Source of the DNA: a virus
Length of the DNA stretch: 41,370 nucleotides
Direction: 5' to 3' (one strand)
Virus record (IMG/VR): IMGVR_UViG_3300010399_000019
Location: 1-41,370 of that record
Below, in pieces: positions 1-41,370 of this stretch. How positions within the stretch are numbered: position 1 is the stretch's first letter; each line of letters begins with the position of its first letter. The translations under genes were made by a program, and so were the position numbers. A model generated the notes under the pieces. It ran no database searches. It saw only the letters and a list, made by a program, of their open reading frames with translations, and was not told where the DNA came from.

Positions 1-123
1 ACGAAATCGACGGGCTCCGAATTGAACGGACTGTGCTTATGAATCTCAGCCCGCAGCCTGTTAATTTCTTCGATCCTGTCAGACTCGGGCAAGTCGGAGA
101 GATAGTCAAAACTGATTCGGTAT
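1..123. repeat. Terminal direct repeat, left copy
   Basis: This stretch is identical to 41248-41370 at the other end of the window. The repeat shows that the sequence closes into a circle of about 41,247 bp. It could be an assembly overlap from a circular or permuted genome, or a true short terminal repeat of a linear virion genome. Coding sequence runs straight through it (the ParB-fold gene), which favours an assembly overlap over a dedicated packaging end. Confidence 0.95.
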
Positions 124-134
124 TTGGTTTTCAC
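1..134 (-). CDS. N-terminal part of the ParB-fold protein that continues at 41247-40707
   Basis: This is the first 45 or so codons of the ParB-fold gene described at the right end. The likely start is GTG at 134-132, beginning MKTKYRISFDYLSDLPES. It overlaps the TGA stop of the upstream 77-residue gene in a GTGA arrangement, and a strong GGAGG ribosome site lies five to ten bases upstream. An ATG inside the repeat (92) would give a product 14 residues shorter, but it lacks that ribosome site. Joined across the circle, the full protein is 224 residues. Confidence 0.85.
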   Translation of the reverse strand, partial: MKTKYRISFDYLSDLPESDRIEEINRLRAEIHKHSPFNSEPVDF

Positions 135-364
135 TTTCCCCTCCGAATCAGCCCCGCCTCTAATCGGTTAACGTGTCCCTCGATAATCGGGATTTGCTCT
201 CTGACCCGGCGCACGATATCAAACGGAATAGAAAAGTCTCTCGCGCACTCACGCTCCGCGTTCTGAACCTCGGAAAGAATAAGACGCGCCTTTGCTAACC
301 GTTCGTCCGACTTCTTTAATTCTTTCAACTCCGAAATATCTCTCTCAATCTTTCCTATGTCCAT
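131..364 (-). CDS. Small charged helical protein, first gene of minus-strand arm B
   Basis: The 77-residue product is rich in Lys, Glu and Arg and is predicted to be mostly helical, with a heptad-like N-terminal half (DIGKIERDISELKELKK). The ATG follows AAGGGGGATTA, a good ribosome site. Its stop overlaps the GTG of the ParB-fold gene, so the two are probably translated together. It is the first gene after the 676-790 promoter/terminator element, about 300 bases downstream of it. No family is recognised; coiled-coil accessory proteins of this size are common in phage early regions. Confidence 0.7.
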   Translation of the reverse strand: MDIGKIERDISELKELKKSDERLAKARLILSEVQNAERECARDFSIPFDIVRRVREQIPIIEGHVNRLEAGLIRRGK

Positions 365-675
365 TAATCCCCCTTACAATACCGACCAACTTCCCCCGGG
401 GTTGTATCCCCGTTGTGCGTTACTTCCGTCCGCTCCCCGCTCTCTGCCCCGGTCCTCTTTCCAGCCTACCTAGCTTCACTGGTGAGCCTTGTTTCAGAAA
501 GTCTAGTCTCTTTTCAGAGCCCCGTTGGTACCCGTTGACCGTCGGCGTCAGAGCGGGATTTGACGGGAGCTTTAACCGATTGATTGACGCTTCGGTCCCC
601 GTCGCGTAACTATTTGATTTGACGCTGCCCCGATCATTATTGATTCGTGAGCTTTCGGCCCGATAGACGCGCGGG
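365..675. other. Non-coding leader region between the terminator and the first arm-B gene
   Basis: No convincing gene is seen here. A long open frame on the minus strand (420-761) runs through the terminator hairpin and its U-tract and has an unnatural composition, so it is not called. The minus strand is purine-rich around 420-470. A short perfect hairpin (five pairs, six-base loop) lies at about 398-413, just ahead of the ribosome site of the 131-364 gene. The region may be an untranslated leader. Confidence 0.5.
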
Positions 676-726
676 CAAAAAAGAAGCCCCTCGGCAGAGA
701 ACCCGCTAAGGAACTTGCCGAGGGGC
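676..726 (-). terminator. Intrinsic terminator, minus strand
   Basis: On the minus strand an 11-bp perfect GC-rich stem (726-716 paired with 696-686) closes a 19-base loop and is followed by TTCTTTTTTG. It ends arm A (genes 3359 to 849) and also lies just downstream of the promoter at 762-790. Transcription from either source must pass it to reach the ParB-fold operon. Confidence 0.9.
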
Positions 727-752
727 AGATTGATTTTACGATTAGCGGGTTC
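686..752 (-). promoter_or_regulatory. Candidate antiterminator/attenuator overlapping the terminator
   Basis: The terminator loop contains 11 bases (709-699) perfectly complementary to 752-742, which lie at the very 5' end of the RNA expected from the 762-790 promoter. That helix and the terminator stem interleave in the order A-B-A'-B'. The link between A' and B' is only two bases, too short to span an 11-bp helix easily, so the two structures probably exclude each other. This is the layout of a transcription attenuator or switch. The trigger is unknown. A terminated RNA of about 80 nt acting as a small RNA is the alternative. Confidence 0.55.
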
Positions 753-761
753 ATGGCTCAT

Positions 762-790
762 AATCTATCACACTCGAAATAATTTAGCAA
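762..790 (-). promoter_or_regulatory. Sigma-70-like promoter, minus strand
   Basis: Reading the minus strand, TTGCTA (790-785) and TAGATT (767-762) are separated by 17 bases. The predicted start, near 755, puts the antiterminator arm within the first few bases of the RNA and the terminator about 30 bases later. Confidence 0.55.
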
Positions 791-848
791 CAACTTTGTC
801 ACCGACTCACCGATACCAAACAACGTCAAGCGGACAAAAAAGAGAGGA

Positions 849-1217
849 CTAGGACTGTTTCTCGACGTAGGAAATGGCTTCAGTCAGGATGATGAATGCG
901 CTATCTCCGACGCATTCCGATTGAAGAATCTCTCGCGCCTTTTCCACCGCCATTAAAAGTTTCCGCTCACGTTTCTCTGCGGCATCGGCCCTGTCTTGCT
1001 GACTTTTTCCCGCGTCATACATTAAGTCCCTAGACTCGCACAGACTCCGAAGCTCTTTTGAATCATTCCCGATAATCCGTTTTAGGTCTTCGTTATCCCT
1101 GCGGACCTTCGCCAGTTCATCGCTCAGTCTCTTGACCAGTTCGCAAGCCTTATCCCAATCCCATTCGGCTTGAAGCTCGGCGCTGGTCATGGATATGCGG
1201 TAGTCTGATTCGGTCAC
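849..1217 (-). CDS. Coiled-coil protein
   Basis: The 122-residue product is strongly heptad-like from about residue 25 to 105, rich in Glu, Lys, Arg and Leu, with no enzyme motif. The GTG start at 1217 overlaps the TGA of the upstream gene (GTGA), indicating coupled translation. It is the last gene of arm A before the terminator. Similar Ala/Glu-rich coiled-coil proteins occur at 35010-36454 in this genome, which may reflect a shared origin or only shared composition. Confidence 0.75.
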   Translation of the reverse strand: MTESDYRISMTSAELQAEWDWDKACELVKRLSDELAKVRRDNEDLKRIIGNDSKELRSLCESRDLMYDAGKSQQDRADAAEKRERKLLMAVEKAREILQSECVGDSAFIILTEAISYVEKQS

Positions 1218-1480
1218 GGTTTCCCCCTGTTGTCGATTATCGTTTGTGCGGCCTCAACGTCGCATTGAAGGCAGGCGGCTTTCTCTCCATAGCCGTCCGA
1301 AAACGATCCGTTGTCGCACGAACATTGATCGCGCAGAACATCGGCCAAACACTCGGCGCAAGTGGCCATTACCCGCGCACTTTCAAACGTCGTCCAGGCT
1401 AACGGCGCGTCCTTTGGATCGAAACAGCACAGAGGGAGATTGTTTATAGCGGACGATTTGACATGGATTAAGTCGCTCAC
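1214..1480 (-). CDS. Small cysteine-rich protein
   Basis: The 88-residue product has Cys clusters (LCC, TCAEC, QCSC, CLQC), suggesting one or two bound zinc ions. The start chosen is GTG at 1480, which follows GAGGGGGATTCC and overlaps the TGA of the 27-residue gene upstream. A farther ATG at 1534 would extend it through that micro-gene and has no ribosome site. The function is unknown; cysteine-knuckle proteins are frequent in phage early regions. Confidence 0.65.
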   Translation of the reverse strand: MSDLIHVKSSAINNLPLCCFDPKDAPLAWTTFESARVMATCAECLADVLRDQCSCDNGSFSDGYGEKAACLQCDVEAAQTIIDNRGKP

Positions 1481-1560
1481 GGAATCCCCCTCATCGCTAT
1501 AACTAGAAGTCCCAACGAAACCGCCATCCCGCACAAATCCAAGAACTCTCCGAAGTCCAT
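1477..1560 (-). CDS. 27-residue membrane micro-protein
   Basis: A short gene begins at ATG 1560 after AGGGGGACGAGAA. Its product has an acidic N-terminus (MDFGEFLDL) followed by a single hydrophobic helix and MRGIP. The TGA overlaps the GTG of the next gene. The strong ribosome site and the GTGA linkage argue that it is translated. Its role is unknown; it may also serve to deliver ribosomes to the following gene. Confidence 0.5.
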   Translation of the reverse strand: MDFGEFLDLCGMAVSLGLLVIAMRGIP

Positions 1561-1575
1561 TTCTCGTCCCCCTGG

Positions 1576-2199
1576 TTAGTGATGGTTAGCGGCCTTCGGC
1601 ACCGGATTACTAACGTCGTAACGGCTAGATTCTCCCTTCGGGTACGGTAAAACAGGATAGGCAAGATCACGCCTTAACTTACGTCGGTTAGGCCCGATGA
1701 ACGTAACATAGCGATGCTTGGCCGATCTATTCTTACGCCTGGACCTAGCTTCATCCGTCATTGAGTAGTGCCGCGAGTGCTTCCCTTCTCCGGGGTCTAC
1801 ATCGGTTCTAGGCTTGGAACATCCCGTATATATGAAATTTGTGGCCTGATATATGTAGCCTCTATGGCCCCAAGCCTCGTCACTATACGAAACTATGACT
1901 TTATCCCCCTGCTTTGATAAAAGTCTAAGGCAACCGGAAAGAAACTCAGACGCGGTATTCTTCGGAAGACCTTCGCGCAAAACAAGGCGGTTAAGCTCCC
2001 AAACTTTTTCCGAGTGTTTTCCGCCGCAGACCCCGCGACAAATCCAAGGCGAAGCGGGCTTACCGATAGTCAACGCTCCGCAATCCTCCCCGCCTATCAA
2101 AAGCTGGAAGCCAAAAGAAACGGAAGGAAGTCGGCGGGCATAGTGAACGTTCATAAGCCAATGCTCTATGGCTTTGCGGCGGCACTCGACGATTTCCAC
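1576..2199 (-). CDS. mom: Mom-like adenine modification enzyme (GNAT fold)
   Basis: The 207-residue product resembles the Mom family of phage Mu (Mom itself is about 230 residues). Mom converts adenine in phage DNA to N6-methylcarbamoyl-adenine and protects it from restriction. Recognisable family features are the N-terminal HWLMNVHYARRLPSVSF segment, GKPASPWICRGVCG, the ELNRLVL strand with LPKNTASEFLS, VSYSDEAWGHRGYIYQATN and a C-terminal HSRHYSM. The C-terminus is basic and probably binds DNA. The GTG start (2199) follows GAGGGAAAGAAGTA and touches the upstream TAG. The gene lies mid-operon in arm A. Assignment is by remembered motifs, not a search. Confidence 0.8.
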   Translation of the reverse strand: MEIVECRRKAIEHWLMNVHYARRLPSVSFGFQLLIGGEDCGALTIGKPASPWICRGVCGGKHSEKVWELNRLVLREGLPKNTASEFLSGCLRLLSKQGDKVIVSYSDEAWGHRGYIYQATNFIYTGCSKPRTDVDPGEGKHSRHYSMTDEARSRRKNRSAKHRYVTFIGPNRRKLRRDLAYPVLPYPKGESSRYDVSNPVPKAANHH

Positions 2200-2519
2200 T
2201 ACTTCTTTCCCTCGGCCTTGGCGATGGCGGCGCGGATGCGGAGATGCGCCTTACTCCCGGCCCGAAGATGGAATCCGTCAAACTTCATCCGTTCGGCTTC
2301 GTCGAGGCCGTTAAGAATGTCGCGCAGTTCGGCCAGCAGTTCCGGCGCGGCGGCGATGAGGCGGGCGTCGTCCTCCCCCACGTTTTCGGCGACAAACCAA
2401 ACCGCGCCGTCCTCAACAGGTCCGACGCCGCAGAGGTTTCGTGTTCCTGTCGGCGAGACGGCTTGCTTGCGATATTCCCACGGCCCCGGCGTGTGCGTCG
2501 TCTTGTTCTCGGTTTTCAT
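2199..2519 (-). CDS. Phage protein with TPGPW...AAPELLAEL motif
   Basis: The 106-residue product begins MKTENKTTHTPGPWEY and has the ARLIAAAPELLAELRDIL helix. This combination is widespread in phage small proteins of unknown function, often expressed early. ATG 2519 follows GGGGGAACTACAA. A related AAP(D/R)LL helix is found in the 2538-2825 and 37895-38566 proteins, so this genome has three members of the same loose family. The C-terminus is basic (AIAKAEGKK). Confidence 0.75.
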   Translation of the reverse strand: MKTENKTTHTPGPWEYRKQAVSPTGTRNLCGVGPVEDGAVWFVAENVGEDDARLIAAAPELLAELRDILNGLDEAERMKFDGFHLRAGSKAHLRIRAAIAKAEGKK

Positions 2520-2537
2520 TTGTAGTTCCCCCTTTGA

Positions 2538-2825
2538 TTAGATGTTGTTAGCGGACGCCTTTGAAATCGCGGCGCGAAGAATTGAAACCGGGGGCTCTCC
2601 ATAAGGCGGGAATGCAACCCGACCCTCGATTGCCTTAAGAGCAGAGCGGCAAGCATCAAGAAGGTCAGGCGCGGCAGTATGCAAGGGACACTGGATCATA
2701 TGCAACGAGTTCCATCGGCAACCGCAATCGGCTAGATAAAATCCTTTTGAATCGGGACCGACGAAAGTCCCCTTGGCCGGGAGTGCTTTAGGAAGTCTTA
2801 TTTCGTGCTTCTTACTGGTCGCCAT
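2538..2825 (-). CDS. Small phage protein with CxC and AAPDLL helix
   Basis: The 95-residue product has a basic N-terminus and an ADCGCRWNSLHMIQCPLH segment with Cys and His spaced as in a metal site. It ends in a helix starting TAAPDLLDACRSALKAIEG, resembling that of the neighbouring 2199-2519 protein. ATG 2825 follows GGGGGTCGTTAAT. The function is unknown. Confidence 0.7.
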   Translation of the reverse strand: MATSKKHEIRLPKALPAKGTFVGPDSKGFYLADCGCRWNSLHMIQCPLHTAAPDLLDACRSALKAIEGRVAFPPYGEPPVSILRAAISKASANNI

Positions 2826-2826
2826 A

Positions 2827-2961
2827 TTAACGACCCCCTAGAGCGATTTGGGTCTCTTTCGAGGAACGGCAATCAACGCAAGAGCCATCATGACGAAGCG
2901 GGCAAGTGCTTCCGCAGGCCGGGCACATCTCTTTTTTATCCCCTTCCGCTTTGGTTTCCAT
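2827..2961 (-). CDS. 44-residue zinc-ribbon-like protein
   Basis: The short product has CPAC (residues 13-16), a third Cys at 20, and CVDC (28-31), a plausible zinc knuckle. The start chosen is ATG 2961, after AGGGGAATGAAA; an in-frame ATG lies two codons upstream at 2967. The TAA almost abuts the ATG of the 2825 gene. The function is unknown. Confidence 0.55.
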   Translation of the reverse strand: METKAEGDKKEMCPACGSTCPLRHDGSCVDCRSSKETQIALGGR

Positions 2962-2991
2962 TTTCATTCCCCTTGGTTCCTGTCTTAACTA

Positions 2992-3087
2992 CTAGTCCCA
3001 GCGGTCCAGATAAAGAGCATACGCGAAGGCGGCGATAAAACAAACTAGCGGAATGAGGCAGATAAAGACGCCCGTTGAGTGTTTCAC
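2992..3087 (-). CDS. 31-residue single-helix membrane micro-protein
   Basis: A GTG start at 3087 overlaps the TGA of the upstream gene (GTGA). After MKHSTG comes one hydrophobic helix (VFICLIPLVCFIAAFAYALY) and the tail LDRWD. The linkage and clean membrane helix suggest a real product. The function is unknown. Confidence 0.45.
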   Translation of the reverse strand: MKHSTGVFICLIPLVCFIAAFAYALYLDRWD

Positions 3088-3359
3088 CGCTCCACCTGGA
3101 TAACGGATTCCTCATGCTCGGCCCCGTCCTCGCGGACGTAAACGATTTTAGTATAGCTCGAAATCGTCTGCTTGCGGATTTGATTGCGCGGGTCAAGACT
3201 CCCGGCGAACGAATCCCCGGCACACTTCAAAGTCCGAGTACCATCCTTCAGGCTTCCGAGGACACCCAGGCACCACTTCTCAAAATCATAAGCGCGGACG
3301 GCGACCGCTTCACCGTCGGGGAAACCACACTTCGCAACCGTCGTCCAGTTCTTCTTCAT
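3084..3359 (-). CDS. First gene of arm A, hypothetical protein
   Basis: The start chosen is ATG 3359, giving 91 residues that begin MKKNWTTVAKCGFPDGEAV. An ATG seven codons upstream overlaps the promoter area. The product is a mixed alpha/beta small protein with two Cys and no motif I recognise. It lies 22 bases downstream of the predicted transcript start of the 3388-3416 promoter. A TGGTATGAT extended -10-like sequence just before the ATG could also give a leaderless message. Confidence 0.65.
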   Translation of the reverse strand: MKKNWTTVAKCGFPDGEAVAVRAYDFEKWCLGVLGSLKDGTRTLKCAGDSFAGSLDPRNQIRKQTISSYTKIVYVREDGAEHEESVIQVER

Positions 3360-3387
3360 GCCTAAATCATACCACGGCACCGATACT

Positions 3388-3416
3388 ATTACATGGGTCT
3401 TTGGACCTAGTCACAA
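3388..3416 (-). promoter_or_regulatory. Promoter for arm A, minus strand
   Basis: Reading the minus strand, TTGTGA (3416-3411) and TGTAAT (3393-3388) are 17 bases apart. A small inverted repeat (GGTC-TTTG-GACC on the plus strand, about 3395-3406) fills the spacer and could be an operator. It is divergent from the plus-strand promoter at 3480-3508. Confidence 0.6.
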
Positions 3417-3479
3417 AAAGTTTACATGGTGTTCGATTTCTGTTCGATACCAAGATGGTTACATATGACGGCCTGGGTC

Positions 3480-3508
3480 TTGATAAATCGGCAATACTCC
3501 TGTAATAT
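3480..3508 (+). promoter_or_regulatory. Promoter for the plus-strand arm
   Basis: TTGATA (3480-3485) and TAATAT (3503-3508) are separated by 17 bases. The predicted start is close to 3515, immediately at the GTG of the lipoprotein gene. Confidence 0.65.
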
Positions 3509-3515
3509 ATCCTTT

Positions 3516-3710
3516 GTGGATTTCAGAGAGCGTGGCGAGACTCGATCATCGTCCGTTCTCGGGCCGCTGGCAGTAGTTCCCCTTCTGCTCGTGGCCTATC
3601 TTTTTTCCGGCTGCTCATCGGTTGAGACGTTTAAGGGGATCAGGGTAAGCAAGTTGGACTGTCGTAGCGTTCAAGGCGTCCCGGCTGTCTGTCCTATTGC
3701 GGATAATTGA
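3516..3710 (+). CDS. Small lipoprotein
   Basis: From GTG 3516 the 64-residue product has a charged N-region (MDFRERGETRSSS), a hydrophobic stretch and a lipobox LFSGC at about residue 34. After cleavage a mature part of about 30 residues with two further Cys would be anchored to a membrane. The predicted transcript start is at or next to the GTG, so the message may be leaderless; no upstream ribosome site is seen. Phage lipoproteins of this size can block superinfection (for example Cor and Llp-type proteins), but no homology to them is claimed. An ATG at 3426 lies upstream of the promoter and is not preferred. Confidence 0.55.
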   Translation: MDFRERGETRSSSVLGPLAVVPLLLVAYLFSGCSSVETFKGIRVSKLDCRSVQGVPAVCPIADN

Positions 3711-3761
3711 CGTTCATGTTATGCTGTTCCGGTCTACTGAAAAACACAGAGAGGATAAATA

Positions 3762-4091
3762 ATGGAAACGTCAGCACTCGGACTCGCCAACTATAAATCG
3801 TACATTGGCGGCGCTGTTGCCGGAAGCCCTGTCGCCGCCCATCCTCGGCCTTCTCGTCTAGATGCGGTTTTGGATCAAAACGGTAATAATGTCGAAAGAC
3901 TCGTTGGTCTGATTGACAAGCTCCGTGCGGTTCGCTCTCGTTTTCTGGGAGAAATCCCGGAGAACCCGCAAAATAATGAGGCGCGGGCGTTGAAGTCTGG
4001 TCACGTTGGACGCCTTGAAGATCAGGCCGAGGGAATCTCTTTCGGTCTTTCTCAGTGTCATGAAATCGTCGAGGACATTCTTAGGCTTTAG
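3762..4091 (+). CDS. Hypothetical protein with helical C-terminal half
   Basis: The 109-residue product starts at ATG 3762 after AGAGAGGATAAATA. The N-terminal 35 residues are Gly/Ala/Pro-rich and probably flexible. The rest is helical and amphipathic (NVERLVGLIDKLRAVRSRFL, then EDQAEGISFGLSQCHEIVED). No family is recognised. It is the last gene before a terminator, so with the lipoprotein it forms a short separate unit. Confidence 0.7.
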   Translation: METSALGLANYKSYIGGAVAGSPVAAHPRPSRLDAVLDQNGNNVERLVGLIDKLRAVRSRFLGEIPENPQNNEARALKSGHVGRLEDQAEGISFGLSQCHEIVEDILRL

Positions 4092-4419
4092 TCCCAGGAT
4101 ACACTAGCGCAATGGGACCGCGAGACTTCATCGAGACAGGACATTAATGAGCCGGAGGGCCCGCACGATCCCAACTTGATTTTGTCCGAAACCTGGACGC
4201 ATCCGCGCTAGATAAAATCGCAATGACCTGTTAGACTGTAACCGTTCAGGCTTATGGGGCGCATGAAATATAGATGCGCCAAACTTTATCCTTCCGGCCG
4301 TCCGCGCCTAATCCCCTTGGTGCTGGACGGCCTTTTTATTTCGCCCCTGGCCTGAACAATCAGGGACAACGTGCCGCCCCGCTAGAGAAATCTGGCGTGG
4401 GCAATTTTTTGGGCGACGA
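4092..4419 (+). other. Intergenic region with hairpins and terminator
   Basis: No gene is supported in this 328-base stretch. It holds a 7-bp hairpin at 4258-4280 (GGCGCAT/ATGCGCC), the terminator at 4296-4341 and a weak 5-bp hairpin near 4350. No strong promoter is apparent between the terminator and the HNH gene, so the virion genes may depend on read-through, antitermination or a phage-specific promoter. Confidence 0.6.
4296..4341 (+). terminator. Intrinsic terminator, plus strand
   Basis: An 8-bp stem (GGCCGTCC at 4296-4303 with GGACGGCC at 4325-4332) is followed by TTTTTATTT. It separates the lipoprotein unit from the HNH/terminase operon. Confidence 0.85.
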
Positions 4420-4977
4420 ATGAAAGAACACGAAATGATCGCCTCAATCCGTTTGAGAAAGTGGTCATGCGTTGTTTATAGCGCAATTTGTGATGAATGC
4501 GGGGATGTAGGATTTAGCCGAAATAAATCTCAAAGGAATGGCGATAGGTATTACTGTTCGCGTGAATGCACCTTTAAAAATAGCGCAAAAGGACCCGCAT
4601 CGTTTCATTGGAAGGGTGGTAGGCGCGAGCAACTAGGCTATATCAGCGTTTATGCTCCTGGTCATCCGAGCGCAAATAAAACTCTATGTGTTCGTGAGCA
4701 TCGTCTTGTTATGGAGCGCCATCTTGGGCGTTATTTGAAGCCATCTGAGAATGTGCATCACAAGAATGGAAATCGTTCAGACAATAGAATCGAGAACCTT
4801 GAGCTTTGGGCAAAGCCGCAGGCCCCCGGGCAGCGGGTTTCAGACCTGGTGGATTGGGTAATAGATAACTATCAGGATGAAATTGAGGCTAAATTAACTG
4901 TCCGAAAACTGGTCCAGTCGATCATTGATAGGGTTAGCACTATTAAGAATGGCGGGACTGAGATCAATGCCATTTGA
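4420..4977 (+). CDS. HNH endonuclease next to the terminase genes
   Basis: The 185-residue product has an N-terminal Cys-rich knuckle (CDECGDVGFSRNKS and YCSRECT, residues 24-51) and a classic HNH core. EHRLVMERHLGR is followed by VHHKNGNRSDNRIENLELW at about residues 112-130, containing the catalytic His-His and the Asn of the motif. The base composition is more AT-rich than the following genes, typical of mobile HNH nucleases. Phages with HK97-type packaging machinery often carry an HNH protein beside the terminase, where it can be required for DNA cleavage during packaging. A selfish homing role is the alternative. The end overlaps the TerS start. Confidence 0.85.
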   Translation: MKEHEMIASIRLRKWSCVVYSAICDECGDVGFSRNKSQRNGDRYYCSRECTFKNSAKGPASFHWKGGRREQLGYISVYAPGHPSANKTLCVREHRLVMERHLGRYLKPSENVHHKNGNRSDNRIENLELWAKPQAPGQRVSDLVDWVIDNYQDEIEAKLTVRKLVQSIIDRVSTIKNGGTEINAI

Positions 4978-5317
4978 AAAAGGAAAAAGCGGTAATCCAG
5001 GAGGACGCCCCCCCAAATCGCAGGCCCAGGTTATTTTCGAGGAGAAATGCCGAAATTGGGCTGCTCTTTTCGCTTTCGATAAACTCAAGAAATGCGCGGA
5101 TAGTCCCGATCCAAAAGCGAGTCATGCCGCGACCAAAGAGATTCTTGATAGGGCCTTTGGAAAATCGGTTGAGACTAGCGTAATCGACGCGAATGTTACC
5201 CCCATCGCTGGAAGCACAATTGGCGAGCTTGAGGCAGGAATTGCCTCGCTTATCGGAGCAGCAAAGGCAGGAAGCGGGACAGTGGCTAGCAAAACTGAAG
5301 TGGACTCAGGAAAATGA
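4967..5317 (+). CDS. Putative small terminase subunit (DUF5681-like N-terminus)
   Basis: From ATG 4967 the 116-residue product begins MPFEKGKSGNPGGRPPKS, the basic Gly/Pro-rich signature of DUF5681 proteins that regularly precede large terminases. A helical segment follows with ASHAATKEILDRAFGK. Upstream in-frame starts (4949, 4925) would add up to 14 residues not typical of the family. The gene overlaps the HNH gene by 11 bases and TerL by about 125 bases. It would recognise phage DNA and regulate TerL. Assignment rests on the motif and gene order. Confidence 0.65.
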   Translation: MPFEKGKSGNPGGRPPKSQAQVIFEEKCRNWAALFAFDKLKKCADSPDPKASHAATKEILDRAFGKSVETSVIDANVTPIAGSTIGELEAGIASLIGAAKAGSGTVASKTEVDSGK

Positions 5318-6701
5318 AGCGATACGCCTATTCCAGCCTACAGGTGGACAAGAAGCCTTCATCCGAGACATTGAAGGCGGCTTCATTTGCATTTCCGGCG
5401 CTGGCAATGGCTGGGGCAAGTCAGAGATGCTAGCCGCGATCTTCGCCGCCGCTTTCTGGCCCGCGATGGCTCCGGCGGCGCTTGCTATTCCGTCATTCCA
5501 AGACTGGAAGTATCCGAAGCGAGCCCGCATTTATTCAGGTCCTGCGGAGCTAGAGGAAATTGGATCACTCCAAACCGCAATCAAAAGACTTTTCCCCAGG
5601 GGTCATTACGAAGCAGTTAAGGGGCGATACTCTTATCCGTCTGTATTCCACACTGACACCGGATGGATTCTTGACCTTTTCAGCTACGAACGGGACGCGG
5701 CGGAGGCGGCTGGCCCGAATATCGGTCTCCAGGGGCTTAATGAACCACCGCCTGAACCTCTCTACAAAGAAGCCGTAGCCCGTTCCCGATCAGGCGGTTA
5801 TATCATCGGCGGCTTCACTTCCCTGCTCGATAATGTGTGGGTTGTCGATGGCCTTCTAAACAAGGCCGATGGAAAAAATATTCGCGTTCGTTATGGTTCT
5901 AGCTGCGAGAACTGCAAGACCCACGGCGTTAACGGGAACCTCGAACATGAGCAGATCGAAAAGGTGCTGTCACAGTATGACCCGGACGAGCGTGAGGCCA
6001 GGTTTACCGGCCGCCCCCTCTCCATGTCCGGGCGCATCTTCAAGGCGTTCGATCCTGCTGTTCACGTCGCGGCTGATGAATTCCTGCCTCCAACGGATGA
6101 GCCTGTCTCTATTGGTATGGCGGTTGACCCGGCCATAGGCAAGCCTCTCGCGATCCTTTGGTACTACGTTGACAGGGCTGGAATCGTCCACATCTATGAC
6201 GAGCATCCCGAGATTCAGTTCGAGGGGGCCAAAGACTCCAATTTGACGGTCAAGGAATACGCAGATTTGATCCGTACCCGAGAAAATGGGCGGCAAATCG
6301 AGACGCGCATCCTCGACCGCCACTTCGGCAATGTCCGCAGGACGATGGGCGGACTGACGTTGCGTGACGAGTTCAATGAGGTCGGGATTGAATTCCAAGA
6401 CTCCTACTCGCTTGGCGGCGAGGAAGTTGAGACAGGGATTCAGAAGGTTAAGGAATACCTTCGGTGGGATGCGTCGAAGCCTATGGACGCTCTCAATCGT
6501 CCCCGCCTCAGGATTTCGCCTAAGTGCAAGAATCTAATCGCGGCCATGAAGATGTGGGGGCGCGATCCAAAGACGGGTAAGCCTAAAGAGGAGTTCAAGG
6601 ACTTCGCTGACGTTCTGCGCTATATCCTGATGACCAATCCAGAGATTGATGTTGCCCGCGCCTGGACAGGGACAAAGCCTTACTATGGGGTGAATAGCTA
6701 A
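5193..6701 (+). CDS. terL: Large terminase subunit (packaging ATPase and nuclease)
   Basis: The 502-residue length is normal for TerL. An N-terminal helical lead (about residues 1-45) precedes the ATPase. The Walker A motif is GAGNGWGKS (residues 69-77), and an IGLQGLNEPPP strand at about 175 supplies the Walker B-like acidic position. The RNase H-type nuclease begins near residue 308 (GMAVDPA), with further acidic residues in RILDRHF (about 375) and FADVLRYI (about 470). The first 40 codons overlap the TerS reading frame. Downstream TTG codons near 5239 could also serve as start, but the N-terminal helix looks genuine. It powers DNA translocation into the prohead through the portal. Confidence 0.92.
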   Translation: MLPPSLEAQLASLRQELPRLSEQQRQEAGQWLAKLKWTQENEAIRLFQPTGGQEAFIRDIEGGFICISGAGNGWGKSEMLAAIFAAAFWPAMAPAALAIPSFQDWKYPKRARIYSGPAELEEIGSLQTAIKRLFPRGHYEAVKGRYSYPSVFHTDTGWILDLFSYERDAAEAAGPNIGLQGLNEPPPEPLYKEAVARSRSGGYIIGGFTSLLDNVWVVDGLLNKADGKNIRVRYGSSCENCKTHGVNGNLEHEQIEKVLSQYDPDEREARFTGRPLSMSGRIFKAFDPAVHVAADEFLPPTDEPVSIGMAVDPAIGKPLAILWYYVDRAGIVHIYDEHPEIQFEGAKDSNLTVKEYADLIRTRENGRQIETRILDRHFGNVRRTMGGLTLRDEFNEVGIEFQDSYSLGGEEVETGIQKVKEYLRWDASKPMDALNRPRLRISPKCKNLIAAMKMWGRDPKTGKPKEEFKDFADVLRYILMTNPEIDVARAWTGTKPYYGVNS

Positions 6702-6826
6702 TGGGTCAATGCATCGGCTATCCGTTCCAGGCGGAATATCTGAATTGGCTATGGAAGCTTGATTTTGCGTGGCCCGGGCCTACAGACTACGAATCCTGGC
6801 TTCCGTATCACTTGGGACTCGCATGA
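6701..6826 (+). CDS. 41-residue aromatic small protein
   Basis: A short gene starts at the ATG that shares one base with the TerL stop (TAATG) and ends in an ATGA overlap with the next gene. The product, beginning MGQCIGYPFQAEYLNWLW, is rich in Trp, Tyr and Phe. Its double stop/start coupling within the packaging operon is the main evidence for translation. No function is known. Confidence 0.5.
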   Translation: MGQCIGYPFQAEYLNWLWKLDFAWPGPTDYESWLPYHLGLA

Positions 6827-6987
6827 GCAAGATAGCCAACACTTGCGCTAACCCCTCTTGCTTCCGCTATCCGATGCGTTCCAGCAATCTTTGTATGTCC
6901 TGTTCGACTAAGCGGGATGCCCTGTTTCTCCTTGGTGTTATGGCTGGCGGACTATCTATCTTCGCGGCGGTTTTGAGGTTTTGCTAA
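6823..6987 (+). CDS. 54-residue zinc-knuckle plus membrane-helix protein
   Basis: From ATG 6823 the product has CANPSC and CMSC, a Cys4 pattern at residues 8-27, followed by a hydrophobic helix (ALFLLGVMAGGLSIFAAVL). The start overlaps the preceding stop (ATGA) and the TAA shares its last base with the portal ATG. The function is unknown; a membrane-tethered zinc knuckle between TerL and portal is unusual. Confidence 0.55.
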   Translation: MSKIANTCANPSCFRYPMRSSNLCMSCSTKRDALFLLGVMAGGLSIFAAVLRFC

Positions 6988-9068
6988 TGGCTCAGATTCA
7001 GTCCGACACCTTGCCCGAAGCGGCAGTTAAGTACCTCAACGACATTGAGGCGGTTAAAAACCGCGAGGCCCAGCAGTTGGGCCGCATTGGAGCCCGCCAG
7101 GAGCTTCTTAACTGGTGCTGGCAATGGTATACGACGGCTAGGACTTGGCGCAAACAGTCCTGGGAAGATGAATGGTTGATGTGGCAGCGCAATGCGGATG
7201 GGAGATACGATCCTCGCCTTGCGTCTAAAAAGAAGGATTGGCAGGCTAAAGCCTTTGTCGATCTGACCCCCTCTCATCGTGAGACTATCCATGCCGAACT
7301 GTTTAGGCTTGTAGCGGGGTCTCAGCCGCTTTGTGAGGTGTCTAACCGTCCCGGTGGCGATGAGCCGACGGCCCAGGACATTGAGGACTTGCTTAAGCGG
7401 GAGTTTGAAAAGTCCAGGTTTGAGATTCACTATAACTCGATCCTAGAGGACCGGAATACTTACGGCTCCGGCTTCTGCCAGATTTGGTTTGACGTTGAGT
7501 ATGCCGATAGACCGACTAAGGTTCCCGTCTATGAGCCGCTGACTACTATCGGCGGCATGATGCGCAGTTTGCAGGGGCAGAGACAGATTTCAGGCTATAA
7601 GACCGTTTTGCAGAAGGTTGTATCTTACCGGGGAGTGAAGATTAGGCATATCCCTATTTGGGACTTCTTTGTCGATCCTAAGTCATTGACGATGAAGGAT
7701 GGACGGCCCCGGCTTCTTCGCACTCGCGTCTCGCTTCAGCAGATTCTTGACAATATCAAGTCCGGTGAGTGGATGCCGGAAGCGGGTCAGTTATTGTCTC
7801 AGGCGCGAGCCGAAGAAGTGACCCCTTCCGACCGTCAGCTATTGCAGATGGAGCGCGGCATTGCCGATGTTGCTCCGAGGCGGGAGGGTAATCAGAAGGA
7901 CTTTGAAGCCTATGAGCTTCATGCCAAACTGCCGCAGAAGTGGGTCTATCCGCTACTGAAGAATCCTCTGCCGATTGACAATGCGGAGCAGTTGGTCCCC
8001 GCCTGCGTCTATTTCACGGAAAAGACTATTTTTGCGGTCACGTTTGAAGATACCTATGACGGTGAGCCAAATTTCTATAAAGACGATTACTTCCCGGTAG
8101 CCAATCGGTTCTATGGGCGTGGAATCCCTGAGATGATTCGCAATCCTCAGATGATCGTTAATGAGGTTGTCAATCAGCGGTTGGACGAGGGTAATTTGGC
8201 GCTTCAGCAGGGCTTCGCGGTCATTGAGAAAGCCATTGTAAATACGGAGGACCTTGTGTCCGGCGGCCCAGGACTCATCGTCCGCCTTGACCAAAAGAAA
8301 CTTGGTCCCAATGGCGATGTCAGGAATGCGATTCTCCCGCTGGAGCGCCCCGATGTGAAGATTAATGCTGGGTTCTCTGAGGTGCATGAATGGGAGCGTA
8401 TGGCCCAGGAGCGCACCTCTGTTAATCGCGCCGAGCATGGTCCTGTGGGCATTCCTGGCGGGGCTAAGACGCTTGGCGGTATGCAAATGCTTAAGCGGAC
8501 GGAATCGGCCAAGTTTGCGTTCATTGCAATGCTCTCTGAGTTCCGCTTCATGCACGATATCTTCCGTGGGTATTGGCAGTTGATTTACGCCAATATCACG
8601 CCTCAGGACGTTATTGATGCCCTAGGCCAGCAGCGGGCGCAGAGATTCCAGCTTATGAGCCCGGAGCAGATTGAAACTCAGTACCGATTCCAGCCCAAGG
8701 GAATCTTTGAGCGCGAGGGCAAGGCCGAGAAACAGGGCAGGCTTGCGGCGCTCCGCGAACAGTTCAAGGGCGCTCCGTGGTGGAATGACCTTGCCAACGC
8801 CGAGGAGCAGGCTAAGAGCTTCGGGGTTGACCCTTCCACGTTTGAGTTCCCGCAGGCAGAACAAATCCAGATGCAGCAAATGGCGCAGATGATCGCCCAG
8901 CCCATGGCTAAACAGATGCTTGCTGAGATTGTGATTGGTCAGGCCGTCAAGGATGTTGAGCGCAATCTAAGCGAGAAGATGGCCGACAATGCGGACGGGG
9001 CCAAAGAGGAAAAGGTTAAGGGAGTTCCCGACCTTGCCAGCAAAGAGAAGCCGAAGGGGAAAGTCTAA
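6987..9068 (+). CDS. Portal protein
   Basis: The start is ATG 6987, in a TAATG overlap, giving 693 residues, the size range of short-tailed phage portals. After an N-terminal helix (EAAVKYLNDIEAVKNREA), Trp-rich segments (NWCWQWYTTARTWRKQSW) lead to the wing and stem regions. NPQMIVNEVVNQRLDEGN (about 390-410) is typical of the clip/stem part of portals, and the C-terminus is Gln/Ala/Lys-rich (barrel-like). Its place between TerL and the scaffold/capsid genes supports the call. It forms the dodecameric DNA channel of the capsid vertex and docks TerL and the tail adaptor. Confidence 0.88.
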   Translation: MAQIQSDTLPEAAVKYLNDIEAVKNREAQQLGRIGARQELLNWCWQWYTTARTWRKQSWEDEWLMWQRNADGRYDPRLASKKKDWQAKAFVDLTPSHRETIHAELFRLVAGSQPLCEVSNRPGGDEPTAQDIEDLLKREFEKSRFEIHYNSILEDRNTYGSGFCQIWFDVEYADRPTKVPVYEPLTTIGGMMRSLQGQRQISGYKTVLQKVVSYRGVKIRHIPIWDFFVDPKSLTMKDGRPRLLRTRVSLQQILDNIKSGEWMPEAGQLLSQARAEEVTPSDRQLLQMERGIADVAPRREGNQKDFEAYELHAKLPQKWVYPLLKNPLPIDNAEQLVPACVYFTEKTIFAVTFEDTYDGEPNFYKDDYFPVANRFYGRGIPEMIRNPQMIVNEVVNQRLDEGNLALQQGFAVIEKAIVNTEDLVSGGPGLIVRLDQKKLGPNGDVRNAILPLERPDVKINAGFSEVHEWERMAQERTSVNRAEHGPVGIPGGAKTLGGMQMLKRTESAKFAFIAMLSEFRFMHDIFRGYWQLIYANITPQDVIDALGQQRAQRFQLMSPEQIETQYRFQPKGIFEREGKAEKQGRLAALREQFKGAPWWNDLANAEEQAKSFGVDPSTFEFPQAEQIQMQQMAQMIAQPMAKQMLAEIVIGQAVKDVERNLSEKMADNADGAKEEKVKGVPDLASKEKPKGKV

Positions 9069-9181
9069 TGACAAAAGGACGTAAGCGAGCCGAACTAATC
9101 AAGCGAATCTCTAAAGAATCGGATGATGCCGCTAATAGGATTCGCCTTGAACGCAGGCTTAGGAAAGCCCGTGGCCGATAA
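9068..9181 (+). CDS. 37-residue basic small protein
   Basis: The ATG shares one base with the portal stop (TAATG). The product, starting MTKGRKRAELIKRISKES, is strongly basic and helical with an Arg-rich tail. It overlaps the next gene by 11 bases. Tight linkage is the main support; nucleic-acid or scaffold binding is only a guess. Confidence 0.45.
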   Translation: MTKGRKRAELIKRISKESDDAANRIRLERRLRKARGR

Positions 9182-9452
9182 GAAAGCCATTGAACGCGGC
9201 GAGAGGCTCCACCGCCTTATGGCCAATGAGGATTTCTCCGTATTCCTGGCCGAGTTCGAGTCTAGGATTGAGGGTGAACGGACGGCACTTGAAATCAGCG
9301 GCTCGGTTATTAATATCCCGCCCCATATCGCGGCTCATTGCGCCCAAAGGCTTAATGTCCTTGTCTCACTCCGAGATTGGATTGATGACGAAATTGAGCG
9401 GGGCGGCAAAGAAATGATGAAAGAGCAGGCGGCTAACGAGGTTGTGGCTTGA
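9171..9452 (+). CDS. Hypothetical protein between portal and scaffold
   Basis: The start chosen is GTG 9171, after AGGAAAGCCC, giving 93 residues beginning MADKKAIERGERLHRLM. An ATG at 9123 would add 16 residues lacking a ribosome site. The product is helical and charged, with no recognised domain. Small helical proteins at this location in other phages can be head-assembly helpers; this is inference from position. Confidence 0.65.
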   Translation: MADKKAIERGERLHRLMANEDFSVFLAEFESRIEGERTALEISGSVINIPPHIAAHCAQRLNVLVSLRDWIDDEIERGGKEMMKEQAANEVVA

Positions 9453-9598
9453 CCACTTTGGCGGCTATCTTTCTATTCGCAATTGCCCTATTTGCCGGAT
9501 TTATGACGGGAATCAATTTTCGCGGCAATCCGCCTAAGCGGACCCGCAAGCGTAAAAATCAAACGGCCCCGACGGAAGGGCAACCGGAGAATAAATGA
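9449..9598 (+). CDS. 49-residue membrane-helix protein with basic tail
   Basis: TTG 9449 overlaps the TGA of the previous gene and the TGA at 9598 overlaps the ATG of the scaffold gene. A hydrophobic N-terminal helix (residues 3-20) is followed by PPKRTRKRKN and a polar tail. The TTGA linkage is a recurrent start pattern in this genome. The function is unknown. Confidence 0.5.
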   Translation: MTTLAAIFLFAIALFAGFMTGINFRGNPPKRTRKRKNQTAPTEGQPENK

Positions 9599-10629
9599 GC
9601 GAAATGACCGTTAGCACTGGCGTTCCTGAAGTAATTATTGGATCGGGCTCGATGGAAGGCGCTAAACCTACTGTCGCTCTTTCCAGTGATTGGAACGCGG
9701 ACTTAGCCAAGATGGCCGCAGAGAGTCAGCCGCAGACGCCCGCGCAACCTGAGGTGGTCAGTCAGCCCGCCCAGGCCGTGGTAACGACTGTCCCTGCCGT
9801 CCCTGTTGTCCCCGTGGCACAGCAGCCCGCCGTCGCCGCGCCCGTTGCGGCTCCAGTTGTCCAGGCTGTTGAAGTCCCTGAGAAGTTCCGTGGTGTTGAC
9901 GGTAAGTTAGACCCTGAGAAGCTGTTGAAGTCATATGGAGATGCCGAGAGGGCTTTGAAGCAGGCTCAGAACAAGCTGAGTCAGGCCCCTGCGGCGGTTG
10001 CCCCACAAGCCCCTGTCAATCAGGCTCCCGTGGTTCAGCCTAATCCTGGCAACCTTACGCCGCTAGAATTACAGGTTGCGCGTGATCTATTCAACAGCGG
10101 GGCAGGCTATACCGAAGCGCAGGCCATCGCTACGGCCCGCGTGCAGGTTAAATTGGCGGAAGCGTCGTCCAGGATGGCTGCTGAACAGGCCATGGGGCCT
10201 GTCTCTCAGCTTATGGAAGCCCATGCAGAGCAACGTAGGGTTTCCGAGCTTCAGACGTTAGCCAAGAACTTCCCCGAAGTGCTGACGCCGAAGGGATATG
10301 ATGAGTTGGTCAAGGTCCGTCAGGAAAATCCTTGGCTTGATAACTCGCCGGAACCATGGCGGGCGGCGGCACAGATTCTCATTGGTCAGAAGCAAATGAT
10401 TCAAGGTCAGGCTGGGACGGTTGCTATTCCGAATCCCACGGGCTCACAGACGGGTCAACCCCTTCCAGTGATGCCATCCTCGCCTAACCCCGCAAACTCA
10501 CTTCAGATTAACACCCCGGCCCAGGTTGAGGCTTACGTCAAGACCTTAACCCCCGCTCAGGAAGCGGAATTCTGGACCAAGGCTGGTTTGAAGTGGGAAG
10601 TGCCCAAGGCTAGTTTCAAGGGCTATTGA
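9595..10629 (+). CDS. Putative capsid scaffolding protein
   Basis: The 344-residue product lies directly before the major capsid gene. Residues 40-100 are low-complexity Pro/Val/Ala/Gln, followed by VPEKFRGVDGKLDPEKLLKSYGDAERALKQAQN, a conserved-looking helical segment common in phage scaffold or head-morphogenesis proteins. Another Ala/Gln-rich stretch and a helical region (residues 155-260) follow, with a C-terminal TPAQEAEFWTKAGL helix. No protease motif is seen. The charge pattern and position support scaffolding, in which the protein guides capsid assembly and then leaves. Confidence 0.7.
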   Translation: MSEMTVSTGVPEVIIGSGSMEGAKPTVALSSDWNADLAKMAAESQPQTPAQPEVVSQPAQAVVTTVPAVPVVPVAQQPAVAAPVAAPVVQAVEVPEKFRGVDGKLDPEKLLKSYGDAERALKQAQNKLSQAPAAVAPQAPVNQAPVVQPNPGNLTPLELQVARDLFNSGAGYTEAQAIATARVQVKLAEASSRMAAEQAMGPVSQLMEAHAEQRRVSELQTLAKNFPEVLTPKGYDELVKVRQENPWLDNSPEPWRAAAQILIGQKQMIQGQAGTVAIPNPTGSQTGQPLPVMPSSPNPANSLQINTPAQVEAYVKTLTPAQEAEFWTKAGLKWEVPKASFKGY

Positions 10630-10654
10630 TTAAAAAACAGGAATAGGACCATAA

Positions 10655-11734
10655 GTGGCTGACCAGCAGACTAGTACCTCTACCAATAACAACATGCTGC
10701 CCGTGTATTTCACGCGGCGGCTTCTCAAAGTTCTAGACGAGCAGGTTTGGCTCTACCAGCTTGCCGAGAAGTATCCTCTCCCCGAGGGGAATGGTACGCA
10801 GATGACGTTCAACGGCTGGCGGCGTATCGCGGCCCCGTCGTCTACCCTGGCCGAGCAGTCGTCTAACGCGGCTGTCGTCCTTTCCTCCCGCAAGATTAAC
10901 GTCACGATCAATTCTTATGGTCGTGGCGTTAAGATTTCGGACCTGTTCGAGAAGACTGTCATCGCCCCTGCCGCTCAGGGTGCGATTGAGCGTCTTATGC
11001 AGTCTGCCGCTCTCGCTCAGGATAACGTGATCCAGCTTGCTATTTTCCAGAACTCGCTGGCTCGCGTTGGTAAGGATCAGGCTTCCCTTTCCTCGTTTGG
11101 CGCGTCTACCAAGATGCTCTCCGCGTGGCAGGGTTCGCTCCCGTCGTCCTTCTGCGCTAACACTGGAACGTCGTCTAATACGCTCCAGTTCGGCCTTCCG
11201 GTCATCGTTCCGACTTCGGCCTCTGGTCGCCTGTCTGTCTCTAAGACTTGGACGATCTCTTCCGGCTTCGGCCCGATTGCGCTCCGTAAGGCTACCGACC
11301 GTCTGCGCCGTTTCGATGTCCCGACTTGGGGCGATGGTTCTTACGTCGCGGTTTGCAACCCCAAGGCGATGACTTCGCTCCTCGCTAACCCGGACGCCAA
11401 GCAGTGGTATGTGAACTACCAGGGCGGCCCGTCCGAGTCCATGTTCAAGGGCGAGGTTCGCAGCCCTGTTCACGGCGTTCGCATCATCATGTCTACGAAC
11501 ATCCCGCGTTATGCTACGTCGGCCCTGTCGGCCAACATCACGCCCGTTCTCGGCATGGAGTGCGTCGCCGTGACTGAGCTTGGCGGGTTGGAGATGATCG
11601 TTAAGCGGCCTGGAGACCAGTCCACGAACGATCCTTACAACCTGTTCTCGACCGTCGCCTACAAGTTCCGTGCCGTGGCGGCTGTCACGAACCCGTCCGC
11701 TGGTTGCATCCTCATCACCAACGAGCGCTCGTAA
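10655..11734 (+). CDS. Major capsid protein, N4-gp56 family
   Basis: The 359-residue product matches the N4-gp56 type of HK97-fold capsid proteins. Matching features are an N-terminal LLKVLDEQVWLYQLAEK helix, TQMTFNGWRRI, LAEQ, INVTINSYGRGVKISDLFE and a long central helix, ending in strands around AYKFRAVAAVTNPSAG. The start is GTG 10655 after AATAGGACCATAA. Strong preference for C-ending codons compared with neighbours (many TCC, GTC, AAC) suggests selection for high expression. A GC-rich hairpin follows directly. The protein forms the icosahedral shell. Confidence 0.9.
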   Translation: MADQQTSTSTNNNMLPVYFTRRLLKVLDEQVWLYQLAEKYPLPEGNGTQMTFNGWRRIAAPSSTLAEQSSNAAVVLSSRKINVTINSYGRGVKISDLFEKTVIAPAAQGAIERLMQSAALAQDNVIQLAIFQNSLARVGKDQASLSSFGASTKMLSAWQGSLPSSFCANTGTSSNTLQFGLPVIVPTSASGRLSVSKTWTISSGFGPIALRKATDRLRRFDVPTWGDGSYVAVCNPKAMTSLLANPDAKQWYVNYQGGPSESMFKGEVRSPVHGVRIIMSTNIPRYATSALSANITPVLGMECVAVTELGGLEMIVKRPGDQSTNDPYNLFSTVAYKFRAVAAVTNPSAGCILITNERS

Positions 11735-11741
11735 TCTGTTC

Positions 11742-11767
11742 CTGCTCCCGGGGAAACCCGGGGGCAG
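11742..11767 (+). promoter_or_regulatory. GNRA-capped RNA hairpin after the capsid gene
   Basis: An 11-bp stem with one G-U pair (11742-11752 with 11757-11767) is capped by a GAAA tetraloop. There is no U-tract, so it is not a standard terminator. It more likely protects or marks the 3' end of a processed capsid mRNA, or reduces transcription into the following genes. Confidence 0.7.
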
Positions 11768-11794
11768 CATAGAGATTATGAAGTTGGAGGCATA

Positions 11795-12148
11795 ATGAAG
11801 TTTATCGCGATTATCGCAGCTATTCTGATCCCGTCAATCGGTAATGCGGTGACGGTTAACCCGGCCTCCATGGTTACGGCTGACTCGGCTAATACCCCGC
11901 TTACCATCCCCTATCGAGATGCTAACGGTGGGTTTTCGGCGGGCGCTCTCGTGTTCCAGCTACAGGTACTCACTACAGCACAGTTACAGGCGCGGACTGA
12001 TACGCCGTATACGCTTTATCTTAGCTCTGAAGCGAATCAGACTGGCGCGGGAACCGGGCTTTGCGTTTCCACTGCGGCGGCGATTGGTTCTTATATCTAT
12101 CTCTCCACCGTTACCACGACGAATATCGGGAAGGCTTGCGGCCAGTAA
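11795..12148 (+). CDS. Small exported protein after the capsid gene
   Basis: The 117-residue product starts at ATG 11795 after TTGGAGGCATA. MKFIAIIAAILIPSIGNA is a clear Sec signal peptide with an AxA-like cleavage site (GNA-V). The mature part of about 99 residues is Thr/Ser/Ala-rich, beta-type, with two cysteines placed to form one disulphide (LCVS and KACGQ near the C-terminus). A decoration or surface protein is conceivable from position, but a signal peptide is unexpected for a cytoplasmically assembled head. No family is recognised. Confidence 0.7.
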   Translation: MKFIAIIAAILIPSIGNAVTVNPASMVTADSANTPLTIPYRDANGGFSAGALVFQLQVLTTAQLQARTDTPYTLYLSSEANQTGAGTGLCVSTAAAIGSYIYLSTVTTTNIGKACGQ

Positions 12149-12285
12149 TGGGAGATATCAGCACTTGGACGTTGACACAGATTGCACTGGCCTTTTTGGC
12201 TTGGTGCGGTGTTATTGTCGCGGCTACGCTTATAGCCTGGGTGCTATGGTCAATCTCGGAATGGTTTAGGGATGGTGGATGCTGA
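12148..12285 (+). CDS. 45-residue single-helix membrane protein
   Basis: The ATG shares a base with the previous stop (TAATG). The product has a polar start (MGDISTWTLTQ), a long hydrophobic helix (IALAFLAWCGVIVAATLIAW) and a short charged tail. It overlaps the methyltransferase start by seven bases. It might anchor or chaperone the neighbouring glycosylation enzymes at the membrane; this is only a positional guess. Confidence 0.55.
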   Translation: MGDISTWTLTQIALAFLAWCGVIVAATLIAWVLWSISEWFRDGGC

Positions 12286-12809
12286 CAATGGAAGCCATTA
12301 AACTTAATCTCGGGTCCAGGGATAGGCATATGCCTGGATTCAAGAATATTGATATCGACCCCCATCCCGGCGTTGATTATGTTGGTGATGTTTCTGACCT
12401 GTCTAGGTTTGAGTCGGGCTCGGTCTCGTCTATCTTCGCCAGCAACATTTTAGAGCATTTCCCGCACACTAAAACCTCTGATGTTTTGGCCGAATGGAAA
12501 CGTGTCCTAAAGACAGGCGGGGTTCTCTATCTCTCGGTTCCTGATTTTGATCGCGCGGTTGATATTTACCGTCAATGCGGACTAAAGGATTGGGTACAGG
12601 CCCAGTTAATGGGGGATCAGGAATACAAGACCGCGTTCCATTATGCCCTGTTTGATGAGAAGCGTTTGAGGGATACCGTTTTATCCGTCGGCTTCCGAGA
12701 GTGTTCATTTGTCGAGCGTTTTGACTTCTCCAATCCCAACGATTGCTCTAACAATGTGAGCAACATTGACGGCAAGCCAGTTAGCCTTAATGCGGTGGTG
12801 ATTAAGTGA
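12279..12809 (+). CDS. SAM-dependent methyltransferase, class I
   Basis: The product of up to 176 residues carries motif I IKLNLGSRDRHMPGFKNIDI, an acidic motif at VDYVGDVSDLSRF, ASNILEHFPH, and LKTGGVLYLSVPDF (post-motif). This is the Methyltransf_11 pattern of sugar or small-molecule methyltransferases found in surface polysaccharide clusters. ATG 12288 (three codons in) is an alternative start. It heads a tight run of glycosyltransferases and ends in a GTGA overlap with the first. It probably methylates a glycan or a nucleotide-sugar-derived group. Confidence 0.8.
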   Translation: MLTMEAIKLNLGSRDRHMPGFKNIDIDPHPGVDYVGDVSDLSRFESGSVSSIFASNILEHFPHTKTSDVLAEWKRVLKTGGVLYLSVPDFDRAVDIYRQCGLKDWVQAQLMGDQEYKTAFHYALFDEKRLRDTVLSVGFRECSFVERFDFSNPNDCSNNVSNIDGKPVSLNAVVIK

Positions 12810-13594
12810 GTACGGTTGGGACGTTTACGCTTATTCGAGATGAGGCCAGATGGATCAGGGCCCATCTTCTGTCCTGGCTTCCTTTTGTGGACGAACAGGT
12901 TTTCTTTGATGGAAATTCCAGTGATGGGACGCTTGAAATAATCAAGGATGTTCGGGCTAATCATCCATTCGGCAAGCGTATTAAGCTCTTTGAGAACCGG
13001 GATTGTGCGGACTTGGATTCTGATTATCAGATCGTCTTTAACGATTGCCTGCGCTCCCTCACCACTGACTATGCCATCTTCGCTCATCCAGACATGATGC
13101 TGGACGAGCCCGGTAATATCGGATTCCTGGGCGATGCGCCCGCCTATACGTCATCCATGCGCTCTTTTGCCGGGGAGCCTGACGGGCAGCTTTATGAAAT
13201 CAAAACGGGCCGCGCGGAAGCGTGGAAAAACATCTACCGCCTACACAATCCCGACCTGGGGCTACATTACTTCGGAGCCTACGGATCGGAGAATGAAGAT
13301 TGTTACTTCAGCAAGATCACTGGGAATGAGCATCGATATCGAGGTACTGATTTCAGCGCCTATCCGTATGAAGTCAAAGACTCAGGGATTAAAATCTCCC
13401 ATTTCTCTGATGTTAGGACCTTGGACCGACGTATCGACCGGATGGTCAAGTGCCTGCTTAATCAAGGTCAGCCGCTTGAAATCGCTAAAGAAATAGCCAA
13501 GGTTCACCCCAGGGTTACTTTCCAGAATTCATTTGGATTCAAGTTTGAGCCGTGCGAGTACCCAGAACAACTGAGACAAGGAGTTACCACCTAA
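12806..13594 (+). CDS. Glycosyltransferase, GT2-like
   Basis: The 262-residue product starts at GTG 12806 (GTGA overlap). The opening LIRDEARWIRAHLLSWLPFVD, then FFDGNSSDGTLEII and IFAHPDMMLDE, match glycosyltransferases of the GT2/GT-A type. In these the DGNSSDGT loop binds the nucleotide and the acidic PDMM region stands in for the DxD metal site. The C-terminal 80 residues are less typical. Its stop forms a TAATG with the next gene. The acceptor is unknown. Confidence 0.75.
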   Translation: MSTVGTFTLIRDEARWIRAHLLSWLPFVDEQVFFDGNSSDGTLEIIKDVRANHPFGKRIKLFENRDCADLDSDYQIVFNDCLRSLTTDYAIFAHPDMMLDEPGNIGFLGDAPAYTSSMRSFAGEPDGQLYEIKTGRAEAWKNIYRLHNPDLGLHYFGAYGSENEDCYFSKITGNEHRYRGTDFSAYPYEVKDSGIKISHFSDVRTLDRRIDRMVKCLLNQGQPLEIAKEIAKVHPRVTFQNSFGFKFEPCEYPEQLRQGVTT

Positions 13595-15060
13595 TGCCCA
13601 GACTGTCCTTTATCGTGCCGACGTATAAGCCCAAAGCCGATGTCTTTGAGAAATGCGTCAAGTCTCTAGCCGCGCAGGCTTTGACTGAGTGGGAAGCCAT
13701 CTTCGTTCTTGATGGCCCCAGCCAGGAAGCGCGAAAGATCATTGGTCGGCATATGAAGGACAAGGATTTTACCATCGTCGAAATCGAGCATGGCGGGGCG
13801 CAGAAGGCCCGGAATGAAGGGGCTAAACACGCTCAGGGTGATATCCTTTGCTTCTTTGATAGCGATTGCGCCATTGAGCCGGGCACCTCTAAGATGTGGG
13901 TCGAGCAGTTCGACAAGCATCCTGAGGTTGGATTCATCTATTCGGGCTATAAGTTCTTTGGCGAGAAGTATGCAATTGAGGGCCAGCCCTGGGACCCCTG
14001 GACGCTGAAGGTCAGGAACTATATTAGCGGCTGCTTTCCGATGCGTAAGTCTCTTTATCCCGGCTGGACTGAGGGACTTAAGTCCCTACAGGATTGGGAT
14101 ATGTGGCTCTCCCTTGTGGAAAAGGCTGAATCCATGGGGTGGGACATTAATAAACTCGGTCTCTACGTCCAGGGATATGCGTTCTCTACAGCCATACCTG
14201 AGATTGGGTCAATTTCCGGTGACGGTTGCCAGCCTGACGTTTGGCTTGATCGCGTCAATGCGGTTAAGACCCTTCATCACTTGGAGAATCGCAAAGTCTG
14301 CGTGTCGTCTTTGGGATACAGGCATGATGGACTCGCTTTGGCTAAGTTAATCAACGCCGACTATCAGGACGTTCCAAACGACAAGCCGCATGGCTATAAA
14401 ACGATCATCCAGGTTGGTTTCTCCCTCGGTCCCAATGCGGAGAAGCACGCGGCTATTTTCCAAGAGAAACACGTTAAAAAGATTCTGTTTTGGACCGGGG
14501 ATGACATCAATGAGATGTATCACTCGGTTGCGTTCAAGACCATCGATGCCTTTGCACAGCTTCTAAACAATGTCGCCGTTCAGTATTGCGAGGATCGGGA
14601 AGCTAAACGATTGCTTGAACGGATGGGGTTCAAGGCATCTATCATGACTTTGCCTTTGGGCGTTCCTAACGTCCAGCCGATGCCTGAGGCTAAGAAATGG
14701 GTTGTGGATATCGCCTCTGACTATTCGCCTATGATTTCAGTTATCGCTCAGAGCTTGCCGGATATCGAGCTTGAAATGATTGACCGTGCGGCCAAGCTGT
14801 CCGATTACAAGGGACTGATTCACTTCTTCCCCGACCGGACGACTACGGGGTCAATCAAGCGGGCCCATCTGACCGGGAGGCACGTTATCTCCAATGTCCA
14901 GCAGCCCTATTGCGGATTCATTGACGACAAATGGGACGTTGAGAAATTCATTATTGAATGTGTCGATAAGATCAGGGAACTGACCAGCAAGGACGCGGAA
15001 GCGGATGCCCCGGCCATGTATTCCAGTCAGACCGCGAAGCTCATGGAGGTGTGCGCTTGA
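13594..15060 (+). CDS. Two-domain glycosyltransferase, GT2 plus C-terminal GT-B-like part
   Basis: From ATG 13594 (TAATG) the 488-residue product begins with a GT2 domain: SFIVPTYKPKADVFEKCVKS, IFVLDGPS, GGAQKARNEGAKHAQGDIL, and the DxD motif FFDSDC at about residues 86-91. A QDWDMWLSL helix follows near 168. From about residue 228 a second Rossmann-like part (YKTIIQVGFSLG..., FWTGDDINEMYH, TLPLGVPN) resembles a GT-B half. Two activities, or one enzyme plus an acceptor-binding domain, are possible. An upstream in-frame start at 13552 is inside the previous gene and not preferred. Confidence 0.78.
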   Translation: MPRLSFIVPTYKPKADVFEKCVKSLAAQALTEWEAIFVLDGPSQEARKIIGRHMKDKDFTIVEIEHGGAQKARNEGAKHAQGDILCFFDSDCAIEPGTSKMWVEQFDKHPEVGFIYSGYKFFGEKYAIEGQPWDPWTLKVRNYISGCFPMRKSLYPGWTEGLKSLQDWDMWLSLVEKAESMGWDINKLGLYVQGYAFSTAIPEIGSISGDGCQPDVWLDRVNAVKTLHHLENRKVCVSSLGYRHDGLALAKLINADYQDVPNDKPHGYKTIIQVGFSLGPNAEKHAAIFQEKHVKKILFWTGDDINEMYHSVAFKTIDAFAQLLNNVAVQYCEDREAKRLLERMGFKASIMTLPLGVPNVQPMPEAKKWVVDIASDYSPMISVIAQSLPDIELEMIDRAAKLSDYKGLIHFFPDRTTTGSIKRAHLTGRHVISNVQQPYCGFIDDKWDVEKFIIECVDKIRELTSKDAEADAPAMYSSQTAKLMEVCA

Positions 15061-15767
15061 AAGTAAATTTCGTCATCCCGTCGCATAACTGCGTTACATT
15101 TCTCCCGCACGCCGTTTCTAGCGCCCTTCAGCAGACCCATCGCGATATTCAGGTCATCATTGTTGATGACGGCTCTACGGATCGGACTCATGAATATCTA
15201 GACTTCATCGCGAAGGACGAACGAGTTAAAGTTATCCGTAACTCGGTTAATCTCGGCCGCTCCTACTCGCGCAATATCGGCAATCGAGAGGCGACAGAAG
15301 GAATCATTTGCGTCCTCGACGCCGATGATCTGGCTACCCCTAACCGTGCGGAATTGACTGTCAAGAAGTTTAAGTCTAAGCCTCTTGATTACGTCTATGG
15401 CTCTGCCCAGGTCATTGACGTTTTGGGCCGCCCGTCGCATATCCTCGGGGCCGATTCGCTGTCGCCTGATGTTCTAGACGAAGCCAAGAATCCCGGCCTA
15501 CAGAATAGGATCGTTCATTCAACGGTTGCCTATACGGTTGACTTCGCGGATAAGTTCCCCTATCGAGATGGCCAGATTGCGAAGCTGGGAGTGGATGATT
15601 GGGCGCAGCAGGCAGAGGCTATTGCGGCTGGCGCACGGTTTGATTTCATCCCGCAGCGGTTGGCCTGCTATCGGGTGCTTTCGTCTCAGATTACTAAGAA
15701 TCGAGATGAGGCGGCGGTTATGGCGGTCAAGAAAGGATTCCTGGCGGGTTTGAAGGTGGCGGCTTGA
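15057..15767 (+). CDS. Glycosyltransferase family 2
   Basis: TTG 15057 lies in a TTGA overlap after GGAGGTGTGCGC. The 236-residue product is a standard GT2 enzyme: VNFVIPSHNCVTFLPHAVSS, VIIVDDGSTDRT (nucleotide-binding Asp), NLGRSYSRNIG and VLDADD (DxD, about residue 87). VDDWAQQAEAIAAGARF follows in the acceptor region. It transfers a sugar from a nucleotide donor; the cytoplasmic location is inferred from lack of membrane helices. Confidence 0.88.
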   Translation: MKVNFVIPSHNCVTFLPHAVSSALQQTHRDIQVIIVDDGSTDRTHEYLDFIAKDERVKVIRNSVNLGRSYSRNIGNREATEGIICVLDADDLATPNRAELTVKKFKSKPLDYVYGSAQVIDVLGRPSHILGADSLSPDVLDEAKNPGLQNRIVHSTVAYTVDFADKFPYRDGQIAKLGVDDWAQQAEAIAAGARFDFIPQRLACYRVLSSQITKNRDEAAVMAVKKGFLAGLKVAA

Positions 15768-16945
15768 ACATTCTTTGGATCGTCGGCAGCAATAGCGGTA
15801 CGGTCTATTGGCGGGGCTTTAATTTTTGGGTTGCCGCCCATCGTACACGCAAAGTCGGCTTTCATTGCCTGGGCTGGGAAAAAGATTGCAATACCATGAG
15901 CCCCTGGCAAATCGACATTGCCGATACGGCTAATCAGCCTTTCTTGTTCGGCAAGCTATTCGCCGCAGGCCAGCAGGCCGACGCAATCGTTTTCCAGCGC
16001 ATCGAGACCCGTCACGCGCTTGCTGCTTTCTATGCGATGAAAGACCAGTTTCCGAATAAGCCGATCCTCTCGGAGATTGATGACGATATCTTCGACGTTG
16101 CGCCATACAATCCGGCCTCGGCTACCCTTGCTCCGGGCTCTCATCTGACTCAGTTAGCCATTGACCAATTCAGAAACTCGGATGGATTAATTGTATCCAC
16201 GCCATATCTAAAAGATGTCTATTCCGAGTTCAACGAGCATATCTATGTCGTCCCAAATTCGATTGACGTTCAGAAGTGGGATAATGCGCCGAAGAAAAAG
16301 AAGACTGGAATTAGAATCGGCTGGATCGGGTCGGGGTCGCACTCAAAGGATTTGGAGCTTCTAGATAAAGTGTTCCCTGCCATCCTTGAAAAGAACAATG
16401 ACGTTTCTTTTGTGATCGCCTCTTACTTCCAAGAGGACTTGTCCGCGCTTCCTGAATTTCTGAAGAATCGCAAGGGAGTCAAGATCGATAACCGCTGGAC
16501 TCCGATTCTGAAGTATCCGGCGCGGTTGGCTGGACTCGATTTCGACATCGGATTGGCCCCGCTGGTTGACAATAAATTCAACCGTGGTAAATCTAATCTT
16601 CGCTGGCTTGAATATTCGGCGCTTGGCATTCCATCGGTTTGCTCGGATGTCGGGCACTTCGCGGAGACTGTAAAAGACGGCTTTGACGGCTTCTTGGCCC
16701 GGACCCCGGAGCAGTTCATTAGCCATATCCAAACCCTCATTTCCGATTCGAAACTCCGCAAGAGAATTGGACGCGCTGCTCATGCCCGCGTTGCCAAAGA
16801 CTTCAATGTCGATAAGAACATCGATATTTATATTGATGCGATTGAGGATTGCCTAACCCGTACCCCGATTTCGGCCCCGTCAATGCTCAACGGCATTGAT
16901 GAGGTTGAGCCTTTCGAGCTTACCCCGCTAGAGGTGGGTCAATGA
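15764..16945 (+). CDS. Glycosyltransferase, GT4-like (GT-B fold)
   Basis: TTG 15764 in a TTGA overlap starts a 393-residue product. The N-terminal half has a Rossmann-type domain with ILSEIDDDIFD and a linker VVPNSIDVQKW. The C-terminal half has IGWIGSGSHSKDLELL and SNLRWLEYSALGIPSVCSDV followed by GFLARTPEQF, the nucleotide-sugar-binding signature of GT4-like enzymes. It is the last of the cassette and overlaps the adaptor gene by four bases, so the cassette is embedded in the virion operon and not an independent unit. Confidence 0.85.
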   Translation: MNILWIVGSNSGTVYWRGFNFWVAAHRTRKVGFHCLGWEKDCNTMSPWQIDIADTANQPFLFGKLFAAGQQADAIVFQRIETRHALAAFYAMKDQFPNKPILSEIDDDIFDVAPYNPASATLAPGSHLTQLAIDQFRNSDGLIVSTPYLKDVYSEFNEHIYVVPNSIDVQKWDNAPKKKKTGIRIGWIGSGSHSKDLELLDKVFPAILEKNNDVSFVIASYFQEDLSALPEFLKNRKGVKIDNRWTPILKYPARLAGLDFDIGLAPLVDNKFNRGKSNLRWLEYSALGIPSVCSDVGHFAETVKDGFDGFLARTPEQFISHIQTLISDSKLRKRIGRAAHARVAKDFNVDKNIDIYIDAIEDCLTRTPISAPSMLNGIDEVEPFELTPLEVGQ

Positions 16946-17628
16946 ATCTCGCCACTCTTACCACGACGACGCAGAGGCTTGTTAACGACACTAAGGGAAC
17001 CAGATATGCCGGGTTTTATACCCAGGCCCTAAATCTGGCGCAGCAGCAGTTCGCAATGGACTCTAAGTGTCTTTTCAAGGACATGACGCCTCAGACTATT
17101 GTGGCGGGGCAGGCTAACTATCCGCTTCCTACTGATTTCATGTGGGAAAAGCTTGTCCTTGCCAATGGACTACCACTGCCGCCGATTTCACGCATGGAGC
17201 TTGCCCGGCAGAATACCGGAACGCGATGGGACCTCATCACTGGCGCTCCTCGCGCATATAACATCGATCCCGATACGGCTAGGCAGAATATCCTTCTTTT
17301 CCCGATTCCGACTACTAATGAGGCTGGTCAGGATTTGCAAATGACCTATTTCGCGCTACCCGCCGACATGGTTAATCCGTCGGACAATCCGCTTAACGGT
17401 ACCGCCCTTCTTGTTCCGTACCATCTCGGTATTTGCGCCTGGGCGGCATGGTTCCTTCTTGAAGGCGAAACCTCCAGCGAATCTATCACTTCAGATCAGA
17501 AAGGACTTTTGGACCTCTATAACGATTATGTCAGCCAGGCGTCGGATCAGTTCAAAAATACCGTCAGCGAGCCTTTGAGAATGCGCGGGGTTAGGAACTA
17601 TACGACTAGCCTTGGGTGGGCTCCTTGA
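16942..17628 (+). CDS. Head-to-tail adaptor protein of short-tailed phage type
   Basis: The 228-residue product starts at ATG 16942 (ATGA) after GAGGTGGGTCA. It has the pattern of podovirus adaptor proteins: an N-terminal helical part (LATLTTTTQRLVNDTKG, YTQALNLAQQQFAMDSK), then ANYPLPTDFMWEKLVLAN, strands LLFPIPT and MTYFALPADM, and a C-terminal helical hairpin ending DLYNDYVSQASDQFKNT. It would sit between portal and tail nozzle. Gene order (adaptor, then nozzle) agrees. Confidence 0.78.
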   Translation: MNLATLTTTTQRLVNDTKGTRYAGFYTQALNLAQQQFAMDSKCLFKDMTPQTIVAGQANYPLPTDFMWEKLVLANGLPLPPISRMELARQNTGTRWDLITGAPRAYNIDPDTARQNILLFPIPTTNEAGQDLQMTYFALPADMVNPSDNPLNGTALLVPYHLGICAWAAWFLLEGETSSESITSDQKGLLDLYNDYVSQASDQFKNTVSEPLRMRGVRNYTTSLGWAP

Positions 17629-20480
17629 TTAAGTCTTTACTTCTTATCCTATCGCTCGGTTCTGTTTGCTTCGCGCAGCAGGACCAGCCGCCTGCTATCC
17701 TGTCTCAATTCCTTGGAGTCAATCAAAACGACCCGTCTGTTTCAATCGGCAATGAGGCACAGGACGCCTTAAATGTTGAGTCCTCTCTAAACGGAACCGC
17801 GCTAATCAAGCGTTCGGGATACTCTCGTATTGCTTCTCTTACTATTTCCACCTCCAACCCCACCGGAGCATATTCGTTCGTCGATACAAGCGGCGATAAA
17901 GTCCAGATCGTTTGCCAGGATCACAATTGCTCCAAGTCCATCAATAACGCCGGATTCGCTGTTTTCCTGTCCACGGCTGGCGGGACTTGTATGCCGACCC
18001 GCTGGCAGTTCGCCTCTATCGGCGGCTTCGTCTATGCGGTTAATGATTGCCACGACATTCCATGGCGTTATGACGGCACGACTAGGACCCCACTTCCTAC
18101 GGCCCCTCTTGGCTCGATCATTGAGGCGACGAAGGATAGGCTTGTTATATCAGGCATGACGGCTGACCCTTCCCAGGTTGCCTATTCTCAGTCTGGAACG
18201 CCTACCAATTTCACGACGGGTCTAAACTCGGCGGACCCGTATACGGATGAGATGGGCGCTCAGGGTGATGCGGTTAGGGCATTAAAGAACGCGCTTGGCC
18301 GTCTCTATATCTTCAAGACAAGTTCTATTTCGTCTTGTATTTTGGGCGATCAGTATACGTCTAAGTGCTTCCTTGTCTCTAACTCGGTTGGAACGTCTGA
18401 TCCGCTTTCCGTTGTTGAGGTTCCAGGCGCTTTGCTTTTCCGTGGTTCTGATGGGAACTATTGGAGCCTAGATCAGACTGGAATTAACATCATTTCTAAG
18501 AAGCTGTCCGGTCTAGTGGCCTCACAGAACGGCGGTTCAACCCAAAGCAATACGCAGACAAGTCAGGCTGATTGGCAGGCGGGGACGCAGTATGGGGCTG
18601 GAGCATGGAACACCTATTCTGCCGCAGGGTCTGTGTTTCCCACTTCCACGACTTTTTCAAGCCTCGGAGTCAATACGACTGATTGGTCCATGGTTGACGT
18701 TGATACGACCTTAGCCTCAGTCAGTCAGTATGTTTCTAATATCGACGGTAATACGCTTGATTCGATTTGGACGGTGAGAAGCGGGACGATCTCGGTTCAG
18801 AGCAACACTATTGTTGCCAATACCGACAACAGTGGGACGACGGCAAGCGCAAGCACTCCAAATTCTATTTCAACAGGAATTTGGTCTTTCGGATTTCAGT
18901 CAACTGCCACCGCTAGCGGCGATTTTGAATATTGGATAGTCGCACAAGACACAAGGACAGATCAGTATACAAGCGGATACGCGTTGAGAATGCTTCAGGG
19001 GTCAAGTGCCGTTGACATGGTTAAGATTTCTGGAGGCGGTCCGCCATCCAATGGGGGAACCGTTACGACTATATTCTCGAAATCAACGATTTCACCTTAC
19101 GATGGTAATTATCACACAATTCTAGTTAGCCTATCGACAAACGGATTTGCTGAGTCATTTCTAGATGGGGCTTTCCTATCTAGCGGAACTGATACAGCCG
19201 GGCCGATTGTGACTTCTCATTTCACGAACTTTAAATTTAGCGGTTATCCGGCTGGGTCTGTTCACGCTTCCCACCTAAAACTTAATGGATTCTATCCCAA
19301 TCAAGAATCCATCGCCTATAATGCGGCATTTTCTACGCCGACATGGGGAGTTTATGGAGTAAATCTAACCTCTGCGACGGCTTCATCCGTCACGTTTAGG
19401 ACACAGATTGCCACGGCTGCGACGGGGCCGTATGGGGCTTTTACATCGCAGACTAACGGAAGCGTACTATCTGTTTCCGTGACGACGGCTCCATATCTCA
19501 GGAATAGCCTTGTGATTGCGGCTCCGACCAGTTCATTTACTCCGTCTATTTCTAGCTGGACACTTCTATCCGCATCAACTGGCCAATTCGTGACTCAGTG
19601 TATCCAGCCCGGAACTGGAATAACATCTTGGGGTCAAATTTCCTGTTCCCAGACGACTAGCGGGAATGGCTCACTTGTTTTCTATGCCACCTCTGCGGCG
19701 ACGTGTGCCGGCCTTCCCACTGTTCCGCCTCTGACGGCTGCCGGGGCGACTCAGCTTGGCTGGACCTCGCAGACCAATAACTCAACGCTATCCATATCAA
19801 CCAATGCGGCTGTCTTTGTCGCCTTTAGGTCTCTGTTAACGGCGGCGACAGACCAAGCCCAAATTGACGCCTGCACTCTTTATTGGAATAACGGGACAGC
19901 AAGCCAGCCGTCTTGGGGAACCTTTGATCCAGTTAAGAATGCTGTCTATTGGACAGCCTCTATCAATAATTCCGCAACGTCTAACCGAATCCTGAAATAC
20001 GACCTCAATCTAAACGAATGGTATCCATTTGGGATTAGCGCAACTGCATTGTTCCGAGACGCAAACCAAAACGCGCTCTATTTCGGGGATTCGACGGGAG
20101 GATTCTGGAATAAGCTGGGAGGCGTCAATTCGGATAATGGCTCCGCGATTAACGCCTATTGGATTTCCAGGGACTTCGGGGATCAGGGCAACCCGTTTGT
20201 TGATAATAATTTCAACCGGATTTCACTTGTCACAAAGAACCAAGTCTCTGGAAATATGACCGTTGCTTATTCGCTTAGTAACGCACAGAGCGGGTCTTAT
20301 AGTGTTTCGCTATCTACTAATTCAGGAACGACGTATGTTCATTCAAACGCCATGCTTCCGCAGTTGAGCCCGGCTCAGTTCATGAATATCAACCTCGGGA
20401 ACAATTCGACTAATGGCTTTGAGGTTGATGCGCTCATGCTTGAATACTCCGCGTGGCCGTGGAGCGAGCAGAACCCTTAA
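17625..20480 (+). CDS. Tail nozzle/stabilisation-like protein with a Sec signal peptide and lectin-like insertion
   Basis: The likely start is TTG 17625 (TTGA overlap, GGGTGGG upstream), giving 951 residues. MIKSLLLILSLGSVCFAQQD is a textbook signal peptide with FAQ-type cleavage. The next part (SIGNEAQDALNVESSLNG, then LIKRSGYSRI) and repeated strand motifs to residue 300 look like the beta-propeller nozzle proteins of short tails. Residues about 385-560 resemble a concanavalin/LamG-type jelly roll (SGTISVQSN, WSFGFQ, YHTILVSLS), probably glycan-binding. The mature chain has ten Cys, six in the N-terminal third in close pairs (97/102, 122/142, 238/248). A GTG at 17616 is an alternative start. 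Sec export of a virion nozzle is unexpected. Confidence 0.75.
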   Translation: MIKSLLLILSLGSVCFAQQDQPPAILSQFLGVNQNDPSVSIGNEAQDALNVESSLNGTALIKRSGYSRIASLTISTSNPTGAYSFVDTSGDKVQIVCQDHNCSKSINNAGFAVFLSTAGGTCMPTRWQFASIGGFVYAVNDCHDIPWRYDGTTRTPLPTAPLGSIIEATKDRLVISGMTADPSQVAYSQSGTPTNFTTGLNSADPYTDEMGAQGDAVRALKNALGRLYIFKTSSISSCILGDQYTSKCFLVSNSVGTSDPLSVVEVPGALLFRGSDGNYWSLDQTGINIISKKLSGLVASQNGGSTQSNTQTSQADWQAGTQYGAGAWNTYSAAGSVFPTSTTFSSLGVNTTDWSMVDVDTTLASVSQYVSNIDGNTLDSIWTVRSGTISVQSNTIVANTDNSGTTASASTPNSISTGIWSFGFQSTATASGDFEYWIVAQDTRTDQYTSGYALRMLQGSSAVDMVKISGGGPPSNGGTVTTIFSKSTISPYDGNYHTILVSLSTNGFAESFLDGAFLSSGTDTAGPIVTSHFTNFKFSGYPAGSVHASHLKLNGFYPNQESIAYNAAFSTPTWGVYGVNLTSATASSVTFRTQIATAATGPYGAFTSQTNGSVLSVSVTTAPYLRNSLVIAAPTSSFTPSISSWTLLSASTGQFVTQCIQPGTGITSWGQISCSQTTSGNGSLVFYATSAATCAGLPTVPPLTAAGATQLGWTSQTNNSTLSISTNAAVFVAFRSLLTAATDQAQIDACTLYWNNGTASQPSWGTFDPVKNAVYWTASINNSATSNRILKYDLNLNEWYPFGISATALFRDANQNALYFGDSTGGFWNKLGGVNSDNGSAINAYWISRDFGDQGNPFVDNNFNRISLVTKNQVSGNMTVAYSLSNAQSGSYSVSLSTNSGTTYVHSNAMLPQLSPAQFMNINLGNNSTNGFEVDALMLEYSAWPWSEQNP

Positions 20481-20494
20481 ATTTAGGAGAAAAT

Positions 20495-21094
20495 ATGGCT
20501 TTCGATCAGAAACAGCTAGATCAAATCTTTCAGTCTACTCTTGGACGGGCTCCGACTCAGGCAGAGACGAGCTTCCTGCAACCTTATATCGATGCTGGAA
20601 CCCTGTCTTATCAGCAGGCAGGACAATATCTACAGTCAACGCCTGAGGCCCAGCAGAGCCGCAATACTCAGCAGCAGAACCAATATCAGGGACTACTTAC
20701 TCAGAATAACTCAAATATTCTGAGTCAGGCGGCAGATGCGGCTAACTCCTCTTTCGCTCAGAATGGCCGCCAGTTCTCTAGCGGCCAGGGCAATGCTGTT
20801 TTGCAGGCCGGGCAACAGCTTGCGGCCCAGCAATCTCCGTTAATTTCTGGGAACTTTCAGAACAACTATCAGAACCTTAATGCCAATTATGCGGGCCAGG
20901 GCCAGGACGCAATGAGCCGAGCATATAACCTGACTGATTCCAATACGGCCTATAGTCGCGGGCAGGCTTTCTACGCCCAGCAGAGCAACGACTATCAGAA
21001 CTTGCTTAGACAGCAGGGAACTCGCGGACTACAGCAGGGACTTATCAATGCTGGCGGCAATATTCTTGGCAGCGCCATCGGGAGCCTTTTCTAA
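20495..21094 (+). CDS. Gln-rich internal virion/ejection protein candidate
   Basis: The ATG at 20495 follows TTTAGGAGAAAAT, a near-ideal ribosome site. The 199-residue product opens with LDQIFQSTLGRAPTQAETSF, similar to the DUF4214-type helical module. A Gln/Asn/Ala-rich middle follows and a Gly-zipper C-terminus (GGNILGSAIGSLF) that could insert in a membrane. Its position after the nozzle and before two similar low-complexity proteins fits DNA-ejection proteins of short-tailed phages. Confidence 0.65.
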   Translation: MAFDQKQLDQIFQSTLGRAPTQAETSFLQPYIDAGTLSYQQAGQYLQSTPEAQQSRNTQQQNQYQGLLTQNNSNILSQAADAANSSFAQNGRQFSSGQGNAVLQAGQQLAAQQSPLISGNFQNNYQNLNANYAGQGQDAMSRAYNLTDSNTAYSRGQAFYAQQSNDYQNLLRQQGTRGLQQGLINAGGNILGSAIGSLF

Positions 21095-22449
21095 TGAGCG
21101 GTCAAATTCCTGTCGGACCCATGAATTTCAATCCCATGGGAACGGGGCAAGTCTCCAATCCCCTGGCTAATTCGATTGATTCCCTGTTCAAAGCCTATGA
21201 GCTACAGAAGCGGTCACAGCTTCAAGACGCACAGATTCCCGGCATCCGGGCCGCGACTCAGGGGCAGCAGATTCAGAATCAGACGGCTCAGAATTCTCTA
21301 GCCCAAAATCAGGCGGACTATCAGCTACAGCACTTCGGATTGAGTCCTCAGGACGTTTCAAGGCTCTATCCGGCGGCGTCCTATGCACCGCCACAGGCAC
21401 CACAGGATGGCGGTCCCACTTCTCTATACGGCACTCCGACACAGGCCAATGGCTATAGTCCGTCCACTAATCAGCCGTCGCCTGTTGTCCCTCAGGCCGG
21501 ACAGGTCCCCGCCATTGGTGGAATGCCGCCTATGCCCGGATATGGTCAGGTAGCGCCACAGGGACAGCCCCAGCAGCCGCAACAGGCCCAGCCTCAGGGA
21601 ACCGACCTGTCCGGCTTCTCCCCCGAAGATCAACAGAAGATAGGCGCACTTCATGGACTAATCGGCATGGCTGGACTTAATGCCCAGCTTGGATTGGCTA
21701 ATGCCAGAGCTTCACTCGCTGGAAAAGGCGCGGAGGCGAATAAGAATCAGGCAGAGGCTAACAAGTCTAACATCCTTGTCAATCTCCTATCGGGCCAGGG
21801 CGGCGGCGATGCGGTCAAGAGCATTGCCGATAGAATCGTTAACGGCCAGGAGGACCCCGGACTCTCTGAACTTGGGCGCGGTGAGGATCAGGCCGCGTTG
21901 CGTCTTGCGGTCGGACTTGAACTGAATAAGCGCGGGACGGATGTTGGAAGCCTCCAAGCGGCTTATGATGCGAAACAGGAGGCTGCTAAGGCTAAGGCGG
22001 GCTCTACTGCCAAGGTCCAGGGCGGCGATACTCAGCAGATCGGAACGATTGCGGGAGTCGTTGAGGATACGCTTGATTCTGCGGCCCCGCTCGTTAAATC
22101 TCTGAATACTAATCAGATTGCGGCTGTCAATGCCGGATTTTTAAAGGGTAAAAAGGCACTTAATGACCCTCAGTCAACTGCGCTACTTACCAAGCTAAAT
22201 ATCCTTAAGAACCGCTATGCCGTCGTTTCGTCTTACCCTAATGCTCCCACTAAAGAGCAATATGATGAGGCGAGTAAGCTGATTAGCGACGGACTCACTT
22301 CCGGTTCATTTTCGGCCATGGGCGATGCTATGCGTCAGGAAGGCAAAAGCATTGTCTCACGCGCTGGCGGCAAGGGATTCAATCAGCCAAACCCCAATCC
22401 CGCTGGCGGTCAATTGAAGATTGGAAGGTTTAGCGTCGAGGTCCACTAA
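21094..22449 (+). CDS. Large Gln/Pro-rich internal virion protein candidate
   Basis: The 451-residue product starts in a TAATG overlap. The N-terminal 90 residues are helical and Gln-rich (NSIDSLFKAYELQKRSQLQD, GQQIQNQTAQNSLAQNQ). Residues 90-175 are Pro/Gln/Gly-rich and disordered, and the remainder is helical (LINARASLAGKGAEANKNQAE-like). No catalytic motif is seen. Size, composition and location between two other candidates suggest an ejection protein that leaves the capsid with the DNA. Confidence 0.65.
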   Translation: MSGQIPVGPMNFNPMGTGQVSNPLANSIDSLFKAYELQKRSQLQDAQIPGIRAATQGQQIQNQTAQNSLAQNQADYQLQHFGLSPQDVSRLYPAASYAPPQAPQDGGPTSLYGTPTQANGYSPSTNQPSPVVPQAGQVPAIGGMPPMPGYGQVAPQGQPQQPQQAQPQGTDLSGFSPEDQQKIGALHGLIGMAGLNAQLGLANARASLAGKGAEANKNQAEANKSNILVNLLSGQGGGDAVKSIADRIVNGQEDPGLSELGRGEDQAALRLAVGLELNKRGTDVGSLQAAYDAKQEAAKAKAGSTAKVQGGDTQQIGTIAGVVEDTLDSAAPLVKSLNTNQIAAVNAGFLKGKKALNDPQSTALLTKLNILKNRYAVVSSYPNAPTKEQYDEASKLISDGLTSGSFSAMGDAMRQEGKSIVSRAGGKGFNQPNPNPAGGQLKIGRFSVEVH

Positions 22450-24017
22450 TGGCCCAATATACCGTTACCGATCCGCAAAGCGGTAAGAGCGCGACTCTCA
22501 CTGGCGATTCACCGCCTACCGAATCTGAGCTTAATGATATTTTCTCTCAGATTGGTTCAGTCCATGACGCCGCGGCACAGCCGCAAGCCCAATCAATCGG
22601 GCATCAATTGGCAGATTCGACGGCCAATGCGGCTCCTATTGCCGGAATGATTGGCGGCGCTGAAATGGCTCTACCATTTGCCCCTGCCGCTGGACCGCTT
22701 GCCCCCCTGGTTCCCGTCGCTGGCGCGGCTATTGGAGCGATGGGCGGGGCTGGGTTTAAATCGATCTACAATCAATTAGTCAATGGTCAGCAGACTTCAA
22801 GCGGACAGGTCGCTCAGGATATAAGCGGAGCCGGGAAGGATGCGGCATTGGGGCAGATGGCAGGGACTCTGATTTCCCCATATGTCGTCAAGGGTGCGAT
22901 TGGTGGAACCGTCGCGGCCCCTGCCGTTGGCGATGTTTCTGAAAAACTGATTCCCGGTGACAGGTTGGGCGGTGTTGCCGGGGCGATAAACAATGCCGCC
23001 GTCCGTTTTGGCAAGCAGTTTGCCGGAATCCATGAGAACGTCGGTAGATATGTTTTGGGTCGCGGAACGGATCAGGTTTTGACGCATGATAACATGGTCC
23101 CAGGCGCGGCTGATACCGCCCTTGAATCTGCCCAGTCTTTCCTTTCTCGGATTAGAAACAATGCCGGGCAGGCGGTTGGCGCGGCAGAAGACGCCATCAA
23201 TGCGTCCGGTGAATCCGGCAAGATGTTTGATACGACTGGCATGGCCGCTAATCTTAGGTCTAGAATGGCGGCGGCTGGAATTGCCCCGGAAAGCTCTACG
23301 GTGGGCCTTGCATCCGGCAAGGGGATGGGTATACTTAAAGAAGCCCAGGCGCTTCTAGATAAGGGCAAACTGTCCGGCTCAGAGTTAATCAATGTTAAAC
23401 GTCTTCTTGACAGTTCTGTTGAATATTCTGGCGCTGGACTTCCTGAGGTTAATTCTCTTCAGGAGGCGTTAATCAAGGGAGTCGCCGGTGATGCCAGGGC
23501 CGCCACTAATTCGGCATTCCCTGACTTGGCAGAGGCTAATTCCGGGGCGCATGAAGCCTTTGGAATCTTCGATAAATATCGCCAGGGACTAAATACTTCC
23601 CCGATTGGTTCAGAGGCTAAGGCTGATGCCGATACCCTTAGGCGCCTTAGAACTGCCCTTAATTCTGCCCCTGCCTCAGTCCCAGAGATGGCCGCTGATT
23701 TTGAAAAAGCGGCAGAGCCGGGCGGCAGGCAGGTTGTTAATAGCCTGTTCGACACAATCGCGGCCCAGCACTACACCCCTGATTCACCAGTCCTAATCTC
23801 CCCGTCTAGCCCACTACTTAAGGCCGCTTCTACTGTTGGGCTTACTGGCCCACAGATCGCGGGTGCGGCCCTGCGGGCCTCTAGCACGGCTGCGGAGGCG
23901 GTTAAAGCCTCTGCCCTTGCTGGCGTTCCGTTCGTTTCCCCCGCTGCGGCTAAAGCGTTTTCAATCATGTCCCCCGAGTCAATCGCCGCCTATTATCGTT
24001 CTCCGGGGGGCCATTGA
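22449..24017 (+). CDS. Internal virion/ejection protein with N-terminal TLTG domain
   Basis: The 522-residue product begins MAQYTVTDPQSGKSATLTGD with ESELNDIF, a small domain seen at the N-terminus of many phage internal or ejection proteins. Residues 60-150 are rich in Gly/Ala with glycine-zipper hydrophobic helices (PIAGMIGGAEMALPFAPAAG; AIGAMGGAGFKSIY), consistent with membrane insertion. The rest is helical. The start shares a base with the previous TAA. The last of the three ejection candidates, it may form the membrane channel for DNA entry; this is inferred from composition. Confidence 0.68.
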   Translation: MAQYTVTDPQSGKSATLTGDSPPTESELNDIFSQIGSVHDAAAQPQAQSIGHQLADSTANAAPIAGMIGGAEMALPFAPAAGPLAPLVPVAGAAIGAMGGAGFKSIYNQLVNGQQTSSGQVAQDISGAGKDAALGQMAGTLISPYVVKGAIGGTVAAPAVGDVSEKLIPGDRLGGVAGAINNAAVRFGKQFAGIHENVGRYVLGRGTDQVLTHDNMVPGAADTALESAQSFLSRIRNNAGQAVGAAEDAINASGESGKMFDTTGMAANLRSRMAAAGIAPESSTVGLASGKGMGILKEAQALLDKGKLSGSELINVKRLLDSSVEYSGAGLPEVNSLQEALIKGVAGDARAATNSAFPDLAEANSGAHEAFGIFDKYRQGLNTSPIGSEAKADADTLRRLRTALNSAPASVPEMAADFEKAAEPGGRQVVNSLFDTIAAQHYTPDSPVLISPSSPLLKAASTVGLTGPQIAGAALRASSTAAEAVKASALAGVPFVSPAAAKAFSIMSPESIAAYYRSPGGH

Positions 24018-24811
24018 AAGGAATTGTTTTAGCCATCCTATCTTTGTCAATGCCCGCTTGGTCACAGACTCAGACCACTCAGCCGACAAGCAATGCCACT
24101 TCCTCAACCGATCAAAACAGCCTTGATTACTTACAAAACTCGGTAAGCGCGTTACAGTCGGGTAAGCCGCATTTTACTAGCACGCCGACATTTACTTCTG
24201 TCTGCTTCGGCGACGGAACCTGTCAGACGACGGCGGCTAGCAGCGGAGGCTCGCAGACAATACCGTCTGGCTCCACGCTCACTATAACTCAGGGCGGCTA
24301 TTGCGTCGGGATCGGTTGCCGGGTCGGGTACTCGTCGGGGACGGCCAACAGCTTCTCATTCGTATTCTCCGCAACCACGACATATCAGTTTATTTTCAAT
24401 GTGACGCAGACAAGCGGCTCTCTCACGGCGGATATCATTCACTGCACCATCAATGGGGACAGCACGGCCGGTCATTTTTATGAAAACGGGCAGGCATACC
24501 CGAACGCCTATGCCTACAACAACAACGGAGGGACAGCACGATGGGATTTCTGTTCGTGCGGAGGCGGAACACAGAGTGCGCACGACTCCTGCACGGTGTC
24601 TCTCGTCTTAACATCTGACACGAGTCTTCCAAACGACCTTAGCGGAGTCGGACTCATACGAAACACTTGCCAAGGCCGGACCATTCAACAAAGCCAGCCG
24701 GTGTCCCTGACGTATAACGGTTCTTCTAACCCATTCACGATAACCTGCTCGGCCGCAGCAACTGGAGTCGGAATCATTTACGACGCTCTGCTATACCAGA
24801 CCGGGAAATAA
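24014..24811 (+). CDS. Cys-rich tail-fibre-like protein with signal peptide
   Basis: TTG 24014 (TTGA) starts a 265-residue product. MKGIVLAILSLSMPAWSQTQ is a signal peptide with a WSQ cleavage region. The mature protein has FTSVCFGDGTCQTTAAS, a variant of the DGTxQTTAA motif common in phage fibre and baseplate-associated proteins. A Gly/Ser/Thr-rich beta domain with ten cysteines follows, an even number compatible with disulphides. A domain around residues 115-155 (FVFSATTTYQFIFNV...) recurs in the next gene. It may be a receptor-binding or exported accessory protein. Confidence 0.65.
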   Translation: MKGIVLAILSLSMPAWSQTQTTQPTSNATSSTDQNSLDYLQNSVSALQSGKPHFTSTPTFTSVCFGDGTCQTTAASSGGSQTIPSGSTLTITQGGYCVGIGCRVGYSSGTANSFSFVFSATTTYQFIFNVTQTSGSLTADIIHCTINGDSTAGHFYENGQAYPNAYAYNNNGGTARWDFCSCGGGTQSAHDSCTVSLVLTSDTSLPNDLSGVGLIRNTCQGRTIQQSQPVSLTYNGSSNPFTITCSAAATGVGIIYDALLYQTGK

Positions 24812-24814
24812 AAA

Positions 24815-25084
24815 ATGAAATATCTCCTCCTCCTTCTCCTCGCCCCAACCGCCCGCGCGGCCCCACTCGTCCTGCCGCAGGACATCGCCAACCCGAGCTG
24901 GTCTGTCTTTGTCGCTTCACAAGACTCGACGAACTCCTCGCGCCTTCAGTTCGACTCCTCGTGGTTCGTGTTCGCCGCGACGACGCAGTATCGCTTCGAC
25001 TACTACGGCGTGATGGCGTCGTCGTCGTCCAACTTGTTCGCCAACATCAATTGCGTTACGAATGGCTCCAAGGAGACCCCATGA
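24815..25084 (+). CDS. Short exported paralogue of the preceding fibre-like protein
   Basis: The 89-residue product has a strong signal peptide (MKYLLLLLLAPTARAAP, AxA site). Its segment FVFAATTQYRFDYYGVMA...INCVTNGS aligns with FVFSATTTYQFIFNVTQT...IHCTINGD of the 24014 protein, so it is a shortened paralogue that stops soon after this block. Its 3' end contains the AAGGAG ribosome site of the next gene. Base composition is more GC-rich than upstream, suggesting a different origin. Whether it is a functional mini-domain or a decaying duplicate is open. Confidence 0.6.
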   Translation: MKYLLLLLLAPTARAAPLVLPQDIANPSWSVFVASQDSTNSSRLQFDSSWFVFAATTQYRFDYYGVMASSSSNLFANINCVTNGSKETP

Positions 25085-25590
25085 AACTCGCCATCGCTGT
25101 GCTGTTCCTGGCCGTGACGGCCCACTCTCAAGCCGTCGAGCCCGCGCCCGTCGTCGCGCCTTCCGCTCCGTCTGGCGACATGACCCTGGGCGGCATCCCG
25201 CGGCTTGTCGCTGCCAAGCTCCAAGAGGCCAAGCCCGCCGGATTCGTGGACTTCGCGGGCCATGTCGGCGGCGGGGCCTATGTGCCTACCTACACTTTCC
25301 ATGATGCCGCCGGGGTCAATTATGTTGAGGCCCTGAACATCGGCTATCGGGCCATCCAGAACGCCAAGCCCACGGTCTTTATCGAGCCTTTCGCGCTTGA
25401 CCTGACCTCGATTTCTGGGCGGTTCTGGGACTTCCCCTGGGCGCAGAAGCATGTTACCCGAAGTCCCTATCCTGATATCTTCGTCGGGATTGGACCGCTT
25501 CTTCCTACGGATAAGACCCAACTCTATCAGCTAAAGCTCAATCAGCCTAAATCATGGCTGGCCGCTTCCGCGAGTTGCCGTTTCCAGTAA
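25081..25590 (+). CDS. Exported, outer-membrane-like small protein
   Basis: ATG 25081 (ATGA, after AAGGAGACCCC) gives 169 residues. MKLAIAVLFLAVTAHSQA is a signal peptide. A Pro/Ala linker follows, then a helical part (IPRLVAAKLQEAKP) and alternating polar/hydrophobic strands (NYVEALNIGYRAIQ, PTVFIEPFAL, SYLAASASCRF-like end). The chain finishes with an aromatic residue near the C-terminus, as in small beta-barrels. It precedes the lysis candidates. An outer-membrane or periplasmic role (receptor masking or envelope disruption) is plausible but unproven. Confidence 0.6.
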   Translation: MKLAIAVLFLAVTAHSQAVEPAPVVAPSAPSGDMTLGGIPRLVAAKLQEAKPAGFVDFAGHVGGGAYVPTYTFHDAAGVNYVEALNIGYRAIQNAKPTVFIEPFALDLTSISGRFWDFPWAQKHVTRSPYPDIFVGIGPLLPTDKTQLYQLKLNQPKSWLAASASCRFQ

Positions 25591-25596
25591 AACCGT

Positions 25597-25788
25597 ATGG
25601 AAAAAGATGACGAGATTTTGAGCGCAATCGTTAGGCTTGAAACCAAAATGGACGCTGTAAATGGGCGGCTTGCCGATCACGGCTCAAGACTTAGAGCTTT
25701 GGAGGCCGTCAGGAATTGGGCTGGTGGTGTCCTTGCCGTCTTGGGTCTTGCCGCCGCTGCCGTTAAAGTGTCGGTCAATACAAAGTAG
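25597..25788 (+). CDS. Holin-like protein (XhlA-type topology)
   Basis: The 63-residue product has an N-terminal coiled coil (EILSAIVRLETKMDAVNGRL, ending RLRALEAVRN) and one C-terminal membrane helix (AGGVLAVLGLAAAAVKV). This is the layout of XhlA-type phage holin/haemolysin proteins. It is followed within 260 bases by the DUF5675 protein, consistent with a lysis cassette. It could oligomerise to permeabilise the inner membrane. Similarity is by topology and pattern only. Confidence 0.6.
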   Translation: MEKDDEILSAIVRLETKMDAVNGRLADHGSRLRALEAVRNWAGGVLAVLGLAAAAVKVSVNTK

Positions 25789-25801
25789 CAACGGAGGATA
25801 A

Positions 25802-26050
25802 ATGGCTTCTCTCGCGCTTAATTTCGCTCTCGCTCACAAAGATTATGTCATCGGGGCCGTTGTCGGGTATAGCTTCGCCCACGTCCGTCTTGCCGTTGAT
25901 TATGTCTTTGACCTACTCGATAAGTTTCCGGCTTTCCATGCCTTTGTGGTTAAGAACGCCGCCGACGAAAAGGCCGCTATCGACGCTGCCGCCGATGAGG
26001 CAAAGAAGAAGATTGATTCCGCTGTCGCCAAGGATGCGCCTAAGCCGTGA
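25802..26050 (+). CDS. Small membrane-associated protein in the lysis region
   Basis: The 82-residue product starts at ATG 25802 after ACGGAGGATAA. It has a moderately hydrophobic segment (YVIGAVVGYSFAHVRLAVDYVF) and a helical Ala/Lys/Asp-rich tail (DEKAAIDAAADEAKKKID). It may be a second holin component or an accessory. The GTGA overlap links it with the next gene. Confidence 0.6.
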   Translation: MASLALNFALAHKDYVIGAVVGYSFAHVRLAVDYVFDLLDKFPAFHAFVVKNAADEKAAIDAAADEAKKKIDSAVAKDAPKP

Positions 26051-26574
26051 GCGTTCCGGATGAGCCTAATCCATGGCTCAGAAGCTATCAGAAGCTAATA
26101 CCGAGTCTGAGGCCGATAATGAGATACGTCACTCTGACGAGGACTGAAACCGGGGATGATGGGACCTTCGGACTCATCAAGACCGATTCCGGGTTTTCAT
26201 GCTACAGCGGCGAGCTTCCTTGGCGCGGGAACGCTATCGGCATCAGTTGCATCCCCGCTGGTGTCTATGTCGTCCAGCGGTTTAACTCCCCCAAGCATGG
26301 CGAGTGCTATCTGATTACGGATGTTCCGGGCAGGACGGTGACAGAGATTCATAAGGGCAATTTCTGCGGCGACATTTCTAAGGGTAGGAAATCAGACGTT
26401 GAGGGATGCGTCCTTCCGGGAAATGCCCTAGGAGATATCGCTGGGCAGCCCTGCGTTCTAGCTTCGGGCGATGCCCTGGCACGGCTAGAGGCCGATCTAG
26501 AATGCCAGCCGTTCCAGCTTACCATTAAGTGGGGGCCAGGATTTGAGCAAACCGAATCTGGAGCATATTCTTGA
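26047..26574 (+). CDS. DUF5675-family protein, lysis/peptidoglycan-related candidate
   Basis: The product, up to 175 residues, carries the DUF5675 pattern: LTRTETGDDGTFG, CYSGELPWRGN, SCIPAGVYVVQRFNSPKHG, DVPGRTVTEIHKGN, EGCVLPG and a final LTI. The GTG at 26047 overlaps the upstream stop, but ATG 26119 has a better ribosome site (TGAGGCCGATA) and starts right before the domain. Members are common in phage lysis regions. The fold and conserved His/Cys suggest a cell-wall enzyme, but activity is not firmly established to my knowledge. Confidence 0.72.
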   Translation: MSVPDEPNPWLRSYQKLIPSLRPIMRYVTLTRTETGDDGTFGLIKTDSGFSCYSGELPWRGNAIGISCIPAGVYVVQRFNSPKHGECYLITDVPGRTVTEIHKGNFCGDISKGRKSDVEGCVLPGNALGDIAGQPCVLASGDALARLEADLECQPFQLTIKWGPGFEQTESGAYS

Positions 26575-26728
26575 ATCAATCGCACTCGCATATGTCCGAT
26601 GTAGCTGTGGTTTTGAATGGAGATGCGAGGAATTGCGCGGCCAAGGCTCGGAAAGGTGGCGCTCGGATGAGGACCTTAGCGCGGAAACCTATGGCGTCTT
26701 TGAGGACCACAAGCGAAAGAATAGCTAA
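26543..26728 (+). CDS. Small acidic protein with CxC...C motif
   Basis: TTG 26543, after GCCAGGAT, gives 61 residues with RCSCGFEWRCEEL, a knuckle-like Cys pattern, and an acidic tail. It overlaps the end of the DUF5675 gene by about 30 bases. A second open frame from TTG 26571 (TTGA overlap) has a less protein-like composition. I prefer the first, with moderate certainty. Confidence 0.5.
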   Translation: MSKPNLEHILESIALAYVRCSCGFEWRCEELRGQGSERWRSDEDLSAETYGVFEDHKRKNS

Positions 26729-26768
26729 ACGCTATATTTGGTGTGCCCATACGATCACGGCAGAATGA

Positions 26769-26918
26769 ATGGCATTTATCGTTATCGAGTGCGGCGGGGA
26801 TAAGTGTTCAAGGCTTCTCTATGTCCAGGCAGAACCAGGGGAACAAACAGTCCTATGCTATGCCTGCGGTATCGGGAATGTTGTCACTTTTCATAAAGAC
26901 GGAGAGATTGACGATTAG
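26769..26918 (+). CDS. 49-residue zinc-ribbon protein
   Basis: The ATG at 26769 gives a compact protein with ECGGDKC (C8, C13) and LCYACG (C30, C33), a Cys4 zinc ribbon with strands between (RLLYVQAEPGEQTVL). The well-formed ribbon argues strongly for a real gene despite its size. Such ribbons bind nucleic acid or stabilise complexes; the partner is unknown. Confidence 0.65.
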   Translation: MAFIVIECGGDKCSRLLYVQAEPGEQTVLCYACGIGNVVTFHKDGEIDD

Positions 26919-26935
26919 CCGCTAAAGGAGACTCA

Positions 26936-27751
26936 TTGAGCGCGAATCAAACGAAGGCTATTAAGCCGGAAACCGCGACGGCAAGGACGCTTATTTTCGA
27001 TATTGAGACCTCTCCGAATATCGCTTACGTTTGGGGTAAGTACGAACAGGACGCATTGGGAGACCTCATCAAGGAACGGCAGATTATCTCTATAGCCTGG
27101 AAGTGGTTGGGTGAGAAAACCGTCCATTGCCTATCCCTTCCAATGCTTCCCACCTACAAGAAAAATCCCGAAGATAATCGCGGACTAATATTAAAACTTC
27201 ACGAACTTTTTAGCCAAGCGGATATTGTAGTAGGACATAACGTCGATTCGTTCGATTGCCCAATGAGCAATTCTGAGTTCTTAATCCATGGACTAAAGCC
27301 GCCGCCGCCGCATCGCTCCGTCGATACTCTGAAGTTTGCCCGCCATAAATTCCGCTTCAATTCCAATAAGTTGGGCGATCTTGGCAAGCGGTTAGGGATA
27401 GGGGCTAAGGTTCATACTGGCGGATTTGATTTATGGGCTGGCTGCTTGCGAGGGGATGAGAAAGCATGGGCGAGAATGGCAATTTACAATATGGGCGATG
27501 TTGCCCTGCTCGAAAAGATATATATGAAGATGCGGCCATGGATGATTAGCCATCCAGCCATCACGACTCGCGGAGAGGTTGAATGCCCGCAATGCCAGAG
27601 CAAGAACATTCAAAGCCGTGGGACCAGGATACGGAGGGCTGGACGAGTGCCGACCTATCAATGCCAGGACTGCGGGACATGGTCAATGGGGATGCTAGTT
27701 AAGGATAAGAACGCCATCAATCCCAAGGCCAAGAAATGGATAGTCAAGTAG
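26936..27751 (+). CDS. RNase H-like 3'-5' exonuclease with C-terminal zinc ribbon
   Basis: TTG 26936 follows AAAGGAGACTCA. The 271-residue product has a DEDD-type core: FDIETSPN (motif I, about residues 22-29), ADIVVGHNVDSFDCPMSN (motif II), RSVDTLKFARHKFRF with NKLGDLGKRLG, and NMGDVALLEKIY (motif III with the last Asp). A Cys4 ribbon (CPQC and CQDC, about 220-250) ends the chain. It probably trims or degrades DNA during recombination or nucleotide recycling. It is expressed from the plus-strand arm, not with the ERF protein. Confidence 0.82.
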   Translation: MSANQTKAIKPETATARTLIFDIETSPNIAYVWGKYEQDALGDLIKERQIISIAWKWLGEKTVHCLSLPMLPTYKKNPEDNRGLILKLHELFSQADIVVGHNVDSFDCPMSNSEFLIHGLKPPPPHRSVDTLKFARHKFRFNSNKLGDLGKRLGIGAKVHTGGFDLWAGCLRGDEKAWARMAIYNMGDVALLEKIYMKMRPWMISHPAITTRGEVECPQCQSKNIQSRGTRIRRAGRVPTYQCQDCGTWSMGMLVKDKNAINPKAKKWIVK

Positions 27752-27796
27752 CACAACAATCTAGCACTTTCTGCCATGCCCACCGACGATATATCA

Positions 27797-27853
27797 TTTA
27801 GCAATATGCGTTATCCGATATAATTATCTCTATACTGATATACGTTAAAACGT
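27797..27853 (+). promoter_or_regulatory. Promoter and palindrome ahead of the last plus-strand gene
   Basis: In an AT-rich intergenic stretch, TTTAGC (27797-27802) and a perfect TATAAT (27819-27824) are 16 bases apart. The palindrome ACGTTAAAACGT (27842-27853) lies between the predicted start and the ATG and could be an operator. The preceding 27752-27796 holds nothing else obvious. Confidence 0.5.
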
Positions 27854-27857
27854 GTAA

Positions 27858-28061
27858 ATGACACACTCAAAGACCTGTTACCTGGGCGGCTATCGCGGCC
27901 CGACTAAATGCTGCCAGGGTAAATGCCTACACAAAATTAACTGTAATTGTCCCGGCGGCGAGACAATAAATAGGTCTTACATCGAGGACCGGATTAAATC
28001 ACTAGATACGGAACGGGAAATGTGGAAGGAACGTCTTAGGCGCTTGCCCTTAGCTCCCTGA
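27858..28061 (+). CDS. Small Cys-rich protein with helical tail
   Basis: The 67-residue product has a cysteine-dense N-terminal part (CYLGG...KCCQGKCLHKINCNC, six Cys) followed by a charged helix (YIEDRIKSLDTEREMWKERL). It has its own candidate promoter and operator and converges with minus-strand arm B, overlapping the last gene there by 26 bases. The function is unknown; a small DNA-binding regulator is possible. Confidence 0.6.
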   Translation: MTHSKTCYLGGYRGPTKCCQGKCLHKINCNCPGGETINRSYIEDRIKSLDTEREMWKERLRRLPLAP

Positions 28062-28194
28062 TGTATTCATAGACTGATGCTCTAGACGCTCCCCACTTAC
28101 GGCTAATCGCTAGAAAAGCTTTCTTAGGCTCTCCGGTCTTTTCAAGCAATGACAGATACTCTCTTGCGACTTTCAATCTAAGGTTTCGATTCAA
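28036..28194 (-). CDS. 52-residue helix-turn-helix protein
   Basis: The likely start is TTG 28194, within the end of the upstream gene and after GGCGGGGGATA. The product has a trihelical pattern: REYLSLLEKTGEPKKAFLAI, then SRKWGASRASVYEYIREL, the second half being a typical HTH recognition unit with G at the turn. It resembles small resolvase/MerR-like or CENPB-like HTH modules without an effector domain. It lies at the end of arm B and may be a transcriptional regulator. Confidence 0.6.
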   Translation of the reverse strand: MNRNLRLKVAREYLSLLEKTGEPKKAFLAISRKWGASRASVYEYIRELRASA

Positions 28195-28441
28195 TATCCC
28201 CCGCCGATTTATCCTTCGATTCGCTCGGACGGTTTAAATGTCCGCAAGCGGTACAATTGAATATTGGACGACAAGTCTGGACCACGGCAGAAAATCCGGC
28301 TTGCTCCGCATGATAGGAAACTATCCGCAGCCTTTCTATCTCTTTAACTAGCACGGAATAAACGGGGCCGCCGAAAAGGATATTCTCAGCTTCTTCTGAA
28401 ATATTCTTGCCGTGAGATATTGCCGCCTCTGTTTTGTCCAT
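28178..28441 (-). CDS. Hypothetical protein with single CxxC
   Basis: The 87-residue product starts at ATG 28441 after TTTGGAGAGA. It is helical (TEAAISHGKNISEEAENILF, VYSVLVKEIERLRIV), with NCTACGHLNRP near the C-terminus as a possible half zinc site. The frame stays open upstream for 37 codons to an amber stop, so a longer form from a TTG is conceivable. The function is unknown. Confidence 0.65.
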   Translation of the reverse strand: MDKTEAAISHGKNISEEAENILFGGPVYSVLVKEIERLRIVSYHAEQAGFSAVVQTCRPIFNCTACGHLNRPSESKDKSAGDIESKP

Positions 28442-28457
28442 TCTCTCTCCAAATCTT

Positions 28458-28552
28458 GCCGCTTCGGCAGAGTTGAACTGCCGTTAAACCAGGATTGCCT
28501 GTCTCCGCGATAGGTCAATGGCCCCGGCGATCTTACCCATAGATTAAGCGGC
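28458..28552 (-). ncRNA. tRNA-like structured RNA candidate
   Basis: In a 113-base gap of an otherwise overlapping operon, the minus strand can fold into a closed multi-arm structure. A 7-bp closing stem (28552-28546 with 28464-28458) stacks directly on a 6-bp hairpin with loop TTCAACT (28483-28465), which fits the T-arm consensus TTCRANY. A D-arm-like hairpin (28544-28530, ATCT/AGAT with GGG in the loop) and a variable-arm-like hairpin (28501-28490) are present. The remaining 28 bases do not give a standard anticodon arm. It may be a degenerate tRNA, a tRNA mimic or chance. Confidence 0.3.
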
Positions 28553-28554
28553 GT

Positions 28555-28719
28555 CTAGCGATTCACCTTCTCTACCATCTCTTTAACATACTTCTCAGAC
28601 GATAGCCGTTTAATTGCTCTGCGGATTTCTCCATTTGTATTGGCTGGCATGGTGATGAACCACTGACGGCTAATGTCTGCATCCGCACAAAGGCCGACAG
28701 TGACACGGTATTTAGTCAC
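28555..28719 (-). CDS. 54-residue hypothetical protein
   Basis: GTG 28719 overlaps the TGA of the dehydrogenase-like gene. The product (MTKYRVTVGLCADADISRQW...) has strands then helices (EIRRAIKRLSSEKYVKEMVE), with balanced composition typical of a real small protein. It ends in TAG just before the structured-RNA candidate. No family is recognised. Confidence 0.6.
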   Translation of the reverse strand: MTKYRVTVGLCADADISRQWFITMPANTNGEIRRAIKRLSSEKYVKEMVEKVNR

Positions 28720-29429
28720 TTCGTCGCTTCCCGAAGCAATCTAATCTGATCCCCTATCGCGTCCTCGTCAAGCAATGCCCCGGCCAAGCCGATGCAATGC
28801 CCCCCGGGTTTGCCATATGGAGGAGTTAAAATTGGCCTTAGTTTGGAATTAAGCCCCATTGCCGTATATCCCTCGTTGTGGGACTTGGCATAAAGCATGA
28901 CCGTCTCAAAATAGTCCGTCCCATAGTAGCGACATATCTTTTCCATTTCGTCGGCAAAAAGAATAGCCGTCGCATACTGGGCATTGCTTAGCAGGTGGGC
29001 TAATTCCGTCGTCTTGGCGAATTTATGAGTAATGCACTTTAGGCCCGCTCCGATGAAATAATCTTCTACTTCCTTGGCCCGGGGTCCTCCGATATGCTTG
29101 GGGGTCGCCAAAATCCCATCCCGGAGATTCGGGTGCAAGCCCCTAGTGGTCGAGTGGACGGACCGCTGGCCGAGTTTAGCCGTCGTTCCTGGCGGCGTCG
29201 TCGTCATTACGTTAATCAGTTCCGGCCTAAACTGATCTATCGCATCATGCACGGTTGCTTCCCATCTATCGCTATATCGCAAGCAGACATGGAGGATATC
29301 TACCTGATCGGGCAGCGGATCGTCCCGCAATTCCGGCCTAATATCAAGCCGCCAAACGGGATAATGCTCACTCAGGATTGAGTAGTACGCGCTTCCTATT
29401 TCACCAGCGCCAAGGATCAGAGAGCGCAA
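28716..29429 (-). CDS. Nucleotide-sugar dehydrogenase-like protein, truncated
   Basis: TTG 29429 (after GGGGTGAGACC) starts a 237-residue product. An N-terminal Rossmann domain has ILGAGEIGSAYYSIL (GxGxxG, residues 5-10). A central helical region (TTELAHLLSNAQYATAILFADEMEKICRYYG pattern) and GKPGGHCIGLAG near the C-terminus correspond to the dimer helix and active-site Cys loop of UDP-glucose/GDP-mannose dehydrogenases. Those enzymes have about 390-440 residues, so the C-terminal UDP-binding domain is absent. A reductase or dehydrogenase on another substrate is possible. It might supply or modify sugars for the glycosyltransferase cassette, but that is inference. Confidence 0.65.
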   Translation of the reverse strand: MRSLILGAGEIGSAYYSILSEHYPVWRLDIRPELRDDPLPDQVDILHVCLRYSDRWEATVHDAIDQFRPELINVMTTTPPGTTAKLGQRSVHSTTRGLHPNLRDGILATPKHIGGPRAKEVEDYFIGAGLKCITHKFAKTTELAHLLSNAQYATAILFADEMEKICRYYGTDYFETVMLYAKSHNEGYTAMGLNSKLRPILTPPYGKPGGHCIGLAGALLDEDAIGDQIRLLREATK

Positions 29430-29767
29430 GGTCTCACCCCATTCCGGCTCGGATATTTTGAAGCAAGCTCTAGCATTTGCTCAATCTCTCCTGCAGATAT
29501 TTTACCTTTATCTTCTTTGACTCTGAGCCACCAAAGTCTAGCCCGCGCTTTGTTTCTTTGTAGATCGCGGAGATATCTTTCACGACGCATGAGACGGTAT
29601 TTTTCTCGATTTCGTTCTCGATGAGCCTTGATTCGGGCGATGTTCTCGGGCTTGCGGTTACGCATATGCTCACAGTCAATGCAAAGCCGATGCCCTCTGT
29701 CGGCAACGTATCGCCAGTTGCTATGCCCGCGACGGCAATATATAGGCTTCCAGTCGCCTTTCTTCAT
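29417..29767 (-). CDS. Basic zinc-finger protein, HNH-related remnant
   Basis: The 116-residue product has CRRGHSN and RLCIDCEHMRNRKPENI, a Cys/His zinc site at residues 11-32. A very basic helix (KAHRERNREKYRLMRRERY) follows, with a Trp-rich stretch and an amphipathic tail. The opening resembles the N-terminal part of phage HNH nucleases, but no catalytic His-Asn-His core follows. The ATG overlaps the upstream stop (ATGA). It probably binds nucleic acid. Confidence 0.65.
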   Translation of the reverse strand: MKKGDWKPIYCRRGHSNWRYVADRGHRLCIDCEHMRNRKPENIARIKAHRERNREKYRLMRRERYLRDLQRNKARARLWWLRVKEDKGKISAGEIEQMLELASKYPSRNGVRPCAL

Positions 29768-29922
29768 CGCAAAGGCCCTCTATCTGTAGCGGAGCGGGGA
29801 CGCCTGGAGCGGATTGATTTGTCGCGCCTGGACTTGTAGCAACCGTTACGGCAAAGACAGACACAATCCCCACAGTGACGGCATAGAACGTAGTCTTTCC
29901 CGACGCACTTAATACAAATCAT
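29764..29922 (-). CDS. 52-residue protein with eight Cys
   Basis: ATG 29922 overlaps the upstream TGA, and the TGA at 29764 overlaps the next ATG. The first 28 residues have CIKC, CRHCGDCVCLC and a final Cys, eight in all, enough for two metal sites. The tail is Arg/Ser-rich and basic. Double linkage and dense Cys support translation. It may be a nucleic-acid-binding zinc protein. Confidence 0.6.
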   Translation of the reverse strand: MICIKCVGKDYVLCRHCGDCVCLCRNGCYKSRRDKSIRSRRPRSATDRGPLR

Positions 29923-30221
29923 TTCTTCTCCGTCGCATCGAGATAGGCCAGGGCGGCGAGGGTGATGGCTTCGGCCAGGATCAGGGACTCTCCCATGCTG
30001 TCCGCCGCGAAGTCCTCGTCAAAACTCGCCGACCACGGCCCGCCGCGCTTCATCTGGCACATTGAGCATCCGCCAATCTTCTCCGCAACCATCATCGCGT
30101 CGTCGAGGCGGGTGAAGGGGTCGAACTTGGTGACAGTTCCGACAAGGCGACCGCCCACGAAATCGTCAGAAGTCCATCCGAGAAACCTCGCCAGCCGCTC
30201 GATGTCGGTTTGTTTGCTCAT
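29919..30221 (-). CDS. Small phage protein, ABA-sandwich-like
   Basis: From ATG 30221 (ATGA, after AAGGAAACGAA) the 100-residue product has DIERLARFLGW, FDPFTRLDDAMMVAEKI and a C-terminal LAEAITLAALAYLDATE helix. This layout matches the phage ABA-sandwich domain proteins of unknown function found in many phage early regions. GCSMCQ may add a metal or redox site. An in-frame ATG at 30245 lies inside the upstream gene. Confidence 0.65.
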   Translation of the reverse strand: MSKQTDIERLARFLGWTSDDFVGGRLVGTVTKFDPFTRLDDAMMVAEKIGGCSMCQMKRGGPWSASFDEDFAADSMGESLILAEAITLAALAYLDATEKK

Positions 30222-30436
30222 TTCGTTTCCTTTTCGATGACCCAAAATTCCTTGTAAGACTTCCCTTCCCGCGTCCGCGATCCCACGCGGCCAAGTTCCC
30301 TCATTTCCCGCAGACGGCGACCAAGGGCCGATTCCGTCATCCCAAGAGACACGCTGTTAATCTCATGCGGAGCGACAGGAGAACCGAACCCCTTAACGAC
30401 GGACTCTATTTTATCGTAAACAGACATTTTGTTCAT
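30218..30436 (-). CDS. Winged-helix protein
   Basis: The 72-residue product has a wHTH layout: helix YDKIESVVKGF, APHEINSVSLGMTESALGRRLREMRELG (turn and recognition helix) and a basic wing (VGSRTREGKSYKEFWVIE). ATG 30436 overlaps the upstream stop; ATG 30427 is a second possible start. It could be a transcriptional regulator or replication-related DNA-binding protein. Confidence 0.7.
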   Translation of the reverse strand: MNKMSVYDKIESVVKGFGSPVAPHEINSVSLGMTESALGRRLREMRELGRVGSRTREGKSYKEFWVIEKETK

Positions 30437-30606
30437 GGATTCCCCTTTATTTCCGTTATGGAATAGCAGTAAACCGTTCTTTGTTCCATCGTCAATTTTC
30501 GCCCATCGTGCGGACCATTGCCAAAGTCAGCGCGACATTTGCAGTATTGCGGATGCACTCCCTTATCCATCGGGACCGGATTTATAATCTGAATTTTGTT
30601 ATTCAT
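30433..30606 (-). CDS. 57-residue hypothetical protein
   Basis: ATG 30606 overlaps the TGA of the previous gene and the TGA at 30433 overlaps the next ATG. The product includes QYCKCRADFGNG and a Tyr/Cys near the end. Double ATGA linkage is the main evidence. The function is unknown. Confidence 0.55.
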   Translation of the reverse strand: MNNKIQIINPVPMDKGVHPQYCKCRADFGNGPHDGRKLTMEQRTVYCYSITEIKGNP

Positions 30607-30794
30607 TGGCGAACCTCAATAACGTATCTCGCCCCAATAAACCTAAGTCGGCATTCCAGCTTAGGACTATCCCGCCAGATTCCAAGCCTCACGGCATCTG
30701 CCTGGGACCAATCGTTATAACGCCCGATGATTCGCCATCCGTCCTCTAGGGGGAGGGCTCGGTCAATCATTGTGCTATTGAGTGCGCCTTTCAC
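30603..30794 (-). CDS. 63-residue hypothetical protein
   Basis: GTG 30794 overlaps the TGA of the NinG-like gene. The product is mixed alpha/beta, with DGWRIIGRYNDWSQADAVRL and a strand-rich C-terminus (CRLRFIGARYVIEV). No family is recognised. Confidence 0.6.
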   Translation of the reverse strand: MKGALNSTMIDRALPLEDGWRIIGRYNDWSQADAVRLGIWRDSPKLECRLRFIGARYVIEVRQ

Positions 30795-31309
30795 AGAGCC
30801 GCCCGTCTTGCCCTGATTTCAGTTAGCATTTTTTCCAGGTCCAATGATGTGTAGTGATACGGCTCTTTGCTCCTTTCCCAGAGAGCTTCATAGAACTCGT
30901 CACCAAATAATTCCCGGTGTCGTTCGCCGTAATCGAGGCGATGCCACCTTTCCCCAGCGTTACATGGAGCGCACGCCCCAACGATGTTCCCGATCCCCAT
31001 AAAGTCAAGGTCCCAACGAACTTTCCATTTTCCCCTAGGCAATAAGTGGTAGCCGACTTCACTACGTCCGGTGCATTGCGCCGCCTTTCGGATTCGGCAA
31101 CCTTGCGATTCGTCCCTTTTGACGGCATAAGCCTGAGCCTCCTTGTCTAATTGATCACGCAGCCGCACGAATAACGACTTTTTGCGCCGGGGCTTCCGCT
31201 TCGACTTCTTCCCCCGCAAGCCTAAAGCAATTCCTTTAGCTGTTCTCTTTTCTTTACGAACTGCGGCGGCGGCTTGCTTGGCTAGAACGGCGTCGTAGGC
31301 TTCGGTCAT
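30791..31309 (-). CDS. NinG-like/HNH-type protein
   Basis: ATG 31309 (ATGA overlap) gives 172 residues. A Lys/Arg-rich N-terminal half (RGKKSKRKPRRKKSLFVRLR) leads to a metal-binding part: GCRIRKAAQCTGRSEVGYHLLPRG, VRWDLDFMGIGN, CAPCNAGERW. This resembles the NinG/HNH fold in which Cys and His residues bind zinc near a cleavage site. NinG-type proteins act in phage recombination, consistent with the ERF gene in the same operon. A longer frame to 31546 runs antisense-like through two other genes and is rejected. Confidence 0.7.
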   Translation of the reverse strand: MTEAYDAVLAKQAAAAVRKEKRTAKGIALGLRGKKSKRKPRRKKSLFVRLRDQLDKEAQAYAVKRDESQGCRIRKAAQCTGRSEVGYHLLPRGKWKVRWDLDFMGIGNIVGACAPCNAGERWHRLDYGERHRELFGDEFYEALWERSKEPYHYTSLDLEKMLTEIRARRAAL

Positions 31310-31434
31310 GGGCGGTGAGCGAAGTAATACGTTAGAATGATGGCAGACCAATAGAAGGCGTGAAGCATCGGCCCCCATCCCTTGCGTCCGAAGGCGAATC
31401 CAACCATGAAAGCCGCCATCTTTCCGGCGTTCAT
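31306..31434 (-). CDS. 42-residue membrane protein
   Basis: ATG 31434 and TGA 31306 both lie in ATGA overlaps. The product (MNAGKMAAFMVGFAFGRKGW...) has two short hydrophobic segments separated by GRKGWGP and ends YFAHRP. It probably sits in the inner membrane. The function is unknown. Confidence 0.55.
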   Translation of the reverse strand: MNAGKMAAFMVGFAFGRKGWGPMLHAFYWSAIILTYYFAHRP

Positions 31435-31805
31435 TTTCCCTCCGCGCCCTCGATGGCGTGAATCTTTGAAGTGGCCTTGTTGATAAGACCTTCCATGATC
31501 TGTTCCAACTTGGTCTTGAACTTGCCGTCAAACATATAATGGTCAAGCAAGAAAATCGCCGCGACGGTCAGAATGATATCCTGGTATTTCTCGTAGTACG
31601 CCCTGACGCTCTTAAACATTTTGTACTCCTCCTTTTTTGTTTTAACAGGCTCCGAATGGAATCCATTGCACCCCGGTATTCCGCATCCCGGCCAAGCGCA
31701 TTGAGGCTGACGGTATTGATCTAGAGCGGACTGTCCAAGCATACCGCCTAGGGAGCCTAATTGCGCTTGCTGTTGCGATTGGTACATATAGTCATATGCC
31801 GACAT
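31431..31805 (-). CDS. Dual-start protein: 124-residue form with nested 62-residue membrane form
   Basis: ATG 31805 follows GACGAGGAGTAACA and gives 124 residues: a Gln/Gly-rich head, CAWPGCGIPGCNGFH (Cys cluster), then a basic linker. A second in-frame ATG at 31619 has its own strong site (AAGGAGGAGTACAAA) and gives a 62-residue protein with one membrane helix (IILTVAAIFLLDHYMF) and a helical tail (KTKLEQIMEGLINKATSKIH). The two products would share the membrane part, as in holin/antiholin dual starts, although nothing else links it to lysis. Confidence 0.6.
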   Translation of the reverse strand: MSAYDYMYQSQQQAQLGSLGGMLGQSALDQYRQPQCAWPGCGIPGCNGFHSEPVKTKKEEYKMFKSVRAYYEKYQDIILTVAAIFLLDHYMFDGKFKTKLEQIMEGLINKATSKIHAIEGAEGK

Positions 31806-31807
31806 TG

Positions 31808-31987
31808 TTACTCCTCGTCCTTAACTTCCCTGATTTTAAGTTCCGCGAACTTCCCAAACAGCGTTAAAGCCGCCATAAAAGGCACGGCCTCCGATTCTGG
31901 AACGTCTAGGCGAATCGTCCTTCTCCCCATGGCCCCTATCTTTATTTCTCCGACATAAGCCTTGATGATGATATCGGGGTCACTCAT
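31808..31987 (-). CDS. 59-residue hypothetical protein
   Basis: ATG 31987 overlaps the upstream stop (ATGA). The product has strand-like IIIKAYVGEIKIGAMGRRTI then LDVPESEAVPFMAALTLFG and an acidic tail. The acidic tail codons GACGAGGAG also serve as the ribosome site of the next gene. The function is unknown. Confidence 0.6.
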   Translation of the reverse strand: MSDPDIIIKAYVGEIKIGAMGRRTIRLDVPESEAVPFMAALTLFGKFAELKIREVKDEE

Positions 31988-32211
31988 GGAACCATCTTCA
32001 ATCCGACTTTCCCGTCAGCCTTGATGCGAAGAACGCGGAACTTCATTCCGCTGAACTCCACGATTTCCCCGACGGTGAGCGTGGGGCGAGGGGCCGTCTG
32101 TATGATTTCCTTGACCGCTTTCAGGGTGCGGTACTTCGGCTCCAAGGCGTCGATCTTTCGCGCTAAGTCCGACGGAACAGGCTCAAATCCGGTTTTGGTT
32201 GAGTTTTGCAT
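31984..32211 (-). CDS. Small hypothetical protein with SH3-like C-terminus
   Basis: The 75-residue product starts at ATG 32211 (TAATG; AAGGAG upstream). A helical N-terminal half (LARKIDALEPKYRTLKAVKEI) is followed by strands TVGEIVEFSGMKFRVLRIKADGKVG, like a small beta-barrel. No family is recognised. Confidence 0.65.
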   Translation of the reverse strand: MQNSTKTGFEPVPSDLARKIDALEPKYRTLKAVKEIIQTAPRPTLTVGEIVEFSGMKFRVLRIKADGKVGLKMVP

Positions 32212-32441
32212 TAGATATGTTTCTCCTTGTTTTCCAGTTTGAATCCAAGTTCAAAAAGACACTTAATCATGTCCTCTCGGCGGCATGAACTCATATAAGT
32301 CAATAATCCATTGTCCCCATAGCTAGTAAGTATCAGGGTGAATCCCCATCCCTGCGGCATAATGTCTTTTAGGATTCTTCCAATGTCGCGGCAACACTTC
32401 TCGGCAGTTTCCAGGGTTGCCCGCTTTAATGTTTCACTCAA
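32211..32441 (-). CDS. 76-residue hypothetical protein
   Basis: TTG 32441, after GCGGGGGTGTCCG, starts the frame inside the last codons of the previous gene. The product is alpha/beta: ETAEKCCRDIGRILKDIMP, then GFTLILTSYG and a helical end. Adjacent Cys residues are present, but no motif I can name. Confidence 0.6.
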   Translation of the reverse strand: MSETLKRATLETAEKCCRDIGRILKDIMPQGWGFTLILTSYGDNGLLTYMSSCRREDMIKCLFELGFKLENKEKHI

Positions 32442-32664
32442 CGGACACCCCCGCAGCCTCGGCGCGGCACTCTAAGTCAAACGTCTTAGCCTTCATTGTC
32501 TCGATCAGTGACCGGAGATACATGAAGTCAGCCCGCAATGTCTCATGGTCGGAGTCTTTGTCATCCCCGTAATACTGAATCCAGCCCATGGACCCGCCAG
32601 TCTTTGAGATAGATAGAGCTTCGGCGTATTGCTTGCGGGCGTCGATTTCTTCAAGTCGCGTCAT
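32434..32664 (-). CDS. 76-residue helical protein
   Basis: ATG 32664 follows AAGGGGGAGCT. The product is helical and acidic (RLEEIDARKQYAEALSI; TLRADFMYLRSLIETMKAK). No family is recognised. It shares eight bases with the next gene. Confidence 0.6.
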   Translation of the reverse strand: MTRLEEIDARKQYAEALSISKTGGSMGWIQYYGDDKDSDHETLRADFMYLRSLIETMKAKTFDLECRAEAAGVSVE

Positions 32665-32673
32665 AGCTCCCCC

Positions 32674-33108
32674 TTATTTCGGGACTGTCTTGTAAATGTC
32701 GATCCCCAATTCTTTAAGTTCCGCGTGTCGTCTATGATGATGAGTCTGACAAAGCCAAACAACTTCTAACGGCTTGGAATAGTTTTCGTGATGGCCTTTG
32801 GATTTAATGTCTCCGCAAATCTCGCAGGGCTTTCTAATGAGTTCGCCATCCGCAATAGCCTTTCTCATTATTCGATGGGCCTTAAGAACTCCCTTATTCT
32901 TTATTGACCACCTACGTCTAGCGGGGTACCCTCGCTTTGCCCTAGCGCGGTCATACTCGTTATAGTAGTATCGCCGCTTGGACCTGTTTGCCTGTACGTC
33001 TATTCGCGTACAAGATTTACACTTTCCGAGAAGCCCGTCTCCCATTTGTGGATGACGGTAAAACTCGGATGTCTCTTTTTCCGCGCCGCACTTGAAGCAC
33101 TTTTTCAT
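32674..33108 (-). CDS. HNH-type zinc-finger protein
   Basis: The 144-residue product has an N-terminal CFKCGAEK...CKSC zinc ribbon (residues 4-33) and a basic helical linker. The C-terminal core is CEICGDIKSKGHHENYSKPL followed by LCQTHHHRRHAE. This matches small phage HNH-fold proteins, though the catalytic geometry is uncertain. A TAGAAT-like -10 lies just upstream (33115-33120), so it may have its own weak promoter. It may nick DNA or aid recombination. Confidence 0.75.
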   Translation of the reverse strand: MKKCFKCGAEKETSEFYRHPQMGDGLLGKCKSCTRIDVQANRSKRRYYYNEYDRARAKRGYPARRRWSIKNKGVLKAHRIMRKAIADGELIRKPCEICGDIKSKGHHENYSKPLEVVWLCQTHHHRRHAELKELGIDIYKTVPK

Positions 33109-33151
33109 GCCTCAATTCTACATTAGAACGGACTTTAATTTAAGACCCATT

Positions 33152-33853
33152 CTAAAAAGGCGTTTCCTCTAATTCCAAGGATTTTTCAATCTCCACCTTG
33201 GTGGCGTTCAGGAATCGCCCGTTGCGCTTGAACGCAACCACAATTTTTCTGTTGGTCCCAAGTGCCTGGGCGGCAATTTCGCCCTGAGCCTCTGTCGCGC
33301 TAAACTTCTGACCGTCCGATGAGTAAATCTCAGAGAACATCTTTCCCGCTCCCTTTCCCTTGCCCTCGACAGTAACAACGTCCTCGGGGATGAAGCTGAC
33401 TATCTCGATACCGTCCCCTTGCGCGGCGGCTTTACCGGTAGGACGTTCGGAGGGCGCGGATTGACGGACAGGAGCGGGCTCAGAAGCAGCGGCCCCGTCG
33501 TCGTCCTCGCTAATCACGCCAACCATAGAAGCCAAGCTATAGCGGCGGGCATACGTCCAGGCCGATCCATAAGCCTGCGGGTCCTCTTTCGTCGGCTTGA
33601 TGAGGTATTCCCCGCTCAAAGATTCTCCCGACGTATGGAGCAGGGTAGTCTTTAGAAAGAAATGTCCGTCATGGAACGCTCCCGCCTGGACGATTGAGAA
33701 TCCGTTATCCGTCAGGGCCTTATGGCAAGCCTCCCAAACGCTCCCCAGGTCCGCATACTTGGACTTAAAGAACGGATTGACCGTATCCTTAACGGCCCCC
33801 TTCATTTCCGACTGCGCTTTGACCAATGCGGCGGCAAGACTTTTATTTTCCAT
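33152..33853 (-). CDS. erf: ERF-family single-strand annealing protein
   Basis: The 233-residue product has the ERF signature: SLAAALVKAQSEMKG, NPFFKSKYADLGSVWEA, LTDNGFSIVQ, and KPTKEDPQAYGSAWTYARRY leading to the acidic EDDDG. The Ala/Pro linker (about 125-150) and a C-terminal domain ending LELEETPF follow, the latter resembling SSB-interacting tails. ERF proteins anneal complementary single strands in phage recombination and genome circularisation. The start is ATG 33853 after AAGGGGGATAA. Confidence 0.88.
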   Translation of the reverse strand: MENKSLAAALVKAQSEMKGAVKDTVNPFFKSKYADLGSVWEACHKALTDNGFSIVQAGAFHDGHFFLKTTLLHTSGESLSGEYLIKPTKEDPQAYGSAWTYARRYSLASMVGVISEDDDGAAASEPAPVRQSAPSERPTGKAAAQGDGIEIVSFIPEDVVTVEGKGKGAGKMFSEIYSSDGQKFSATEAQGEIAAQALGTNRKIVVAFKRNGRFLNATKVEIEKSLELEETPF

Positions 33854-33890
33854 TTATCCCCCTTTTCAACTTAACGGAAATCCCCTCAAC

Positions 33891-33932
33891 CACAGTTCAA
33901 CAAAATTAAGAAAGTGACGGATCACAGTTCAA
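33891..33932. repeat. Pair of 10-bp direct repeats upstream of the ERF gene
   Basis: CACAGTTCAA occurs at 33891-33900 and 33923-33932, 32 bases (about three helical turns) apart, in the short gap before the ERF gene. Spacing on one face of the helix suggests a protein-binding site, but two copies can be chance. Confidence 0.35.
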
Positions 33933-34242
33933 ATCCCGCATCCCGCCTTGCCTCGGCCCTATCTTCGGCGGCATCGTACTTATCATCCGCTATTTGGTCC
34001 TGGTAAGCTTCTAGAATCTTGTCCTCTAGGGCGTCTAGAATCCTTCCGTCAGGGTCCTCGATTTCTTCCCCGGCTTCATTCGTGAAGGTGTAGTCCGTCA
34101 CGCTCGGCCCCTCGCCCGGAGTCCCTCCACAGTCGTATGTCGGGCCAGTCGCTGGATAGCCCGGCTCGATCTTGCCGACAAAAAGAATGTCCTCGCCGTC
34201 CCAGCGCAACTCCATTTCAAAGTCAGTCGCGTATCGGCTCAT
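33922..34242 (-). CDS. Acidic hypothetical protein
   Basis: The 106-residue product is very acidic. Strands at the start (EMELRWDGEDILFVGKIEPG) precede a helical tail (LDALEDKILEAYQDQIADDK). The N-terminal part resembles small phage proteins with a Gly/Pro-rich beta domain, but I cannot name a family. Confidence 0.65.
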   Translation of the reverse strand: MSRYATDFEMELRWDGEDILFVGKIEPGYPATGPTYDCGGTPGEGPSVTDYTFTNEAGEEIEDPDGRILDALEDKILEAYQDQIADDKYDAAEDRAEARRDAGFEL

Positions 34243-34251
34243 GGCTCCCCC

Positions 34252-34458
34252 TTAGAGTCCCCTTGCTGCCCTCAGATTGGCACTCTTTTTGTTAAGGCTT
34301 GTCATCGTATGCCACGCTAACCGATGAGACTTAGAACAGTACGCCGTTTCAAAAGCCCCGTTCTTTGGCTTGCGGCTTGCCGGGATAGCCGCCCCACAAA
34401 ATCTACAGCCCCGGCGCGTCTTACCCTGTCCGTCATCCGGCGATTCAACCTTGGTCAT
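34252..34458 (-). CDS. Small zinc-finger protein
   Basis: The 68-residue product has CRFCG (about 18-21) and YCSKSHRLAWH (about 41-51), a Cys/Cys...Cys/His zinc site with basic surroundings. It is the first gene after the promoter at 34473-34501, with an RNA leader of about eight bases. It probably binds nucleic acid. Confidence 0.65.
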   Translation of the reverse strand: MTKVESPDDGQGKTRRGCRFCGAAIPASRKPKNGAFETAYCSKSHRLAWHTMTSLNKKSANLRAARGL

Positions 34459-34472
34459 AGTTAATAGTACCT

Positions 34473-34501
34473 AGTGTAACGATTAGACGGCTGTTAGTCA
34501 A
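34473..34501 (-). promoter_or_regulatory. Promoter for the ERF/HNH segment
   Basis: Reading the minus strand, TTGACT (34501-34496) and TACACT (34478-34473) are 17 bases apart. The -35 overlaps the stop of the upstream gene. It would add expression of the recombination genes within arm B. Confidence 0.6.
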
Positions 34502-34746
34502 GGCTTATTTGCTTCCCCCCTCTCTCCCGGCGCGGGACGCAGGGCGGCGGCGCGGGCGCGGATGTTCTTGCGGATGGTGTAGAAGTCGATTACCCCGATG
34601 TTGTCTTGAATCTCTTTCGCCGCCTCCTCAAACGCCTCCGCAGCGGCTTCGCGCAGAGCGGCGGCGACTTTTCCCGCCGAATCCACCGGAAGGCAGTATT
34701 TGCAGAATGGGGCCAAAATCTCTTTAGCCTTCTCTTCGTAGTTCAC
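34498..34746 (-). CDS. Small helical phage protein
   Basis: The GTG at 34746 follows CAGGAGAGACC. The 82-residue product is Ala/Glu-rich and helical (GKVAAALREAAAEAFEEAAKEI), with a C-terminal IRARAAALRP segment of a kind frequent in phage early proteins. The function is unknown. Confidence 0.6.
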   Translation of the reverse strand: MNYEEKAKEILAPFCKYCLPVDSAGKVAAALREAAAEAFEEAAKEIQDNIGVIDFYTIRKNIRARAAALRPAPGERGEANKP

Positions 34747-34779
34747 GGTCTCTCCTGTTTGGCCCGTGGTACTTAATCA

Positions 34780-35013
34780 CTATCGCTTCTTCCCCCTGGG
34801 AGACGAGGCGCGGTGGCAATCGTCCAGCAGTTTGACAGCCAGAGCTTTGACGAACTCGTATGTGCCGGACTTATTCTTGGTCGCCATCTGGTCGAGTGTG
34901 TCGAAGTCCTCGTCGCCCAGTTCTCGTCGTAATGCCATGCGATAGGACAAGACGGCGCGGCTGTGGGCCGACACCAAACGTTGCGCGAACTTCAAGTCCT
35001 CTTTCTTGCTCAT
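34780..35013 (-). CDS. 77-residue helical protein
   Basis: ATG 35013 overlaps the upstream stop (ATGA). The product (MSKKEDLKFAQRLVSAHSRA...) is helical and charged with a basic C-terminus (RGKKR). Longer in-frame extensions run through the coiled-coil gene and are rejected. No family is recognised. Confidence 0.65.
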   Translation of the reverse strand: MSKKEDLKFAQRLVSAHSRAVLSYRMALRRELGDEDFDTLDQMATKNKSGTYEFVKALAVKLLDDCHRASSPRGKKR

Positions 35014-35666
35014 GGCCGCTCCTCCTGGGCCTGCGCGGCGTCCGCTCCGGGGCGGGGCGGCAACAGCTTTTTGAGTCGGGCTAGCACCGAAACATCGTAG
35101 CGGCCTTCCCCATCCTCGTCGCTGTCGATGCTCTTGACCAGGGCGTCCGCTGCGTCCACGATGGCCCGCAGGCCCTTGACGATTTCCAAGTGGCGAGACA
35201 GAGCTATCCAGTCCGGCTTCTCCGCGCTCTGGCTCGGGGCGCAAGGCTTGTTCGCGGCCACGCATGACGAGCACCGGAGCCCGTTCTTGATGCCTTCGCA
35301 GGGGCTCGGGGCGAGAGAGGCGAGGGCGGCGTTGATTTCCGCCTGTCCTCGCGGGTCTGGAATCCATGTTCTCGCCCTGACTAACGCCTCCCCCATCGCC
35401 TTGACGGTGCGCTCGGCGGACTCGGCGCTGGCGAGATTCTTCTTCGCCAGCGCCGTTTCACCTAGCGACCACTTACGAGCCTCGTCAACATCCACAACCA
35501 GTCCCGCAACCTGAGACTCCAACGCCGCGACCTTCTCGCGTTCGCGGGAAAGTTCGGAGCGGAGTGAGTCGCGCTCATTCGTGATCTGTCGTCCCATGGC
35601 GTTCGTTTCGGCCAGTTCGCGCTTCAAGTTCTCGATGTAGTTTAGGGCTTCGTTTAGTTTGCTCAC
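35010..35666 (-). CDS. Coiled-coil protein with C-terminal Cys motif
   Basis: GTG 35666 overlaps the TGA of the previous gene, giving 218 residues. Residues 1-95 form a long coiled coil (ERDSLRSELSREREKVAALE). A linker with LRCSSCVAANKPC carries three or four Cys, and a helical tail ends acidic. Such proteins are common in phages of many hosts; the role is unknown. Confidence 0.65.
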   Translation of the reverse strand: MSKLNEALNYIENLKRELAETNAMGRQITNERDSLRSELSREREKVAALESQVAGLVVDVDEARKWSLGETALAKKNLASAESAERTVKAMGEALVRARTWIPDPRGQAEINAALASLAPSPCEGIKNGLRCSSCVAANKPCAPSQSAEKPDWIALSRHLEIVKGLRAIVDAADALVKSIDSDEDGEGRYDVSVLARLKKLLPPRPGADAAQAQEERP

Positions 35667-36454
35667 GGCTTGCCTCCATTGGCGGCGATGAACTTCCGCG
35701 CGCCGAGCTTGTGACCGCACTCATTGAAGCAGTCATCGTCTACGAGATTGTCCAGGAGTCTCACCGCCTCGTCGAGCTTTGCCTTGAGGGCGCACGTTTC
35801 AGCGACCGCCGCCGCGATCCCGACCGAATGCAGCGGGCAATGCTCGTCCTTCCAGCATCGGCACTCGGACAGCTTCGTCTCAAGCTCCTTGAAGCGCGCC
35901 TCGGCGGCTTCGGCGCGGGCCAAGTGCTTCTCTGCGGCCTCTTTGTAATTCATGATCAACGCGGAGTCTCGCTCCGCTTCCAACTCCTTGACGCGGGCCT
36001 CGGCGGCTTCGGCGCGTTTCTTGCTCGTCGCGTTCATAACAACGAGTTCGTTCACGTCATTTTGCCGCTCCTCTATCATGACTTGCGCGGAGCGGAGGGC
36101 GCGGGCGAGGGCCATCGCGGCCATCTCATCAGGAGTGGGAATGCGGTCCTTTTGGCATGAGAACGTATTCTCCAAGAACGTCGCCCATCCCGCGGCCCAG
36201 GAGACATCATCCGAATCGGGCGGGTCCGAGTAGGCGGCGATCTTTTCTGCCTGCCTATCGCACTCGCGCTTCCAACCGTCCCTCTCCCTCTTGGTCGCCT
36301 CCAACTCCGCTCGGGTGGCGGTGAGGGCGGAGGAGAGATTGCCGCACATTTCTTCCCACGCCTTCGATGAATGGGCGTGAGGTTCGCGGTCCCAGCATTG
36401 CGGGAAAGCGCACTTGAACGGCAGGGACTTGAACGACGACGGTTCTTCGCTCAT
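35663..36454 (-). CDS. Coiled-coil protein with internal repeat
   Basis: ATG 36454 follows GGAGGACGAG, giving 263 residues. A Cys/His-containing head (CAFPQCWDREPHAH) is followed by coiled coil. RAEAAEAR(V/F)KELE occurs twice about 30 residues apart (near 145 and 175), indicating an internal duplication. ECRCWKDEHCPLHS adds a metal-site-like patch. No enzyme motif is seen. Confidence 0.65.
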   Translation of the reverse strand: MSEEPSSFKSLPFKCAFPQCWDREPHAHSSKAWEEMCGNLSSALTATRAELEATKRERDGWKRECDRQAEKIAAYSDPPDSDDVSWAAGWATFLENTFSCQKDRIPTPDEMAAMALARALRSAQVMIEERQNDVNELVVMNATSKKRAEAAEARVKELEAERDSALIMNYKEAAEKHLARAEAAEARFKELETKLSECRCWKDEHCPLHSVGIAAAVAETCALKAKLDEAVRLLDNLVDDDCFNECGHKLGARKFIAANGGKP

Positions 36455-36648
36455 CTCGTCCTCCGGGAGGGGCGGGGCCGTTCGCCGCCGTGTCCTTTGC
36501 GCGGTCTCTGGCCGTGGCACCAAGCGCAGGCCTTTAGGCTCGCCTCATTTCTGTTCGTCGGAAATCCGTGTGGATCGCAGAAGCAAACCCATACGTCGGC
36601 GCTGGTCCATAATCCGTATTTCAAGACGCTGATCCTCTTGCGCTTCAT
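36451..36648 (-). CDS. 65-residue basic Cys-containing protein
   Basis: ATG 36648 (ATGA) starts a product with KRKRISVLKYGLWTSAD, CFCDPHG and ACAWCHGQRPRKG, a likely Cys4 zinc site, and an Arg-rich end. The strong ribosome site of the next gene lies in its last codons. Confidence 0.6.
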   Translation of the reverse strand: MKRKRISVLKYGLWTSADVWVCFCDPHGFPTNRNEASLKACAWCHGQRPRKGHGGERPRPSRRTR

Positions 36649-36824
36649 CGGGCCTCCACGTCCAAAGCTTTCCCGCCGAGACACCAGGGGCGGACGTCCA
36701 CCTTCTTGATGGTCCCTGAGCGGTGTTCCATCACGTCGCCGCGACCATCGGCATATGGGCCGACCCCGATCTTGACCGCGAGGATTCTTCCGCACGTCGG
36801 GCACTTCCCCTTTCGTCGCCTCAC
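36645..36824 (-). CDS. 59-residue zinc-ribbon-like protein
   Basis: GTG 36824 (GTGA) gives MRRRKGKCPTCGRILAVKIG and a single distal Cys (RPWCLGG). CPTC plus strands suggests a small ribbon or rubredoxin-like knuckle. The upstream extension to 36881 is within the previous gene. Confidence 0.6.
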   Translation of the reverse strand: MRRRKGKCPTCGRILAVKIGVGPYADGRGDVMEHRSGTIKKVDVRPWCLGGKALDVEAR

Positions 36825-37126
36825 GGCTCCCCCATAGCAGAGAGGGCGGCGAGTGCGGCCTTTAACTTGCAGACGCGGCAAGGATTCCCCCTCGTTCCGT
36901 AGGCGCAGATGCAGTTTCCGCCCTCGAACAGACGCGCCGCCTCCACCACTTCGCGCATCCTCTTCACCTCAGCGAGCAAGCCCGCCACTTCGCAGTGGCA
37001 CCATGACCGACTCATGGTTTCGTGGCAGACCAATCCCGCATGACCCGGCTTCGGGATCAAGCACGGAATCTCCGCGCTCAGGTGCTTCTCGATACGCTCC
37101 GAAATCTCCTGGTGCCTGTCTTTCAC
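36821..37126 (-). CDS. Cys-rich helical protein
   Basis: GTG 37126 (GTGA) gives 101 residues: a helical start (DRHQEISERIEKHLS), scattered Cys (IPCLIP, LVCHE, SWCHCEVAG) and GNCICAYGTRGNPCRVCKLK, with at least four clustered metal ligands. The function is unknown. Confidence 0.62.
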   Translation of the reverse strand: MKDRHQEISERIEKHLSAEIPCLIPKPGHAGLVCHETMSRSWCHCEVAGLLAEVKRMREVVEAARLFEGGNCICAYGTRGNPCRVCKLKAALAALSAMGEP

Positions 37127-37707
37127 GCGACCCCCTTTGCGACCAAGGCGAGAATTTCCGATTCGCGGACTGGCGCAAGACCCCAAACGTCCACGCCGAC
37201 GTTTATCATGCGGCCCTTCTGCTTCCATTCCCGGTGAACGTGACCGTGAAGAAGCCAGCCGCCGTTATCCGTTAGGCGGCGATCCGCGAACCGCTCGACT
37301 TCCGTGCTGTCGCCTTGTCCGAGATACGGGTAGTGCGAAAGCGCGAACTCGGTGCCGCCAAGTTCCACGCGACCTGACGGGGCCCACTGGAAGAACCCGA
37401 GGCGTACGGCCTTCTCCGCGCTCTTGATGTCGTCGTGGTTGCCGCGAATGAGAATCTTGGAGCCGTGAAGATTGGCGAGAATGTCATGGGTCTTACCGCT
37501 CCCGTAGAAGCTGAAATCGCCCAAGACAAAAACCTCGTCGCCGTCCTTGACGACGGCATTCCACCTGTCGATAAGCCCCACCGTCATCGCGTCAACGTCC
37601 GCGAACGGGCGTTCGCAATACGGGATCACGTTCTTGTGGCCGAAGTGAGTATCGGCGGTAAAGAACCGCTCCCGCCCCTCCCGCTCTCGCGTCGGTGAGG
37701 GGGTCAC
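37123..37707 (-). CDS. Calcineurin-like metallophosphoesterase
   Basis: GTG 37707 (GTGA) gives 194 residues. The motifs are in order: FFTADTHFGHKNVI (D-x-H), EVFVLGDFSF (GD), ILIRGNHDD (GNHD), FALSHYPY (H) and LHGHVH (GHxH). This is the complete two-metal site of the family. Phage members of this size are phosphodiesterases or phosphatases acting on nucleotides or nucleic-acid ends. The exact substrate is not visible. Confidence 0.9.
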   Translation of the reverse strand: MTPSPTREREGRERFFTADTHFGHKNVIPYCERPFADVDAMTVGLIDRWNAVVKDGDEVFVLGDFSFYGSGKTHDILANLHGSKILIRGNHDDIKSAEKAVRLGFFQWAPSGRVELGGTEFALSHYPYLGQGDSTEVERFADRRLTDNGGWLLHGHVHREWKQKGRMINVGVDVWGLAPVRESEILALVAKGVA

Positions 37708-37898
37708 GCTGTCTCCGTGGGAAGATGGACGCAATGAGTCGCCAGGACGCAACCAGACTTCCCCTCGATCTTCAACATCGGTTCGCGGCACGACGGGATT
37801 CCTTCTTCCCAAATGTCGTAGACCTTGCCGACGTGCTGGAAGTCGGAGTCCCCGAGGACGGAAACGTATCCGACGCGATCACCTATTTTGAACTTCAC
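37704..37898 (-). CDS. Small SH3-like barrel protein
   Basis: GTG 37898 (GTGA) gives a 64-residue product beginning MKFKIGDRVGYVSVLGDS, with further strands (VGKVYDIWEEG; LKIEGKSGCVLA). It has the composition of a small SH3-like barrel. It sits between two coupled genes. The function is unknown. Confidence 0.62.
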   Translation of the reverse strand: MKFKIGDRVGYVSVLGDSDFQHVGKVYDIWEEGIPSCREPMLKIEGKSGCVLATHCVHLPTETA

Positions 37899-38566
37899 GC
37901 TCCCCCCTTCAACTCGTCGGACTTCGCCAAGGCGGCGCGGGCCGTGGCGAGAGCGGAGAGGGCGTCCTCGTGCGCGATCAGCGCGTGACTCGATTTCTCC
38001 GCTACCTCGTCTCCTTCGATGCTCGTCAATCCTCCGGCGTGAGAGAACCGCGCCAGCTTGATTTGGAGTTGCCGCCACTCCTCTCCGGTGCGGGCGACAT
38101 CCAGCAGAGCCTTCGCCTCTGCGTCGAACCTTCCGGCCAGCGCGGCGCGGGCATCGTCCGCGAGGCGGCCGATCTTGGTCGTGTTCCAGCCTTCCTCCCA
38201 GAACTTCACCAGGACCTCGCACACGCGACGGGTCTTCGTAGCCTGAATCCGGGACGCCAGGAGAGCGGCTTCCAGCGAACGAGCGTGGGCGGCGAGGACC
38301 GACAGGTCCCCGCAATTGTCGTGCGTCTCGCAGTACCCGCCAGTTCCAGAGCAAGGCTTATCAGCTTGCTCCAACGCCTCCCGCAGTTCCGCATTAGCCG
38401 CGAGAAGGCGGGGAGCCGCGACGATCATTTCCGCCGTCGGCATCGAATAGGTCTTTGCGACAAAGTTCTGATTGCGGTCGATAACGACGTAACCTCCTTC
38501 CTGGCGGTCCTCAATCGTCCAGTCGTAAGGCCCCTGCTTCGGTGCGTCCTTGGTATCGTTTTTCAA
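37895..38566 (-). CDS. Phage protein with AAPRLLAANAELREAL helix
   Basis: TTG 38566 follows AAGGGGGAAGA. The 223-residue product starts with a small beta domain (GPYDWTIEDRQEGGYVVID), then IVAAPRLLAANAELREAL, the helix shared with the 2199-2519 and 2538-2825 proteins. A Cys-rich insert (KPCSGTGGYCETHDNC) and a long Ala-rich helical part follow. It is the first gene downstream of the consensus promoter at 38591-38619, so it should be strongly expressed early. Its function is unknown. Confidence 0.7.
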   Translation of the reverse strand: MKNDTKDAPKQGPYDWTIEDRQEGGYVVIDRNQNFVAKTYSMPTAEMIVAAPRLLAANAELREALEQADKPCSGTGGYCETHDNCGDLSVLAAHARSLEAALLASRIQATKTRRVCEVLVKFWEEGWNTTKIGRLADDARAALAGRFDAEAKALLDVARTGEEWRQLQIKLARFSHAGGLTSIEGDEVAEKSSHALIAHEDALSALATARAALAKSDELKGGA

Positions 38567-38590
38567 TCTTCCCCCTTAACTACTGATGGT

Positions 38591-38619
38591 ATTATAGAGT
38601 ATCGGATAAAGTTTGTCAA
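38591..38619 (-). promoter_or_regulatory. Perfect consensus sigma-70 promoter, minus strand
   Basis: Reading the minus strand, TTGACA (38619-38614), 17 bases, TATAAT (38596-38591): an exact match to the sigma-70 consensus. The start would be near 38584, about 18 bases before the TTG of the 38566 gene. Confidence 0.9.
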
Positions 38620-39068
38620 TGGCGTCCGCAATTATCGGACGGCATATTTTCTTTGACCCAGTACGACTCCCCGCACTCCCGGCAGCGTCCCCGCGTTTCT
38701 GCCGTCTTAGCCGCCATCCAGGATTGATAGGCTCCGAAGTGGGTGCCAGCCGATCCCAGGTCAAAGTCTCTTTTCTCTGCCGCCAGCCATTCCAGAAGTC
38801 CCACGGCACGATCTACCGCGCCGCCTTGCGGGCCTACGACGTTCAATAGTTCCCCCGCATAGATAAGACCTCGGGCCATGTGTTTTGCTTCCCAATCCGG
38901 GCCTAACTTTTTAATTCGCTTGTAGGCGTTGACCACGGCTACTAAGTCTTTGGCGAGGGGCGGTAGGTTCTCGGGCCTTACTCGGATTTCTTCGCTCATA
39001 GTATCTAGCGCGATATCAAGACCGGAAAGGCATACGGGGCATTTGTGGAGATATGTTCTCTCAGACAT
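38616..39068 (-). CDS. Hypothetical protein with two zinc sites (dATP/dGTP pyrophosphohydrolase-like middle possible)
   Basis: ATG 39068 gives 150 residues, overlapping the PAPS reductase-like gene by eight bases. CPVCLSG near the N-terminus and CRECGESYW near the C-terminus suggest zinc knuckles. The helical middle (PPLAKDLVAVVNAYKRIKKL) is followed by RAVGLLEWLAAEKRDFDLGS, vaguely recalling phage-encoded DUF550/MazG-like helices. This is not strong enough to assign. Its last codons contain the -35 of the consensus promoter. Confidence 0.6.
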   Translation of the reverse strand: MSERTYLHKCPVCLSGLDIALDTMSEEIRVRPENLPPLAKDLVAVVNAYKRIKKLGPDWEAKHMARGLIYAGELLNVVGPQGGAVDRAVGLLEWLAAEKRDFDLGSAGTHFGAYQSWMAAKTAETRGRCRECGESYWVKENMPSDNCGRH

Positions 39069-40290
39069 TCGCCTCAACCAATTTATCCTGAGATTTATAT
39101 TTCTTGATCTCCATGTATTTTTCGTATGCGGGGCTCATCGGTTGAGTCAGTCCAAGACCCTTGCACCAATAGTCATTTCTCAATAGGACTTTACAGAGCC
39201 GTCGATAGCTCGGAGCCCAGTGGGCGTTCTCCAAAACTCGCGGGGCTTCGTCAGGTATGTCATTGGTGTATCCCCGCTTGCGCCAGCCACGGATAAACAC
39301 TTTAAAGCGGGAGAGGAAATGATCCCGCGATTTCTTCGGGAGCGTAGTCAAGAGCAAGTGACAAAAGCTCTTGTAGGTATGCCCCTCGGGTTTATTGATT
39401 TTGTTGTATCCAGTCACATTCCCGGTTTCCTCAACGTATAGGGCCATTCCGTTAGCCCCGTTCACGCGGGCGACTACCTTGCTCCAAGTCTCAGGCTCTA
39501 ACAGATGGTAGAGCCACAGTCCGCGCCTCTGATCGTCGCCGTAAGGCTGGCAAAGTCTCTGCTGCGAGGGGGTGACCCCGGCTTGGTGCATCAGATCATA
39601 AATCTCATTGTGCGGACGGTCCTTGAATTTCCGGTGATAGACCCAAATATCCGACACCTTCCAATCGTAAATCGGATAGACGTTGTAAGATGTATCCGTT
39701 ACCTTGGTCGTGTAGGGGTGATTCTCAAACATTTCCTTGTTTCTCAGGAACGCGGGAGAGGCGACGGTCCTATAACGGTTCAAGGATTCATCGGCCCGGA
39801 TGCCGACAAAGACCGCCGTATTAACACCTCCGCTATACCACTCAGCAAACAAGGGGCAGAACTCCTCAAACTCCATACCCTTGTGGAAGAACGGGAAGAA
39901 CGATTCATCTTGAATCGCGGACGCGGGCATTTCTCTGACCCATGCCTCTTTACGGTCCTTGTCCCAACAAATCCACCACGGCTCAAAATTGCTTGCCCCG
40001 TTTCTCAGGTGCATCGGCAAGCAAATCCAATACGGCTCGATACAGTCCTTGTAAAGCTCTAGCATCCGTTCGATATGCGAGGCGGTGGCTTTATACTGCG
40101 CCTCAAAGTCGATGGACATAACCGCGAATTTTCTACCGCGCTTCCTGGCTTCCTCGGCCACAACGTGAAACATGACAGTTGAGTCTTTCCCGCCGCTGAA
40201 TGAGAGGATGACTTTCTCAAACTTGTCAAAGACCATCCCGATTCTTTCCTTCGATGCGTCCAAGACGTTTAGCTCTCTATATTTTTTCAT
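39061..40290 (-). CDS. PAPS reductase-like PP-loop protein (IbrA/DUF3440-like)
   Basis: The 409-residue product has the PP-loop SGGKDS at residues 32-37 in ILSFSGGKDSTVMFH, as in PAPS reductases and adenine-nucleotide alpha hydrolases. It also has VFVGIRADESLNRYR, YPIYDWKVSDIWVY and a long C-terminal part (YWICLPMHLRNG earlier; GYTNDIPDEAPRVLEN later) as in the DUF3440/IbrA type. These are found on phages and islands together with a ParB-fold partner, as here. They probably adenylate or transfer sulfur to an unknown substrate. The role in the phage is unknown; DNA modification or host reprogramming are hypotheses. Confidence 0.85.
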   Translation of the reverse strand: MKKYRELNVLDASKERIGMVFDKFEKVILSFSGGKDSTVMFHVVAEEARKRGRKFAVMSIDFEAQYKATASHIERMLELYKDCIEPYWICLPMHLRNGASNFEPWWICWDKDRKEAWVREMPASAIQDESFFPFFHKGMEFEEFCPLFAEWYSGGVNTAVFVGIRADESLNRYRTVASPAFLRNKEMFENHPYTTKVTDTSYNVYPIYDWKVSDIWVYHRKFKDRPHNEIYDLMHQAGVTPSQQRLCQPYGDDQRRGLWLYHLLEPETWSKVVARVNGANGMALYVEETGNVTGYNKINKPEGHTYKSFCHLLLTTLPKKSRDHFLSRFKVFIRGWRKRGYTNDIPDEAPRVLENAHWAPSYRRLCKVLLRNDYWCKGLGLTQPMSPAYEKYMEIKKYKSQDKLVEANV

Positions 40291-40291
40291 G

Positions 40292-40711
40292 TTAGTAAAG
40301 GTTCACCTTGGTCTTAACCCCGGCCCCGTCAAGCTCTACGGGTTCATCCCCTCTTTCCGCAAGCCACTTGTTGAGGTATTCAAGGGCAAGCGCGTCCGCG
40401 TCTTTCTGCTGCTGATCGGTCAACAGGAAGTAACCGGATCGGTACTTAGACGGCAAGCCTAGAGCGATACAGGCCGACGCCTGTCCTAACCACGCTATCC
40501 GGTTCATGCTCTCATTGGTTAGGTAATGCTCGGTTGAATTGGGCCACTCAGCCAGGACCCGCCTCAATGCCTTGTCAAAGGCGTCCAGATCCGACAGAAA
40601 GGCTCGGTACATTTCCCGGCACTCGTCATCCGTCTTTCCCGTTACTTGACCTTCATAGAATCCAGCCGGATAGCACTCCCACTTATCCCAGGTGTGATAG
40701 ACGCGGCTAAC
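40292..40711 (-). CDS. Conserved middle gene of the ParB-fold/PAPS reductase trio
   Basis: ATG 40711 overlaps the stop of the ParB-fold gene, giving 139 residues. AGFYEGQVTGKTDDECREMY, then AFLSDLDAFDKALRRVLAEW and LTNESMNRIAWLGQASACIA and ALEYLNKWL form a helical protein of a type I have seen beside ParB/PAPS reductase pairs. No catalytic motif is evident. It probably acts with its neighbours. A longer start at 40750 lies inside the ParB-fold gene. Confidence 0.7.
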   Translation of the reverse strand, partial: VSRVYHTWDKWECYPAGFYEGQVTGKTDDECREMYRAFLSDLDAFDKALRRVLAEWPNSTEHYLTNESMNRIAWLGQASACIALGLPSKYRSGYFLLTDQQQKDADALALEYLNKWLAERGDEPVELDGAGVKTKVNLY

Positions 40712-41370
40712 CATTGATCGCCTCCGCATCCTCAAACGTGATATCTTCAATGGCTTCCTCGAACCCGATATCCCAGGACTTAGAGAAATCGGAATCCGCG
40801 AACGCTTCTGCCATTCCGGTAATCTGACAGAGCCTTAAAACCTCGTCGGGGTCCATGCCGAGATTCTTAGATATCTTCGCGTCGGACCAATTGCGCCGTT
40901 TCAGTTCGACGACGATATCAGCCATGGCCTCGACCTTGTGTTTACCCCTAGCGCGGTTGTGACGGATGGTAGACGCGATTCGGTCCCCCTTGTCCGTCCG
41001 GTCCTCATTGATCGTTACGACAGGGAGATACCCCTTAATGCGGGACTGAACGTCGGGGCATTCCTTGCCGACGCGATGACGATGGAAGCCGTCAACAACC
41101 TCACGGACTGAGCCGCCGTTAAACGTAACGATAGGCTGAGTGTAACCGTCCTGAGAGATTGACTCGCGCAGCAGTTCCATTTCTGGCGGGGCTACCTGGT
41201 TGGGGTTATAGTCATTACTTGTGACCGTATCGGCCTTGACCCAACGTACGAAATCGACGGGCTCCGAATTGAACGGACTGTGCTTATGAATCTCAGCCCG
41301 CAGCCTGTTAATTTCTTCGATCCTGTCAGACTCGGGCAAGTCGGAGAGATAGTCAAAACTGATTCGGTAT
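40707..41370 (-). CDS. ParB-fold protein (IbrB-like), continuing across the junction into 134-1
   Basis: The gene runs off the window end and its first codons are at 134-1. The full protein is 224 residues. The ParB/sulfiredoxin-type core includes NPNQVAPPEMELLRESI, GYTQPIVTF, VVDGFHRHRVG (the conserved GxHR motif) and IRHNRARGKHKVEAMA. An HTH-like part follows (WSDAKISKNLGMDPDEVLRL) and an acidic end. Such proteins pair with PAPS reductase-like PP-loop proteins (IbrA/IbrB). It may bind DNA and nucleotide; partition is unlikely without a ParA, and none is seen. Confidence 0.82.
   Translation of the reverse strand, partial: YRISFDYLSDLPESDRIEEINRLRAEIHKHSPFNSEPVDFVRWVKADTVTSNDYNPNQVAPPEMELLRESISQDGYTQPIVTFNGGSVREVVDGFHRHRVGKECPDVQSRIKGYLPVVTINEDRTDKGDRIASTIRHNRARGKHKVEAMADIVVELKRRNWSDAKISKNLGMDPDEVLRLCQITGMAEAFADSDFSKSWDIGFEEAIEDITFEDAEAING
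41248..41370. repeat. Terminal direct repeat, right copy
   Basis: This stretch is identical to 1-123. See the left copy. Confidence 0.95.

Follow-up and report, generated by a model that had tools for sequence, protein, structure and literature searches.

The question raised by this locus is what two interleaved inverted repeats are doing in the 484 bp that separate two leftward gene groups of a viral genome. The window, that is, the whole stretch of DNA analysed (41,370 bases), carries a 123-base direct terminal repeat (1-123 is identical to 41248-41370) and therefore represents a circular assembly of ~41,247 bp. The element lies on its minus strand; the gene on the upstream side ends at 849, and the one on the downstream side, encoding 77 aa, starts at 364 (Table 1). 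No convincing family match was found for the 122-aa protein encoded upstream, and none for the 77-aa protein downstream. Beyond the 77-aa gene, across the circle junction, come genes that we name IbrB-like and IbrA-like, after the ParB/PAPS-reductase gene pair of that name. The first-pass annotation had placed the element ahead of a ParB-fold operon, which is borne out: the ParB-like gene is followed by a small gene and then by the PAPS-reductase gene.

Table 1 Features of the element, its gene neighbourhood and the VapE-gene leaders (window positions, except for the leaders, which are given per locus).
Feature	Position	Strand	Sequence	Remark
Mom-like DNA modification gene	2199->1576	minus		member of the group immediately upstream
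Last gene of upstream group	849..1217	minus		122 aa; stop codon ~97 nt before S1a
Weak promoter candidate	762..790	minus	TTGCTA(790)-17-TAGATT	predicted start ~755
S1a, antiterminator helix 5' arm	752-742	minus	GAACCCGCTAA	exact 11-nt complement of 709-699
S2a, terminator stem 5' arm	726-716	minus	GCCCCTCGGCA	from folding and terminator scan
Terminator loop	715-697	minus	AGTTCCTTAGCGGGTTCTC	19 nt
S1b, loop segment pairing with S1a	709-699	minus	TTAGCGGGTTC	
Link from S1b to S2b	698-697	minus		two bases
S2b, terminator stem 3' arm	696-686	minus	TGCCGAGGGGC	
U-tract	685-677	minus	TTCTTTTTT	
First gene downstream of element	131..364	minus		77 aa
ParB-like (IbrB-like) gene	41339->40707	minus		
Small gene between ibrB-like and ibrA-like	40292-40750	minus		
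PAPS-reductase/DUF3440 (IbrA-like) gene	40290->39061	minus		
Erf-like recombinase	33853->33152	minus		
DNA polymerase exonuclease subunit	26936-27751			
HNH endonuclease	4420-4977			
Terminase	5193-6701			
Portal	6981-9068			
VapE leader structures	L172:2860-2990, L173:2842-2982, L174:2864-2990, L176:2762-2885, L177:2862-2985			

The architecture described in the first pass, an 11-bp terminator stem with a U-tract whose loop contains 11 nucleotides perfectly complementary to a segment upstream, is exact on the minus strand. The stem (S2) has 9 G-C pairs and is followed by UUCUUUUUU, giving a predicted intrinsic (Rho-independent) terminator. Each 11-mer arm of S2 and of the interleaved helix S1 occurs once in the whole window, and S2a can also fold on itself as a 4-bp mini-hairpin (UGCC-CCUC-GGCA). 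There is no doubt that the complementary arms exist; that they are active is what we infer in the following.

The S1 pairing is far beyond chance. It forms, with S2, the only interleaved inverted-repeat pair in the genome with both arms longer than 8 bp, and interleaved arms reached at most 9 bp in 60 size-matched order-1 Markov genomes. When terminator loops were paired with the upstream stretches of other terminators (mismatched-loop null), complements of at least 11 nt arose in 1 of 11,890 loop/upstream pairs, a null that is if anything conservative because some of the loci had been fetched by an S1-related sequence pattern. Elsewhere in the window, the perfect-stem terminators that were scanned have loop/upstream complements of 4-6 nt. 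A perfect-stem terminator at 4296-4332 (plus strand; 8-bp GGCCGTCC/GGACGGCC with TTTTT) lies just before the HNH endonuclease gene, and no long upstream complement was found for its loop.

RNA folding recovers both of the states anticipated in the first pass: S1 when the RNA ends at 699 (-19.8 kcal/mol, z -5.1) and S2 for the full 80-nt RNA (-29.8 kcal/mol, z -4.7), with none of 200 shuffles folding as well in either case. S1 can close once nucleotide 699 is out and is the minimum-energy fold until about nucleotide 688 (for an RNA ending at 690, -21.0 kcal/mol for S1 versus -15.6 kcal/mol for S2), after which S2 wins by ~4 kcal/mol (-29.8 versus -25.7). As in an attenuator, the alternative helix S1 can form first and blocks nested formation of S2. 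Refolding of bare S1 (-15.9) into S2 has to surmount ~21 kcal/mol (saddle near +5.1), a value that applies to a nested-only path and assumes no pseudoknotted shortcut, since the folding programs used cannot model pseudoknots. If there is no such shortcut, S1 forming first should act as a kinetic trap that prevents termination on the time scale of transcription.

Mutual exclusion of the two helices, as first proposed, stands for their full-length forms. With full S1 the linker L3 is only 2 nt long, and because only two bases join S1b to S2b, coexistence of full S1 with S2 is unlikely on geometric grounds. Exclusion does not extend to a partial S1, as 6-8 bp of it leave an L3 of 5-7 nt and an L2 of 6 nt and, judged from these linker lengths, could coexist with S2 as a pseudoknot.

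We give about an even chance to the proposal that the element is a transcription attenuator between the two leftward gene groups, in which occupancy of S1a, perhaps by the terminated RNA, leads to termination. S1a would emerge from RNA polymerase first, followed by S2a and then S1b, and the 11-bp S1 would close before S2b has fully emerged. S1 would then hold S2a in its loop and block the terminator, so that transcription would by default continue through the 77-aa gene to the ibrB/ibrA-like operon. Were S1a occupied, S2 would form and transcription would end at ~677. The likeliest occupier would be the terminated ~75-80-nt RNA itself, which in its S2 fold would display S1b in the loop and leave S1a as a free tail, giving a self-limiting loop like that of the CI RNA of satellite phage P4 on seqA. 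We infer that the region is transcribed and that read-through is its default, and we hypothesize that control is exerted in trans. The small regulatory RNA and the attenuator, which the first-pass annotation offered as alternatives, may thus be the same thing, the terminated product itself being ~75-80 nt long. Of what that annotation proposed, the design with two helices is real, and the best-supported reading is the attenuator, based on the sequence, the order of folding and the occurrence of the same topology elsewhere (the P4 leader and covarying VapE leaders, below). A promoter about 30 bases upstream, with a start near 755, was not confirmed: the best minus-strand candidate matches 8 of 12 consensus bases, under the scanner cut-off of 9/12, and several equally good matches lie nearby.

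One rival is an ordinary terminator at the end of the upstream operon, with the S1 complement as a coincidence or neutral leftover. The hairpin indeed comes after the last upstream gene, whose stop codon is at 849, with no strong promoter found in between, and a lone 11-bp inverted repeat with a spacer of up to 80 nt is not very rare. However, an 11-nt complement between loop and upstream sequence is met in ~1/12,000 random pairings, and a plain terminator would cut off the downstream genes, because these have the same orientation and the stretch from 676 to 365 showed no good promoter; we consider this explanation unlikely. Protein binding to a DNA-level site (an operator or origin-like nested palindromes, the terminator look being incidental) would suit the nesting of the inverted repeats and the lack of convincing genes in the 484-bp gap, but the arms are unique in the genome, the U-tract is present on one strand only and spacers of 32 and 19 bp are atypical of dimer operators, which makes such a site highly improbable.

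The remaining rivals place the function in RNA. Ribosomes initiating at an AUG at 761 or 754 could cover S1a and favour the terminator, as in leader-peptide attenuation. Two AUGs do lie on or just before S1a, and a 113-aa frame (761-420) passes through the element, but neither AUG has a clear ribosome-binding site, no stop codon is found near the element (the frames are 60 and 113 aa long) and the longer frame is without protein-family support, so that we hold ribosome-controlled attenuation to be very unlikely. The codon score of that frame, -0.017 per codon (null 95%, 0.014; true 5%, -0.004), is graded ambiguous, and with no family match a coding explanation for 420-761 was rejected. Alternatively, the product could be a stable phage small RNA of ~75-80 nt that acts on other RNAs and not on its own read-through, with S2 as the terminator hairpin and 6-8 bp of S1 folding back on the loop for stability or seed masking. 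RydC, a solved pseudoknotted small RNA that needs its fold for stability, provides a precedent (PMC4337610). It, too, is short, has a terminator at its end and contains a stem that crosses the loop of that terminator. In the S2 fold, the RNA of the element exposes its 5' tail and loop, and the linkers of 5-7 nt (L3) and 6 nt (L2) left by 6-8 bp of S1 were judged sterically plausible. Yet the two short helices of Hfq-bound RydC coexist, whereas the full helices of the element are expected to exclude each other and its S1 is longer; a perfect 11-bp S1 with only 2 nt to S2b exceeds what a pseudoknot could use. Targets in trans were also sought within the phage, and the best complements to loop or tail are 8-10 nt, about chance level. 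A RydC-like small RNA seems decidedly unlikely.

Logic like that of the element controls replication and immunity in P4. A hairpin in the P4 leader (8431-8396) has an 18-nt loop to which TTCTCAC (8448-8442) is complementary. These presumably correspond to seqA and the CI loop as published, given that the CI RNA is described as pairing with seqA and seqC and so causing transcription to end prematurely (PMC4825925). What the element shares with P4 is a seqA-like segment, in a phage leader, that is complementary to the loop of the hairpin following it. It differs in that its hairpin is the U-tract terminator itself, in that the genes downstream are not P4-like replication genes and in that a search downstream gave no second target resembling seqC, the best S1b complement there being 6 nt (CCCGCT at 556). 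The Rfam C4 model (RF01695) matches P4 at 74.9 bits, as a control, and gives no match in the window; by the tests run, the element is not a member of the C4 family. Terminator and antiterminator are mutually exclusive also in classical attenuators and riboswitch expression platforms (trp, T-box), but there the two helices share an arm, whereas those of the element share none and should exclude each other topologically.

The same topology was found in the leaders of VapE-like genes. A search of viral contigs with the pattern CCCGCTAA-N-TTAGCGGG gave 81 matches, none of which was counted as a homologue and several of which are ordinary terminators; one match, in L152, led to this family. Its terminator, in the leader of a VapE-like gene, is the sole other one with an 11-nt loop/upstream complement in the terminator scan of the fetched loci, and its relatives (~50-55% protein identity) have the same arrangement wherever the leader is present. 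Five leaders were compared (L172, L173, L174, L176 and L177, of which L172 is the same contig as L152, L176 as L170 and L177 as L171; isolates carry L170 and L171 as prophages). Each has a 5' hairpin holding S1a, followed by an intrinsic terminator, just before the phage gene, whose loop holds the exact complement S1b; the S1 arms are GGCCTGAGAAT, GGTTCGGA, GACCTGAAA, GGTTCGCAA and GACTGGA. Compensatory changes, altering both sides with the pair kept, occur at 6 of 9 compared S1 positions. Because the arms were chosen by complementarity, the fair control is across loci: each upstream segment matches its own loop over 7-11 nt versus 3-6 nt for foreign loops.

The VapE leaders and the element thus have in common an S1a upstream and an S1b in a terminator loop before a phage gene. 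The leaders have features of their own, namely a conserved TATAAATA-like box and the extra 5' hairpin around S1a; as the latter is absent from the element, they are its analogues, not its relatives. They are not related to the window in their proteins or sequences. VapE relatives were absent from the genome collection and gave only weak partial matches in the phage and plasmid collections, and Rfam returned no match of meaningful score for the leaders of L152, L173, L174, L176 and L177. Given the same topology in the P4 leader and the compensatory changes in five VapE-like leaders, the element is likely to be a functional switch.

No relative carrying the element was found by DNA and protein searches of phages, plasmids, viral contigs and genomes with the element and its neighbours. 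Portal relatives are 49-62% identical and lie on short contigs; the only one with early-region sequence (L082) has an early region that differs from that of the window. The phage is isolated in the collections searched. Rfam gave no relevant match, including none to C4, on 1-3000 or on the whole window. A sub-threshold match to the ROSE_3 thermoregulator at 37010-37063 (minus strand; 25.6 bits against a gathering threshold of 43, E 0.28) is probably due to chance.

The element is most likely an attenuator with P4-like logic; neither it nor the VapE leaders are recognised by Rfam as C4. Sequence-based Rfam models would miss such switches because the pairing is kept and the sequence is not. If functional, this one would be very compact (~80 nt), with no shared arm and topological exclusion, and its product could control how much of itself is made. 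That this logic occurs in unrelated phages, and that one family shows compensatory evolution, points to an RNA control principle that recurs. A more far-reaching and doubtful idea is that self-limiting attenuators have arisen repeatedly in unrelated phages, with a terminator loop antisense to the 5' end of its own RNA letting the terminated RNA enforce termination in trans, the window, the VapE leaders and P4 being separate instances; this would amount to an immunity-like RNA circuit without a repressor protein.

Finally, the operon downstream of the element belongs to a common arrangement. The ibrB-like, small and ibrA-like genes form a three-gene cassette, shared by 80 loci of IbrB relatives; in a scan of 1.42 Mb of fetched loci, no similar element was found in them. 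The small gene, for which no confident Pfam or PHROG match was obtained, is kept in the majority of these 80 viral loci. A 9-bp hairpin (CTGATTCGG/CCGAATCAG, followed by TTTT) at 112-151 on the minus strand encloses a ribosome-binding site (AGGGGA) and a GTG codon. This codon is likely the true start of the ibrB-like gene, and translational control of that gene by the hairpin is possible.
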